From contig CAJVGD010000001.1 in NCBI GenBank assembly GCA_910890315.1, positions 1,178,001-1,242,000 of the forward strand: a DNA stretch of 64,000 nt, given 5' to 3'. The stretch's first letter is position 1. Every line of letters begins with the position of its first letter. Shown in pieces: positions 1 through 64,000 of this stretch. Under the pieces are notes generated by a model that worked only from the letters and a program-made list of their open reading frames with translations, was not told the origin of the DNA and made no database searches. Position numbers and translations under genes: made by a program. Origin of the DNA: Serendipita indica DSM 11827 (Eukaryota; Basidiomycota; Agaricomycetes; Sebacinales; Serendipitaceae).

Positions 1-1550
1 TCAAATCCGGGTTTCAATGTATGTCGATCTTCATAATGTTGTGTCACTGACCTTTTATAGTGGGCATGCAGTCCGGCATCTACAGAGCTCGAAGCAATCG
101 TAATGGACTGGTCTGCGAGGCTTCTCGGTTTGGACGAGAAGTTTCTAACGGCATCGGGCAAAGGCGGAGGTGTTTTGCAGGTACACTGCTCCTGAAAGGC
201 TCTTTGACTCAAGTTTTGATCATATCCAGACAACTGCATCAGATGCTGCTCTACTTGCGACAGTAGTTGCACGTACAAACTACACAAAACTTCATCCAGG
301 TGTGGCAATGGAGAAACTTGTCATCTACGGTACTACGCAAACACATTCCCTTGGAGCCAAGGCTGCTCTTATCTTGGGTGTCCACTTTCGTGCGTTAGAG
401 GTCAAAGCAGAAGACAACTTTTCGCTTCGTGGGTCAACTCTCCAAGCCGCACTCGATGAAGACCGAGAGAAGGGACTTCATCCATATATCTTGAGTACCC
501 CGGATGCTTGTCGTAAGAAGTCACCCCTGAATTCCTTCTAGTTGCCACTGTCGGAACTACATCGTCTGGAGCTGTGGACAATATCGATGAGATTGGAGGC
601 GTTTGTCAGTTGTGACTCCACACCGTTGATGAGTGCTCACGTATTTAGTGACCGCCGAACCGTCTATCTGGCTTCACGTTGATGCCGCATGGGCAGGCGT
701 TGCATTCGCACTCCCAGAATATCGCCAAACCGGTCGCCTTGACGCGATTAACAAGTACGCTCACTCCTTTTGTACCAACTTTCACAAGGTATCACATCTC
801 CCTGTTTCTCAGTGACGACTGACGCTTGGATGGAGTGGGGACTCGTGGCATTTGATTGCTCCACATTCTGGGTAAAGGACCGTGTCCTCCTCACTGATTC
901 CCTAGATGTGACGCCAGAGTTCCTGCGAACGCATCATGGTGACTCTGGTGAGACACGTCGCGCGACCTACCTTCAAAAGCTGATGTTTTAATAGGCATGG
1001 TCATAGATTATCGTAATTGGCATCTCTCTCTTGGCCGAAAGTTCCGTTCACTCAAGCTCTGGTTTGTACTTCGAGCGTTTGGAGTCGAAGGCTTCCGAAA
1101 GCACCTCCGAAATGTCAGTGACGCGTGTGGACGGGCCCTGTCACGGTTTGCTCCATCTGCTCATCGCTCTGCTTGATATATTCTCGCTCACACTTGATCA
1201 AGGGTATTGATAATGCCAACGCGCTTGCAGAGCGCGTCAAGCAGTCAGACGTCTTCGAACTGGCCACCCCGCCGACGCTTTCACTGGTCGTATTCCGAAT
1301 AGCCCCTCAAGCTCTCGTTGGCAAGAAAACGCCAAGTGATACCTCCATAGGTGCCGAGTTGAATACTCTAAACCTCAAGCTACATGAAAAGACCACATCT
1401 GACCTCTTTCTAACGAGGACAGACCTTGGGGGTGATATTTGCCTAAGGATGTCAGTTGGAGGATTAAGGACGGAGAAGAGACATGTATTACATGCATTCG
1501 ACGTGTTGGAGAAGGCGGCAAAGGACATATTGAAAGACAGTTCGACGTAG
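1..1550 (+). CDS. Aromatic-L-amino-acid (DOPA/tyrosine-type) decarboxylase, 5' end outside window
   Basis: PLP-dependent group II decarboxylase that turns an aromatic amino acid (Dopa, Tyr or Trp) into its amine in the cytosol. Seven exons are visible: 61-180, 230-494, 542-604, 649-788, 836-947, 995-1113 and 1203-1550 (1167 nt, frame intact). Family landmarks in order are '[11 protein letters not shown]', '[13 protein letters not shown]' (after splicing, 'IATVGTT'), '[10 protein letters not shown]' with the Asp that pairs with the PLP ring nitrogen, 'NFHKW' with the PLP lysine, 'FDCSTFWVK', and '[14 protein letters not shown]', whose loop Tyr favours decarboxylase over aldehyde-synthase activity. 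An intron follows directly after the PLP-lysine codon. The acceptors ending 'gatggag' and 'gatcaag' are weak. The N-terminal part lies upstream of the window. Substrate cannot be told from sequence alone. Confidence 0.9.
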
Positions 1551-1591
1551 ATTGATTTGTACCTTAGCCACACGAGCCATTGTCCGACAAT

Positions 1592-2141
1592 ATGGCGAGC
1601 GTGTCTGTAAATACACTTCAGAAGAATCTGGAAGCAGCTACTCGAAAGTACCAAGACTTGCAAGATGATCTATCCAAAGCAGTCGAGGCTCGGGAACGAC
1701 TAGCAGCACAGCAGGTGGAAAGTGAGAACGTTAAGAAAGTGGAGTAGTTACGCTTGCTTTACTTCAAATGTTTATGGATTCCATATCAGGAATTTGCGGG
1801 GTTGAAGCCCGAAAATACCGTATACAAGCTCATCGGTCCCATCCTAATCCCTCAGGATCAATCAGAGGCGAAATCAAACGTCGAGAAAAGACTGGATTTC
1901 ATTACTGCGGAACTGTATGTATTTAAAATTGACTGATGAGACGCTTCTCATGGTTTTCAGGAAGCGAGTAGAGAATCAGATCACGGAAATCGGGGAACAG
2001 AGTGAAAGAGCGAAGACAGAGGTAAGAATTCGCATACGGGATCATGCAACCTAAACGCCTTGACATCCCAAGTAGATTGTGCAGATTCAAACCGCGTATC
2101 AAGCTCTACAACAGCAAAAGTCATCTGAATCATCAAAGTGA
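1592..2141 (+). CDS. YKE2: Prefoldin subunit 6
   Basis: Beta-type subunit of the hexameric prefoldin chaperone, which hands nascent actin and tubulin to the CCT chaperonin in the cytosol. Four exons (1592-1738, 1790-1914, 1961-2021, 2076-2141) give 132 residues, the usual size for this subunit. The N-terminal coiled coil has 'LQKNLEAATRKYQDLQDDL', the central hairpin has 'VYKLIGPILIPQD' followed by 'EAKSNVEKRLDFITAEL', and a second coiled coil ends the protein. The start ATG lies only 41 bp after the stop of the decarboxylase gene on the same strand, so the upstream gene's 3' end and this gene's promoter must overlap. The next gene downstream is convergent. Confidence 0.92.
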
Positions 2142-2296
2142 CACGTCAATAGAAGTCCTCGATCCGTATATACCTGTGTTATCTCCACCCGTAAGGATGA
2201 ACATGGGCTATACGCATAGAGGAAATTGAAGCACGAAAGGGGGTAGAATTTGATCATACAACGATACATCTGTGTGAAGAAGGGAAACGAATGAAC

Positions 2297-3273
2297 TTAA
2301 GAGACCAGTGAAATGCTGGAAATGGTCGTGGAGTTCTCGGAACTCGTCTCCGTTCCTGAGCTTGCCGAACTCGTTGATGAGCTCCGTGCGTCGGAGGTGT
2401 TGGCGGAATAACCTTGATGAACGCTCTGATGAGTCCGCTGTCGCAGATAATCAAAGAACAACCTCCGGTTCGTAAGATCTTCTGCCAACTTTTGCATGTC
2501 ATCGGCTACACGCATAACCTATTAACTAGCTAAGCATCTGGAGCGTGACAGAATATATGGATAGGACAAACCTCCGGAACCAGCGGCGATTCGAGGGGGT
2601 CCATATCACAGATAATGCGGGCGATATCAACGTGAAATCGCGGCTCGATGCGTCTCAGGCGGCGTGCGAGATGCTCCCATTTGTACAAAATGTGGCGCAA
2701 CGACTCGGGAGCGTTGTAACTGGTAATTGGGATGGTGTAATCGGCATGCTTCAGGCCGTAGGTGTCGATTTTCACCAGAGGGATCTCACATACAGGTGAT
2801 TCAGCGTCTGTATATATCGCCGACCAGAGTAGGTTAAGAGCAGGACCTGAGATAATAACCTTCGTCAGCACGCTTCAGATCAGGTTGTTGATTACAAATT
2901 AGGGCGTACCACAAATGTTTGGGTCTTGACGAGCTGCCCATACCATTTCTGGTACAATTAGACCATATGGCGGGGAGATATCCAGGAGCAACTCGAGTCT
3001 CCATGCCAATCCCTCGATGATCGTCTCTTCGCCATACACAGAGAGTTCCTCTGGAACTGGTGACGACAGATCCCAATAGGACTGGCGGGCCACTCTCCTC
3101 GAGGGTTGCACCAGCACAGGTGGCTCAGTCGTCGGTCGACCAACCTTCACTTGCGTACTGTCAGTCGTACGGGCGGTGTTTGAAGAAGAGGCAAGGGATG
3201 CAGGCGGTGCGCGTAGACTCTTTCGTCGAGTCGAAACCGAGAATCGATGGCTGAGCGAGGCAACCAGAGACAT
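2297..3273 (-). CDS. Hypothetical protein, three exons
   Basis: Not recognised. Exons 3273-2910, 2846-2572 and 2518-2297 join in frame to 286 residues using good GT..AG sites: donor GTACGC with acceptor TCTCAG, and donor GTTTGT with acceptor AATAG. The N-terminal ~60 residues are basic and Ser/Ala/Thr-rich, which could be a mitochondrial presequence or just disorder. The middle is more hydrophobic and ordered ('YWDLSSPVPEEL', 'LLDISPPYGLIVPEMVW', 'GPALNLLWSAIYTDAESP'). The C-terminus is a Ser/Thr-rich tail. No transmembrane helix or catalytic motif is obvious. The gene is convergent with prefoldin 6, with 155 bp between the stop codons. Confidence 0.55.
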
Positions 3274-5883
3274 GGCCTACAAACGAGCAGCGAAACAACT
3301 CTGCGTCAATATAGGAGGTAGTAAAAGGCGACAAGGTAGCAAGTTGATTCTCGCAAGCTAGGAGCTGGATATAAGGCGGTAAATAGCCGAGCAATATTGC
3401 TCAGGCCAGACTACGCCGTCGCACGGCATTAGCCCTGAATGGCAAGTTGGTCATATTATATTGGACATGTGTAGCAATTTGATCGGTGCATAACGCGAGG
3501 AAGAAATGACGATGGCGATAAGCCTCCGTTGTCGGAGGGCCCTATTGATGATATTAATGAAAGGCTTGAGCCAGGGGATAACCCTATGTAAACTAGCCTC
3601 ACCTACTCACAGGCTAAGTGAATGTGAGCCTTCGAAGTGCAGGCTGCCCGTTTGTCAGCCAGTCAGGAAATTGCGACTGCGCAGATGTCTGAGAAACAAT
3701 GAAGTAACTCAGAACAGTTGACGGAGCACAAGTGGGCAATTTCAGGGTTTGGGGACCGCATCTAAATGAGCTAGACATTAGCCTCGGAGTTGCGAAGGTC
3801 CTGTGATCAATAAGGTCCGAAAAGAACTTGACGGTCTCAAAAGTATGACATGTCAGCGAGTAGCTGTCGTCAGTCTGATGGCCAGCGAAGAAGTTGGACT
3901 TGAAAGGATTCATTTGGGAGTGTATAGTCATCTCCTCTGAAGGTGCGGTAGCAAGTTATCTTGAGAAAGTCTATCGAGTAAGCCGAGTCTTAAGCATCAA
4001 TGATACGAGACGGGAAGGAGGGACCCCAAACACATCATTCATACGATATTCAAGACGTATTGAGTTTGCGGGATTAGTTGAAGCTGTAGAGGAGATGCGC
4101 GAGGTGTCGACGAGAATTCCCAGGGTGCTTGCTGAAAGAAAGACGCGCGTTGATGTTAGTAATTAGAGTTAGTTCTTTCTTGGCATCAGAACCTCCTTTG
4201 TACCTATATTTCGATGTATTCTTGGCATGTTTCTCGGTTTGGACCGTTCTCAGAACCAAACCGAGCTATATAAAATCGGATTCCAATCCAGTGAACTGCT
4301 GCCTGTGATGATCTGTAGTATTCCTGCGGGGACGGTCGTCGAGGTTGGGAAGAGAGTCGGGAATCACCTTGACGCAGACCACTTGTTGAATTGTCCATCG
4401 GCAATAGGCCCTCGCCTGGATGAGGGTACAGCAAAGATATGAATGAACCTACCTGTTCTCTGCTGCAGAATCGATGCGCTCCGCCGAGAGCGAATACGAG
4501 TATCAAGGGGCAGGCAGATTATACGGCGCCAAATTCGTTCCCATACATAGCAGGGAAGAGGTCGATCCTTTCTTGAGAACACAGTGCGTCACAAGGGCGA
4601 CCCAAAACCAGGAAGGCCAGGTCAAATACCGTCAGCTATCATTGGATGCTGTTTTTACACCAGCTATTATGATGGTGAGCACAGAATATCGTGGTCTCGA
4701 TAGAGTTCAAGGTTCTTCAGCATACGCTTGAGAGGTGGTCATCGTCGGCTCACCCGTCCAATTGAACGGGTTATCGATAATGTCAGGAAACCCAGACATC
4801 AAGCGCCAGTCGGGGGCAATAGTGACACTCATCATTGACCATGCAGCACCTGTATTGGTTGCTTGACGGGAGGACGAGGGGATATCCGTACCTCACATGC
4901 GTCATTCGGCTTTGGCTTTCTCAATGAGAAGAGTCATTCTTCCAACACCCTAACATGAAGGAAGCCTACACATCAGCAAACCGGGCTGGTCAAGACTACT
5001 TGCCGGAGTAGAGGTTGCTCAACGGTGATGCTTTCTTGCGGAGGTGCTAGTTTGCACGCGAAGACATCATCAGTTGGTGGGTTGAAATGTCCTCATGGGC
5101 GAACAAGGGTATCGCAAATACTCTACACCCTACCATTACGAACGTTGGAACTATTTCGTCCCGGATTCGTTTGGTCGGCGTCAATTACGCATCCTTGAAG
5201 ACTTCATAGGTCTCCAGGAAGGTGAGGCTTGACCGATACGGATGCGAGAGGAGGCGGTGAACCTCGAGGCCATGGGCTCAAACTCAGCGCCTTGGTCGCA
5301 ATCCACGCAAAACTCTGTCGAAATTTCGAAAATATTCTTAATTTTTTGATCTACTATCGGATATAATTGATTTGACGACCTTTACTACTTGCCACCAAGA
5401 GAGCCGTACAAGGCGAATCCTCGTATATAGCGAGCACGGGCGCTGGAGGTCAATCGGAATAGCCTGATCACTGCAATGCGGCATGCCGTGGAAGGTGTCG
5501 GGATGGTATACCCTCCAAAGACTACACGCGCCAATTAAATTCCGCTTCCTCCGACGTTGATTACGCCGTACTGCATGTCACAAATCAGAGTCGTTGCCCA
5601 CTTTGAATACTTTGGTTTGTACCTCGAGGCGCGCGTCGTGGCCCAGCGCCGAGGGATCGACTTCTGTTTCAGCATAGGGAGGCGTGAGCTGTGGAGATGG
5701 ATATAAGACGCGGTGTTCTCTCCCAGAATCAGTCGCCTCGAGAAACTACATTACTTCTTGTTTGTTAGCTCCCATATTCTCAAGGTCCTGTTCAACAGAC
5801 AGTCCTTTGCCTCACCTTATTCCCCGACGCCCACATACCCTTTCACCAATTCGCCACTTTTCTTGCCTTATCCCCTCCTCATC
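3274..5883. other. Long stretch without a supported gene
   Basis: No reading frame here can be assigned to a family. Two short stretches look weakly protein-like. One is a 45-codon plus-strand frame at 5094-5231, Tyr/Arg-rich and ending in a possible donor (GAAG|GTGAGG). The other is minus-strand around 5690-5560, where 'AETEVDPSALGHDARLEVQ' is readable. Neither connects to further exons with any confidence. The segment may hold decayed genes. The last ~180 bp contain a TATA-like 'gatataag' near 5699 and the CT-rich leader of the next gene. Confidence 0.4.
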
Positions 5884-7195
5884 ATGAATCACAAAGACGA
5901 TATCCGGGATGCCAACCGTCCGCAAGGTATGATTGAAGTAGAGACAATTTTTGTCAAGCCTCGCTCACCTAACTCGCAGGGTATGCTCATGGATGGCCTG
6001 CCGGTTCCTTCTATCAGTCAAGCTCTCCTCGCATATCTCATCTTACGTCCTACGCAATGAATCAACAGCACCAAATGACCCATTGGGTAGCCGAGCCTAT
6101 CCATCTGGAGTCGGACTACTCTCCATCCAATGTTTCTCACACGAGCTTTCCATCTCATCAAAACCTGCCATTCTCCTACAGTCAAGGATCCTCCCAAGGC
6201 GCGCAAGCGTCCCCTCACTACTCTCCAGCGTCCACAGTCGGGCCCTATACTCCTGTGCCATTCAGCACGCCCTCCGCCTCACTCGCTCAATTTCCGCGCT
6301 CGTATAGCTCGCCGAGGCAACCCCGTATGGACATTGACGAAAGCCTCCCAGTTGATGTTCGCAATGCGATGCAAGCAGCCTACGCCTCGCAGGAGTATGC
6401 CCAAGGTGAAAACGTCCCAGCGGACATTCTTTTGCCAACTGTTCAAAAAGTTGATAAAGACCTATGGCGATGTCGCATCTGGTAAGCTATCTTCCGCCTC
6501 ACTCCCCACCCGCTCTGGCTGACGGATTTCTCAGCAACAAGGACCACAAGCGTCGAGACCACACTTTGACACATGTGAGAACGGCACACCTCAACAACAA
6601 GGGCTTCCGGTGCCAGTATGAAGGATGGTATGTGATCTTATGACTGTACTGTTCGCAACTGAGCCCTTGGGGTTTAGCGAAAGTGCTTTTGGGCGCAAAG
6701 GTGACTTGGAAAGACACGAAAACACGACACATCAGAAAAATTACGACGAAGCCTGCCCATACTGGTAAGTTGCCGTGCTTCGCTTGGAGAGAAGGCTCAC
6801 CGTCTGGATTCCCCGTTTTAGCCAAACTCAGCTTCATCGCAAGGATAACCTTTCGCGTCATGTCAAGTCTTGCAAAGCTGTTGGGATTGCCCATCACCGG
6901 CGGGGGGCTTCAGGAGACCTAGGAAGTTCATCCCTAGAGGCTTCGTCTAGCTCCTATTACCCGCGCAGCAGCACCGAAATCGCTCGTCCATACCGCTCAA
7001 CTCGTCAAAATCCTCGTGGAGAACATGGAGCCACGCCATACCCAACGGTACGCCATGGCTCATTTCGGGGTCATGGTCACCTACTCGCTTTCAACTATCC
7101 CGCCGCAGCGCATGCCTGATGTCCTGTTTCCTGTTTACCACGGACAGACGCATGCGCAGTCACTAGGGGTTTCGCCTAGTGTCAACGGTGGATGA
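5884..7195 (+). CDS. C2H2 zinc-finger protein with three consecutive fingers
   Basis: Probable nuclear DNA-binding regulator. Exons 5884-5926, 5980-6481, 6535-6627, 6678-6764, 6822-7047 and 7109-7195 give 345 residues. A Ser/Pro/Tyr-rich N-terminal half (low complexity, likely activation region) precedes three fingers: 'CRIC...HTLTHVRTAH', 'CQYEGC...RHENTTH' and a C2HC finger 'CPYC...RHVKSC'. Each of the three finger introns falls inside the codon of the second cysteine (TG|C). If the fifth exon is not spliced at 7047 the frame stops at 7119 instead. A further extension is possible: a strong pyrimidine tract and 'tattttcag' at ~7311 could join to a coding-like segment ending in TAG at 7624-7626 ('VDAYYEPVGLGLLDVEP'). 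The target is unknown. Confidence 0.75.
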
Positions 7196-7449
7196 GAGCG
7201 AGTAGTTGACGATGCCGTTCAGTATAGTACTCGCGTTTCCTTCGTACTTTCGCTCACTCCTTTCCCTTCCTTCCCTTCCCCTCTCCCCTTTTTCCGTCTT
7301 GTATTTTCAGGGCTGATGCTGATCCACTGGCTTTCGCGATTCTCGCATGCGCTCGTTACCTCGACCCATCAACACTCTAGATTCCCTCACGTCCTTCTCG
7401 AACCAAATCCATCACCTCACGCTATTCCTTATCTCAAGACCAATCTCTC

Positions 7450-7626
7450 ATGGCCTCAGCTACGACCCCGTCTCCTGTCGACGCCTATTACGAACCTGTA
7501 GGACTCGGCCTCTTGGATGTTGAACCGACAGCTATCCCACATCTATGGCACCCACTTGTCCCGCAGTACGACCAGCAGTTCTATAACGTCCCTATTCCCT
7601 CGTTTATTCCCGACGGTTGGTTATAG
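7450..7626 (+). CDS. 58-codon frame, possible last exon of the zinc-finger gene
   Basis: An ATG-started frame reading 'VDAYYEPVGLGLLDVEP' and 'PQYDQQFYNVPIPSFIPDG' has protein-like composition. It stays open upstream to ~7380, where 'cactctag' could be an acceptor. It may be the distal coding exon of the upstream C2H2 gene rather than a gene of its own. No family is recognised. Confidence 0.3.
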   Translation: MASATTPSPVDAYYEPVGLGLLDVEPTAIPHLWHPLVPQYDQQFYNVPIPSFIPDGWL

Positions 7627-8198
7627 ATCTTGATTCCCGGTATGTGGTATCTGTTGCCTCGCCGCTTGACGCTAAATCACCTGTTCCAGTGCCATTCGTA
7701 CTTTTCTATTATTCCTCTCGTCTCTTTTCTCCGTTTGCTATCATTTCTCCGGTACAAAGAATCTTCTCTCGAAAGACACTTTATTGTTCTCGCTCGCTAA
7801 ACCGGATTGGCGATCCTTTCTCCAAATTCGCTTCGCTCTTTCATCCTTGTTTATTTCGAATGTCCCCTTTGACTTCGACCCTCACGCTCATTTCGTTACT
7901 TCGTATGTATCTTGTATCTTCAATCCAACGTGCTTCGAGATGAAAACTAAGCCCATACTGAGGGCTTTTCGTTGACCATTGTCTCAAAGCCCTGGCTGAG
8001 CGCCGAAAGTTTACCCAGCTTCTTGCCATTGTGGCCCTGAGCCGCAACGTGAGAGCCGGTAATTTGTTAGACAGGCGATGAGAATCAATAAGAGTGCGAA
8101 TAGCAATGCGATAAATATGTGCTCTCTGGTGGGCTGTATCAGGCCTTCGCCAGAATATAATGGGGACAGGATTGCACTCACACAAATTTGGACCAATC
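7627..8198. other. CT-rich spacer between convergent genes
   Basis: The first ~300 bases are pyrimidine-rich (3' UTR or alternative leader). The rest lies behind the OPA3 stop on the other strand. I see no further gene. Confidence 0.5.
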
Positions 8199-9144
8199 TC
8201 ATCGGCTGCCGCGCCCCGATTCATCTTCGGTGGTTCCTGTCCCAGCCTTTGGATCCGATGAAGTCGATTCTGCGTCCAGCGCTGCTCGAGACTTGTTATA
8301 GTAATCGATCAACGCGGATAGCTTGGTCGGACCAGTTGCTGTTTGCACAGAGGCAGGTTTGAATTTGTCCACATCAGGTTGTGGAAGCTGAATAGGATTT
8401 TGCTCAAACTCTGCCCACCCCCCTCGTAGCCCAATCTCTACAACGCGCAGCAGAACCCTCGAGAGTTCGTCGTTTCTACACAGATTCAGTCAGGGTGTAT
8501 CACAAACTTCAATATTTCCGCCTCACCTCGTCGTTTCTACACGAATGTCCGTTCCCAAGCTCTCCAGGTGCTCATTGAGCGCATTGACTGCGACGGTGAG
8601 CTCACCCATCTTTGATTCGAGTGCCTCTAAGCGATCATCGACACCATCTCTTCGTTTTGACTGATTTCTCGATGACCTCCACGTCTCTGCTATGATCAAA
8701 CCTGCTGCTACCGAGAACAGGAAGCCTTCTGCCAGGAAGTTGGAACCGTTCTGTATTGCTCTGGACAATGAGTCGTGAATCAGTTACGAATAACCGAGAA
8801 GGAACAGTGGCGTACTTTGCGTCGTTTAGAGGTTTGACTTCGCTATGGGTCTGACCGAGCATCGTCTCTCGAAATCGAATTTCAGTTCGCCATAGAGCCT
8901 GAGCGAGGCTAATACAAAACGTTCGAAATCTTTGGTTCCTGTTCCAATATTATAAGTGGACAAACGCCGCGACTGTTTGATTCTCTGAGCATTTCGACTT
9001 ACGATCTTGCGTAGGTCTTGAGCTGCTCGGAGATAGGTTTTGCAATTGTCTATAAAGTCAAGATGTTGTCAGTTTTCTGACGAGTCTGATGGATTTCCGT
9101 CGGCATACACGAATCGCAAGCGTTGCAAGCTTGACGCTGGCCAT
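8199..9144 (-). CDS. OPA3: OPA3-like mitochondrial membrane protein
   Basis: OPA3 family proteins sit at mitochondrial membranes and affect mitochondrial shape. Exons 9144-9109, 9049-9003, 8938-8816, 8760-8527 and 8475-8199 give 238 residues with intact frame. The start 'MASVKLATLAIRTIAKPIS' is the family N-terminus. The core 'AIQNGSNFLAEGFLFSVAAG' with 'IIAETWRSSR' is the diagnostic hydrophobic block, followed by a coiled-coil segment ('RLEALESKMGELTVAVNAL'). A final exon adds ~92 residues with 'GGWAEFEQNP' and an acidic, Ser/Thr-rich tail. The start faces the next plus-strand gene across 274 bp, so the two probably share a promoter region. Confidence 0.88.
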
Positions 9145-9418
9145 TGGGACCCTCGTTGGTGTTAAGAATGAAAAAAGAAGATAAATATAGGCTTCTAGTA
9201 CACGACGTCGCGAAGTGGAATATAGCCAGTGATGGAACGCGTTTCCTCGGCAGGGTTCAAAAGAGTCAACAAAGCAACTCCTTCGACCCGACCAAGTCCA
9301 GTACTTCGGCTCTTCTCCTGTCCATCAACAGTTCAGTTGGTTTTAAATCCAATTCCGCACCATCTACTTAGGTTTCTGCAGAATATAGAACGTCGAAGCT
9401 ACAATCAGCCGTTCGTGA

Positions 9419-10420
9419 ATGAAGCGAACTCGAATCTCCCTTCACGAGCTTACTGCTCTTCAAGTCGACATCGACGGCAAGCGTGTTCAACCGCCTGGCC
9501 GTCAAGGCAAGAGCGCCGCATCAAGGAGAGACATTATGGGCAATGTCATCAATCCTCGTCCATACAAACGTAGACACCACCTGAAATCTGTCGAGCATTC
9601 ACATTCTCGTGACGAAATAGACGGGGACGTGGCTGCTTCTAGTTTGACGGAGTCAATTCGTGCTGCGTCTCCATCAGCTGGTTTAAGATCTGATGGAGAT
9701 GGAAAACAAGAATCAAAGAAGCGCAAGAGAGACGAATACTTCCCAGGTGTTCTCCCATACCTTCACCCTCCCAAACGACATCGCTCAGGGACACCTGATA
9801 ACTCTAGTGAGGATGAAATGCCGTCATCGGTGAGTAGCAAGTACCCCAAGTCGCGAGTTGAAAATGACCAGATGAAGGATCTGTTGAAGACGATTCATCA
9901 TTACGCGGGCGCATATTACGACGAGAGAGGAATGTTGACCGCCAGTCAGAGCCTGCACGCAAAGGAACAGAGAGAGAGGCGAGACCAGTCTACGATGGCC
10001 GACGAGCGAGCGGATTCGGTCGGCAGTAAAGAATCTGCGGAGGATATAGGAATGCAGCAGGAAAAACCCAGCCAATCCCAGATTAGAGACATGTACCGCG
10101 CCTTTGATGGATCAGCTCTACTCTTTATTGGTGAGCGCTTCGGATGGTATCTTTCGTTTTCTGATTTCTGCATAGGCATGCTGGTCCATGAACACGTTGT
10201 ATCTCGCATGAATCGTCCCGATCCCCCTCTGGATGAGTGGGAAAAGCGTGTGCAAGCAGACAAAGAACGCGTGCGACGGTTGCGAAAACCCCGTAGGAAA
10301 GTCAAGCAAGAGGAGGAGGAGGAGGATGCAGACGCGGACGAGGTCGACAATGAAGGCGGCAGCTCTGATGAAGAAAAGCTTGAAAACGTAGAGAGTGACA
10401 AAGACGATATGGGGGGTTGA
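9419..10420 (+). CDS. Unknown nuclear-type protein with acidic tail
   Basis: Not recognised. Two exons (9419-10130 and 10176-10420; 45 bp intron with GTGAGC and GCATAG) give 318 residues. Without splicing the frame stays open. Visible parts are a basic cluster 'KKRKRDE' (likely nuclear localisation signal), a helical block around residues 140-165 ('QMKDLLKTIHHYAGAYYDER'), a short hydrophobic segment formed by splicing ('FDGSALLFIGMLVHEHVV'), and a highly charged Glu/Asp-rich C-terminus. Composition suggests a chromatin or transcription protein; this is inference from composition only. Its promoter region is shared with OPA3. Confidence 0.6.
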   Translation: MKRTRISLHELTALQVDIDGKRVQPPGRQGKSAASRRDIMGNVINPRPYKRRHHLKSVEHSHSRDEIDGDVAASSLTESIRAASPSAGLRSDGDGKQESKKRKRDEYFPGVLPYLHPPKRHRSGTPDNSSEDEMPSSVSSKYPKSRVENDQMKDLLKTIHHYAGAYYDERGMLTASQSLHAKEQRERRDQSTMADERADSVGSKESAEDIGMQQEKPSQSQIRDMYRAFDGSALLFIGERFGWYLSFSDFCIGMLVHEHVVSRMNRPDPPLDEWEKRVQADKERVRRLRKPRRKVKQEEEEEDADADEVDNEGGSSDEEKLENVESDKDDMGG

Positions 10421-10860
10421 CTCGTGACACTTGGGCAAGGGATCGACGGTGGCGGAGATCGAGGAGTAAACCCGGAACGACCTTCCTCGACGTGCAAATC
10501 CGGGTCTGTTGACCTTCCGCCGACCACATTGTGGTTCATAGTTTTGCCAAGCCAAAGCATCTCCGATCAAGTTCCTTGAGCGCTGCTCGCACTTTTTGGA
10601 TCGTGTAGCCCGCCTAGGGGAAATGTAAAAATGTTCAAGATATAATCTGGGATTGATCACGATTTATCCCTGTTTTTATGGCGATGGTTGACTGACCAAG
10701 ATTCGAGGTTCTGTTCGCTGGTCGGGATTCGCACCGGCGATTAGAGCGCTTATCTGCGGTCAACGGCAGCCTGGAGTGACGGTCGCCATAGGACTATAAG
10801 ATCTGGACACCACCGGTCTGTGCTCAAACCCACACTTGGAGCCGACGCTCTCCTACAGAA
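10421..10860. promoter_or_regulatory. Promoter region of tandem surface-protein copy 1
   Basis: Holds the module seen before copies 1, 3 and 4: a 20 bp block starting 'ggtcgggattcgca' at 10720, then ~70 bp of shared spacing, then a TATA box ('ctataag') at about 10794, 60-70 bp before the ATG. Further upstream, 'acttgggcaaggga' and 'ccgccgaccaca' also recur before copy 2. Confidence 0.65.
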
Positions 10861-12251
10861 ATGCTTCTCAGAGAATACACGCTCCTAGCAATCCTTGTGT
10901 CTCTTAACGCCGTAAATGCACTCTCGCTAGCCATTCGAATGCCCTCCGTGCTCTCAAAAGGCGGGGGTGGTCGAGGCGGAGGTGGATCTGGAGGTGGTAG
11001 AGGATCATCAAGCAGTAGTGGTGGAAGCCGCGGCCCAACTGGTAGCGATAGCGTCGATCTAGCGATTTGTCTGGCTCATCGTTTCTTCCAGGCGCAAATA
11101 CAGGACGAGGCTCAAGTGGGGATACAGGCCGTCCTGCTGTGTCGTTTTCCGCAAACGGCGTAAATGGAAGATCCGCAAACTACTTCTCATACGGTGGCGG
11201 CAAGCCATTCACGCTGCCTTCGTCTTCTGCCTTTGCCGGCCGCAGTATAGGTGGAGGAACGCGAAACCAGGTCGTTGGAACGCCTAGATATGCAAGTGGG
11301 TATCCATACTCTGTCAGCAGACCAGAGTACGACACCACACGGCGTGGTGTCTTCGGTCAACCGTTCCCATTCGGGTTCTACCCGGTCTACTGGGGATATC
11401 ACGGATATGGCGGTGAATATGCTGGAGGAGAAGGGCATAATGCACAATATAACCTCTCTGTCATCGCGGAACGGCCAGGCGGTAACCTCTCCTATGTAAA
11501 CCTCACACCAAAACAAGGCTCAACCCACGCCACAACCACGCGTAACGACTCATACTGGATGATTGGCGACTACGAGTCGGTGAGCACGATGCTCAGCCTG
11601 CTCGTTGATTCGACTTTGAAAACCTACGGGTGTGGTGCAGTGAATAGCACCATCCTTCCGTTCATTACCGTGCGTGCAGACGGTGGACCCCTCCAATACA
11701 ACACTTCCAACACGACGCTTGGGAATTCGACTCTTACCAATAATGGCACGGCACCCCCCTTCCGATTCGAGAATGTTATCCAATGGTACCGTGCAAGCTC
11801 TTTTGCGCTTGCATATCAAGGCTACAATAACACGTATGCATTCCCACCTTTGAACGAGACGACGTCTCCATCCGACTGGGCATCCTCGACACCCCTTCCA
11901 GACACACTGACGCAATCAGGCTTCCTACGCTGCGTCAACACGACAATCTCTGCTGCGCTTCCCATCATTGATGGCGAACCCAAAAAGAAACTGAGCACTG
12001 GCGCGGTGGTAGGCATCGTCCTTGGTTCCATCTTTGGGGCGGCGATCCTTGGAGTAGTGGCCTTTTTCGTGTGGAAAAAGTACGCCAAGAAGAAGGAGAA
12101 GAAAGAGTACAAAGCGGTGCCCGTAGGGCATGAAAGGAAGCTGAGTGAGGGCCCAGTCGTACACGAGAGTGAACGAACTGCAGTCGACGATGATACACTA
12201 CCTGCGTACTCTGGCAAGCCACTAGTTGATGATGCAAAAGAAAAGAAATAG
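10861..12251 (+). CDS. Tandem surface glycoprotein, copy 1
   Basis: Predicted type I single-pass membrane protein of 446 residues, exons 10861-11041 and 11092-12251. A signal peptide ('LLAILVSLNAVNA') is followed by a Gly/Ser linker into which the 50 bp intron falls. The ectodomain, roughly residues 70-365, has 'GGGTRNQVVGTPRYASGYPY', 'GQPFPFGFYPVYWGYHGYGG' and many Asn-X-Ser/Thr sites. Then comes a helix 'GAVVGIVLGSIFGAAILGVV', a Lys-rich stop-transfer segment and a tail with 'LPAYS', a possible WW-ligand LPxY motif. The ectodomain resembles uncharacterised proteins known only in mushroom-forming fungi. A cell-surface role is inferred; no enzyme motif is seen. Confidence 0.75.
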
Positions 12252-12852
12252 TGCTCCAGCTTTTCATAATTCCTCATTTGAGCTTTGTCTGCGCATCAAA
12301 CAGTGTATATTACCTCTACTTGAATGTATTATTTAATTTCATTTAGCTCTATTTGATATTGATACCAGGATGCAGGAGGCGAGAGGCAAGACCGGTAAGA
12401 TCCAGCCATTGCGCCATGCATCCTTAAATACACCTAGTTACAAAGGGAATCAAGTTCATTAGCCAAGTCTATCTTGTGAGCGCCGAGAGTAAAGGGAAAT
12501 CTTTGACATTTGATACCCAGGATTGACCTCTGAACTTGGGTGCCACCTTTGAGCGGGTATACAGAAAATTTGGTTAGAGAACAAGGGAACAAATCAATAG
12601 AGGCAGTATTTCTGCCAAAGATGAACAAACGTAGAGTAACAAAGAAGACATGGAGATTAACTCACGAGACTTGGGCAAGGGATGTAGATTAAGGAGTAAT
12701 CCCGGAACAACGGGCCTATCGACCATCCGCCGACCACATGGTTCAATACATCGCTGATGAAGTCCCTTGAGTTACCTTCACAGGAAGGCTGTAAGACCTC
12801 GGACAGCACAATCTAGGCCCGAGCCCACACTTGGAGCCGACACCCTCCCACA
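12252..12852. promoter_or_regulatory. Spacer and reduced promoter of copy 2
   Basis: The distal promoter blocks seen before copy 1 ('acttgggcaaggga', 'ccatccgccgaccaca') are present, but the proximal block with 'ggattcgc' is missing. The TATA-box position reads 'gctgtaag', which suggests a weakened promoter. Confidence 0.5.
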
Positions 12853-14032
12853 ATGCTTTTCAGAGAATACACACTTGTCGCCGTTCTTGTGTCTCTAAAC
12901 GCTGTAAATGCATTTTCGATAGCCATTCGAATGCCCTCTTTACTCTCAAAAGGTGGGGGTGGGCGGGGCGGCGGAATTGGAGGTGTCCACGGATCGCCAA
13001 ACAGTGGTAGTAGTGGAAGTCCCGGCTCAGTTGGTAGTGATAGCTTCGACCTAGCGGTTTATCCGGCTCATCGGTTTTTCAGGCGCAGGTACGGGACGAG
13101 GGTCAAGTGGAGATACAGGCCATCCTGCTGTGTCTTTTCCTGCAATCGGCGGAAATGGAAGACTCGCAAATTACTTCTCATACGGTGGTGGCAAGCCATT
13201 CATGCTGCCTTCGTCCTCTGCCTTTGCCGGCCGCAGTATGGGTGGAGGAACGCGAGACCAGATCGCTGGAACGCCTAGATATGCAAGTGGGTATCCATAC
13301 TCTGTCAGCAGACCAGAGTACGACACCACACGGCGTGGTGTCTACAGTCAGCCATTCCCATTTGGGTTCTATCCAATTTACTGGGGCTACCACGGATATG
13401 GTGGCGAATACGCTGGAGGAGAAGGACAAAATGTACAACACAACCTCTCAGTCATTGCGGAACGGCCAGGCGGTAACCTCTCCTATGTAAAGGTCACACC
13501 AAAAAGGGGTTCGCACTACGCCAAAACCGCAAGTGATGACATATACTGGATGATTGGTGACTACGAGTCGGTGAGCACGATGCTCAGCCTGCTCGTTGAT
13601 TCGACTTGGACAACCTACGGATGTGAGGTAGAGAATAGCACCATCCTTCCATTCATTACCGTGCGTGCAGACGGTGGACCCCTCCAGTACAACACTTCCA
13701 ATACGACGCTTGGGAATTCAACTCTTACTAGCAATGACACGGCACCCCCCTTCCGATTCGAGAATGTTATCCAATGGTACCGCGCAAGTTCTTTTGCACT
13801 TGCATATCAAGGCTACAACAACACGTATGCATTCCCACCTTTGAACGAGACGACGTCTCCATCCGACTGGGCATTCTCGACACCCCTTCCAGACAGACTG
13901 AAGCAACCAGGTTTCCTAAGCCGCGTCAATAGGACAATCTCTGCTGCGCTCCCCATTATCGATGGCCCAAAACCCAAACTGAGTACCGCCGAGGTGGTGG
14001 GCATCGTCATTGGTTCCGTCTTTGGGGAATGA
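12853..14032 (+). pseudogene. Tandem surface glycoprotein, copy 2, decaying
   Basis: Close relative of copy 1 with the same signal peptide and linker intron (exons 12853-13033 and 13083-14032, 376 residues). The ectodomain is intact in frame, but compared with copy 1 a single base is missing near 14027 in the membrane-helix region, where 'tttggggcggcgatc' has become 'tttggggaatgatc'. The protein ends at a TGA inside the helix. The old frame, readable to 14127, also has a shortened tail that lacks the acidic part. A secreted or poorly anchored product is possible if the gene is still expressed. With its reduced promoter, the copy looks to be on the way to becoming a pseudogene. Confidence 0.7.
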
Positions 14033-14647
14033 TCGTTGGATTAGTGGCCTTTTGCGGGTGGAAATTGTACGCTAATGGGAAGAGGAAAGCATACAAGGCC
14101 GTGGTCGACGCGAAAGAAAAGAAATAGTGCTGCAGACTTTCGTAATACCTCATTTGGGCTTGTTCTGCACATCAAATAATGTATATTCCCTGTATCTTCA
14201 TGTGATTTAGTAATTTAGCTCTACTTGATGCCCAGGATTGACCTTTAAAAGTGGTACCAGGTATGAGGAAAATCACGCCAGAGGGACGAATCCAACAATT
14301 GAGGCAGCAGTTCTGACAACAATGAGCAGACGTAGAGAGCGCGACGGGGATGACTTGCAAGAGCTGGACGAGGAGACGGACAGCTCTGACTGAGAGAGAG
14401 CGGACAACACAGATCTAGGAGTCACTCTGGGATAACCTTGATTAAACTGCGAATCCGGGCCAGTCGACCATCCGCCAACTCGAATCATCGCCATAAATCG
14501 AATTCTCCGCTACTCGCACTTGTTGAGTCGTAGAACTAACGCCTTGGAGAACGTGAAAACAACGGCATTGAGCGTAGAACCGATCCCGTTTTATGCCTGT
14601 TTTATGGTGGCGTGAGGCACCAAGGGCCCGGATTTCTGGGTTTCGCT

Positions 14648-14783
14648 GGTCGGAATTCGCATCGGGGACAAGGAGCGCCTGCTGGCGACGGACCAAACAG
14701 CTGAGCGACCGTCACAACAAGGTTGTTACAAGGGACCTATAAGACCGGAGCAACCTCGACCACACTCGAAGCCGACCACACCA
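14648..14783 (+). promoter_or_regulatory. Promoter module of copy 3
   Basis: Block 'ggtcggaattcgcatc' at 14648 and TATA box at 14738-14743, matching in order and spacing the modules before copies 1 and 4. Confidence 0.6.
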
Positions 14784-16283
14784 ATGTTGCTCAGACACTA
14801 CACGCTCCTGGCCATTCTCGTGTCTCTCACAGGTGCTAATGCACTCTCAATAGCTATTCGAATACCTTCTGTTCTCTCAAAAGGCGGCGGAGGTGGACAT
14901 GGGGGTGGGGGTGGACACGGCTCGTCGGGAGGACATGGTTCGTCGGGAGGCCATGGCAGTGGCAGCGGAGGAAGTCACAGTTCAGGATCAGGATCCAGCG
15001 GTGGTGGAAGTCATGGATCCACTGGTAGCAGTGGCTCCTCTGGCTCGCATCCATCCCCGGGCCCGAATGCTCACACGGGACGAGGGTCCAGCGGGGATAC
15101 AGGTCACCCTGCCGTTTCATTTGCTGCGAGCGGAGGTAATGGAAGATTTGCAAACTACTTCTCGTACGGCGGTGGCAAGTCTTTTACCCTCCCGTCGTCT
15201 TCCGCCTTTGCTGGACGCAAGATGGGAGGCGGAACACGAAAGGATATCGTAGGAACCCCGAGATATGCCAGTGGATACCCATACTCTGCCAACACAGCAG
15301 AGTACGATACCACTCGTCGCGGTGTCTACGGTCAGCCGTTCCCATTTGGATTCTACCCGATCTATTGGGGCTATCACGGATACGGTGGTGAATACGCTGG
15401 AGGAGAGGGATATCATGTACACTACAATGCCTCGGTGACCGCGGAACGACCGGGTGGCAACTTGTCCTACGTCCAACTCGCACCAAAGAACGGATCAACC
15501 TACGCCACAACGTCATTAAACGACTCATACTGGATGATTGGAGACTATGAGTCGGTCAGCACAATTCTCAGTCTGCTCGTCGATCCCTCGACGAATCTCT
15601 ACGGATGCGGTGCAGAGAACAGCACTATTCACCCTTTTGTTACTGTCCGTGAAGACGGTGGACCACTCCAATACAATATCTCTGTCTCTTCAAACGGCAT
15701 CTCCATCACTAACAACACCAATACGACCCTTGGTTCTCTCACCTCTACAAACTCGACACTCATTAATAATGGCACAACGCTTCCCTTCCGATTTGAAAAT
15801 GTTATCCAATGGTACCGCGCAAGCTCGTTTGCGCTTGCATATCAAGGCTACAACAACACGTATGCATTCCCACCTTTGAACGAGACGACATCTCCCTCCG
15901 ACTGGGCATCCTCAACGCCTCTCCCAAGCGCACTCACGCAGTCGTGGTTCTTGCACTGCGTGAACCTGACAATCACCTCTGCGCTCCCAATCCTCGATGC
16001 CAAATACGAATACGATCACAAACTAACCACCGGCGCGGTGGTGGGCATCGTCCTTGGCTCCCTCTTGAGCGCGGTAATCCTCGGAGCAACCGCCCTTGTG
16101 TGGTGGAAAGATCGTCAGAAGGAGAAGAAGGAGAAAGAGTACAAGGCTGTGGAAACGGGAGATGAAAATAAGTTGAGCGATGGTCCAGTTGTGCACGAGA
16201 GCGAGCGAACAATCGTCGAAGACGAGATGCCAACCACGTATTCTAACAAGCCACTGGTTCAAGATGCAAGTGAAAAGAGGTAG
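14784..16283 (+). CDS. Tandem surface glycoprotein, copy 3, intronless
   Basis: A 499-residue single-exon member of the same family. The signal peptide is 'LLAILVSLTGANA', and the Gly/Ser/His linker is longer than in the other copies. The conserved ectodomain has 'GGGTRKDIVGTPRYASGYPY' and a ~20-residue insert rich in Asn-Thr ('NNTNTTLGS') shared with copy 4. Then follow the membrane helix 'GAVVGIVLGSLLSAVILGA' and a basic/acidic tail with 'PTTYS'. Where copies 1, 2 and 4 have a ~50 bp intron, this copy has a continuous coding stretch ('SSGSHPSPGPNAHTGRG') alignable in part to the intron of the others. A TATA box ('ctataag') sits at 14738, 46 bp before the ATG. Confidence 0.75.
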   Translation: MLLRHYTLLAILVSLTGANALSIAIRIPSVLSKGGGGGHGGGGGHGSSGGHGSSGGHGSGSGGSHSSGSGSSGGGSHGSTGSSGSSGSHPSPGPNAHTGRGSSGDTGHPAVSFAASGGNGRFANYFSYGGGKSFTLPSSSAFAGRKMGGGTRKDIVGTPRYASGYPYSANTAEYDTTRRGVYGQPFPFGFYPIYWGYHGYGGEYAGGEGYHVHYNASVTAERPGGNLSYVQLAPKNGSTYATTSLNDSYWMIGDYESVSTILSLLVDPSTNLYGCGAENSTIHPFVTVREDGGPLQYNISVSSNGISITNNTNTTLGSLTSTNSTLINNGTTLPFRFENVIQWYRASSFALAYQGYNNTYAFPPLNETTSPSDWASSTPLPSALTQSWFLHCVNLTITSALPILDAKYEYDHKLTTGAVVGIVLGSLLSAVILGATALVWWKDRQKEKKEKEYKAVETGDENKLSDGPVVHESERTIVEDEMPTTYSNKPLVQDASEKR

Positions 16284-16489
16284 TCTTGCAAGCTTTTGAT
16301 TATTTGCTCCTTATTCTGGGCTCTGTGTAGACGCATCGAACATCTATGTATATTAAATGTCTATACCAAAAGGCATTCCACTTTGCATGACACTTGTCAG
16401 CACGCGCAATCCATGTTGTGTTTGACCCGCCGATTTATGGTGCAAGCATGGGAAGCGCACGAATGGACGAAGAGTGCGTGAAAAGGAAT

Positions 16490-16700
16490 ATGATACCAGA
16501 CGTCGTGGTGTCGACAGTCGGCCATGACCCTTCGGACAGTGTGACGATCGCATCTGTACGGACAATCCTCGACGCCAGACTGAGCATGTACCGGGCGTAC
16601 TAGTGGACCTCACAGCGCGGATTTAATCTTGAGCGCAATCTATATACTCTAGCAAGCCACTAGTTAGAGATTCAAAATGTTGATTATTCAATAGTTTGGT
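16490..16700 (+). pseudogene. Relic of a fifth tandem copy
   Basis: Two short stretches match the gene family. At ~16494-16535, 'cgtcgtggtgtcgacagtc' parallels the 'cggcgtggtgtctacagtc' of copy 2's ectodomain. At ~16640-16680, 'tactctagcaagccactag' parallels the tail-coding 'tactctggcaagccactag' of copy 1. Most of the gene between them is gone. This is the eroded remains of a copy that stood between copies 3 and 4. Confidence 0.55.
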
Positions 16701-16981
16701 TGTTTCTTTGTAGGCACACTGAACACTGTGGACAGTACCTGTCCTCCAAGCTTGTACAACCTTATGATCAAGGATGATTCTGAGGCGATGTGCGGAATCA
16801 GTCCAGTTGACCATCCATCACGCCAAGCCAGGGCGGCGTCGATCTCGGGCGCTCCTTGCTCGTAGTTCTAGTTCTGCGTAGCTGGTGCTAAAAAACATGA
16901 TTTTAATCAAGCTGGACCGAGAACCAGTTATACTCCATCCCAATTTTTTCTACAGGCATTCGAGCCACTGAGGATATTTTT

Positions 16982-17127
16982 GGTTGGAATTCGCGTCGGC
17001 GTTGAGAGCGCCTTTCGGCGATGGGCAACAGCCACGTCGAAATAGCGCCGGTCTCTCAAGCGACCTATAAAACCTGGGCTACAAGGGATTTACCCGAATC
17101 ATACCAACCTGGAAGCTCCTACACGCA
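16982..17127 (+). promoter_or_regulatory. Promoter module of copy 4
   Basis: Block 'ggttggaattcgcgtcggcg' at 16982, shared 'gagcgcc' spacing and a TATA box ('ctataaaa') at about 17065, some 60 bp before the start codon. Confidence 0.6.
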
Positions 17128-18595
17128 ATGCTGCTCAGAGAGTACACGCTCTTCGCCATTCTTGTGTCTCTTGCAAGTGTAAATGCCCTTTCACTAGCCA
17201 TTCGAATGCCCTCCGTGCTCTCAAAAGGCGGGGGTGGTCGAGGCGGCGGCGGATCTGGAGGTGGTAGAGGATCGTCAAGCAGTGGTGGCGGTAGAAGTCG
17301 CGGATCAATTGGTAGTGATAGTGTCGATCTAGCGGCTTGTCTGGCTCATCGTTTCTTCAGGCGCAAATACAGGACGAGGACTGAGTGGGGACACAGGCCA
17401 CCCTGCTGTGAATTTCCCGGCAAATGGGAGAAATAGAAGATTTGCAAATTACTTCTCGAAGGGTGGCGGCAAGCCATTCACTCTCCCTTCGTCATCCGCC
17501 TTTGCTGGACGCAAGATGGGTGGTGGAACGCGGAAGCAAATCGTCGGCACACCGAGATATGCAAGCGGTTATCCATACTCTGTCAGCACAGAAGAGTACA
17601 ATACCACACGGCGAGGTGTCTACGGCCAGCCATTCCCATTCGGGTTCTATCCAATCTACTGGGGCTACCATGGATATGGTGGCGAATACGCTGGAGGAGA
17701 AGGACAGAATATACAGTACAATCTCTCGGTTATCACGGAGCGACCAGGGGGTAATCTGTCCTATGTCCACCTCGCGCCAAAAAACGGTTCGTACTACGCC
17801 ACAACTACGCGTACGGACTCATACTGGATGATTGGCGACTACGAGTCGGTCAGCACAATTCTCAGCCTGCTCGTTGATCGCGCATCAAAGCCCTACGGAT
17901 GTGGCGCGGAAAACAGCACCATTCTCCCATTCATTACCGTGCGTGCAGACGGGGGCCCACTCCAATACAACATTTCACTATCTCCAAACGGCATCTCCGT
18001 CAATAATAATACCAACACGACTCTTGGCTCTCATACTTCTGCAAACTCAACACTCAATAATAATGGCACAATGCTGCCTTTCCGATTTGAGAATGTGATC
18101 CAATGGTACCGCGCAAGTTCATTTGCGCTTGTACATCAAGGCTACAATAACACGTATGCATTCCCACCTTTGAACGAGACGACGTCCCCATCCGACTGGG
18201 CATCCTCAACACCCCTTCCATATGATGTAGATCACTCGCCTTTCATGCACTGTCTCAACCTCACAATCTACTCTGCACTCCCCATCCTTGATGCCGAGCC
18301 CAAACGCACACTGAGCACTGGAGCACTGGTGGGCATCATCCTTGGTTCGCTTTTCGGAGCAGCAGCCATTGGAGGAATCAGCTTCTGGTTGTGGAATAGA
18401 CACGTCCAGAAAAAGGAGAAGAAGAAGTACAAGAAACAATCCAAGAAATGGAAAAAGGAATACAAGGCTGTATCCACAGAGCATGAGAGAAAGTCGAGTG
18501 ACGGTCCAGTCGTGGATGACGATGAGCGCACGATAGTCGAAGACCATATGCCACTCACATACTCTGACAAGTCACTGGTACCAAATGCAAAGTAA
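17128..18595 (+). CDS. Tandem surface glycoprotein, copy 4
   Basis: A 472-residue member of the family, exons 17128-17311 and 17361-18595 with a 49 bp linker intron ending 'tttcttcag'. It has a signal peptide, a Gly/Ser linker, the conserved ectodomain ('GGGTRKQIVGTPRYASGYPY', 'GFYPIYWGYHGYGG'), the Asn/Thr insert shared with copy 3, a helix 'GALVGIILGSLFGAAAIGG', and a longer Lys-rich juxtamembrane stretch than its siblings. The tail 'PLTYSDKSL' keeps the spacing of the tyrosine motif. The reading frame is intact. Confidence 0.75.
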
Positions 18596-18959
18596 GCGCC
18601 TAACTATTGGTTCCTTATTGGGTGTGTGTACGCGTCAAACAACTATGTATACTATGTCTCTGTATAGCTCCAAAGTATCCAGCCTTCGTAATACTCAAAG
18701 TCTGCCCCTGAGTTCGCTATGAGAGGTACTCTCATTACAGGGCTAATCTGAACGAACTAGAAACCTCTGAATGAAACTAGGATATATACATCCCTTCGTC
18801 TACGAAAGTGTATCGTCGTCACTGGAAGCCAGGTGGTCGTTATGTTGGTGTATAGCAAGCAGAATAAATGGTCGTCGACATCGGACAGCGTTCTGTCGGA
18901 GCTGAATAGGCGGACAGTGCATACCCAAAGTCTTCTAGTAGGATGCCCCGGGGTCGATT
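18596..18959. other. Spacer
   Basis: 3' UTR of copy 4 and the downstream region of the minus-strand shugoshin gene. Nothing else is recognised. Confidence 0.5.
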
Positions 18960-21719
18960 TCAGACTGCGACATCGTTCGGCGTCTCTCGTGCCCGCTCTC
19001 GTTCTCTTTCCCGTTCCTCCTCTCTTAGACGTTCCTTTTCACGTTCTCTCCGCGCACCCGAAGTGATACCTGAAGTAATCTCCTCTCTAAGTCGCTCTCT
19101 CGCTGCGCCAGGAGCCATGCGAAGTGCCGCTGTAGTCCGTGCGACAGCCACTGAGATGGTCTCCGAAGCAGACGATGCGCTCGGTGGGGCACTCCCGACA
19201 ATGGGGTTGGCGCCCCGTGACAAGATGCTGGGACCTCGAAGGCCTTGAAGGCCCGAAAAAGTGTATCGCGACTGATTCGGTGCAGGCGTCGATTGCTTGG
19301 TATTGCCTGGTTGGTCCTCCTCGCTGTCATCATCGTCATCGTCACTTAAGTCTCCAAATCTCCGAAATGGTGCTGTCCGCCGTCGCTTGCGGTCGATGTC
19401 GATAGGTTGTGGCATTTCACCTGTTACTGTCCCGCTCGCTATGCGAGTTTCGCCTTCATTGGAGACCAATGAGGCCGTAGAATCATTCACAACGTCACCA
19501 ATAAGAGATATGCTTCCCTTTTTGCGCCGAGGAGGTTTCTGGGCAGCCTGGAGACTCGTCGTAGTGAAGGATCCAGAGGAAGAGGGTGCAGAAGATGATG
19601 ATTGTGGACCAGGATCAGGCTTCCGCATTTTACTACGAACTCGTTAGTAATAACAAAGGAAAGCGATCACGCTGATGTACCTGAGTAGACTGGGTTCCTT
19701 GTAATTGACGCTTTTCCTTTGTCTACCAGATTCACGCCTCCCGAGCTCAGCACCGACTGACTCGGGTTTGGCGTCGACAGGAACATCTTCGTCAGCAAGA
19801 GGAATCTTCACGTCCTTGTCAGAAGAGGGAAGTGGTAGAGGAGCAGGCGGAGCTGGAGGTTTCGGTCGCGTAGAGAGTCGTTCCAGCTTGGCAGCGAGGC
19901 CAGCAACAGACAGTGGAGGAATTCCATTCTCGGCAGATTTCACAGAGGGCGCGGGCTTCCCAATTCCGATACCAACACTGATCTTTGGCTTTTCGTCCGT
20001 AGGCCTGATGACCAAAGGTGGTGTAGTTCGCTCGTTTGTAACATCGCGTAGGCTGTCTTTGCTCTCTCGATCCTTCAGAATGGTATCGATACTGCTCTTC
20101 TCCTGCAAGACCATGCCAGTGTGCACTGGTCCCGTATCACGGCGGCGCTCCTGGCGCTTTCGGGAAGTAGCAGGTTTCGGCGCAGCAGAGAATATGTCAT
20201 CTCCATCTTCCGGTTCCTTGCGTTTCATAGCTCGCTTTCCTACAACGCTATCGCTTTCGATCCCGAGCAAACCTTCCGCTACAGGCATCTTTTCACCCGA
20301 CTCGGCGTCATCATCCTCGTCTGACTGGTCTTCTGAATCCACGATACCAAAGTCTAATTGACGACGTGTGAGCGATATCTTCTTTGTTGGCGGGGGAGAG
20401 AGAGCAGGGTTGGCTGAGAGGACGGGCGACATCGGGATAGATTTGGTCGACGTGGCTGGTGACACCCCTGGAGGCGCGAGCATCGATCTAGACCTCGGTG
20501 GAGTGGATGGTACGTCCTTTGCAGAAAGTGGAGTAGGATACGACCCCTGTCCTGCCTTGGACTCCAACGAGGGGATCTCGACAGAGACAGGCATGGCCGT
20601 ATTCTTCGCAGGAGGCACGCCAAACTTGTCTTGTTCCGTCATCAGGAGGCCGCTTGGTCGACGTGAGATTCGTCTAAGTCCGTTGAGCTTAAAAGTCATA
20701 TGAGGAATCTCGTCTTTGCTCTCCGGAAGCTTCTCTACAGCTGGCGTTGCAGCTGGTGCCACTGAAGGCGGCCCCTTGTCATCCTTTGGTGATTGGGTAG
20801 GGCTTGGTGACAGGGCTAGGTTTTCCACCGAAGAGATGCATGCAGTGAGGGGCGAGCTGCCGTTGGTGATTTCCATGGAGAGTGGAACGGACGATCTTCG
20901 GTTTTCCTCTTGACCAGGTGGTGGAGTCTTAGTGGTCTCTGCGGCCGTACCGGAGGTGGGTGTAGAGCCTGTGCTACGGTGTCGGCTCACTGGAGTGACA
21001 GGATCGGGTGGTGGAGAGTATGCCGTACGCCGAGAGGACCGTGGAGAGGTCGATTCCTCTGCAGCTTCAGCGAGTGTTTCGAACTCTGGCGGTCTAGCAA
21101 GCCTCGCGATTGGGGGTGCAGGTATCTTGGGAAGGCGGTTTCGAGCAGCCGCAGCCTGTTCACGAAGTGGATTGGTCCCAGCAGATTTCCCAATGCCAAA
21201 TTCATCCCGCAGGGAAGTGATTTGACTATAAAATAGCTGTGTCTGTTCGAGGAATCGTCAGCCATTTGCCCTCGACGTCGGCACAGGTAAATTATGACTT
21301 ACTGCAGCCTCCGCTTCCATATATAGTCTCCTACTCTTCTCTTGTTCACTTTCCAGCTTGCGTGATAGACTCAACTCGGATGCGCGAAGGCGCAGATTGT
21401 CGATGTTGAGCTCAGCTATCTTCGAGAGAAGCTCTTCAATACGAACATTGAGTGAAGAGTTGAGTCTTTAGAATCGTAAGCATATGTAGACTCCGTTGTT
21501 AATGCCAAAATGCCAGGAAAAACAAGATGGTGGCTACGGACTTTGCAATGTGTTTATTGACCAGGAGGTACTTCTTCTTGACTGAACCGGGAAAGAAATC
21601 AGCGGAGGTGAAAAGGTATGTGCTGAAGAAGTGGACTATAGGCACGTACAATTCTCAAATTCCTCCAAGGCATTGCTTTGACGCGCTCCAAGACTATTAC
21701 GCGAGTCTCGCCGCGACAT
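18960..21719 (-). CDS. SGO1: Shugoshin
   Basis: Protector of centromeric cohesin: it recruits PP2A and binds phosphorylated histone H2A at kinetochores. Five exons (21719-21650, 21581-21542, 21465-21303, 21242-19681, 19632-18960) give 835 residues, frame intact. The N-terminus reads 'MSRRDS', then 'ALEEFENFKKKYLLVNKHIA' and the coiled coil 'RIEELLSKIAELNIDNLRLR', the shugoshin N-terminal domain. A long disordered Ser/Pro middle follows. The C-terminal basic SGO motif 'GRQRKSVNYKEPSL' is joined by splicing across 19680-19633 to 'SKMRKPD'. After it come ~215 residues ending in an Arg/Glu repeat tail. The short 40 bp exon is easy to miss. It faces the BRCT gene across 466 bp. Confidence 0.92.
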
Positions 21720-22185
21720 TTGGGACTCCCAGCAAAATTAGTCTAAATATCGAAGGGAAAAGGGTTATCTGGTAGAGGTTCAAGGCCAACGAGCGGCGTG
21801 GCTTGGACACGGACGGGTCGAGGTGAGTTGGTCGGTGGTGGCTATTCTGCGCGCGACCGCGGAGTTGAAAGCTCCGTTACGCACAGAGACTATACATAAT
21901 ATGAAGGAATAAAAGAGCAATTTGACTTTGTGGTAAGACTCGTGAATGACAATGGTGAGAGAACTGGCCCCAGCCAAGATCCAAAAGTTTTAATCCAACA
22001 CTTATTATACTATATTTCAGGCTAGTTGTCCTCATCCGAGACCTCATAGGTGGAGCCGTGTTGTCTGCGGAGTTTGAACCCGTTTAGAGCTTGCCGTGAC
22101 CACTACTACCTCCTCAGACGCGTCACGCCTGTAATTCGACGCGTGTCTAATATCAAAGAACGCGTATCGTCGATTATATTTACTC
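21720..22185. promoter_or_regulatory. Shared upstream region of shugoshin and the BRCT gene
   Basis: Divergent intergenic region between two genes with chromosome-type domains. No clear TATA box or repeat was found. Confidence 0.5.
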
Positions 22186-25139
22186 ATGTCGGCGAGGAAA
22201 CCAAAACCAGCGCCCACCGACCTTTTTCGGCGTCCAGATGGCCAACCGTATGATTTTTGGATACAAGATGATCTTGAGTCATCTTTGCGACAATCTATCG
22301 TCGAATTAGTGAAGGTGAGCTCTCCTCCCTAATCGTCCATCGCTAGGCCAACAACCCGTAGAACCATGGCGGGCGTGTCACAAAGTTTGGAGAGTTCCCT
22401 GAATACGGATTTCTCCTCATCGATCCGACTCAAACACATCCTCTTTATGCGATCAAATCCACCTTTCACAAACCTGTCGACATCCCTATGCGTTTTCGAC
22501 GAAACAACGCTGCAGTCGCTACTCCTCTCCGACATGTTCTCAGTTACTCATTTGTTCAAGATGCGGTCACGCGTGGTCATTGGAACCACCGCGACCTTCG
22601 GCGTTGGGGGTGGCCACTGACGCTTCCCCCCATCATCAAAGGGTCAGAGGCTGCAAATATTGCCCAATATACGAGAGAGATTCGACAAGGAATAGATGAT
22701 CGACTCGAGAGAGGGTGGATATGGGCAACCGGTCGTACCTTTGACCGATTTGACCCACTGGACAAATTTCCAAAGGAGTTTGAGGAGCTGGAAGAACGAC
22801 TCAAGGCAGATGCTCCAAAAGATATTGTTCGAATTCGCAATCGTGAACGTGGTGAAATTCTTGCTCGACTTAAACACGAGCAGCAAGTCGGCTTCTTTCT
22901 ACACGAGTCTATCCCTCGGGAGAGACAAAATGAGCTTGTCAATATCATAATGGTGCGCATCATAATCTGACTCTTTCTTTCCTAACATCTCCTCAGCGAA
23001 ACGGTGGACGGACGTGCCACGATCAAGGCAACGCAGACATCCTCCTAATCGACTGTACGGTCAGCGATATGCAAAAAGAGGAACGCCTTCGTGACTTGGC
23101 CAACGACCTACATCGTACTAAACAAGCCGGGAAAGCCTATTCCCCACTCATCCATGCTGGATGGATCGATGCCTGCATCAAGGCAGGTGATTGGAGAGCA
23201 GTAGGTATTCAAGAATACGATATGATGGGAGGCTATATTCGAGCCAAACGTCAGAATCGTTTCGGTACGACGGATAGTGCGACAGACAGAGCCTCTTCTG
23301 TCGGAGGTGCGAATGAATCAACATGGAGGATGGACAGATCCAGTCGACTGCAGAGAATCCCTGAGGATACAAACACCAGCGACCGAACTCTTGCTGGCAG
23401 ACCGAAGCGAAAGCGACCTGAGGAGGATGAGGCTGAAGGAGATGTCGCAAAAAAACAAAAGATTCACGAGTAGGTTTATCACCTTGATATTCGTATTTTG
23501 CTGATCAGTACCCAGATGGTCAACAAGGGTGCCTGGATCGTTTAATAAAGGGAGCCCAATTCCTCCAGCGGAACCTGGGGATGCCTCTACAATAAAGGCA
23601 AAGCGGATCCTTACTGGGGTTTCTGTGCCTAGTTTCGCATCTTCCCCTCTCAAGCATCAACAACCCGCATCACTCCTCACCTATCACCAGAATCCAGATC
23701 AAAGGAAAGCTCCAGTGACAGAGTCCTCTCCCGGGACGGCCAGCGAAGCAAACCGTTCATCAATTGCCGAAAAGGAGAATGTCGAGAAACCCACAGAGAG
23801 GGCGCCGCGTGTCAGCGCAGCGAGTGGTATCACAATCGCTACGAACGATACTGGAACAGCCTCAAAGGTCCTCAATACTACCATTGAGACGACTACAACA
23901 ATGTCAAAGAGCGCTCGATCCGTAGGACCAGCCCCTCCACCAAACGCAAAGCAAATCCCGCGCCCATCTACCTCGACAGCCATCTCAAATTTCTCTGGCG
24001 CAAGCCGAGGTGTAGTCGATGAACACCCAGTACACGCCACCGAATCTCAACCCGCCGACGTCGAATCCGACGACGCCGCTGCTGAGGAGATTTTGGACCT
24101 TTTTGATCCGCTCGCGGTAAATCAGCCAGTCATTGTATCGGAGACTAGCCTTCCAGCATATGACAAAGACAAGCCTTTCGTGCTTATGAAGGTCACGCAG
24201 TTTGAGAAGGATCTCGTCCTGTACCTGCGGGGCCTCCATGAGTATGACGCGGAAGAGGAACTCGAGCACCTCACTCGACTGGTAGAAGGCTGGCCGGCGA
24301 TTGCGAAGGAAAAGGAGGAAGAACGTCGAGCGATACGAAGACGGAAGGGCAAGGGAAGAGTTAGCTTCCATTCATCGGTGACGACCAAGGACATCTCACC
24401 TGTGGCAACCACTCAAGGCGAAATCGAATCTGAACGCGCAAGGGAGCCCGAAGAAGTGGACGAGCTCATAGATGAGGAGGAGGAGGAACCGCCATTGCAG
24501 GTAGTACCCAAACGCGCTGCACTACGACTCAATCACTCGAGCGTGACACCAGAGTCTCACCGGTCAACCGAGACCGAGGATGAAGAGTTTCAACCAAGTA
24601 CCCAGGACGATGAAGAGAATGTGGGTACAGGAGGAGGCGAGCGTGAAGATGGTCAAGAACGTGCCTCCAGTCGCACTCCCAGGGCACCGGTCCCGGCATC
24701 CACACGGGTTACACGTAGCCACGCCACCGTTGCCTCCATTGATATGCTTCCCGAGGCATCACCTGCAGCTTTCAAAACTCACCCACCCGAACCGATCCCG
24801 GAGTCTACGCAGCAGACGGCTCCTATGGGTAACGCTTCTAATCAAAACACCGAGGGTGCGAACAACGATCAGAACGGAGATCGAGACGAAGGAGACGAAT
24901 TGGAAGAAGAAGTGGAAAGCACTGCACCGCTCCCTGAGTTACCTACACGGAGACTTAGAGCAACACAGAAACGTAGCGCGAGCATTGCGTCGGATAGAGC
25001 CTCTGTCAACGAACAGTTCAAGCCAAGGAGAGGTCGGAGTGCCAGCGTAGCACCTGCGACGCCTGTCGGGTCTCAGACGAGGCGCAAGGGTGGCCAGGTG
25101 GCCAAAGTCAATGTTGCAAAGCGAGGGAGACGGAAGTAA
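22186..25139 (+). CDS. Tandem BRCT-domain protein
   Basis: Exons 22186-22314, 22362-22952, 22997-23469 and 23516-25139 give 938 residues. Two BRCT-like domains can be read. The first runs around residues 20-120 ('FWIQDDLESSLRQSIVELVK', then 'NHGGRV'), with 'DAVTRGHW' as its last helix. The second runs around residues 215-310 ('GFFLHESI', 'NGGRTC', 'DILLIDCTV', 'SPLIHAGWIDACIKAGDW'). A basic cluster 'PKRKRPEEDE' and 'KKQK' follows, then a ~540-residue disordered acidic region with one more ordered block ('LVLYLRGLHEYDAEEELEHL'). BRCT pairs bind phosphopeptides in DNA repair, and one BRCT is also the N-terminal part of the telomere protein Rap1. No Myb domain is obvious, so the exact role is open. 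Confidence 0.75.
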
Positions 25140-25343
25140 ATGAAGAGAAGGGTCTAGGGCACTCATTTCACCTTTGACTGCGGTTGGGCGGAATTCGAGC
25201 TGGTTTCGATAAATAAAGGTACCAAAATGTATCGTACAACGACTTCTCTATATCGAATCCCAATTGTGATCATGTTCATATTAGTAAGGAGCCACTGCGC
25301 TCCGTCCTAGGGGACGGGACAGCAGTGGCAAGAGTCCGTGCGC

Positions 25344-26528
25344 CTAGCCAAGGAGTCCAACGTTGCTCGAGCATGTCTTCATATGCTTGTTGAGATCGGC
25401 CTGACGAAGAGCCGAATGTTGACTGAAGGAATTAGAAGCGGATACCAGTTTCTGCAACAGACTCACCACCACGGGTTCGTACACCTGAAAGGAAAATTTC
25501 CGAGTGACTTTCGCACATGGTCGCGCGCTGGAGTTATCGTTCTTGCCTTGCGCGCGCCTGGACAGCAGAAGCAATAGTATTTGTCCTGTATTGGCCCCTC
25601 GAGCAATTGATCTAAAATTTCGTTCGGTATCGGATGCGATGGTTCATGTTCGTCGCGATATTGAATGGCTACATCAAGCGCAGTCAGATGTGTCTTTGGA
25701 AACTTGTGTCGCAGAATTTTATCAAGGTATTGGTGCTGATGATGACGCGGCGTGTTCCTTGCTCTGGACCGAGTTGGTGGAGTCCGTAGAGCGCTTGGGT
25801 GCCGCATGCCACTATTATACGGAGGAATTTGCGTCGCTGACAATGAAGGCAGTGACTCATAGGCGCTCTGTCACTGTCAGCGGAAATCTCCTTGAACATT
25901 GTACGCTTACTGGATTGAAGGGACCTTGATCAAATTGCATCAAACCAGGGGACTGAAACGTTGGTCAGCCGGGTACTCGGCGCATGGTTGGTGACTGCAC
26001 GTACACTGAGATCAAGCATCGTCGTCGGCTCATATAACGGGCTGCTGTCTGAAAGGGAAGGCGAGTAATACGAATGGGGTGCAGAACTGGGAGTGCTGAG
26101 AGACGGCTCCGAGAAATCTGGAACTGGTGATACATCGTCGTTGCGACTGAAGATGAGTTGAGGTAGTACACGATATGAGGTTGAGTCTGATGAGTGCGAA
26201 TAGTTATGTCTTGCGCCGCGCTGATCGGGAATCTGGAGACCAAGTGTAGGCAATTCCGAGAGGTATGGATCATTTTTAGGGCTCGCTATAGGCAGAAATG
26301 TAAGATATCCCCTGTCAAAATAAACGATCGCCTACTATGACTGTAGTCGTGGTGGTACCGTTTCGGGTCTGTAACACCTCCGAGCGGCATGCTTGGTCCT
26401 TCCAGGCTGTGAGTAGACCTGTATACACCTTGTATAGGTATAAGATTGCTATTTTGATGGTTATCCCATTCTCTTGGTTGCTTCTGAGCGGATGCTCGAT
26501 CCACGGGGAGGAAATGGCCCGACATCAT
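25344..26528 (-). CDS. Zinc-finger protein ZnF-A
   Basis: Exons 26528-26336, 26285-26005, 25867-25467 and 25422-25344 add up to 317 residues in frame. The first ~170 residues are Ser/Pro-rich and disordered ('SLSTPSSAPHSYYSPSLSDS'). The C-terminus has a degenerate first finger ('YYCFCCPG...ARDHVRK') and a clear second one, 'CTNPWC...DLNKHMKTC'. The last intron cuts the second Cys codon of that finger. It has the same plan as ZnF-B, C and D: disordered start, then 'H...(F/Y)xF/RPFxC' linking two fingers. Likely a sequence-specific regulator; the target is unknown. The start could lie upstream at 26555. Confidence 0.6.
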
Positions 26529-27269
26529 TTGCGGCGCGCTGATGAGAATAAACAAAGCAAAGAGAGTGAGATGGTGGAATCCAAGAAGAGTGCGACGGGC
26601 TTAGATACCAGTCTCAGCCTCGCTAGGACAAGGAGGGCCCGTTGCAAACCCGAGCGGAGCCGGCTCTTGGTCAATGTATATCCTGAGAATCCTCGAAATT
26701 GCTACACACAACCCACAGCCGTCTGCGCAGTCGATGTTACCCAAGCACGAGTAGCAAGGAATGGCAGAACCCCAACGGAAACTGTGGTAGGCGCCAACCT
26801 GGTAAGAGAGCCTGAATGGTCAGAGGCGCGCACTGCTCCTCTCCAGCGGCAATGAGGCACTGTTCTTGAGAGTGTGAGTGGTCAAACAGGGCAGAGAGTA
26901 GGGCGCTTCCAACTTGCAACCCGCTGGTTGACATAGGAGGGCAGCTTGAGGCTGGCAATCGAGGTCCATCGTATCACGTGAGGTTGTTTCAGGCCCTGTG
27001 ACACATTTTGGTTTCCTCTGCGTGTCCAATTCGCCGTCTGCATCCCGGCGGTGTTCTCCACGCCCGCAGGCTAGGCGTCCTCGCGCAGCGAACTCAGAGT
27101 GGACATCATAACCGTCCATGTGGCTGTAAATTTGTGATCGCGGCTGCCTCAGGGCGAGTGCTACTCCGAAGGGCCTTGCTGGTTGACGCTGGCCAACGTT
27201 GAACCTCGACATCCACTTTCTCGGGAGTCAGAAGTTACCAGCACGAGCCGAAAAGTCCGTGAATTATCC
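26529..27269. other. Spacer upstream of ZnF-A and CMC1
   Basis: Several open frames overlap on both strands, but none has recognisable protein character. Probably the divergent promoter region of ZnF-A and CMC1. Confidence 0.4.
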
Positions 27270-27621
27270 ATGGAGACGCTTTCCCGTCGAGAAGAGGATG
27301 CTTTGATGAAATCCACGAAGGCGAAAGCGATGAAGGAGTGCGACCCGGTGGTCAAGAGTATGCCCGAAATCAGTTCAGCCGCCCTACACTCATAAAATGA
27401 ATAAAGAATTTGCAGAATGTTCTCAAGGCAGAACAATATCAGTGGTCTGGGCCTGCAAAGACGAATACAAGGCAGTTCGAGATTGCATGAAAATCCAGTA
27501 CGTTACTCTGGCTATTATAAGATGAACTCATGTTGCCTCCAGTTTGAATCCGGAACGACTCGAAGAGCTTAGAGCAGAATACATCCATCAGCGCGGTCAG
27601 AATGCCCAAAAAGGACCGTAA
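27270..27621 (+). CDS. CMC1: COX assembly mitochondrial protein 1, twin CX9C
   Basis: Small intermembrane-space protein needed for cytochrome c oxidase assembly, imported through the Mia40 disulfide relay. Exons 27270-27357, 27407-27497 and 27543-27621 give 85 residues. The twin CX9C pattern is exact after splicing: 'CDPVVKKFAEC' and 'CKDEYKAVRDC', separated by 'SQGRTISVVWA'. The fungal N-terminus 'LSRREEDALMKSTKAKAMKE' and the C-terminus 'NPERLEELRAEYI' match the family. The first intron joins inside the first CX9C pair; its acceptor 'aataaag' is not ideal. Confidence 0.85.
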
Positions 27622-28777
27622 CATCCCCGTCTAGTCGACCTTCTCAATGTCTCTACGTCTTATGCAAACTATATCATAATGCAAGTCTCACCCCTCGACC
27701 ACTTAACTCTTGATATACGCAATGTCTGCGTTTGTCGCCTCGCCACAAATCGAAGAACTTTGTATACAAGCCTGCGAACCTTCTGTCCACTTCTACGCTG
27801 TCCGTGCCATAATGCGGTGGCAATAAAGGTGCCAATTGGTCGGCTGTATCGCAGCTTCATTTCGCGAGTGGGCTTGAGCACCCACTCCCGTGGGTGTATC
27901 AATCTGAGCAGAGTGGCAGGCATAGCATTGCAAGCACCCACCGGTTGAAGTTGTTTCCCACTCATGCCCAGCAATCAAAGCCCACAGGTAATCAGAATGA
28001 CCATTAGGGCCTCTAAGGGTGACGGGAATTCACTTTCAGCACCTTCAAATCAGCAATGTGACGATAGTAACAGGCCAGAATTATATTCATCTGGGACTAC
28101 GAAGCAGTTGGATGATGCCATCATTGCAACTACTGGAAACGTTGGCCTAAGTGGGATTGTGGTTGGAGATTGAACCGTGTTTGCTTCGGTCCTAGCAAGC
28201 GAGCGTGTTTTGAACGACTGTATTGCAAACGAATGAACGCATTTATATTTCCAGTTGCGGTGACCTCTGACAATCTAGGTATATCAGTCAAAGCTGAGGT
28301 GGAGAGAGAACTGATACGTACAAATAAATTTGCGTGTCGTGTTTGATATTGTATGCTCTCAAGCTGCCGCTGTTGCCCTGACTTTAGGGCAGCGCGGCGC
28401 GGTTGAGCGAGCTAGAGTAGACTCTTTCCGTGAGTATTCCTTTCTCGTGCACTGATCCTCTGAAATTAGCACAAGAAGATGGACGAATGAATACTCACGG
28501 AAAGAGTCTACTCTAGCCCGCTCAACCGCGCCGCGCTGCCCCAAAGTCAGCGCAACAACGGCAGCTTGAATGCGTCTCCTCTCGAAAAACGCAGTGTGAG
28601 CAAAGATTGGTTAAGACCTGGGAGCCACAGGGGACAAAACGAGACCGATGCAGGCAACGCTTCTTCCAACTGGGCTCCTCGGCATTTAACCGAATAGGAA
28701 TGTGAAGTTGGGGTGAGATGAACCAAGGAGGGATATGTCAGAGAGTAATATGACGGCTGGATGTGATGGCGGATGGC
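27622..28777. other. Gene-poor stretch holding a hairpin
   Basis: No supported gene. The region contains the inverted repeat listed separately (28360-28568). A 69-codon plus frame at 27964-28173 shows no recognisable features. Confidence 0.45.
28360..28568. repeat. Near-perfect inverted repeat, 80 bp arms, 49 bp loop
   Basis: The left arm 28360-28439 starts 'caagctgccgctgttgcc' and ends 'cgtgagtattc'. The right arm 28489-28568 is its reverse complement with about four mismatches. The loop (28440-28488) is unrelated sequence. Symmetry stops sharply at both ends. No matching target-site duplication is visible in the flanks. It could be a fold-back MITE or a transcribed hairpin. Confidence 0.85.
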
Positions 28778-30989
28778 CTAGCGTAGCCGAGGTTTCCGTG
28801 CGGTGCGCACAACCCCGCTATGTTCGTCGGTGAAGTCGTGGTCTTGACGGCCATGATCTTCTATTCGCGAGTAATATTTGTGACTGAGGAATTGTTAACA
28901 TCTCTGGGAAGGATGCCCCACAAACTCACCAAATTTTGCATTGATGAGGTGCATGGCCGAGATGAACAGACAAGTGGGCTGCTATCCGGTCATATCTACG
29001 TGGGAGAAACTTGTCGCAGAGCTTGCACATCTTGCGGCCGTCGACGTCCTTGACCATTGTCCGACAAACGTCCTCGCTCAGGCGGGGACCGGCCTTACAG
29101 ACGTTGTGAAAGAGTTGGGCTTCAGGGGGAAAGCTCTCGCGAGTTCGCGAAGATTTGCGAGGGTATTGTGAACCTGGATCCCTTCTCCGGGTAGCTCTGG
29201 AGCGTGCCTGAGGCTGGTCGACTACATAGGGGTGTTTGTCAACGGTCAAGCCGTTGCCAACATCAAAGGTGACCTCTAGTGGCCCTTGACCAGAGACACT
29301 ACCAGAGTTGGGCTCGGCCAAAGTCTAAGATCGCTTAGAGACCAACCAAACCAAAAGAAATTTCACCTACGTTTGGCGAAAATGTTTTGGTATGCAGGTT
29401 GCTCATTTCAGGGATTGGACTTTGAAACGAATGGTCATGGACGTGGGCTTGGGAGGAGCTTGAGCATGCTGAAGCTGGACTATTTATGACGACTTGAGCG
29501 CTGCTACTCCCAACATCTTGGTTCTGAGCAGGAATGTTCTGAATACTGATAAAATTCAATGAGACTTGGTATTCTGATGAATCCTCTGCGTTTAACCCAG
29601 AACTGGTGGGCATTCCCTGGCTGGTACCCTTTCGGAGGTCAGCTAACGCTTGGTGGTTGCGAGTTTAACTGACTATAGCTGGAGAGTTGTATTGGGTGGT
29701 AGGTTCTTGCATTGGTAGGTAATCGAGACTGGAGCCAAACCTACCATTCTCCTGCCAGCTAGCAGTATTTGGCGCATATCCTTTGGGGTTAAATAAACTC
29801 TGGATGGCACCAAAGGACTGCGGAGATATAGCTGTGCTATTGGTATCGCTCATTAGAGGGAACAGTCCTTGGTTGGGGAATTTTGACTGCTGAAGGCTGT
29901 AGGTTGGATAAGAGGTTGAATTTAGTAAACCTGCACTATATTAGCTAGTCCGTGACAGGTTGAAATACTCTCACTCCCAGAACCTTGGCTGTGAACAGAG
30001 TTCCAAGTGAGTGAGCCTGGATGGTCTGAAAGAACATTGGGGTTTGAACCAGAATTTTCTTGCGCCCACTGGACGGCACTCTATCCAGAAGTTAGACGAT
30101 GCTTGGTCGTGTATAGGTTTGACTGACTGTGAGTGGTTCAGCATATCGAAAGATGCCGTCTTGCAGGTCTTGTTGATGGAGAGCCGAGCCCGTTGCGTAA
30201 AGCCCCTGACTCATATTGTCATTTGACATGGATGCTTGGGAATGGAGTGAAGACGAAGGGCCTGTTGAGACCGATACGGAGGCGGAACTCGTGAAAATTT
30301 GAGGATTGGGAAGGGTTTGGATGCAATTTCCAGAGTAGAAATGACCGTCTGGGCGCCTCAGAAGATTGATTCCGTTAGGAACGGCCACAAACGATATGTG
30401 GGGTAACCGGCGTAGATCCGAAAGGGTTAGGCTATTCATTTGCTGAATCCGGCCAGGTGACCCCGAGGTGGCGTAAACTCGAGGAAACGCTTGATTATTG
30501 GGAATATGCAAGGTATGGAGATTTTCAGAAGGTGCCGAGGAGAACGAAGAACTCGGCGAGGCAGTGACATGACTTTGCGAAACAGGTGGAGACCGAGGAT
30601 GATAAATAGAACCATTTAGAGCTTGCTCTTTGTTCTGGATCTAGCATCTCAGTCAGTAAGTCAGCAAGGACGGAGAAGCTACGTACAGGATAATAGCCAT
30701 GCGGATAGAGTGGATTTAAATATGCGCGATCAGTCGGGTATAAGGAATAAGTTTCAATCTTTGCTGATGGTTAGAGTTGATTCGGAAGTATGGTGCAGAC
30801 CCACAAGGTTGTCTGTTGGAAGATTGTCAGAAGCTATCGCATGGCCAAACTATACATACAATCTTCTCGAAGTTGTTGAGCGTGGTCGGAGTTGGCCCCG
30901 TTTGACCAGTCGCTCGCCATCACTGGATAGCTTGAAGGTCCAGGATCAACAGCGAAAGAAAAATCGAATACACCATATCCTTGACTCAT
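28778..30989 (-). CDS. Zinc-finger protein ZnF-B
   Basis: Multi-exon gene read from ATG at 30989 ('MSQGYGVFDFSF') to TAG at 28778. Intermediate exons are recognisable by good splice sites: 'IETYSLYPTDRAYLNPLYPH', 'IQNKEQALNGSIYHPRSPP', a long Ser/Gln/Asn-rich part and 'SAVQWAQENSGSNPNVL'. It then continues to 'GTSQGMPTSSG' and 'TLAEPNSGSVSGQGP'. The C-terminus carries 'CKLCDKFL...HLSVHLGHAPHQ' followed by 'CKICHKYYSRIEDHGRQDH', two C2H2 fingers. The last intron (28929-28884) cuts the second Cys codon of finger two. Same architecture as ZnF-A, C and D. The exact border of the second exon (~30765) is the least certain. Confidence 0.6.
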
Positions 30990-31095
30990 AGAATTAGACT
31001 AGATCAACTGATGTTCTGACGAGCAAGAGACGAGGCTAGGCCAACGGGATGGGGCAAGAAAGTGGGCTATCGACAACGAGGCGGGTTTATGTGGT

Positions 31096-31640
31096 TGCTC
31101 ACCTCAGCGCAGCAGCTTCTATTCGCCTATAGTGACCCCGTGAAGTGGCTAGTGCCCTTTTCCAGGTATCTCGACGCGCCAGGTAAGAACTACCAAGCAG
31201 ACTACGTCGATTGAATATCAAGAACCCATCTCCAGGACGAAGACGAAGCTCAGACTTTCCATCTACGTCGACCTGGCAGGGAATCAATGCTCAATTGGCG
31301 CTGGTCAACTTCACCGTCTTGTGATCGACCGATGCTGGTTGGGACCGAAAGGATGCCCCACTCGCTCGTCATCACAGCCCTCGAGAGAATATCCAGGCGT
31401 TATGAGCTCCAGAACACACTCGATTCGAAAAGGATCCGATGACTCGCTTCCATGCGGTAGATGGAGGGGAATGGGCGACGCTGGGCGATTCACAGTAAAC
31501 AAGTACACAATGCCCGCATGTTCTGGCTCTACATCTCGAGAATATTGTGCCACGAAATGTCGAGAGCCTGCCCGGAAATAAGGCTCCGTTTCAGTCTCCG
31601 ACTTAATCAGGCCCTTCAACCGATACCGTGAGAATAAATG
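31096..31640 (-). CDS. Hypothetical coding fragment
   Basis: Two minus-strand frames (31619-31311 with 'EPEHAGIVYLFTVNRPASP', and 31287-31099 with 'LRLRPGDGFLIFNRRSL') look coding in composition and are adjacent, but no splice pair joins them cleanly. They may be a small gene or a decayed one. The family is not recognised. Confidence 0.25.
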
Positions 31641-32101
31641 AGATAGAGGACAGCTGCATACAGAAGCTCGAGAGACGGGTCGTCAAGACGTCGTCAGTCG
31701 AGTTGATCTTGGGAAGGGGAGATGCATGGAAGGAGTCGATCAGATTGGGCATAGCAGATGGTTGAGTATCTATAGCGTTCGGAACATAAAGCATAGTGAG
31801 GTAGAAAACGCATCGAAGTCGTGGGTTTCATAGGAACCATCTGCAGTGCATAATCACAACCACAAAACGTGTGCGCCAATCCAGAAATAACGACGGCAAG
31901 GCTATGTAGCCGGGTATTTCCTGATTGGCGATCGCGTTTTATGGGTATGCCAAGTACAGACCCACTAAATAGTGTAGAGGGTATGCGGCATATCAAGTCA
32001 AAGGTGGGGGAAGTGCACAGCAACCATACACTGGAGACGCAGCCGTCCATCACTTCTATAGCTGCATCTCTAGTGTATGACGTCTGTACCTGCCCGGATA
32101 T

Positions 32102-33698
32102 TCAGACTTGATGGCTAAAAGCGGCGAAAATTTCTTCGAAAGGAGTGTCTGGATTGAAGATTAGAGCTTCAAAGTCGACAAACTTGTGGCCATCTTTGGC
32201 CTCTGTATGATTGAGAGGTCGCGTCATGTGTTGATTACTGGGCAGAGAATCAGAAGTCAACGCCACATAATCTACTCGTGGAACGAACCATATTACGCAT
32301 GTGTATGGCCGATAGTCGAGGTGCATAGCAAAGTGTTCGGTGACCCGTTGAGGGCGTTTATTATCGCCCTTCCAATTACAGTACTTGCAGATAGGCGTTC
32401 CATCCTCACTTTCTGTTATCATAGACTGGCACTTTTCTCTACTAAGGAGAAAACGCCCTGGCGCGTGATTCATGAAGAACCAATGTAGTTCGACTGGAAC
32501 GTCTTCCTTGGGAATTCGCCGCGGTCGGGGGTTTGCTGTTGATGTAGTATCGACAAGGCTAGCTTTTGATTTATTCGCTCTCGAGCCTTTTCTTCGGTTT
32601 GGAGCCCCCTTACGACGCAGACACTTCCTATTGCGGTCATTCTGCTTTCCCTTGGTCAACATAAATAGGCTAGAGGGAGCAAACGCACCGCTTGCTGATT
32701 GTTGGGCGGTGTTAAAGAAGAATACGCGCCAATATGACCAGCTGTAATCAGGGGCTGAGCTAGGAAATTGTCGGTGGCAAGAGCGGAGACATCTGGGGGA
32801 TGTATTAGCGGGAGAGCTGTCCGATTCATGTGCTTACCAGTGCTAGCTGATGAGACATGGTCGACCGATTGTGTATATTCGAGATGCGACTGTTCTTCTA
32901 AAGAAGATGCAGGGGAGCTGTTGGCACCCGTGCCCAAAGTTTGATGACTGTAACTTGGGATGGACACCGCCTATGATGCATATTGTTAACTATGTATACC
33001 GAATAAGTGTAGGTAACGCACGGGTGACGCCATTTGTCCATGGTTGCCAGACTGGATAAAAGAGTGGTGCGTGCTGTCTGGAAAGGATGCTGAAGGTTGA
33101 TGAATTGAAGGCGGAAGTGGAAGGGAAATCGGCTGCTGTTGAAGTATCGACGTCGTAGCAGACATCGTAGGTGTACTCCAATTAAGAGGGGCCATGGACA
33201 ACAGGTCCCCGGACGGCTTCATTGGCATGAGCAACGGTGCCGATGCCGGGCCAAACTGGTCAGGGTCTACATTGTCGGACAAGGCATCATGTATCGCCGG
33301 AAGGTGCGAAGATGGGCATGAGAAATCCGTAGAGGATGTTTGAGAAGGATCAATGGAGGGGATGCTAAACCCACTTCCAGGCGACGATAGGTCTGGTGGC
33401 GCGGTCGGAGCTAAGTATTCGGAGCCGTCCGAGAGCCAGGGTAATATTGTATCCTAACAAACGACCTGTGAGCATCTCCGCTTGTCACGCTCAATACTAG
33501 TGGTGACATACCATCCACATGCTTTCAAATCGACTTGGGTCCTCCGCTACATCATACGCTTCCAGTCCCTAGGATGGGTTGGGCCCCTAAGGAGGTGGCA
33601 TCTGAGAAAAAACAGACCTCAATCATGGGCGGTAGCTGCTGCCTCGTATTAAAGGAATCATTGCCCTGATTTCTGTAACCTGGAGAACCTGATTCCAT
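32102..33698 (-). CDS. Zinc-finger protein ZnF-C
   Basis: Start ATG at 33698 ('MESGSPGYRNQGND'), stop at 32102. Exons join through short introns with good sites, for example GTCTGT with CCTAG near 33615-33570, GTATGT with GTTAG, GTGCGT with CATAG near 33026, and GTAAGC with CCCAG near 32840. The N-terminal ~300 residues are Ser/Pro/Gln-rich ('SSTDFSCPSSHLPAIHD'). A basic patch ('KCLRRKGAPNRRKGSR') precedes two fingers, 'CKYCNWKGDN...HFAMHLDYRPYT' and 'CVICNQHMTRPLNHTE...GH'. The last intron (32288-32238) cuts the second Cys codon of finger two. Likely nuclear regulator, paralogous to ZnF-A, B and D. Confidence 0.65.
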
Positions 33699-35810
33699 GG
33701 CCTGTCTGAGCGAGATTTGTCCAGAAAGCAAGTGTAAACGCGAAAGTGGGGCAGGAATTGGACGTAGGATATGCGGTACGCACATCCTCTTATAAGAGAA
33801 GTGAGCGGTTGTAAACCTGTACGGATGCACTGGTAACACGCGGAGCGAGGCTCCTTCTCAAGCCCATGTCAGTGCCTTTGGTAATCGATAAAAACTGTAC
33901 GGTGTACGGGTTACACGCCTCGTCGAATGGTGTGGTTTAGTGATCGTGGCTGCTGGTTAGGACGGGTCCAAATCCGCGGTGTCACCCGTTCCGGTCATGT
34001 TGACCCAGAAAGCGTGGATTACGGCTTTGGACGGGATTTAAAGGTCCCACGACGATTGAGGCTGTCTGGTCGGTCTCTATTCGGATCAGGCTCAGGCGGT
34101 TCGAGATAGGGGCTGGGCCAAGGAGCGGACCGTGGACCGCTTTAGCGTAATAACGATTATGATGAAAATGGAAGCTAACAAGGGTTCACCTATCATTTTC
34201 AACGCGACTTGAAGCCGAGTGCTCTCAATCAACGCAAGTCACTCGCAGACACAGTTCCTGACCGCAAGGCCGTATATATACGTACAATGGCCATAATTAG
34301 AGCAGATGACTCACGATACATGCGCTGGCATGCACCAAGGTTCCTTGGCTGTGGCGTCAACATCGACAGCTGCGGAGTCGGAATCGGAGATAGAGTTTAA
34401 GAGATCGAGTTGTTCCTGTATATCCCCTGCGAAGTTGTGGCGCATTATCTTGTGCCAAGTCGGTGGGAGCAGAAGAGGGGGAATTCTGGGGGACTGACTG
34501 GCGAACTCGAAGTTGAGTTCCAGGTCTGTAGGGGTTAGATAGGATGCAATTGATGGGGAATGAAAGGGAATCTAGACCACGACGGACACGGCCAGAGGAC
34601 TAGTCTTTTTGGATGGGAATGGGGACATTGGACATGGATTTCCTGATCTGATACGTGCACGAGGAGAGAGTTAGTAGTCGTTTGCCATGTCCGTTATGTC
34701 GTGCCTGAGTGTTCAGTCGGTTGGTGGGTGACAGTTGGGGTCTCGCCTTTCGGAGGTTAAGGCTTGACGAGATGCGGACGCAGACCAGGCGGACTGTCCG
34801 AAACTGTGGATCGGATGCAGATCCAATGTTGAATAGCCTGGATCCGAATAGTGTCACGGACCCGAGCAGGCCTCTGCTTGATGCGTGCGTAAACCCAATG
34901 GAAAAGGAGGATTAATTAGATTTAATGAGAGACAGATGGAGAGTGATTCTGGGGTCGTGGGGGCTACACATAGTGTCCAAGTGTCACCGCGTCGGATGCA
35001 CAAGTCAGAATATGATAATGGGCCCTGAATATGGACGGACCAAGTTGACGGCACCGAGAGAGTTCCAACGGAGCGCCCTTTCGAACGTTATCTGCCATAA
35101 AGGCCCTCTGAGCACATAAAGCCCGAGCGGTCTCCCAGAACATCGTGGCCGTAAATCCCCATCCCAGCGTCTGTGTCCCCCTGTCCGTCGTGTACCGCTA
35201 GAGGATATCTCTTGCTGGATTTTCAGCATAAAAAAGCCTTGTGACTGGTGGGCTGTTCTTGCTCCTCATCGATTCAGTAGGCTGGTAGACGTCGGCGCAA
35301 CGTTGTCTCCGTTTCGGTCCCGCCGTCTATAAATCAGCCCACAAGAGGACATTTGCTCCCCTACCCACTCTTGGACTCTGTCCTCTCTCATCCTCTCCTC
35401 GCAGACAACAGTACGTCTCCATTCCCTCTTCTATCTGCGGTCCCTGGGGCTTGTTCACTGCTGGCTGGCTCTTTACGATTTGATCGACTCGGAGACGCTG
35501 TGCACTGCCGTCGTCGACAGTATTTACGCGTCCTACCAGGAGCGAGCTCATCGCCATCCCCGTACTGCATTCTCGCCACGGACAGTCTCGTACGTCAACT
35601 GACCGTCTCTCCCCCCTCTTTAGTCGTTGTGAAACGAGTCCTTCCTCTTCGGATATCATCCCAAATACTCAATTCCCTCTGGCACTTTGAAGCTTACTCT
35701 CGCTTCGCTCGGTCACGATTTGATCTCCTAGCGCGGGGTATCGCCGCGCCCGTACAGGTTTTACACCCCCTTTTTTCCACTTTGTATAGCCTCACCTTGG
35801 CATATTCGAC
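33699..35810. promoter_or_regulatory. Long upstream region of ZnF-C and the large C2H2 gene
   Basis: No supported gene in ~2.1 kb. A TATA box 'gtctataaatca' lies at about 35325, followed by a CT-rich leader of nearly 500 bp that may hold 5' UTR introns of the plus-strand gene starting at 35811. Confidence 0.5.
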
Positions 35811-38800
35811 ATGTCCTATTCACCTACGACACCCACCGAGTACGATAAAAGCTCCCTCGAACGGTTTGCGTTCTTTGACGAGCACTCTCTCCTGCATCCA
35901 GGTTTGTCCCTCTTTCATGCTTTTCCAACGCCCTGCTCACGGTTTATCTCGCTACCCACTTTGTCCCTGCTGGTCCTTTGATCGATTGCCCGCTCGGCTC
36001 CGAATCCCCCCTCCCTCGACTTTGGCTTTCCTGGGTGCTCGCCACTCTCGACGGCGTCAACACCCTTTATATCCCATTTTCAAACTCTCCAATGGCTCAT
36101 TCAGAGATGGCTTCCAACGCTTCTGATCCCATTTCCCTCGACTATCCTCTCGGCTTTGACCTATCGTCTTCGACAGCTGCACCTGCAGTGATGCCAGACG
36201 ACCCCATCGTGTCTTCCAATCTTCCCACTCCTGATAGTGAGTTGGGCCCCAGTAATGCGACCACCACCCAGCATACTGGTGGACGTGGCAACGTGTGTGG
36301 ACCAGCTCATTCTGCGAATACGAATACACCGTCGCCCGTCATGCAGCACCACCACCATCACAACAGCTCCAACCCATCCTCGTCGCCTAACCAACTTTGT
36401 CACAGCCAGCACATTGACCACCAGCACTCCTCTATTCCCTCTGCTCCTGAATGGATGCGTCGCGCCTCGGGTATGAATGAACCAGCCCCGAGTAACCTCC
36501 TAGGCAGAACGGGCTTCACCTCGCAGCCATCCAACGCCCCAGCGTCTACATGGCCCGAGTGGCCTTCTTCAGGCCCGAATGTTCAAGTCATGGGTTCTCA
36601 ATGGGAATCCCCGAGTGTGCTCACAGGCACAAACTCGGGACAAGGTACAGGTGCAGATGGACAACAGGAGCAGTACAAAGAACAACAAGACTCGCAGCTC
36701 CACCAGCTGATTGACTCGCTTATGCATGGTCATCCCTACGCAGACACCAGTAATCATACACAAGCCCAAGCCCTTCAACGACAACAGCATCAGCAGACAT
36801 CCTCCACGGGACCACACAGGTCTCACGTTCGGTCGCTCTCCCACTCGACTACACCCCCTACTCCGCCTTTGGCCGTCGACCTCTCGCCGTCGCTTCCAAA
36901 CGACAACGACTCGACCACCAGTACGGACTTTTTCTCAGGAGTAGGTCCATTTGGATTCTCCCAACCGGCGTCTGGATATTATCATAACGACAGCCATGGT
37001 GGCCGTGTTCACGTGCAGATACCAAACCACGTCGGCCCTTATGGTACAAGTAGACAAACGCCATTTGCTACCGCGTCCGCAGACATCCAAGCGCTACTCG
37101 AGCGTCAAAAGACACTCTCGCCACCGCTTTCGCTCAACTTACTTGGGACGACGACGACGAATCGACCGTACGCCAGGAAACATGTGCGTAACCCTCCGTA
37201 CAGGCGCAAACTTTCTCAGGCGGGATCTATCTCGACGACCAGCCCTCCTTCTAGCCGCCAAACATCCATCTCGAGTACAGGTCGTCTTGCCGAGTCTACC
37301 ACAGTAGATGGGCTCGGTGGCACCCCGGCATCTTTTACTGGGCAGTACGACGAGTATACTTATGCACCATCGTCGTGGTCATATGAGATGCACATGCCCG
37401 CGCAGGCGTACCACGATATCGGGAGTATGCCATTGGGACCACGCGCTTCTGCTGCACGTGTATCTGGAGTATACCAGAGGTATGAATCTGCAATTTCCGG
37501 GGGGATCGCCCCCTCCTGGGCCTCGAGCCAACAGGCAGATGCCCAAGTTTCGAGATCGACCATCACGCGCACGTCTCCACAGCCTCCACCGAGCAACATT
37601 AACCGAGACACAATCGCTCGTGCCTCTAACACTGCCAGTGTCACCGCCAATGTCACCGCCACTCACCATTCGACCTCGACAGCGGCCCGTGTCGTCGAGG
37701 GAGACAAAGTTGTCTCGCTCCCACCCTCCATCGTCGAGCCCACGATTCCTCTAGAGGTGCGCTTGGAATCCTTGCCGCGCGATAAGCGCGCCATGTTTGA
37801 GCGTGCCTGTGGTCCGCGCTGGAGTGCGGCGCGAGATGCCAATGCCTCTACGCGTGCAGTGGACGACGTTACCACTACGGTGAACGCTCCCATCGTAGAA
37901 GCGATTTATGCGCTCTTGAGCAGTGAGCAGTTGGCCAAGCAGATGGAGATCCCGGATGACCTCGTCGAACCCCTGTTGGCCCGTGTGCCGCTTCCAAAGG
38001 TACGTCTTTCATCATGCCGAAGAGAAATCTTTCAACTGACCCGTATGTTTCGCCAGGCGGTCGCAAAGAGAGGCAGCCGTGGTGGCGCCGCTGGGTATAC
38101 TTGCCTATGGGCTGGATGCAACAAGCAACTCATTAAGCGCCTTGACCACGCAAAGAATCACATCCGTGAGCACTGCAAGTCCAAGCCATTTGCATGTGGT
38201 GGCCCTACCACTCAAGGAGCCGTCATGGGTGGACGCGGATGTGGCCAAAAGTTTTTGAGAATCGATGACCTCAAACGGCATCAGAAGAGCCACTGCAGCG
38301 TGTACGTTCTTTTTATCTTTTTTTTTTTTTTTTTGGTTCTTCGCCACTGCCAACACCAGAATCTGACGATTGGCCAGGTTGAAAAGCGGTCCCACCCGCC
38401 GCCCTCGAGCTGTTCGTGGGGTCTACCACGACGAAGACGACGAAGAGCACGACTCTGATGACTCGCCGCTCAAGGGGGATGACGATGATGAATATCGTCC
38501 GACTGAGCCCCGTCTCTATCCACTCCCTACGCACGCAGATCCAGACGCGTCCTCTCCTGCTGCGACCAGTGATCAAGCGCCTATGGCAAAGGCGACGACT
38601 ACAAGGGAGATGGTTCATCGCGTGCGTGGAGAGAAACAGCGCGCAGCGGCAAAGCAGGCCCTCGCTGCAGTCTCTGCAGCGGCAGCTTACCTTGTAGACG
38701 AAGGCTCGAGCGACGCTGGTGGTTCATCTCCTGATACGATGACCAGCGGAACGAGAGCCAGCCCCGTCGACCTGGGGCGGCTGCAGACGAGTCATGTGCG

Positions 38801-39222
38801 CGGTGGTGCGGCGAGCACGTTGCCAAACGCATTGCCTTCGTCCTCGGCTGCTATGCTTGCTGCCAACTCGAGGTTCCTTTCCCCAACATACCCGACAACG
38901 CAAGTGGCAACGGCACGAGATGTCCACGACAGCATCAAATTGGATGATCTCGTGGAGATGGATGGTGCAGATTTGGATGTATTTGGATTGGAACATCAGA
39001 AGGTATGGTTGGGCTGCGGCGCACTCATGGCGAGCTGTAGTTCCCGATTGATCGTCGTCCCCGTTCGAGCCGCCACTGTGCGCCCTCACCTTCTCTTCTT
39101 TCTCACTTCTCTCATCCTCGTCGTGATATTTGACATACTCTGTCGAGTACACGACGTGCTGGAGATTGGGGCGGGTGGACGAGTGGGTGGCGTATCAGAG
39201 TGCCGAACGCGGACTAGGTTAA
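35811..39222 (+). CDS. Large C2H2 zinc-finger transcription-factor-like protein
   Basis: Start at 35811 ('MSYSPTTPTEYDKSSLERFA'). Exon 1 ends at 35901 and joins at 36105 in frame ('HPEMASNASDPISLDYPLGF'). A Ser/Pro/Gln/His-rich region of ~600 residues leads to two fingers: 'CLWAGCNKQLIKRLDHAKNH' with its HxxxxH end, and 'CGQKFLRIDDLKRHQKSH'. An in-frame 60 bp intron (about 38000-38059) and an intron with a poly-T tract (about 38302-38381) flank the fingers. An acidic/Ala-rich part follows ('EDDEEHDSDDSPLKGDD'). The last exon is uncertain: either 'VDEWVAYQSAERGLG' ending at 39222 or another frame ending at 39260. Unlike the other zinc-finger genes here, no intron cuts its Cys codons. The 203 bp first intron is unusually long. 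Confidence 0.7.
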
Positions 39223-39712
39223 GAGGGGAAGACCGAGCGGTGAGAATGGATCGAATGTGACTGACGCCTTAGACAGTGACTCAAATGATTGGTACCGAAA
39301 AACTCCCCACTCGACCTGCGCTTTGATACAGTGACCTGAACTCATGGACACTCGCACTCGACGTTTCCTCAAACTGTTCATGCCCACCTAGTATTCTTAC
39401 GAGGTACCCTTTCTAGTAACCCTTTCTCGATAGACGGACAACTGTTTTCTCGGACTCACGCAGTTGTATGTAGTTGTGGGCTGTGGCATTCTGTTCATTC
39501 TCGTTTCTCTGGTTTTGGACATTCTTGATCACCTCGATTTGGGTTTTCTCCACTCCGAGTGTCTGCTTGCGTCGAATTGTGCCTATCTGTGGTGTTTGTC
39601 TGCCCAACTCTTGTACATTTTGTAGTTTACTGTCAACATCAATTCAACGTAGTCATTCTGGTTTATTTCTTGTGAGAGGCGCGAATGAGCGCAACTTGAC
39701 CTCGGCGCGATC
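39223..39712. promoter_or_regulatory. Upstream region of the F-box gene
   Basis: No gene seen. T-rich leader ('tcattctcgtttctctggttttgg') just before the F-box start. Confidence 0.45.
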
Positions 39713-41704
39713 ATGGTGCCAACGCTCAACGACGATGTAATGCTCGAGATTCTACATTGGTTTGTTTCACTTGATGATCTCGGGCCGTATACACTCTTTC
39801 ACGTCTCCAACGCCTGGCGCGCGATTTTACTGCAAACGCCATCTTTGTGGACCTGGATCACGCTAGACTGTCTGGATGGTGACCTCGAAGAACGGGCGTG
39901 GACGTCTATTCATATGTCTGGGTCGCTACCTCTACGATTCCGCATCCAACTACGTGGCGGGACTTTGCCAGACATTGACTGGCTCAACCCTTTCCTTCAT
40001 CGCGCGGATGTGCTTATTATGCATCTTCCGGAAACAAAGAAGAAAACTATCTCGTATGAGGTGGTATTCCGGCGAATCCGCTCCTTTCTTACAAGAACCG
40101 AGTGGAAGCCGGGGTTGCGGGTAGTGTGGATGCGAGATGGTGCGGTAGAAGGAGTTAAGCCAGATGCCTTTTCCCAGAGAATTGGCTGGTTTAATCACAG
40201 CAGTTTGTCGTCGGGTAGGTTGTTGCGCAACGTTTTTGCCACCCGAATTGGCATAGATTCACATCAGTGGCAAGACCAGGACACTATTACAAACCTCATT
40301 TCGGCCACCCAAAACTTGACTGAGATACGCCTGTACGGTTTGCCAACGAACTTTGAGGAGGTCAATTCGCATGAGCCACCAGGGGAGCTTATTCACCTTT
40401 CCTTGCGTTTATTCCAAATTGGCACCGGTAGAATCAAGGCGACGACAGACTCGGGAACCTGCGAACATACCCTACGATTCGCAGCCTATCTGAAGGTGCA
40501 AGTTGAACATCTCACCATTCAAGATTCCCTTGATTGTATACTCTCAACGATCAGTCGTATCGGCTCCTATATACAGCCCGAGACTCTGACGCTGTACCCT
40601 CAAGACATCCAATGGAGGCTCACCTTGACAATACATAGCCCCTTGAACAAGCTATTCAGGCTCAATGTCGATCTTGCAGAGTTCGATCAAGTTATCTCAG
40701 AAGAAGGCTTCCCGTCAATGGCGGAGGCAATTTACTCTCTGATTTTGAACATCCCCACCATCCGCATATGTCGCCTTATATTGGCACCGTGCACATTCTC
40801 GTACGCCCATTATCTTCTACCCTTATATCAAAATTTCTCCAGAGAGATACGATTCGAAGTGTCCGTGTACGAGACGGACAAAAAGGTTCGTGTCGTGCCT
40901 TTGTCAACAAAACAGCCGCTGGTCACTATGACCACTGTACTCGACAAATACGAACTAAGGCCCTATAATCTCCGTTATTCTGGACGCTTTTGCACCCGGA
41001 GTCTCATGATCAAGACAAGATGGGAGTGTTGTCAAGTCTCGACCACACTCAGCTCGTTTTTGGGGTCACCAGATGGTAATTATGCACACCTGCGATTCCT
41101 GGACACAGGAAGAGTCGGTTTTGCACTCAAAGGAGAAGAAGTGCTTCCCAGGTTACCATCACTGGCTGTTCTACGCTCTGTGCCGGAGGTGGCGGTGCGC
41201 CTCCTTCGTGCATTTTCTACTCCAGCCCTCCAAGAATTGACGCTAGTGGATAACGTATATGGTGGAGGCGGGAACGGTCCAGATCACCGAGCCGTCGCTG
41301 ACATATTGGAGTTGCTGGGTAAAGACTACCGCTATTTGCGGAGTTTACGATTTCAGTTCTACCCACATTGGCTCGACCTATTCAAATTCTTAGCTGGTTC
41401 ACGCTTGTATGAAAACCGAGCCGAGTACCGCCTTGCCCTTCCATCCTACCCCTCCCGTCTCATTCTGACACTGCTCGTCGATGCGCTAAAGGGGGAGCTA
41501 GCAGTCTATTCTATCAAAGATCCCAAGCTGCCTCAGGAGCCCTGCTCTTTCAATGAATTCAAGGAGGGTCGACAGGACAAGCGCGGATGCTGCTACTACT
41601 GCTTTTGTAGCCATCGGATGGACTGTACGGAAGACTCAAAGGTCACTTGCGCACGCCACTCCAAGGATGCTCCGATAGAGATCACAAAGTATAGTCTCAT
41701 GTAG
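39713..41704 (+). CDS. F-box-like protein, intact
   Basis: Single-exon protein of 663 residues. The N-terminal ~45 residues are F-box-like ('LNDDVMLEILHWFVSLDDLG', 'LFHVSNAWRAILLQTPSLW'), the part that would bind Skp1 in an SCF ubiquitin ligase. The rest resembles the leucine-rich, poorly conserved substrate-binding halves of expanded agaricomycete F-box families ('IQPETLTLYPQD', 'LPSLAVLRSVPEVAVRLLRA', 'LQELTLVDNVYGGGG'). The C-terminus has a Cys-rich motif 'CCYYCFCSHRMDC...CARH' that might bind metal; this is inference. Two damaged relatives lie at 42406-43268 and 51640-53300. Confidence 0.75.
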   Translation: MVPTLNDDVMLEILHWFVSLDDLGPYTLFHVSNAWRAILLQTPSLWTWITLDCLDGDLEERAWTSIHMSGSLPLRFRIQLRGGTLPDIDWLNPFLHRADVLIMHLPETKKKTISYEVVFRRIRSFLTRTEWKPGLRVVWMRDGAVEGVKPDAFSQRIGWFNHSSLSSGRLLRNVFATRIGIDSHQWQDQDTITNLISATQNLTEIRLYGLPTNFEEVNSHEPPGELIHLSLRLFQIGTGRIKATTDSGTCEHTLRFAAYLKVQVEHLTIQDSLDCILSTISRIGSYIQPETLTLYPQDIQWRLTLTIHSPLNKLFRLNVDLAEFDQVISEEGFPSMAEAIYSLILNIPTIRICRLILAPCTFSYAHYLLPLYQNFSREIRFEVSVYETDKKVRVVPLSTKQPLVTMTTVLDKYELRPYNLRYSGRFCTRSLMIKTRWECCQVSTTLSSFLGSPDGNYAHLRFLDTGRVGFALKGEEVLPRLPSLAVLRSVPEVAVRLLRAFSTPALQELTLVDNVYGGGGNGPDHRAVADILELLGKDYRYLRSLRFQFYPHWLDLFKFLAGSRLYENRAEYRLALPSYPSRLILTLLVDALKGELAVYSIKDPKLPQEPCSFNEFKEGRQDKRGCCYYCFCSHRMDCTEDSKVTCARHSKDAPIEITKYSLM

Positions 41705-42089
41705 TAGCACTAGGCGTTCACGATATTCAAATTGCAGTCCAAGGTGAAGGGTCGTGGGTCTTTGAACTAGCCGCGAGAGTCAGGCAATTATCGAGATTGA
41801 ATTCGCTCTTGGAGAGAGAGAGATATCTTATTTGGCCTCGCTAGCAGGTACTACATGGAACCAAGGCGCGATCATTAACGAAACATGGGGCAACTATTAG
41901 GGTGATTGAGTTCGTGGGTCTAGGGTACGCTCTATTGTATAGGTGATGAGTGCAGGCTGGGAGGTGTCGTTCGAGGTTTGCCGAGAGAATGTTACGGAAA
42001 TAGGAAAGGATAAGGGAATGATGCCATCTTCTTCATTTGCAGCTGGTACTCAGCCATTGGGAACCATCTCCGGTTGCGCCTGGTGCTGG
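41705..42089. other. Spacer with 3' end of LINE fragment
   Basis: Downstream of the F-box gene; the part next to 42090 is probably the 3' untranslated end of the minus-strand LINE fragment. No poly-A tail (poly-T on plus) is visible. Confidence 0.4.
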
Positions 42090-42405
42090 CTACTGTACTT
42101 CGTCGTCTTCGGGGCGCTTCCTGAATGCATTGGTGAATTTTAGGAACGAGGCCAGGCCTTCTATCCCTTTCTTGATGCCGAGGAGTGACCCTATGTGGCC
42201 GTCGGGTGCGGTGCTATAGAGTGTGTGCCTCGCATCGTTGAAGAGTGGACAGTCGTATAGTATGTGTTCGCGGATCTGGATTTCCGTCCCGCATGGACAG
42301 TCGGATCGCTCTGGGATTTTGAAATGCGCGTAATACTCGCCAAAGTATCCATGCCCAATTCGTACCTGTGTGACGAGGCTTATTAATTCGTCCTTGGACT
42401 CGACC
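42090..42405 (-). mobile_element. LINE (non-LTR retrotransposon) 3' fragment
   Basis: The minus-strand frame encodes the C-terminal end typical of fungal non-LTR reverse transcriptases downstream of RNase H: 'ISLVTQVRIGHGYFGEYYAH' and the Cys/His knuckle 'CPCGTEIQIREHILYDCPLF', ending 'NAFRKRPEDDEVQ'. Only the last ~100 codons remain, consistent with 5' truncation during target-primed insertion. It abuts the ATG of an F-box relic on the opposite strand. Confidence 0.8.
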
Positions 42406-43268
42406 ATGACCGTGCTCAATGACGATGTGATTCTAGCGATTCTCGCATGGCTTGTATCGGTAGATAATGTTGGTCCATTTACCCTATTCCATGTCTGCAA
42501 GGCATGGGCGCACCTTACTTCTCCAAACGTCATCATTGTGGACCTGGATAGTCATCGACATGGGGGTAGATGACTTTGATGAACGAGTACACACGTGCAT
42601 ACATATGTCTGGGTCTCTTCTATTGCGCCTTCGAATCAAGTTACAACTCGAAACGATCGGTGACATGCCCCGGCTTTCTGCTCACCTTTCACGAGTAGAA
42701 CTTCTCATCAACGAACTACCCGGATACTTATTAATAGATAGTACAGAGGCTAACCTCCTGCCGCGTGCCCTTCGCTTCGTACATTCAGCTGACTGGTCAA
42801 TCTTATCTTCGTGTGGTCTGGCTGAGAGATAACCAGATGCAATCGGTTAAAACAAACTGGCTCACAGAAGAAACATCTTGGTCTCTAACGAAGCCACTCT
42901 CACCTCCGGCGTTGTTGATGCGCAACTTGTTCAGCACGGCGGCAGTAGTCAGCAACCCGATCTGGACAGGTCCCATGCGCCTTCAAGATGTACTACTAGA
43001 AATGAACAGCATGCATAATCCTCTGGGTACCACCAAGCAATCGACATGGACTACAATATCCACAATCCCTTCTGACCATGCCGAAGACGAGTCCTCTCCG
43101 TGTAACCAAACTTGGTTTCAGTCATTTTCAATGTGGTACCACCCGGTGAATTATTGTGATCACCTCTGTATATACTATTTGACCTGGGCGAGAATACAGT
43201 CATCTGAAAGACTCAGCGTGAATCAACTGAAAGTGGTAACGAGTAGCGGAGGACTGAGCTTTGTGTAG
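42406..43268 (+). pseudogene. F-box relic A (5' half)
   Basis: Starts 'MTVLNDDVILAILAWLVSVD', clearly related to the intact F-box protein at 39713. About 25 codons on, the frame slips by one base compared with the intact gene (28 bases where the intact gene has 27, before 'CAAACG'), and the rest continues in other frames ('LLLQTSSLWTWIVID', 'YLRVVWLRDNQMQSV'). The homology covers only the N-terminal part; the C-terminal half is missing. The last ~245 bp recur at 51657-51908. Confidence 0.75.
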
Positions 43269-43272
43269 ATGT
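43025..43272 (+). repeat. Left member of a ~245 bp direct repeat
   Basis: From 'gggtaccaccaagcaatcg' to 'ctgagctttgtgtagatgt'. It recurs with substitutions and indels at 51657-51908. It lies inside F-box relic A. Confidence 0.8.
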
Positions 43273-43419
43273 AGAGATGTATGGCCCTTAAGAGTGTTCT
43301 AAATCCTCGCCATGACATCCAGATACTGGAGCGATCTACTTGGAGTCGGCCACTTGTATCATTATCCCTAGGAATCTCCACAGATCTCACACTGTTCATC
43401 TACATTGCCAGATAACATA

Positions 43420-44880
43420 ATGTCTGCAGCGAGCCAGACCCAAGGCGGCGACACAAGCATCAATGACATGTCGACGTCAGGCGTATCCGTCTTGAGCCCG
43501 TCCCAGGTGATTGATTCACTGGAAAAGGCGGTGGAAAATGCAAAGATCCGTGGAGATCTCAAGTCGTATGAGAGTTTTGTTGAAGACGTCGTCGATGCGG
43601 GTATAAAAGTGAGTCCTATGACTTCTCCTAACCTCGTATTCACCTGCTTGTCCTCTACTCGTTTGGCTGGTGGATCTTATGCCCTGAACCGCGACGACAT
43701 GAACGGCTATTAATCATAGTACCAAATCCGCCTATGCCCTGCGCTCGCCCAAAAGCACAAAGAACGCGCACCGACCCCCAATATCGCGCCAGATGCGTCA
43801 AATATTACAGCTGTCGTTCAAACGATCACGCAGACTGACCCGTTCTTGCCGCCCTTTAACTCGTTGCACATTGGTGAAATGCGAGATGTACTCGAAGAGG
43901 ATAGCGTCGAGGGATACAATGTTCTTCTGAACAAGTTTGCGCTCGTTAAAGGTCACTTTTTGCTCGTCACCAAAGGTACGTCCATTGCGGTTTACGTGTT
44001 GCAGCTGTTGTGATTGACGAATGGGATGGGAATAGAATACGAATCGCAGGCGCATCCACTCACACCGTCTCAACTCGTACAAACGTACTTGCTCCTCCTG
44101 GCTGCACATACTCGCAACCGACCCTTTTTCGCGTTTTTCAATTGTGGGATCCTGAGCGGTGCGAGTCAGCCGCATAAGCATATCCAGTTCTTCCCTGGAC
44201 AAGCACCAATCGAGCGGCTTGCCAAAGCGGCCAAAGTGGAGAATGAGGGTATGTCCGTGCAATTGATTTGAATGGTAGATCTCAGAAGGAGCACTGACGA
44301 TATTTAGCTCGCCCATTTGCTCTTCCTCAACTCCCATTCGCGGCGCATATCAAGCGACTGGACAAGAATGTCCTTTCTGCTGCTGAAGCCCTTTGTTGAT
44401 GGATCGAGTACTGCGGAGAGTAGTGACGAGGCACGGGAAGCGGTGGACAGGTTGAGTGCGGAGCTCGCCATGTCGTTTATGGCCATCCTCGACGAAATGT
44501 ATCAGACGATACGCGTGCATGCGCATCATTCGACCACCGATACGAACAGTTCCGCAGGAAATGGCGCAAACCTTGAAGTCGCGTCGGCGTTTGAGGGTGG
44601 CGGACCGTCGACGCCGAGCTACAATGTCGTGATGACGCTCGAGCACATATACCTCTTCCCACGTACAGCCGAAAAATATACGCCTACATCATCCTCTTCG
44701 AATCTTACCCTCTCAATAAACTCGCTTGGCTTTGCGGGCATGCTACTCGTCAAGAGCGAAGAAGAAAGGGCCCTAGTAAAGGAGATTGGGATCACGAGCA
44801 TCCTTCGTAGAGTCGGTATGGAGCCTCTCAAGGAAGAAGATAATAAGGGATGCGACGACGTGTTTGCGGACCTTGCGTAG
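43420..44880 (+). CDS. APA2: Ap4A phosphorylase / ATP adenylyltransferase
   Basis: HIT-like enzyme of the Apa1/Apa2 family, which splits diadenosine tetraphosphate with phosphate into ADP and ATP. Exons 43420-43608, 43720-43975, 44036-44248 and 44307-44880. Landmarks are 'YNV-LLNKFALVKGHFLLVTK' and the active-site stretch 'SGASQPHKHIQFFP' with its His-X-His, then 'PFALPQLPFAAHIKRLD' and 'LTLSINSLGFAGMLLVKSEE'. In the last exon the frame reading 'RLDKNVLSAAEAL' meets a stop at about 44398, while the frame reading 'DGSSTAESSDEAREAVDRL' carries on to 44880. That is a one-base slip, or an unrecognised micro-intron, near 44390-44400. Start ATG chosen at 43420 ('MSAASQTQGGD'). Confidence 0.88.
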
Positions 44881-45069
44881 AACAGGACATTGGCTTGTAG
44901 GTTTGCAGTTGGACATGGAATGGAGGATAATTTTCAAGAGTACTGCAAGTCGTTCATTCAGAGCACATCCGCATAGAGACGAACACATGGCAAGTCCGAC
45001 ATTGACTACTTTGAATCCTTCGACTGCAGACTCGTTTCCCGTTCTCCCTCCGTCATAGACCCCAAAGGC

Positions 45070-45513
45070 TCAAACGCGTTTGACGATATCCGCATACGCG
45101 TGCTTTGTCTTGTCGGCATGAACATGGACGCTCATGGTTGTCGACTCGGAGAGCACGTTTTCGTATACGTCGTCCATTTCCATGTCAAACTGCACATTCT
45201 CCCAACCCTCGTCGCCCTCGTGACCTGTGTTGGAGGTGCTGGCAGAATTGTGGTCGAATGAAATAACCATCTTGGACGCCAACGAGGAATCATCTCGTAT
45301 TCGCGCGAAATATTGGCCGACTCTGGGGGGTTACAGTTCAGAACTCGGTGATCTATCTATCTATTTATTGAGAGAATAACACATACCAGGACGAAGTTTG
45401 GCTCCTGCCAATAAGGGGACCATGTCAATGAACGTTCGACGGAGCCATTCACATCGTATTCCACATCAGCATCTTGCTCGTCTTCAAGATCACTCCCTTC
45501 ACGCTGGCCCATG
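45070..45513 (-). CDS. Small acidic hypothetical protein
   Basis: Starts 'MGQREGSDLEDEQDADVEYD', continues to 'WSPYWQEPNFVL', then an intron with GTATGT and CCCCCCAG, then 'GQYFARIRDDSSLASKMVIS', ending 'KHAYADIVKRV'. As read, the two exons are out of phase by one, so a base error or another splice site is needed. The family is not recognised. It lies tail to tail with the Ap4A phosphorylase gene. Confidence 0.4.
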
Positions 45514-46350
45514 CAATACACCCGGTGTCTGAATGCTATTCTACTTCGCTCGCACGCCTCGTCGTGGACGCCCCGTCAATATATCGGTGTACGCGTGCCA
45601 ACAAATAGGATTTTATTTTCAAATTATTTTCATTGGTTTACTCTTGCGCGCCCTCATCACTCGCTCACGGTTGTAACCTCTGCTCTGCTATGTCGGTCCA
45701 CTTTGTCTCCCGTTGTGTCGTCATCGTTGTGTATGCCGTTTTGTCGTTGAGTCTGCATCTGTCAGACCGTCCGTTCCTTTGGCTCAACCTGTGCATCAAC
45801 TAGAAGCTGCGCTTTCTCGTATCTTCTCGTCTGGTATCCAAAATGACCCGGTTTCCCCTTCTCCTCTTCTCCCTTTTCCTTTCTCGTCACCCCTTTTACT
45901 CCGTGCGTGTTATTCTTTCTTCTTCACAAACTGATATGATGTGTGGTGCGCATCATTCTTCGTTTCCAATTTCTCCTCCTACGAAAATGTCTTTGTGCTA
46001 CTTTTTTTTCTACCTTTTTCCCCTTTTACATTGTGTTTTTACTGCACTGCAATGAGACCGATCAACAACACTGGAATGAAGAGTCGTAAGCTGGGTGGAT
46101 ATCAACTTGGAGTCGACCACTGTATCCTAATCAGATGCTACCCACCTATAGCGTATGTCCACCACGTTTTCCATCAATTCGTGAGCTGTGAGTGCCGCGT
46201 GTATCCCGCATGGTGCGCACTTAGGAGAGTGGCATGGCGCCGCAGAGGACCCAAAGCACGAGAGCTGCTTGCACCCGACCATCTCCTTCATGAACAGCGT
46301 TGAATAGTCGTTCTCACTTGACTATCGCTCTGTTGGCTTTGCGCATCAGC
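45514..46350. promoter_or_regulatory. CT-rich region upstream of the NOD-like receptor gene
   Basis: Pyrimidine-rich for ~350 bp (45640-46040), then mixed sequence. It could hold a 5' UTR exon of the next gene. No supported coding region. Confidence 0.4.
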
Positions 46351-49300
46351 ATGAGACAATATATCTCTGTTCTACGTTCATGGAGCGGCATACCGTCTTT
46401 TCTTTCTGCTCTCAGCCCATGGAGCGGCGCAGTGCCGGCTACAGAGCCCGAATCAAAGCTAAACTATCTCGGATTCCGAGAAATGGCCCCTGGAATCGAT
46501 CCTGTTGTCGAGTAAGTTACTCTGCTGCTATACGTGCTCACCGCTGAGCGCATCTCTGTAGTATTGTCGCGATCCATGGCCTCCAAGGACACAGAGACAA
46601 GACGTGGACGTCGGATAATGGGGTTTGTTGGCTGCGTGATCTCTTGCCTTCCGACTTTCCCAATGCCCGAATCCTAAGCTATGGGTATGATGCCGACGTT
46701 CACAGTCGGGAATGTGTATCCACTCAGACAATCGGTCGACATGCTCAAGGATTGATCGATGCACTCTCAAGGAAACGGGAAGACAGTCCTCGGGTGAGTT
46801 TGCATACAATGTTTGGGCACTATCTTAGTAATGACTAGCGCCCTATTATTTTCATCGCACATGATATAGGAGGCATCATTCTCAAACGAGTTCGTAACGC
46901 TAAACTCTCAAGATCGTCTCTGACATCGCCCTCTTGTAGGCACTTGTTATCTCCCACAACCAAAGCCTGGAATCAAAAAGTCGCCTCCGGGATGTTCTAG
47001 TATCCACATGTGCAGTTTTGTTTTTTGGGACTCCACACTTTGGCGTCGAAGGCACTACTTTCGCGGAAATCAATCCCAGGTCGTCGCTGCACATGAAAAC
47101 GACAGACGCTATTCTCAAAGATCTTCAATTCCATTCAACAGAGCTCGAGAACATACAGAACGACTGGCTTGTAGCGAGCGAAAGGATAAAAAGCATATTT
47201 TTCTCCGAAGATTATCCAGTATCCGATGAGCGAAATGAAGGAGTGTTTGTGAGTTATCTTCTACTTTACGATTATTTCTTGACAAGACGATAGAATGTCC
47301 CGCATCCTCTGGCTGTGATTCCCGGCGACCGCAACGCGACAACAATTATTCTTCATGCAAACCACCGCAACCTGGTTCGGTTCTCATCCAGAGAGAACGA
47401 CAATTATCAGACAGTCCACTTCTATCTCAAAGGCTGTGTCAGTAATGGGCCTGAGAGAATACGCAAGAATTGGGTAAGGGAGGATAATTGTCGCAGTTTG
47501 TAGTCATTCCATTGTCTTTACTTGGCTGATCAGAATGTAGATGCGGCGCAGGGAGGACCCACGCTCGAAATCCCTAACAACTGTAAGACCAAGAACCGCT
47601 TATGGAGATGCTTGCTAATTGCTTCCAGTCGACAAAACTACCATATTACAACTTCCATCGGTGGCATTCGCTCCATCCTCAGTCCACAAAGCCTGTCTAC
47701 CAGGAACGCGCCGGGCTGTTCTTGAGACGATCTCACATTGGGCAGAGAACGACACACCAAATAAGCCAATCTTCTGGCTGTGCGATATTGCAGGTGCCGG
47801 AAAATCTACTGTCGCAATGTCCGCAATGGAATCGTGGCAGAAGCAGGGAGTCCTAGGTGGCCGATTCTTCTTCTCTATGTCGAGCAACGACGCATCTACC
47901 ACCGAGAAACTATGCTCGACCATAGCAAGGGACCTTGTTCAATACATCCCCGAGCTCGCACCGCACGTTTCTCGGGCCGTGACGCAAAATCCCTCTATCA
48001 TGCGAGGATCCCTTGATGAGCAGTTCCAAACACTTGTCACTGGTCCCCTCCAACACCGACAAGGGCGCGTTATTCTAGTCATTGACGCAGTAGACGAATG
48101 CACGTCTGCATCACAGCGCAAACAACTCCTCGAGACTCTGTCCACCGCCGTCCAAGGATGCAAGAATCTCAGAATATTCATGACTAGTCGTCCAGACCCA
48201 GTCATCGAAACCGTTTTGGGATCGCTCTCGATCAAATCAAAGTTGGAGGACCGTCTTCACAGCGTCCGTCATCGCGATAATATCGATGACGTCGCGATCT
48301 ATGTGGGCCAAACACTAGATGGAGTGCTATCAAAGGACAAGATACAGCGACTGGTTGAAAAAGCCAATGGTTTATTCATCTGGGCAAGCACTGCCTGTCG
48401 AATGCTCACAGATGAAGCCACTCTTAACTCCCCCGACAGTCTATATGACCGCTTGATCTCATTGGATCAACGTGGAGCTATAGACAAGGTATATGACCTC
48501 ATCTTCGAGCGAATAGATGAGGAATCCCATCCAGTGTTGTGTCAAATGCTCGCTTTGCTTCTCGTAGCGTTCGAGCCACTCACGTTCGACGACATGGAGC
48601 ACCTGGTAAAGCATACAAGAGTCCCTGGAACTGTCAAGGGCTTGCTCAAGAACTTAGGAAGCGTACTCAGTACAGAGCCAGGTACAAATTTGATCCATTT
48701 TCGCCATCTTACCCTCGTCGAGTATCTTCAACGGTGCTCCAATTTCCCAGCCGGCGGAAGCCATAAGAGAATATCTCTTGACGTCATCAATGCGCATGGT
48801 CAAGCTGCTTCGTGGTGTCTTCAACACCTCAAGTCGCGGACCGATGGACTCAAGTTCAACATATGTCAACTCGAGTCATCTTTCTACCTCAATAAGCAGA
48901 TCCCAGATCTTGATATCAGAATATCCAAATTCATTCCAAGAAGACTTCAATATGCCAGCTCGCATTGGTTGTTCCATGTGTTAGGAATGGACGACAAGAA
49001 GCCGTGCCCGCTGGAGGACGATGTTGGGTACATCCTTCGAAGCCCACAAGTGCTATATTGGATGGAGGTTCTCAGCTTCACGAGAAGCGTGCCACGAGCA
49101 ATTGACGGTCTGCGCGCGCTCTCAGATAACATGGCAGTGAGTATTCTAGCCTACTGGTACCAGCGGCTGAGATGACATTTAGCTCGGAGAAGAGATAAGA
49201 TGGCGCATCAATGATACCCTAAGGTGTTTGATAGCGTTTTTGGTGCCAATTCAGGACAGCGCTCCACATATTTACATCTCAGCGCTTCCGTTTATGCCCA

Positions 49301-51479
49301 AAAAGTCTATTCTACGGATTGAAGGTCTAGGCAAGAATAGTGAGACTTTGAGGGTGACTCAAGGCCTTGAGGAGGCGTATCCTGGGTTCCCTGACAGTTT
49401 ACGAGGTCACAGCGACTCGGTTTGGGCCGTCGCATTCTCGCCAGACGGCTCACGAATCGTCTCTGGCTCGAGCGACCAGACAATTCGACTTTGGGACGCA
49501 AAGACTGGTGAGCCGGTAGGAGAGCCACTCCGAGGCCACAGCGACTCGGTTTTGGCCGTCGCATTCTCGCCAGACGGCTCACGAATCGTCTCTGGCTCTC
49601 ACGACGACACAATTCGACTTTGGGACGCAAAGACTGGTGAGCCGGTAGGAGAGCCACTCCGAGGCCACAGCAACTCGGTTTTGGCCGTCGCATTCTCGCC
49701 AGACGGCTCACGAATCGTCTCTGGCTCTCACGACGACACAATTCGACTTTGGGACGCAAAGACTGGTGAGCCGGTAGGAGAGCCACTCCGAGGCCACAGC
49801 AACTCGGTTTTGGCCGTCGCATTCTCGCCAGACGGCTCACGAATCGTCTCTGGCTCTCACGACGACACAATTCGACTTTGGGACGCAAAGACTGGTGAGC
49901 CGGTAGGAGAGCCACTCCGAGGCCACAGCGACTCGGTTTGGGCCGTCGCATTCTCGCCAGACGGCTCACGAATCGTCTCTGGCTCGAGGGACCACACAAT
50001 TCGACTTTGGGACGCAAAGACTGGTGAGCCGGTAGGAGAGCCACTCCGAGGCCACAGCAACTCGGTTTGGGCCGTCGCATTCTCGCCAGACGGCTCACGA
50101 ATCGTCTCTGGCTCGAGCGACCAGACAATTCGACTTTGGGACGCAAAGACTGGTGAGCCGGTAGGAGAGCCACTCCGAGGCCACAGCAACTCGGTTTTGG
50201 CCGTCGCATTCTCGCCAGACGGCTCACGAATCGTCTCTGGCTCTCACGACGACACAATTCGACTTTGGGACGCAAAGACTGGTGAGCCGGTAGGAGAGCC
50301 ACTCCGAGGCCACAGCAACTCGGTTTTGGCCGTCGCATTCTCGCCAGACGGCTCACGAATCGTCTCTGGCTCGAGCGACCAGACAATTCGACTTTGGGAC
50401 GCAAAGACTGGTGAGCCGGTAGGAGAGCCACTCCGAGGCCACAGCGACTCGGTTTTGGCCGTCGCATTCTCGCCAGACGGCTCACGAATCGTCTCTGGCT
50501 CTTTGGACCAGACAATTCGACTTTGGGACGCAAAGACTGGTGAGCCGGTAGGAGAGCCACTCCGAGGCCACAGCGACTCGGTTTGGGCCGTCGCATTCTC
50601 GCCAGACGGCTCACGAATCGTCTCTGGCTCGAGCGACCAGACAATTCGACTTTGGGACGCAAAGACTGGTGAGCCGGTAGGAGAGCCACTCCGAGGCCAC
50701 AGCAAGTCGGTTTTGGCCGTCGCATTCTCGCCAGACGGCTCACGAATCGTCTCTGGCTCGAGCGACGACACAATTCGACTTTGGGACGCAAAGACTGGTG
50801 AGCCGGTAGGAGAGCCACTCCGAGGCCACAGCAACTCGGTTTGGGCCGTCGCATTCTCGCCAGACGGCTCACGAATCGTCTCTGGCTCGAGCGACCAGAC
50901 AATTCGACTTTGGGACGCAAAGACTGGTGAGCCGGTAGGAGAGCCACTCCGAGGCCACAGCGACCCGGTTTTGGCCGTCGCATTCTCGCCAGACGGCTCA
51001 CGAATCGTCTCTGGCTCTCACGACGACACAATTCGACTTTGGGACGCAAAGACTGGTGAGCCGGTAGGAGAGCCACTCCGAGGCCACAGCGACTCGGTTT
51101 TGGCCGTCGCATTCTCGCCAGACGGCTCACGAATCGTCTCTGGCTCGAGGACCAGACAATTCGACTTTGGGACGCAAAGACTGGTGAGCCAGTAGGAGAG
51201 CCACTCCGAGGCCACAGCCGCTCCGTCACCGCCGTCACAATCTCTCAAGGCGGCTCACAATTAGTCTCTGGTTCTGAAGGCAACACCGTTCGCCTTTGGG
51301 ATACGGATATTGTTGTACCGTCAAAGCATTTATTCCAACCTCGTGTCGATCAGGACAACGCTACCGCGTCCTCGCCGGAGAATTTAGGAATCATATCTGG
51401 CTCAACGAGTGACATGGGTGCACTCTTTCCAGAAGCATTTGGTCTGTATCGTCTGTGCATGCTGCCGATTTCAATGTGA
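46351..51479 (+). CDS. NOD-like receptor: hydrolase-like domain, NACHT, WD40 repeats
   Basis: STAND-type protein of the NLR class used in fungal heterokaryon incompatibility and innate sensing. Exons 46351-46511, 46562-46793, 46839-46889, 46940-47248, 47294-47473, 47534-47582, 47629-49136 and 49183 onward, phases consistent. The N-terminus is a SesB-like alpha/beta-hydrolase-type domain ('[16 protein letters not shown]', '[11 protein letters not shown]', 'FFGTPHFG'), with Asp where the nucleophile Ser of GHSxGG is expected. The NACHT domain has P-loop '[10 protein letters not shown]' and Walker B '[11 protein letters not shown]'. From 49402 run WD40 repeats of exactly 43 residues. In repeat 14 one base is missing near 51149, so the product ends at 51195; the old frame continues through a divergent 15th repeat to 51479. 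Confidence 0.85.
49402..51230 (+). repeat. 129 bp tandem repeat encoding WD40 units
   Basis: Fourteen near-identical 129 bp units, followed by a diverged fifteenth, each coding for one WD40 blade ('[15 protein letters not shown]', '[20 protein letters not shown]'). Differences between units gather at a few codons: the residue after 'GHS' (D, N or K), the residue after 'SV' (W or L), and the triplet after 'VSGS' (SDQ, HDD, RDH, LDQ, SDD). The rest is almost invariant at nucleotide level. Confidence 0.95.
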
Positions 51480-51639
51480 ACTCATGTGTATCAGTAGATG
51501 AGGAGGACAGCCGCTCCCAAGAAACAGAGGGACCCCCAACGTGCGGATATCCCCCAGGAAATGGATGGTATTCCTTTAAACACTCCTATTCCCGGCTTCA
51601 AACAGTGCTCACTTATGCAAGATGGCTGGGTGCATTCAT

Positions 51640-53300
51640 CTGGTAGATTTCTCTTCTGGGTACCACCAAGCAATCGACATGGACTACAACATCCTCGCCT
51701 TCTTCTCACTATGCCGACGGCGAGTCTTTTCCGTGCAACCAACCTCGATTTTAGTCATTTTCAATGTGGTCGCTCTTGGACCAAAGTTCGAATAACTGCC
51801 ACCCGGTGAATTATTGTAATCACCTCTGTATATACTATTTGTTGTGGGCGATAATATAGTCATCTCATGTGGTAACAAGTAGCGGAGGACTGAGCTTTGT
51901 GTAGATGTCGTTTGGCCGATCACAGGCCTCACTTTTGTGACCTAGAGATGGATTCCGAAGCGAGACCAGAAAACCGAGGCCAAATAAATCATCTGCGCCA
52001 CGTCATTTTTGACTATCTCGGCGATAAGCAAGCGAGATGTGACTCTGCAGATGAACACGGACGCGTTGTCGCAAGATTTCTCGCGCTGCAGACGGACAGA
52101 GTCTCGATTCTGGATTACTTTGATGGGATACTCATGACTGTCAGATCATTGGGCGCACATCTTCAGCCCGAAACCATGATTGTATACCCAAAAGATGCAT
52201 CTTACTCCATTCCATTCAAGCTGACCAGCCCTTTGCGAAAGCTACAAAGGTTGCATGTCAGCATCGCCGAATTGCCGAATGAGGTGCGTGAAGAGCACTT
52301 CTCGTCCATGGCACGCGGTCTTGCTTCACTTGTACAGGAACTGGATTCGTTGCGTGCATGCGACCTCACCATATCCCCATCAATATTTCTTTTGTCCTCC
52401 GATTCATATCTCTAGTACCCACGGCTGGAGAGATAATGTTCAAGCTTTCCATAATTAAACACCCGCCGATAGTTGACGGTGCAAGCTCGGAACCACCCCC
52501 ATCGCTCTCGGCTTTACCAATCGTCGACTGCCTCGAAGTACGACCTAATACCCTCTCTGTCTGTGGACAGGTTTCGAGTACGACGAATAATAATCGAGAC
52601 ACGATGGAGTGTGTACAGGGTCCAGCCAACACTCTCCACAGTCATCTCGACACCCGATGGCGATTACTCCCACCTTACCGAACTAGATACGGGAGGGGTA
52701 ACCTTTCCAGTTGAATCAAGTGACTCCGCGTTGCCAACGCTCCCTTCGTTGACCGTATTGGGCAGTGTGCCTGTCGTCGTGTTGCGTATACTCAACTCTG
52801 ATTTAGCGCCAATTCTTTGTAAATTGACGCTCACAGATGATATATACGGTGGAGACACGAATGCGCCCAATTTTCCATGCGTTTATGCAATTCTCACCCA
52901 CCTCGGAACCAATCCACTCCCGTTCTTGGAGGCATTGCAATGGCAGTTCTACCCACCTTGGCCTGCACTTTTCAGCCTCCTTACCACGCTCTGCTCACAG
53001 ACCAGTGGCAGTGATGCCGCTAATGGTCAACTCCGAGTTGCTCTCCCGTCCTTTCCTGCACGTCATATTCTCATCCCACTGGTGACCGTATTGGGCTGGG
53101 ATACAGTAAAAGAAGGATCGTCGATTGCAGGAAGAGCCCTGGAATTTTTGACGAGTTTATCCCCCATCGTGCCGATCTCGGATTATGCTATTACTGCTTT
53201 TGTAGTCACCGGATGGACTGCAAGAAAAAATTCTGGTGTGGCGTGTATGCGTCATTCCAGGGAGACACTCGTGACGATCACGAGGTATACACTCATGTAG
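51640..53300 (+). pseudogene. F-box relic B (3' half)
   Basis: Matches the C-terminal two-thirds of the intact F-box protein: 'LQPETMIVYPKDASYSIPFK' against 'IQPETLTLYPQD', 'LPSLTVLGSVPVVVLRIL', 'KLTLTDDIYGGDTN' and 'QWQFYPPWPALF'. The F-box start is missing, and the first ~250 bp duplicate the end of relic A. It is spread over two frames (to 52415, then 52473-53300). Near 53185 the Cys-rich motif of the intact protein ('CYYCFCSHRMDC') is still readable at DNA level but lies out of the long open frame, so frameshifts have occurred on both sides. Pseudogene, or part of a chimeric gene. Confidence 0.7.
51657..51908 (+). repeat. Right member of the ~245 bp direct repeat
   Basis: Counterpart of 43025-43272, with the same start 'gggtaccaccaagcaatcg' and end 'ctgagctttgtgtagatgt', and two larger indels in between. 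It sits where the NLR remnant gives way to F-box relic B. Confidence 0.8.
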
Positions 53301-53826
53301 CATAACCCGTCCTCTCATTGCCAAAAAAAAAAAAACCGAGAGTAACCAATGTATGCGCGTGTGAGACGGAAGAACAAATCGAATTAGCACTCTTTTGAGC
53401 ATCGTAGTGTGGAAATAGTGGACAACACGTGGGGCATGCATCATGCCTGCATATAATCTACCGGAACCGATCAAATACTATGGATTAAACTTTTGCACAG
53501 GATGGGTGAGTGTGATGTGCCATAGTGAATTTGTAATAATGAATGCGAATTGAGTCGAGATGGCGGCATGGGATGGGGCTGTTGATGACTGGCGAACAAA
53601 CGGGGGGCCTTGATTGCTGCTTGCAGCTGCCGAAAGAGAGTTAGGCGCCGCTCGTGATACAGTTGAGATCGCCGCGTCACGGAGAAGCATGCAACGTGGA
53701 CGACGGCAACACAACCAAAAAAAAGACGGATGAATAAAAAAAATGGATGCAGTTTCTTGGAATGGGAAATTGGGATGCTGGGGCAAACTTGGGTGAGTTA
53801 TAGAATAGGGGATAGGATTGGGGTAT
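53301..53826. other. Spacer
   Basis: A-rich tract ('ccaaaaaaaaaaaaacc') just behind relic B, then 3' region of the next minus-strand gene. No gene seen. Confidence 0.45.
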
Positions 53827-55458
53827 CTAGAACCCAGACCACTCGATGACCCTCCCTGTCCACCGCACAGACAAGGACGTCGCGCGTTGTTTCCATTGGA
53901 CTGGACCGCTCTTTGCTGCAGGGCCCGAATTATCTGTTGGGGATGGGGGGCGTGAAGTGTATGCTGGGTATACGATAGAATTGCTTGGGTATGACACTGA
54001 CACGCCATGTGCAGGTGAAAGAGTTGTGGAAGATGAGATTGGCGTGTCGAGTGGGAGAGAAATGGGCGCCATGCGTCCAATGGATTGAACCGTCTTGAAG
54101 AGACCGGTGCGCAAGAGGTAGAGCATCTTGATGGACTGCGCTTGTGATTCCATCGCATCGAACAGGGATGGGATTTGCTCCACGAGTTGGTCGCTTCGTT
54201 CGCCCTGTTGGAAGACACGATCGAGCATGTCGTTCCATTGGCAAACTTGGAGTGCTATTCATCCTCATCAGTCAATAGATGACAAATGGAAACGAATTAA
54301 GATCCCACCTTGAGCGACTTCATCGGCAGCGAGTTGCATCCCATTCGATACCACGCTTGCAACCTCCTTTGGCCGGATTTCCTTGTTTGAATGCATTCTA
54401 TCAAGAAGCTCGAGTGCGCTTGACAATCTCCCTGGAGTAAGCGAGAGGGAGAGGTCTTGCCGCTGTGAGGGGGAAGAGCGAGAGGTAGTAGCGGTGAAGA
54501 GGCATCCCTGAGTATATTGCAATGCAGCAACGAACAAGGGCGAAGCGCAATAGGTGGATTCAAAGTCTCTACTCGATGGAGGTAAATACGTTTTGGCCAA
54601 GGAGAAAGAAGAGACGTACCGGTCCGTGACGACATGCGAGATGGTCGGTGTCGAAACAGATGACGACGAGGCGGCGACAAAGTCGGGGTGTAGAGACATG
54701 GACAGGGGTGTCAAAGGCACCTGTCGCGTGTCCAAGCCGAAACTGTGTGTCGACCCCGCAATTTGCGCAGAGGGAACTAGAGCCGCGGTGGGCGGAAATG
54801 CGAGTGGTGGGGTCGTCGTCCCCGGAGTGGGTGCGGTTGTATGCAAGAGGGCCATGCCATGGAGTGATTCTTGCTCGGCACGGTACATGTCAATGGCATG
54901 TTGGAGCTGGGTTCGGAGAAGGGCATGCATTTGGCAAAGAACGTGACCGATGTCTCGAAACGAGGTTTGCCTAAAGGAGAGGCATCAATGTAAGTAGGTC
55001 ATGGCGTTGGAAGTGGAAGTGGAAGCAAAGGATAATTGGCAGATGAACAAAGGCGTGTAAGAGATTAAGAGTGGATGATCGAATGATAATCTCGAGACAA
55101 AAGCATCGAGGCTAGGGCAAGGGATCGAACAGAGATGGAGGCTTGCTTACCGTGTGGGGTGATTGGCTGCCGTGTTAAGAGACGGGACACCGCTACTAAC
55201 AGCCCTGCAGATGCTATCGCTCCTGTACGCCTGGGTCGTTGGCATGTTCAACAGTGCCCCTAGCACGCGCAAGAGGATGGTGCGCCAGGCCTTGTTCACG
55301 CTTGCAAAACTACAGAGCTGGTTGAGGGCATCGTTTGTAGTGTTCTGGACAGCGTAGATGTCGAGGAAGAGATATTGGAAGAGAGTGTGACCTGCGGCGT
55401 GGGAGAGGATGGTGTAGACAAGCTCGAGCGGGAGATTGTCAAAAGTGGCCAACGACAT
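53827..55458 (-). CDS. F-box-like protein with disordered middle
   Basis: Exons 55458-55151, 54970-54309 and 54254-53827 give 465 residues in frame. The N-terminus 'FDNLPLELVYTILSHAAG' with 'LCSFASVNKAWRTILL' is F-box-like. The middle is Ser/Thr/Pro-rich ('TTPPLAFPPTAALVPSAQ'), followed by helical segments ('RLSSALELLDRMHSNKEI', 'WNDMLDRVFQQGERSDQLVE') and a Pro/Ser-rich end. It resembles F-box proteins common in this class of fungi, but is not close to the 39713 family. A role as SCF adaptor is inferred from the F-box alone. Confidence 0.65.
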
Positions 55459-56159
55459 GTTGAGGGGGGAGGCAAAAACAAGTGTGAAAGGATAAAGGCC
55501 CAGATGTTATATATGTGTAGGCGGAATGAATTGGGGGGCTGTCTAGTGAGCCTTTGAGATGCAGGCTCGCAGTGTGCGCGGAGTAGAGTCCAGAAACGAA
55601 TCAAAGAGCACAGGTCTGGACGTGCTCTCTTGTTCGCTGTCGAAGTGGGTCCCACGCGCCCGTCGTCGTGGCCTGCCAATCTTCGCGAGCTTAATCTTTC
55701 CAGGCGACTACGGGTCCCCAGAGTGGTTTCGCCAGGAAACGGGCTATTGTAAAGACTCTCCAGGGAAAAAGGACAGACGACAGAGGGTCCAAGTTGCACG
55801 ATCCGCGGTTATAAATCTTTGCGAGTTTCTCCGTGGCCAGTTACCCGATGTCATCCGTCTCAGCAGTTTATATGGATTCCCTCGGAGACTGCTGTATTTT
55901 TTTTGGCATGCAATTAATTCACGCCACCCAATTCCACCCAAACTGACAATCAGTAGATGCGACTGATCTCCGCCTACCGCAGTCTCTCCGGTGGTCCTTG
56001 CTTTTATTTGGAAATCTACTATTACCTCCGACGACGAGCCGTCGGGCAATCCTCTTTGCTCCTCGACATGGAGGGGCATTTGGTTGAAAAGTCATCCCTA
56101 CTCCCTGCGCCACTCACAAGGGAGATTCTCAGAGCTACTATTGAATTACATTCATTCTA
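55459..56159. other. Spacer
   Basis: Upstream of the F-box gene. Overlapping frames on both strands up to 135 codons, with no protein-like pattern that I can support. Confidence 0.4.
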
Positions 56160-56640
56160 GTGTAAAGCACTCGATCACAGTAGACTGCACCCTTGCAATA
56201 AGCCGCTGTAACCAGAATACTCTGCTCGGAGATGACTCTGGAATTAACCGTACTTGCCGACAATCAGGTCCCACCCGCTGCCCATTCCCCAGACAAAGGT
56301 GAGATACACAAATCTAGAGTGTGGGAGACACTCTCTGTTCTCCTCCCAGTCCCACTCCTTTGCGAATAACGGGCCCACCTCGGACATCCCCCTTGCTGCA
56401 ATAATGATGGCCCTTTGCGCTGAAACTTGCGGGTTCACCACGTCGTACATCAAATTCTGTTTTGTCATCTCTAAATTGAGGACAGGAACCCGGGGATCTA
56501 GAATCCTTGCCTCGAGCTCGTCGACGAGCTAGCGGCCAATATTGTACGTTGCTCCCGACGCCTTCGCGCGGCTTGGCCCGTCTGCACCACGCCGTCGTCT
56601 CGTATATTCTACAGGAAAAAAAAACAAGACTAGACCAAAT
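56160..56640 (-). pseudogene. Orphan coding fragment, possibly decayed gene
   Basis: A minus-strand frame with strongly protein-like composition: 'LVDELEARILDPRVPVLNLE', 'YDVVNPQVSAQRAIIIAA', 'SRFVYLTFVWGMGSGWDLI'. The same frame continues upstream across a TAG at about 56532 into 'KASGATYNIGR', and a pyrimidine tract with 'cctgtag' at about 56610 could be an acceptor. Downstream, 'GEYSGYSGLLQG' can be added by a short intron. No family is recognised and no start codon is evident. Either exons of an undescribed gene or a pseudogene. Confidence 0.4.
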
Positions 56641-56936
56641 TTGAGAGCCCTTTCGCCAACGCTCTCTTGGTGTCCATCACCCGCCATCTAAGCGGACACG
56701 CGATACAGAAAACACTACTCTACTCTATAATCTGTGCTCCGTCCAACGTTTGATATCGACCGTGTGTCGACTGTGCCAGCTATCGTCTCCACATCGTGTA
56801 GACTGGCAAGAGCTCGAGCTTGGACCCAACGCTTACCACCCTTTCCTCGTCGATTTCCCCTATTTTCATCCAAATCTGATCTAATCAAGTCGTATTTCGT
56901 GCCTCGGTCGTCTGTTTCATCGACGAATAGGTCACG

Positions 56937-59555
56937 ATGCACTCGGTTTCTGATCTCACAACGTTCGCCCGGCGAACGACGGGAGATGTTCCACCTCCGC
57001 TCGTGGTGAGCAGAATAGAATGAAACAGGTGTCTACACATTGATTGCTAATAATTATACGCTTGCAGGGCGCATCTACCACCGTCGTCGGCGACAAGATG
57101 TACCTTTTTGTAAGTTTAAACGCTCTCTATTCCCCTAACCTGGCTGATAATATGGATGGATAGGGTGGAAGACTCGTTTCTCTCCGCAAAATGGTGTCAG
57201 ACATGTACGAATTCAACCTCAAGGCGCACGTTTGGACCAAAATCGAGCCCAAACCCGACGAAGAAGTTCCGGGACCCCGTTATTTTCACAGTGCAGACGC
57301 TTGTGAGTGTTCGGTGACCCAAACTCTGTATCCCTTTTTCCGGGAGAGCCGCCCTTTCAAGAGCACTCTCCGACCCCGGGTCCCGTTCTCACCGATTCAT
57401 AACTGTGCTGACGGGACCGTGTCTTTCACAGGGAATGATCATCTTGTAATATTCGGCGGTATGGGATATACCGACTCTGCATCCGACGAACTATGCGTAC
57501 TCTCGGATGTGCGCGTCTTTTCGCTCTCGACCCTCTCGTGGCTCCCGCCTACACCCGTGCAGACTGCGTCTGCCGAAGAGTCGATTGACGGAACAGAAGT
57601 TCCGCCTCCACGCGCTCGCTACGCGCATCTATCCTCCATCACCTCGTCGCGTCTCTTCATCATCGGAGGCCAAAACCTGTCCAATGACTGGTTGGATGAC
57701 ATTCACGTCTACGACCTGCCGTCCAAGACGTGGGTAATGTGGAAACCTTACCCTCGCCATTGCGGGACCTATCGAAGTGTGGCCGTCTGCGCCCAAAAAC
57801 GGGTGCGCAATCCATCCGAAGAGATGCGTGCCACTCTTGCGAATCATGCTGGCGGTTCAGGAGGGATTGGTGGTGGCATGTCGATGAATGGCACAAGCAG
57901 TCCGCCACCACAAGGTTACCCGTTCCTAGGCCCTGTGGGTGCACGCTTTGCCCCAGAACGCACGGTCAACTCGAATGCGTTGATGCCGAGGACAAACCAT
58001 GGGGATACTGCACCCGATGGTCCCACCCCAACCCGTGAACTCGTCCATTTGCCCTACTCGTGCGACCCGACGGAAAACTTTCCAAACGACGTATTTCTCT
58101 ACTCTAATTACAACGTGAGTGGCTTTTCCAAATTTTGACTCGCCGCGTCTATTTCGCGCCTTGGCGCATATTTTTCTACCCACGCTTTGGTTCGCTTTTC
58201 CCATCAACTGTTGCCCGCTGGCTATAGGGGATGCTCATCTCCCTCCGCGCTTATTCGCATTTATGCGACTGGGAATTTCGAATATTGACGGATCCATAGT
58301 TCACCGACGTTCGGAGAGAGCTCGAGGTCCTTACCCCGTTACCGAACCATGATTTCGCAGTCGACGACCGGTCGAACCTTATGACAGGCAATTCGCTGCC
58401 CCCCGGTCTGCGATTCCCGACCGGTGCGATACTAGGTCACCACCTCGTGATTGCGGGGACATATCTCGCCCACTCGTATCAAAGTTTTTCCATTTGGGCA
58501 CTCGACTTGGTCAGCATGACTTGGTCTCGAATTGACCCTGGAGCTACGCTTGCGAGCGGATCATGGTCGCGAGGTGTGCTGTGGGAGAATGCAAACAAGT
58601 TTCTCATCTTTGGAAATAAGGATGGAAACCTTGTTGAAGATTACAATCGGCGCCTTCTTTCGTGGGATCACATTGCGTATATTGATTTGGAAGCCTTTGG
58701 GATCTACCAGCCACCCGAGTTGGCTCTCAGTCTTGCTGCCCAAGAACTGGGTCTGGCAGCGCTCGAGGAGGGAACCATGGCAGACTTTGAGCTCGTGTGT
58801 GATGATGGACGTCGGATCAGTTGCTCGAGACGACTGCTCGAGAACCGGTGGCCTTGGTTCAGGGATCGCAGAAAGGAGTTTGTAGATGCCGTCACGAGAG
58901 CGATGGAGGCCATGCCGAATGGTGGAAAGGCGACTGGAGATGTGGCATTGCCCAAACTTCCTGGCACACTCGCGGATATCGACAAAGAGTATGGTCGACC
59001 TGACCCGCGATTGACGCCTCGTGCGTTTCATCTCTCGGAGCCTTATCCGGTCACGCTCGCGTTTTTGCAGTGGATGTACGCGCAGGCGATCATCACCCGT
59101 CTGCAGCACACGCCACCCGTGTTGAGCGCTCTCCTCTTGTTGGCGACGACCTATCGGTTGGATCTGCTGGAGAAGCAAGTTCGACATGCGATGCATCGGT
59201 CGTTGAATGCTGCAACGTCGGTCGGCGTGTATGAAGTGGCTACGCTCTGCGATAGTCAGAGCTTGCAGATTCGCGCACTCAAGGTGGTCATGGTGAGTAT
59301 ACATGTTCATTGCACTTACGAGAGTGTCTGATCGGCATGATCTAGTCGTCGAGTCGTCAGCGATCCAATAATCGCCCTCGCCATCAAGGTGGACCCTCTG
59401 GCAGCGGTGGAATGAATGGGCCGTCGGATGATACAGGTGCTAGACCGCGTGGCATGTCTGATGCGCCAAACATGAGAAGGCCTGGTGAACCACAACGGGG
59501 CCCGTCTGGCTCTGGCTATACCTCTGCCCCTCAGACTGGACCAACAGCAAGTTAG
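56937..59555 (+). CDS. Kelch-repeat protein with BTB-like domain
   Basis: Exons 56937-57005, 57068-57109, 57164-57302, 57432-58114, 58300-59292 and 59346-59555 give 711 residues. Kelch-type beta-propeller motifs are spread over the first ~450 residues: 'GASTTVVGDKMYLFGG', 'DHLVIFGGMGY', 'SRLFIIGGQNLSNDWLDDIH' and 'LVIAGTYLAHSYQSF'. A BTB-like region follows ('MADFELVCDDGRRISCSRRL', 'FLQWMYAQAIIT'), then a Gly/Arg/Ser-rich tail. The Kelch plus BTB order recalls fission yeast Ral2, a Ras1 activator; that link is by domain order only. The stop at 59553-59555 overlaps a possible donor (GTTAGC), and the long frame behind it may be the rest of the same protein. Confidence 0.8.
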
Positions 59556-59645
59556 CGTCTTTTTCTTTTTCTTTGTCGTGATAGGTTTACTCAATGCTTC
59601 TCGCTTCTTTTTTTCTCTCTCTCTCTCCACGTGGCGTCTATTACG

Positions 59646-61892
59646 ATGTCGATCTCACCTTTAGATGGATATGTCAGCCACCAGTCCGAACGGCCGTACC
59701 CCCAACAATTGAAACTCGCTATTACCATGCCGAGCAACGACGGCCATAGTCCAGATTTGGATGAGGGGCCGCGACCGGACCCCAACTTCAAGTTTGGCGT
59801 CACGACGCCTTATGTTGGCACTGGGCCAGGCGCCGCATTCTTCGACACACATGACCAGCTCCCATCTGCGATCGAACCTTCGAGCCAGCGCCCAGCACGA
59901 GGGTTCCAGCCGCGACGAAAGGATTCCTCCATCTCTGGTGCAGGATCAGATAGTGGTTCATCGACGACCAACCTCGCCAGGTTCCTACCGAAGAAGACGC
60001 GCGACGCCACCCTCCGTCCGACCACCACGGAAACTGTAGTCACCGATACAGATCGTACGCTCATTCATCCCGACTTGGATGATGAGCGAGCGCCTACGCC
60101 GAACGGGACCCAGCCTGTCGGTGTGGCAGATGCGCGCATGCGACGGTTGTTGCATGAACTCGACTCGATTGGTATTCCAGACGAGATGACAATGGTTCGT
60201 CCGTCGCTTGATATGGACGAACGCGCTGCCGGTTCGTCGGTTGGACATGGATCACCGCCAATGCCTCCTGTCGCCATGGGCAAGTCTCTGCGTCATATAC
60301 CCCCGCCGCCTGGAAAGGCACCTCCATCGAACCTACTAGGCCGAGCAGAAGACGTGGACCGTGCTGCGCAAACGAGACGATGGGCAAATCACACCCCCAA
60401 CGGGTCACTCACCGGGAGAGGATACGGTGTGCCGCCCAGCAGGACTCTCAACCATCCGGATGCGCCCGAGAGTGCCTCGCCTATTACTGATGTCGACGAC
60501 ATGAATGCTTCGAGTCCTTACAATGCCCGTCCAGATGCCAGCCCGCTCATGTCGGCAAACACTGCATTCTCTCGGAGTCCAACTAGTCAAGGTACAGCGA
60601 GTCCGTCTGTTCACCCTAGTCAGCTTCAGCAATTACCGGCACAACAACTTTCACCGCAGCAACGCGGTGTATACCAGCCCGTGCACTCTACCCCTCTTAA
60701 TAGCGCCGCATTCCCTATGCCTCCTCGTGGAGCAACGTCCGCCTCTCCACAACAGCAACATGTCCCGCTCGTTTCGAGGACGCCGCGCAGGCCTGGCACG
60801 GCAGGAAACGATCCACCGGTGGCCTTTTACAACAACCCTGGAGGTGCGAATCGAGCTCGATACGGTAGCGACCAGAACCTTCGTGAACGGTATCTCGCCA
60901 ATCCACCACAAGCTGCACCTTCGATTGCTGGTTCACAAACCTCTCAATCCGGCCTCTCACCCATCTCGCCACTCTCCGCTCCAGCCTTGACAATGTCTTC
61001 ATCTGGTTCTCGCACCAATTCCACGATCAGTGGCGTATTGGAGACACCCGTCGAACCACCTGTTGGCCCGCCGCAACCTTCTTCAACTATCACCCTGGAC
61101 CCGATCAAGGAGAAGCAGTCGCTCGAATTGACGAAACTTCAAGATCTCAAACCACCCACCGCAGAAGAGAAGCAAGGACTTGATACCCCAATCTCTGCGG
61201 GATCTGGGACCCGTCGAGGATCTCTAGACTCTGGAATGCTCCTCAAGTCTCCGCCTTCTGCTTCCCAAGAAAAGGCACGGGAGAGTGGTGCGAGAAGCCC
61301 AATCATTGAAGCCATGAACAGCGGAGCGATTCTACATAATCCTTTTCTCGGCGGAGGATTCGGTGGTGGACTCAGCTTTGGTGGCGTGGGATTTGCGGTC
61401 AAAGATAAGGATCCGCCTCCTTATCGTATGCATTCGCCTCCTTCCTCTGGACCGTCAAACGGGCGAACCAATTCGCTCAGGGCGGCCTCTGTTGGTGGCA
61501 AAAGCGATGGTAGTGGCACAAGTTCCTTTGGTGAAGGTGTATCGGCGTCGAGAATGGACCACGGCGCGGGTACGAGCAGGAAACCCACGCCGGCAGTGGC
61601 ATTGGCGACTGCGTTTGTGAGAGATGGTGTTCCTGGATTAAGTGCGATGCCAGCGTCCGGTTCGGGCATGTCAAAGGCTGAAAAGGCTGCCGAAAAGGCA
61701 CGCCAGAAAGCGGAAAAGGCTGCGCTGAAAGCGGAAGAGGCGCGCATCCGCGTGGAAGAGGAAAAAGAGGCCAAAAAGGCTGCCGAAGAAATGAAGAAGA
61801 GGAGGAAGCAGGAAAAGACCATCAAGCGCCTCCAGGTCGGAGAAATGGGCGTTTATGGCATTAACGGGATGGTGAGATTCAACAACCTCTGA
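59646..61892 (+). CDS. Long disordered protein or C-terminal half of the Kelch/BTB protein
   Basis: Uninterrupted frame of ~748 codons from the ATG at 59646, only 90 bp behind the Kelch stop. It is disordered and Pro/Ser/Gly-rich, with 'NFKFGVTTPYVGTGPGAAFF' near the start and a strongly charged coiled coil close to the end ('EKAAEKARQKAEKAALKAEE', 'KKRRKQEKTIKRL'), ending 'GVYGINGMVRFNNL'. An intron from 59551 (GTTAGC) to a 'cctttag' near 59663 would join the two frames in phase ('GPTA-N-GYVSHQ'). No promoter fits in the gap, so one gene is the simpler reading. Confidence 0.65.
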   Translation: MSISPLDGYVSHQSERPYPQQLKLAITMPSNDGHSPDLDEGPRPDPNFKFGVTTPYVGTGPGAAFFDTHDQLPSAIEPSSQRPARGFQPRRKDSSISGAGSDSGSSTTNLARFLPKKTRDATLRPTTTETVVTDTDRTLIHPDLDDERAPTPNGTQPVGVADARMRRLLHELDSIGIPDEMTMVRPSLDMDERAAGSSVGHGSPPMPPVAMGKSLRHIPPPPGKAPPSNLLGRAEDVDRAAQTRRWANHTPNGSLTGRGYGVPPSRTLNHPDAPESASPITDVDDMNASSPYNARPDASPLMSANTAFSRSPTSQGTASPSVHPSQLQQLPAQQLSPQQRGVYQPVHSTPLNSAAFPMPPRGATSASPQQQHVPLVSRTPRRPGTAGNDPPVAFYNNPGGANRARYGSDQNLRERYLANPPQAAPSIAGSQTSQSGLSPISPLSAPALTMSSSGSRTNSTISGVLETPVEPPVGPPQPSSTITLDPIKEKQSLELTKLQDLKPPTAEEKQGLDTPISAGSGTRRGSLDSGMLLKSPPSASQEKARESGARSPIIEAMNSGAILHNPFLGGGFGGGLSFGGVGFAVKDKDPPPYRMHSPPSSGPSNGRTNSLRAASVGGKSDGSGTSSFGEGVSASRMDHGAGTSRKPTPAVALATAFVRDGVPGLSAMPASGSGMSKAEKAAEKARQKAEKAALKAEEARIRVEEEKEAKKAAEEMKKRRKQEKTIKRLQVGEMGVYGINGMVRFNNL

Positions 61893-62772
61893 CCCCCTTT
61901 TTTTTTTAATTCGCTCTCGCTACGTTATTCTAAATTAATTGGGCTGTGACCTTTCAGGGCATGATACACTGAGACTTATCAAACTCTCGCGACCAGAGGA
62001 TGCACATGGTCACGCCTCGCCATCAGCTACGCTTGCCGAAACCCACGATATTGCCCAAGGCACCTCGCTCGGATATCGAAACGCCACTAGTTCAAACTGC
62101 TCAGCTCCCTGTCTCCGTTCTCAAATGTCTCGTCTCAAGTTGTTCGTGTGATTGGATGATCCTCTTATCGGGCCCGCCACCCCTGCTACATCGTGAGTTC
62201 GATTCTCACCCTCATCGCCATGCTGTGGAGCTGATATCTCTATAGTGTCTTTTATAACTGATGGGTTTCTGCTGTGTACTTTTCATCGACCTGATATATT
62301 ACCACCGGTTTCGTCCTTTTGACGTCGCTTACGTACCGTATGGTCAACGACATCGGGAGCAATGCATGCTCGTTCGATACTGGACAACTAATGATGCTGA
62401 CCTTACGGTTACCGATACATATGGTGTTAAGGCGGGTACGTTGAAGTTGACTTCAAGCATGTGAATCTATTCGCTCTTGCGGGGAACCATCGGCACAGAT
62501 ACATCTCTGATTGCTCCCGGTAAAGAATTTGATTGACAACTAAATACAGTGACTAATGCTCGAAATGGCTTTTGGGGGTTTAAACAACATGATAGCTAAG
62601 CACGTCAATGGCTATAGGATACTTTTGGCCAGTAATAGTCCTGGCACTGATGAAACGTCCACGAGCGATTATTTGAAGAGTCAATGGGAGAGAACAAAGG
62701 AGTACCGTCCGCCTATGAATGTTCCAACCCTTGGATCAGACGCACGACCCGCTGGAAGGCTGGGTCGACTTT
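61893..62772. other. Spacer with a tRNA-like T-arm
   Basis: 3' region of the preceding gene and downstream region of ZnF-D. At about 62193 'gtgagttcgattctcac' forms a perfect 5 bp T-arm with a 7-base loop, but no D-arm or acceptor stem can be paired with it. No gene supported. Confidence 0.4.
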
Positions 62773-64000
62773 TTACGAAGCATTGTGAGAAGCCTTTTCT
62801 TCTTCTGGCAAAGTTGTGGGCCTTAGACGAGGGACGCTTTGTAAGGGAATGCCACTCACTGGTTGCGCCACTTGAACAACCTCTTGCTGAACTGCATCTG
62901 GATGAAGAGTCGTAATGTGTCTCCGAAGATTCTGGCGCGTGAGAACCTTTTCGCAGATTTCGCATTGCTTCTTTGGCTTCTTCTTGCGGTTCACATGATC
63001 GGCGAGCAAGCCCAGGGAGGTATATCGCTCGAGGCTACGTGGGTCCGACATATGTCAGCGGTAGCACAAAGATACACACGCCTTACTCACCACCCATTCT
63101 TCTTGCATGCTCCATTGCAAGCAAATGGACGGTACTCGAAATGCGCTCTGGCATGTGCGGCTGCTCTGTCCCTCCTGGAGCACCTGTGATCACACGGTCC
63201 ATTCTGATCATCTGCAAAGCACAAGTGTCCCTGGGTAGACTCGTGGAAATATTCAAATCTCGTCGTTGCACCCGGGGAGAGGACGCCACTGACGACGAAC
63301 GGATCGTTGTCATCAAGAGCAGGCTCCATCTCGTCATTTTCACACCAAGTCTGCGTGAGGATGTAAAATGCGAGCAATTGCCGACGGGGTTGACTGGGAA
63401 AGGCTCTCAAGATCCGGTTCCGGATCTCTTCGTTGTCGGGCCGCTGGAAATCTGCCAATAGTCGCTTGAAGCAGTCCGATTCTTGATCCTGGTCGGTGCC
63501 CATGGACTGCTCGTCGGACTCTTCGTTGCTTGTCGCGTCGTTAATGCTTGTGTCCTCGTTTTCCTCAGGCTCGACGATCACTGGTGCATTTTGGGCCTCG
63601 GAATCCAGACCAGGAGGATGCATATGATGCCTGAACAATGTACCTGCGCCGATTTCCAGGATATGGGAATTGACTTGAACTGCTCTATATGAGCTAGGCC
63701 TGATCTCCCAGGAGACACGTACCAATATGGGTACCATCTATAAGGAAGGCTGCGCGACTGTCATCGACACGAGGAAAGTATTGGAATACTGTGGCGAGGT
63801 GGGGAGAATGTGGGGGGACATAAACATGATCCACGACCTGGTGAATAGACTGGCCGGTGGGTACGGACTCGGGCTCGCTCAGGGGGAGTGGCGACACGAG
63901 ATGCGGCATGTCTTGAGGAAGCCAGTACACTGGCGCTGACTGGTGGACATCCGACAACTGGCCAAGAGCGACGAGGTTGTGTCCAGCTACAACGATTTCT
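62773..64000 (-). CDS. Zinc-finger protein ZnF-D, 5' end outside window
   Basis: The open frame reaches the right window edge ('EIVVAGHNLVALGQLSDVHQ'), so the start lies beyond it. Visible exons run from the edge to about 63726, from ~63700 to 63091, and 63034-62773. A disordered acidic part ('EENEDTSINDATSNEESDEQ') is followed by 'LRAFPSQPRRQLLAFYILTQ', then a first finger region ('CDHRC...RAAAHARAHFEYRPF'), 'CNGACKKNGC...LLADHV', and a classical finger 'CEICEKVLTRQNLRRHITTLH'. The last intron (63090-63035) cuts a Cys codon (TG|C). Paralogous in plan to ZnF-A, B and C about 30-37 kb away. Confidence 0.65.

Follow-up and report, generated by a model that had tools for sequence, protein, structure and literature searches.

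The window, i.e. the whole stretch of 64,000 nucleotides of Serendipita indica DNA analyzed here (GC content 51.4%), carries a predicted gene that by its domain composition is a fungal NLR, with an N-terminal SesB-like/DUF676 domain followed by NACHT and WD40 repeats, and that belongs to a large family of immune-type receptors in fungi. We consider it likely that turnover of repeats and exchange between paralogs keep its WD40 array uniform, and that five codons in each unit, which form the presumed target-facing face of the propeller, are under selection for change. The best reading of the gene would be a fungal recognition receptor of the NWD kind, in which this face may bind a variable target, and binding could free the NACHT ATPase to oligomerize and thereby gather the N-terminal domains. 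As in Podospora, the combination of concerted evolution and diversifying selection appears supported by the repeat sequences.

Architecture of the gene

The gene is predicted to consist of eight exons with GT-AG introns, which join into a single frame on the forward strand from 46351 to a stop codon at 51193-51195 and encode, as assembled, 1476 residues. Its parts, together with the repeat sequence downstream of the stop codon, are as follows:

46351-46511, 46562-46793, 46839-46889, 46940-47248, 47294-47473 and 47534-47582, forward strand: exons 1-6 (predicted; spliced open frame, GT-AG introns)
46351-47582, forward strand: N-terminal alpha/beta-hydrolase-like (DUF676/SesB-like) domain with the elbow AHDIGG (Pfam DUF676, 21.6 bits)
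47629-49136, forward strand: exon 7, NACHT (NPHP3_N/NACHT) domain and linker (predicted; Pfam match, low dN/dS)
49137-49254, forward strand: GT-AG intron preceding the WD40 exon (predicted; frame continuity)
49255-51195, forward strand: exon 8 as assembled, linker and WD40 array up to the frameshift stop (predicted)
49402-51078, forward strand: thirteen near-identical 129-bp WD40 units (variable codons 5, 6, 8, 24 and 26)
51079-51206, forward strand: unit 14, 128 bp, codon 24 without one base (stop 51193-51195)
51207-51335, forward strand: degenerate fifteenth WD40 unit (Pfam WD40, 34.6 bits; frame differs from the upstream array as assembled)
51336-51479, forward strand: C-terminal tail, which continues the frame of unit 15 (from sequence; stop 51477-51479)

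In Pfam searches, exon 7 matched NPHP3_N with 93.5 bits (cut-off 24.8) and NACHT with 48.3 bits (cut-off 26.7), and the WD40 repeats, reported as 14 stretches, belong to the same gene as the NACHT domain by the splice-consistent frame of the eight exons. The N-terminus lies narrowly above the cut-off for DUF676 (21.6 vs. 20.3 bits), which was the sole Pfam report there at E-values up to 0.01, and a HET domain was not found at this end. Downstream of the NLR gene, a Kelch-repeat protein gene split over two ORFs is located at 57191-59331 on the forward strand.

SesB-like/DUF676 hydrolases usually carry their nucleophile serine in an elbow of the form H-S-x-G-G. The elbow of the window gene (46839-46889) reads AHDIGG, and among 21 distinct genes with a readable elbow the serine position is occupied by Asp in 10, by Asn in 11 and by Ser in none. 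Five of these genes came from a scan of the window and loci L039-L076, where no elbow was seen in the other loci, and the others from 20 short stretches chosen from domain matches, 17 of which gave an elbow, one of them in a gene already counted. The genes with an Asp or Asn elbow are the window gene and those at L040, L043, L045, L049, L102-L110, L112-L116, L119 and L120; for the N-terminal domain as such, at least 191 matching exons were counted genome-wide, with some genes contributing two of them. These elbows suggest that the domain works without a serine nucleophile, hence it probably signals by clustering or binding and not as a serine hydrolase. Among the matches listed in our literature search, none linked the catalytic serine with SesB or a fungal NLR, and SesB-like domains are described as almost missing from basidiomycete NLRs in the available text of PMC9815663, which counts against the proposed reading of the gene.

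Variable codons in a uniform array

TRF places the array at 49402-51301 with a period of 129. Units start at 49402 and every 129 bp thereafter through unit 14, and the fourteen units end at 51206. The first-pass annotation had described fourteen units of 129 bp, which is correct for units 1-13, whereas unit 14 measures 128 bp and is broken in frame: the loss of one base at codon 24 shifts the frame, which ends 15 residues past the VSGS of this unit. Among the 13 full units, exactly five of the 43 codons vary in amino acid, namely codon 5 (D in six units, N in six, K in one), codon 6 (S in 12, P in one), codon 8 (W in five, L in eight), codon 24 (S in six, H in five, R and L in one each) and codon 26 (Q in six, D in six, H in one), and these are the very sites for which variation had been noted before, i.e. 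D/N/K after GHS, W/L after SV with a single change of S to P, and the triplet after VSGS. Silent differences are few, as had likewise been observed, and occur at codon 2 of unit 1, at codon 23 (TCG/TCT, 7:6, the choice being linked to the codon-24 type) and as CCA at codon 38 of unit 14, and the mean pairwise nucleotide difference among the 13 units is 0.036. Counted as steps, nine non-silent changes fall on the five codons and none on the other 38, which have two silent steps, so that the non-silent steps are clustered and their distribution is not chance-like. In pairwise terms, pN/pS is 0.306/0.033 at the five codons, a ratio of about 9 with few silent sites behind it, and 0.000/0.022 elsewhere. 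The entire array is also spanned by a 643-codon antisense ORF (49307-51238, reverse strand), which is probably a by-product of the 129-bp period keeping the frames regular.

A model of units 1-7 is confident (pLDDT 95.4, pTM 0.90), and among PDB entries seven-bladed WRAP-T proteins match its fold best (TM 0.91 and 0.93). It places residues 5 and 6 in the d-a loop, residues 24 and 26 in the b-c turn and residue 8 as the second residue of strand a, so that all five lie on one face of the propeller, as had been proposed from sequence, and the loops of the opposite face (positions 13-17 and 33-37) are invariant in the 13 full units. The variable face is presumed to be the target-facing top of the beta-propellers; residues at positions 6, 8 and 24 would also correspond to those used by the arginine-peptide site of WDR5. 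The loops bearing the variable residues are those placed atop the HET-E propeller in the available text of PMC1805685. A model of all 14 units (646 residues) is weak (pLDDT 70.5, pTM 0.51), and the choice between one 14-blade ring and two propellers was set aside for this reason.

Selection at the same codons in other arrays

The genome searched comprises 24.7 Mb in 55 contigs, from which 12 arrays of the 129-bp type, the one in the window included, were picked from near the top of the match list as a part of all existing arrays. They gave 170 unit rows, degenerate and false end rows included, of which 122 were kept because they were 129 nt long, in phase and >80% identical to the array consensus; C40c retained 2 of its 15 rows by this filter. 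Codons 5, 6, 8, 24 and 26 were defined from the window array and then applied to all 12 arrays.

At these five codons 143 non-silent and 12 silent steps were found, vs. 116 and 111 at the other 38 codons (Fisher p about 7e-19), these figures being codon counts rather than site models, in which recombination and multi-base codon changes are ignored. The five codons hold ranks one to five by non-silent steps, and in the seven high-identity arrays the ratio of non-silent to silent steps is 72:4 at the five codons vs. 30:33 elsewhere. Diversifying selection, put forward earlier for the variable codons, is thus in agreement with the site-wise counts for the window array and the pooled arrays. By pairwise count the signal is weak in C40a, C40b and C2, where pS nearly equals pN at the five codons (pN/pS 0.371/0.353, 0.286/0.246 and 0.369/0.291, respectively). 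C40d, in which the NACHT exon is broken, has a pN of 0.333 and a pS of 0.071 at the five codons, and 0.004 and 0.040 at the rest; as its codons follow the pattern of the other arrays, the pattern does not require that every gene be under selection at present.

Homogenization within arrays and movement between loci

Third positions outside the five codons have a divergence of 0.00 within the window array and of 0.05-0.25 to the other 11 arrays. Judged by the sequence outside the five codons, the nearest neighbor of a unit lies in the same array alone for 72 of the 122 units; for 32 units there is a tie with a different array, and for 18 the neighbor is found outside the unit's own array, hence homogenization is strong but incomplete. 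The five-residue combinations behave differently from the rest of the unit: nine kinds occur in the 13 window units and 103 kinds in all 122 units, and two of the 103 kinds are common to more than one array. The NACHT exons of the window gene and of C40a differ by a dS of 0.19 only, yet the five-residue combinations of the arrays are almost private. The paralogous arrays of this one genome also vary in unit number.

The NACHT exon search scored 86 of 318 candidates; counting the exon itself, the genome holds at least 86 such places, with 59-100% identity. Three loci on C40 with arrays are mosaics, in which the 600-820 bp adjoining the array are 82-99.7% like the window clade (the values of 82-85% being confined to comparison windows that span the switch), whereas farther upstream other paralogs match best, at 71-79% (30 of the 86 NACHT places compared). 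In all three the NACHT exon is broken into frames:

C40:2106107-2110517: mosaic locus with broken NACHT exon (L019, L027)
C40:2068500-2072600: mosaic locus with broken NACHT exon (L069)
C40:2117000-2121000: mosaic locus with broken NACHT exon (L070)

These loci indicate that array and flank move between loci, pseudogenes included. The concerted evolution that the first-pass annotation had proposed is therefore seen both in silent sites that are homogenized within the window array and not between arrays, and in array-flanking DNA that has moved between loci.

Frame-breaking indels and the integrity of the gene

Deviations in unit length are not peculiar to unit 14. Of 153 unit-to-unit segments in arrays of the 129-bp type, 23 are off-length (unit 14 of the window array included), and for 19 of these 23 the interval of the indel lies within or is bounded by nucleotides 11-24 and 69-78, about one fifth of the unit, although in four of the 19, all in C40c, the interval stretches from one zone to the other. 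The position of one indel in C10b is ambiguous. Two indels in C10a and another in C10c were placed elsewhere by pairwise alignment, the segment-length analysis giving them wide intervals. In C40e and C14, where the units have diverged further, none of the 26 segments deviates.

WD40 arrays with near-identical repeats also occur in a second type, with units of 126 bp, LWDGTTGASLGTLEGHT, which is found at L001-L008 (C27, C10, C35, C4 and C7). On these five contigs the arrays lie no more than about 10 kb from contig ends, and no TTAGGG runs were seen near them in the five stretches inspected. In five arrays of this type 17 of 57 segments deviate, of which 15 are frame-breaking and all touch the same zones, and two are in-frame six-base duplications beside codon 24. 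Over both types, 34 of 38 frame-breaking indels of one or two bases fall at the hypervariable zones. The arrays that bear indels are:

129-bp type: window 51079-51206, L031, L038, L024, L019, L069, L075 and L076
126-bp type: L001-L006 and L008

Sequencing error in homopolymers was rejected as their source, as the runs CTTTGGGACG and GCAAAGAC in the units of the window array and C40a-d are free of indels in the alignments. We think it probable that the indels, and only these, are an assembly effect, which would be produced at places of disagreement between the reads of two nuclei or of neighboring units; the substitutions would then be real, and the reading of the gene as a recognition receptor is compatible with this. 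Besides the concentration of the indels at zones that differ between units, it is favored by the state of the genes, since 85 of the 86 NACHT places are without an internal stop and real indels would leave 13 of the 14 high-identity arrays broken, and by the species, which is described as a heterokaryon in which SNPs number 2.6 per kb (PMC3192844, available text). Hence most of the indels are probably consensus errors. A one-base deletion in a het-d repeat of Podospora is similarly judged a likely misassembly in the available text of PMC12222747. However, SNPs of the heterokaryon are expected in NACHT exons too, where no such indels occur. Moreover, if a polymorphic base had been dropped or doubled, the indel should be explicable as such, and 17 of 19 cases passed this test, but indels placed at random in these zones do so in 83% (deletions) and 73% (insertions) of cases in the main group, so that the two sources were not separated, and unit 14 of the window gene and one C18 case (2 of 19) do not fit a one-indel model as cut. 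It is very doubtful, in turn, that the frame-breaking indels are real and stem from mutation or repair directed at the codons of target contact, in which case a mutational process would generate diversity there, beyond its maintenance by selection. The indel pattern is a warning that NLR repeat arrays assembled from heterokaryons may contain errors at just those codons that are informative.

If the indels are consensus errors, the truncation of the window gene is doubtful as well. Taken as real, the missing base and the stop in unit 14 would mean a decaying gene that has lost its last blades and whose array is a recent amplification with relaxed selection on the loops. This we regard as unlikely, although the truncation as assembled counts against a functional receptor, such arrays are also present at three sister loci whose NACHT exons are broken, and PMC9218822 (available text) documents repetitive propellers that are disrupted. 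The NACHT exon is open and constrained, its dN/dS being 0.15 with one and 0.28 with the other of the two paralogs nearest to it, the eight predicted exons remain in frame up to the array, and relaxed selection predicts variation in the loops of the other face, which are unchanged throughout the full units.

Comparison with known systems

The face that varies in the window array also varies in bacteria, where four high-identity arrays (core identity >0.70) are most variable at positions 6, 24, 8, 2, 5, 26 and 4. These four (L078-L081) were drawn from 24 loci fetched, of which 18 had runs of fewer than four units by the search pattern and two (L084 and L094) failed the D25 mark; the search pattern anchors positions 7 and 9-15, which look conserved by construction. 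Variation at this face hence marks diversifying WD40 surfaces at large. The drift of WD40 surfaces, by which any recently amplified array would diversify on its top face without recognition being implied, is nevertheless improbable as an explanation of the window array, since all nine of its non-silent steps fall on the five codons and none in other loops, its ratio of pN to pS there is high, if based on few silent sites, and its host gene is a NACHT receptor. Unlike the HET-type NWD proteins with which the first-pass annotation had compared the locus, the window gene has a DUF676/SesB-like N-terminus, and a pattern of variation shared with bacteria is not specific to HET-type incompatibility.

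WRAP-type repetitive propellers (PDB 2ymu; WRAP-T designs) resemble the window gene in their near-identical WD40 blades, and 2ymu is the best PDB sequence match (E 4e-247). They differ from it in being bacterial or designed; 2ymu comes from Nostoc, and the crystallized chain is not known to include a NACHT domain. Apaf-1, which ranked second when the weak model of 14 units was compared by Foldseek, shares a nucleotide-binding switch with WD40 repeats, which form two propellers, but unlike the window gene it has diverged blades, a CARD effector and a fixed ligand.

For Piriformospora indica, 99 NWD ORFs and 274 NLRs have been counted, among them one SesB-like/NACHT/WD40 protein with the same architecture as the window gene (PMC3192844, PMC4986451). 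A phosphate-transporter exon elsewhere in the genome (L121) matches a PDB chain named Phosphate transporter over residues 2-253, differing from it at no site other than the two ends of the exon; this structure is that of PiPT of P. indica. As far as their available text goes, this repertoire was described by counts and architectures and without a site-wise analysis of the window array, and no site-wise study of WD40 repeats in S. indica was found in the literature searched.

Uniform repeats with a few hypervariable contact codons are already known from Podospora anserina, whose HNWD genes (het-d, het-e and het-r) likewise combine NACHT with near-identical WD40 repeats. The strongly selected codons 7, 9, 25 and 27 described for them correspond to codons 6, 8, 24 and 26 of the window array, the offset being taken from residue pairs in the papers and a HET-E repeat, with a conserved V and D between. 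Codon 5 corresponds to position 11 of the seven Podospora positions (10, 11, 12, 14, 30, 32 and 39) given in the available text of PMC12222747, so that all five variable codons fall among these seven, in line with the correspondence to known NWD proteins suggested at first. Exchange between loci, pseudogene arrays included, is also described for Podospora HNWD (PMC1805685, PMC12222747 and PMC2873952, available text). The window gene differs from these in its 43-residue unit, in the DUF676-like N-terminus instead of HET and in its basidiomycete origin. The Podospora picture is hence extended to a basidiomycete root endophyte with many parallel, comparable arrays in one genome, and if such receptors recognize microbes, plant signals or other individuals, the table of five codons per unit would be a compact readout of their specificity.
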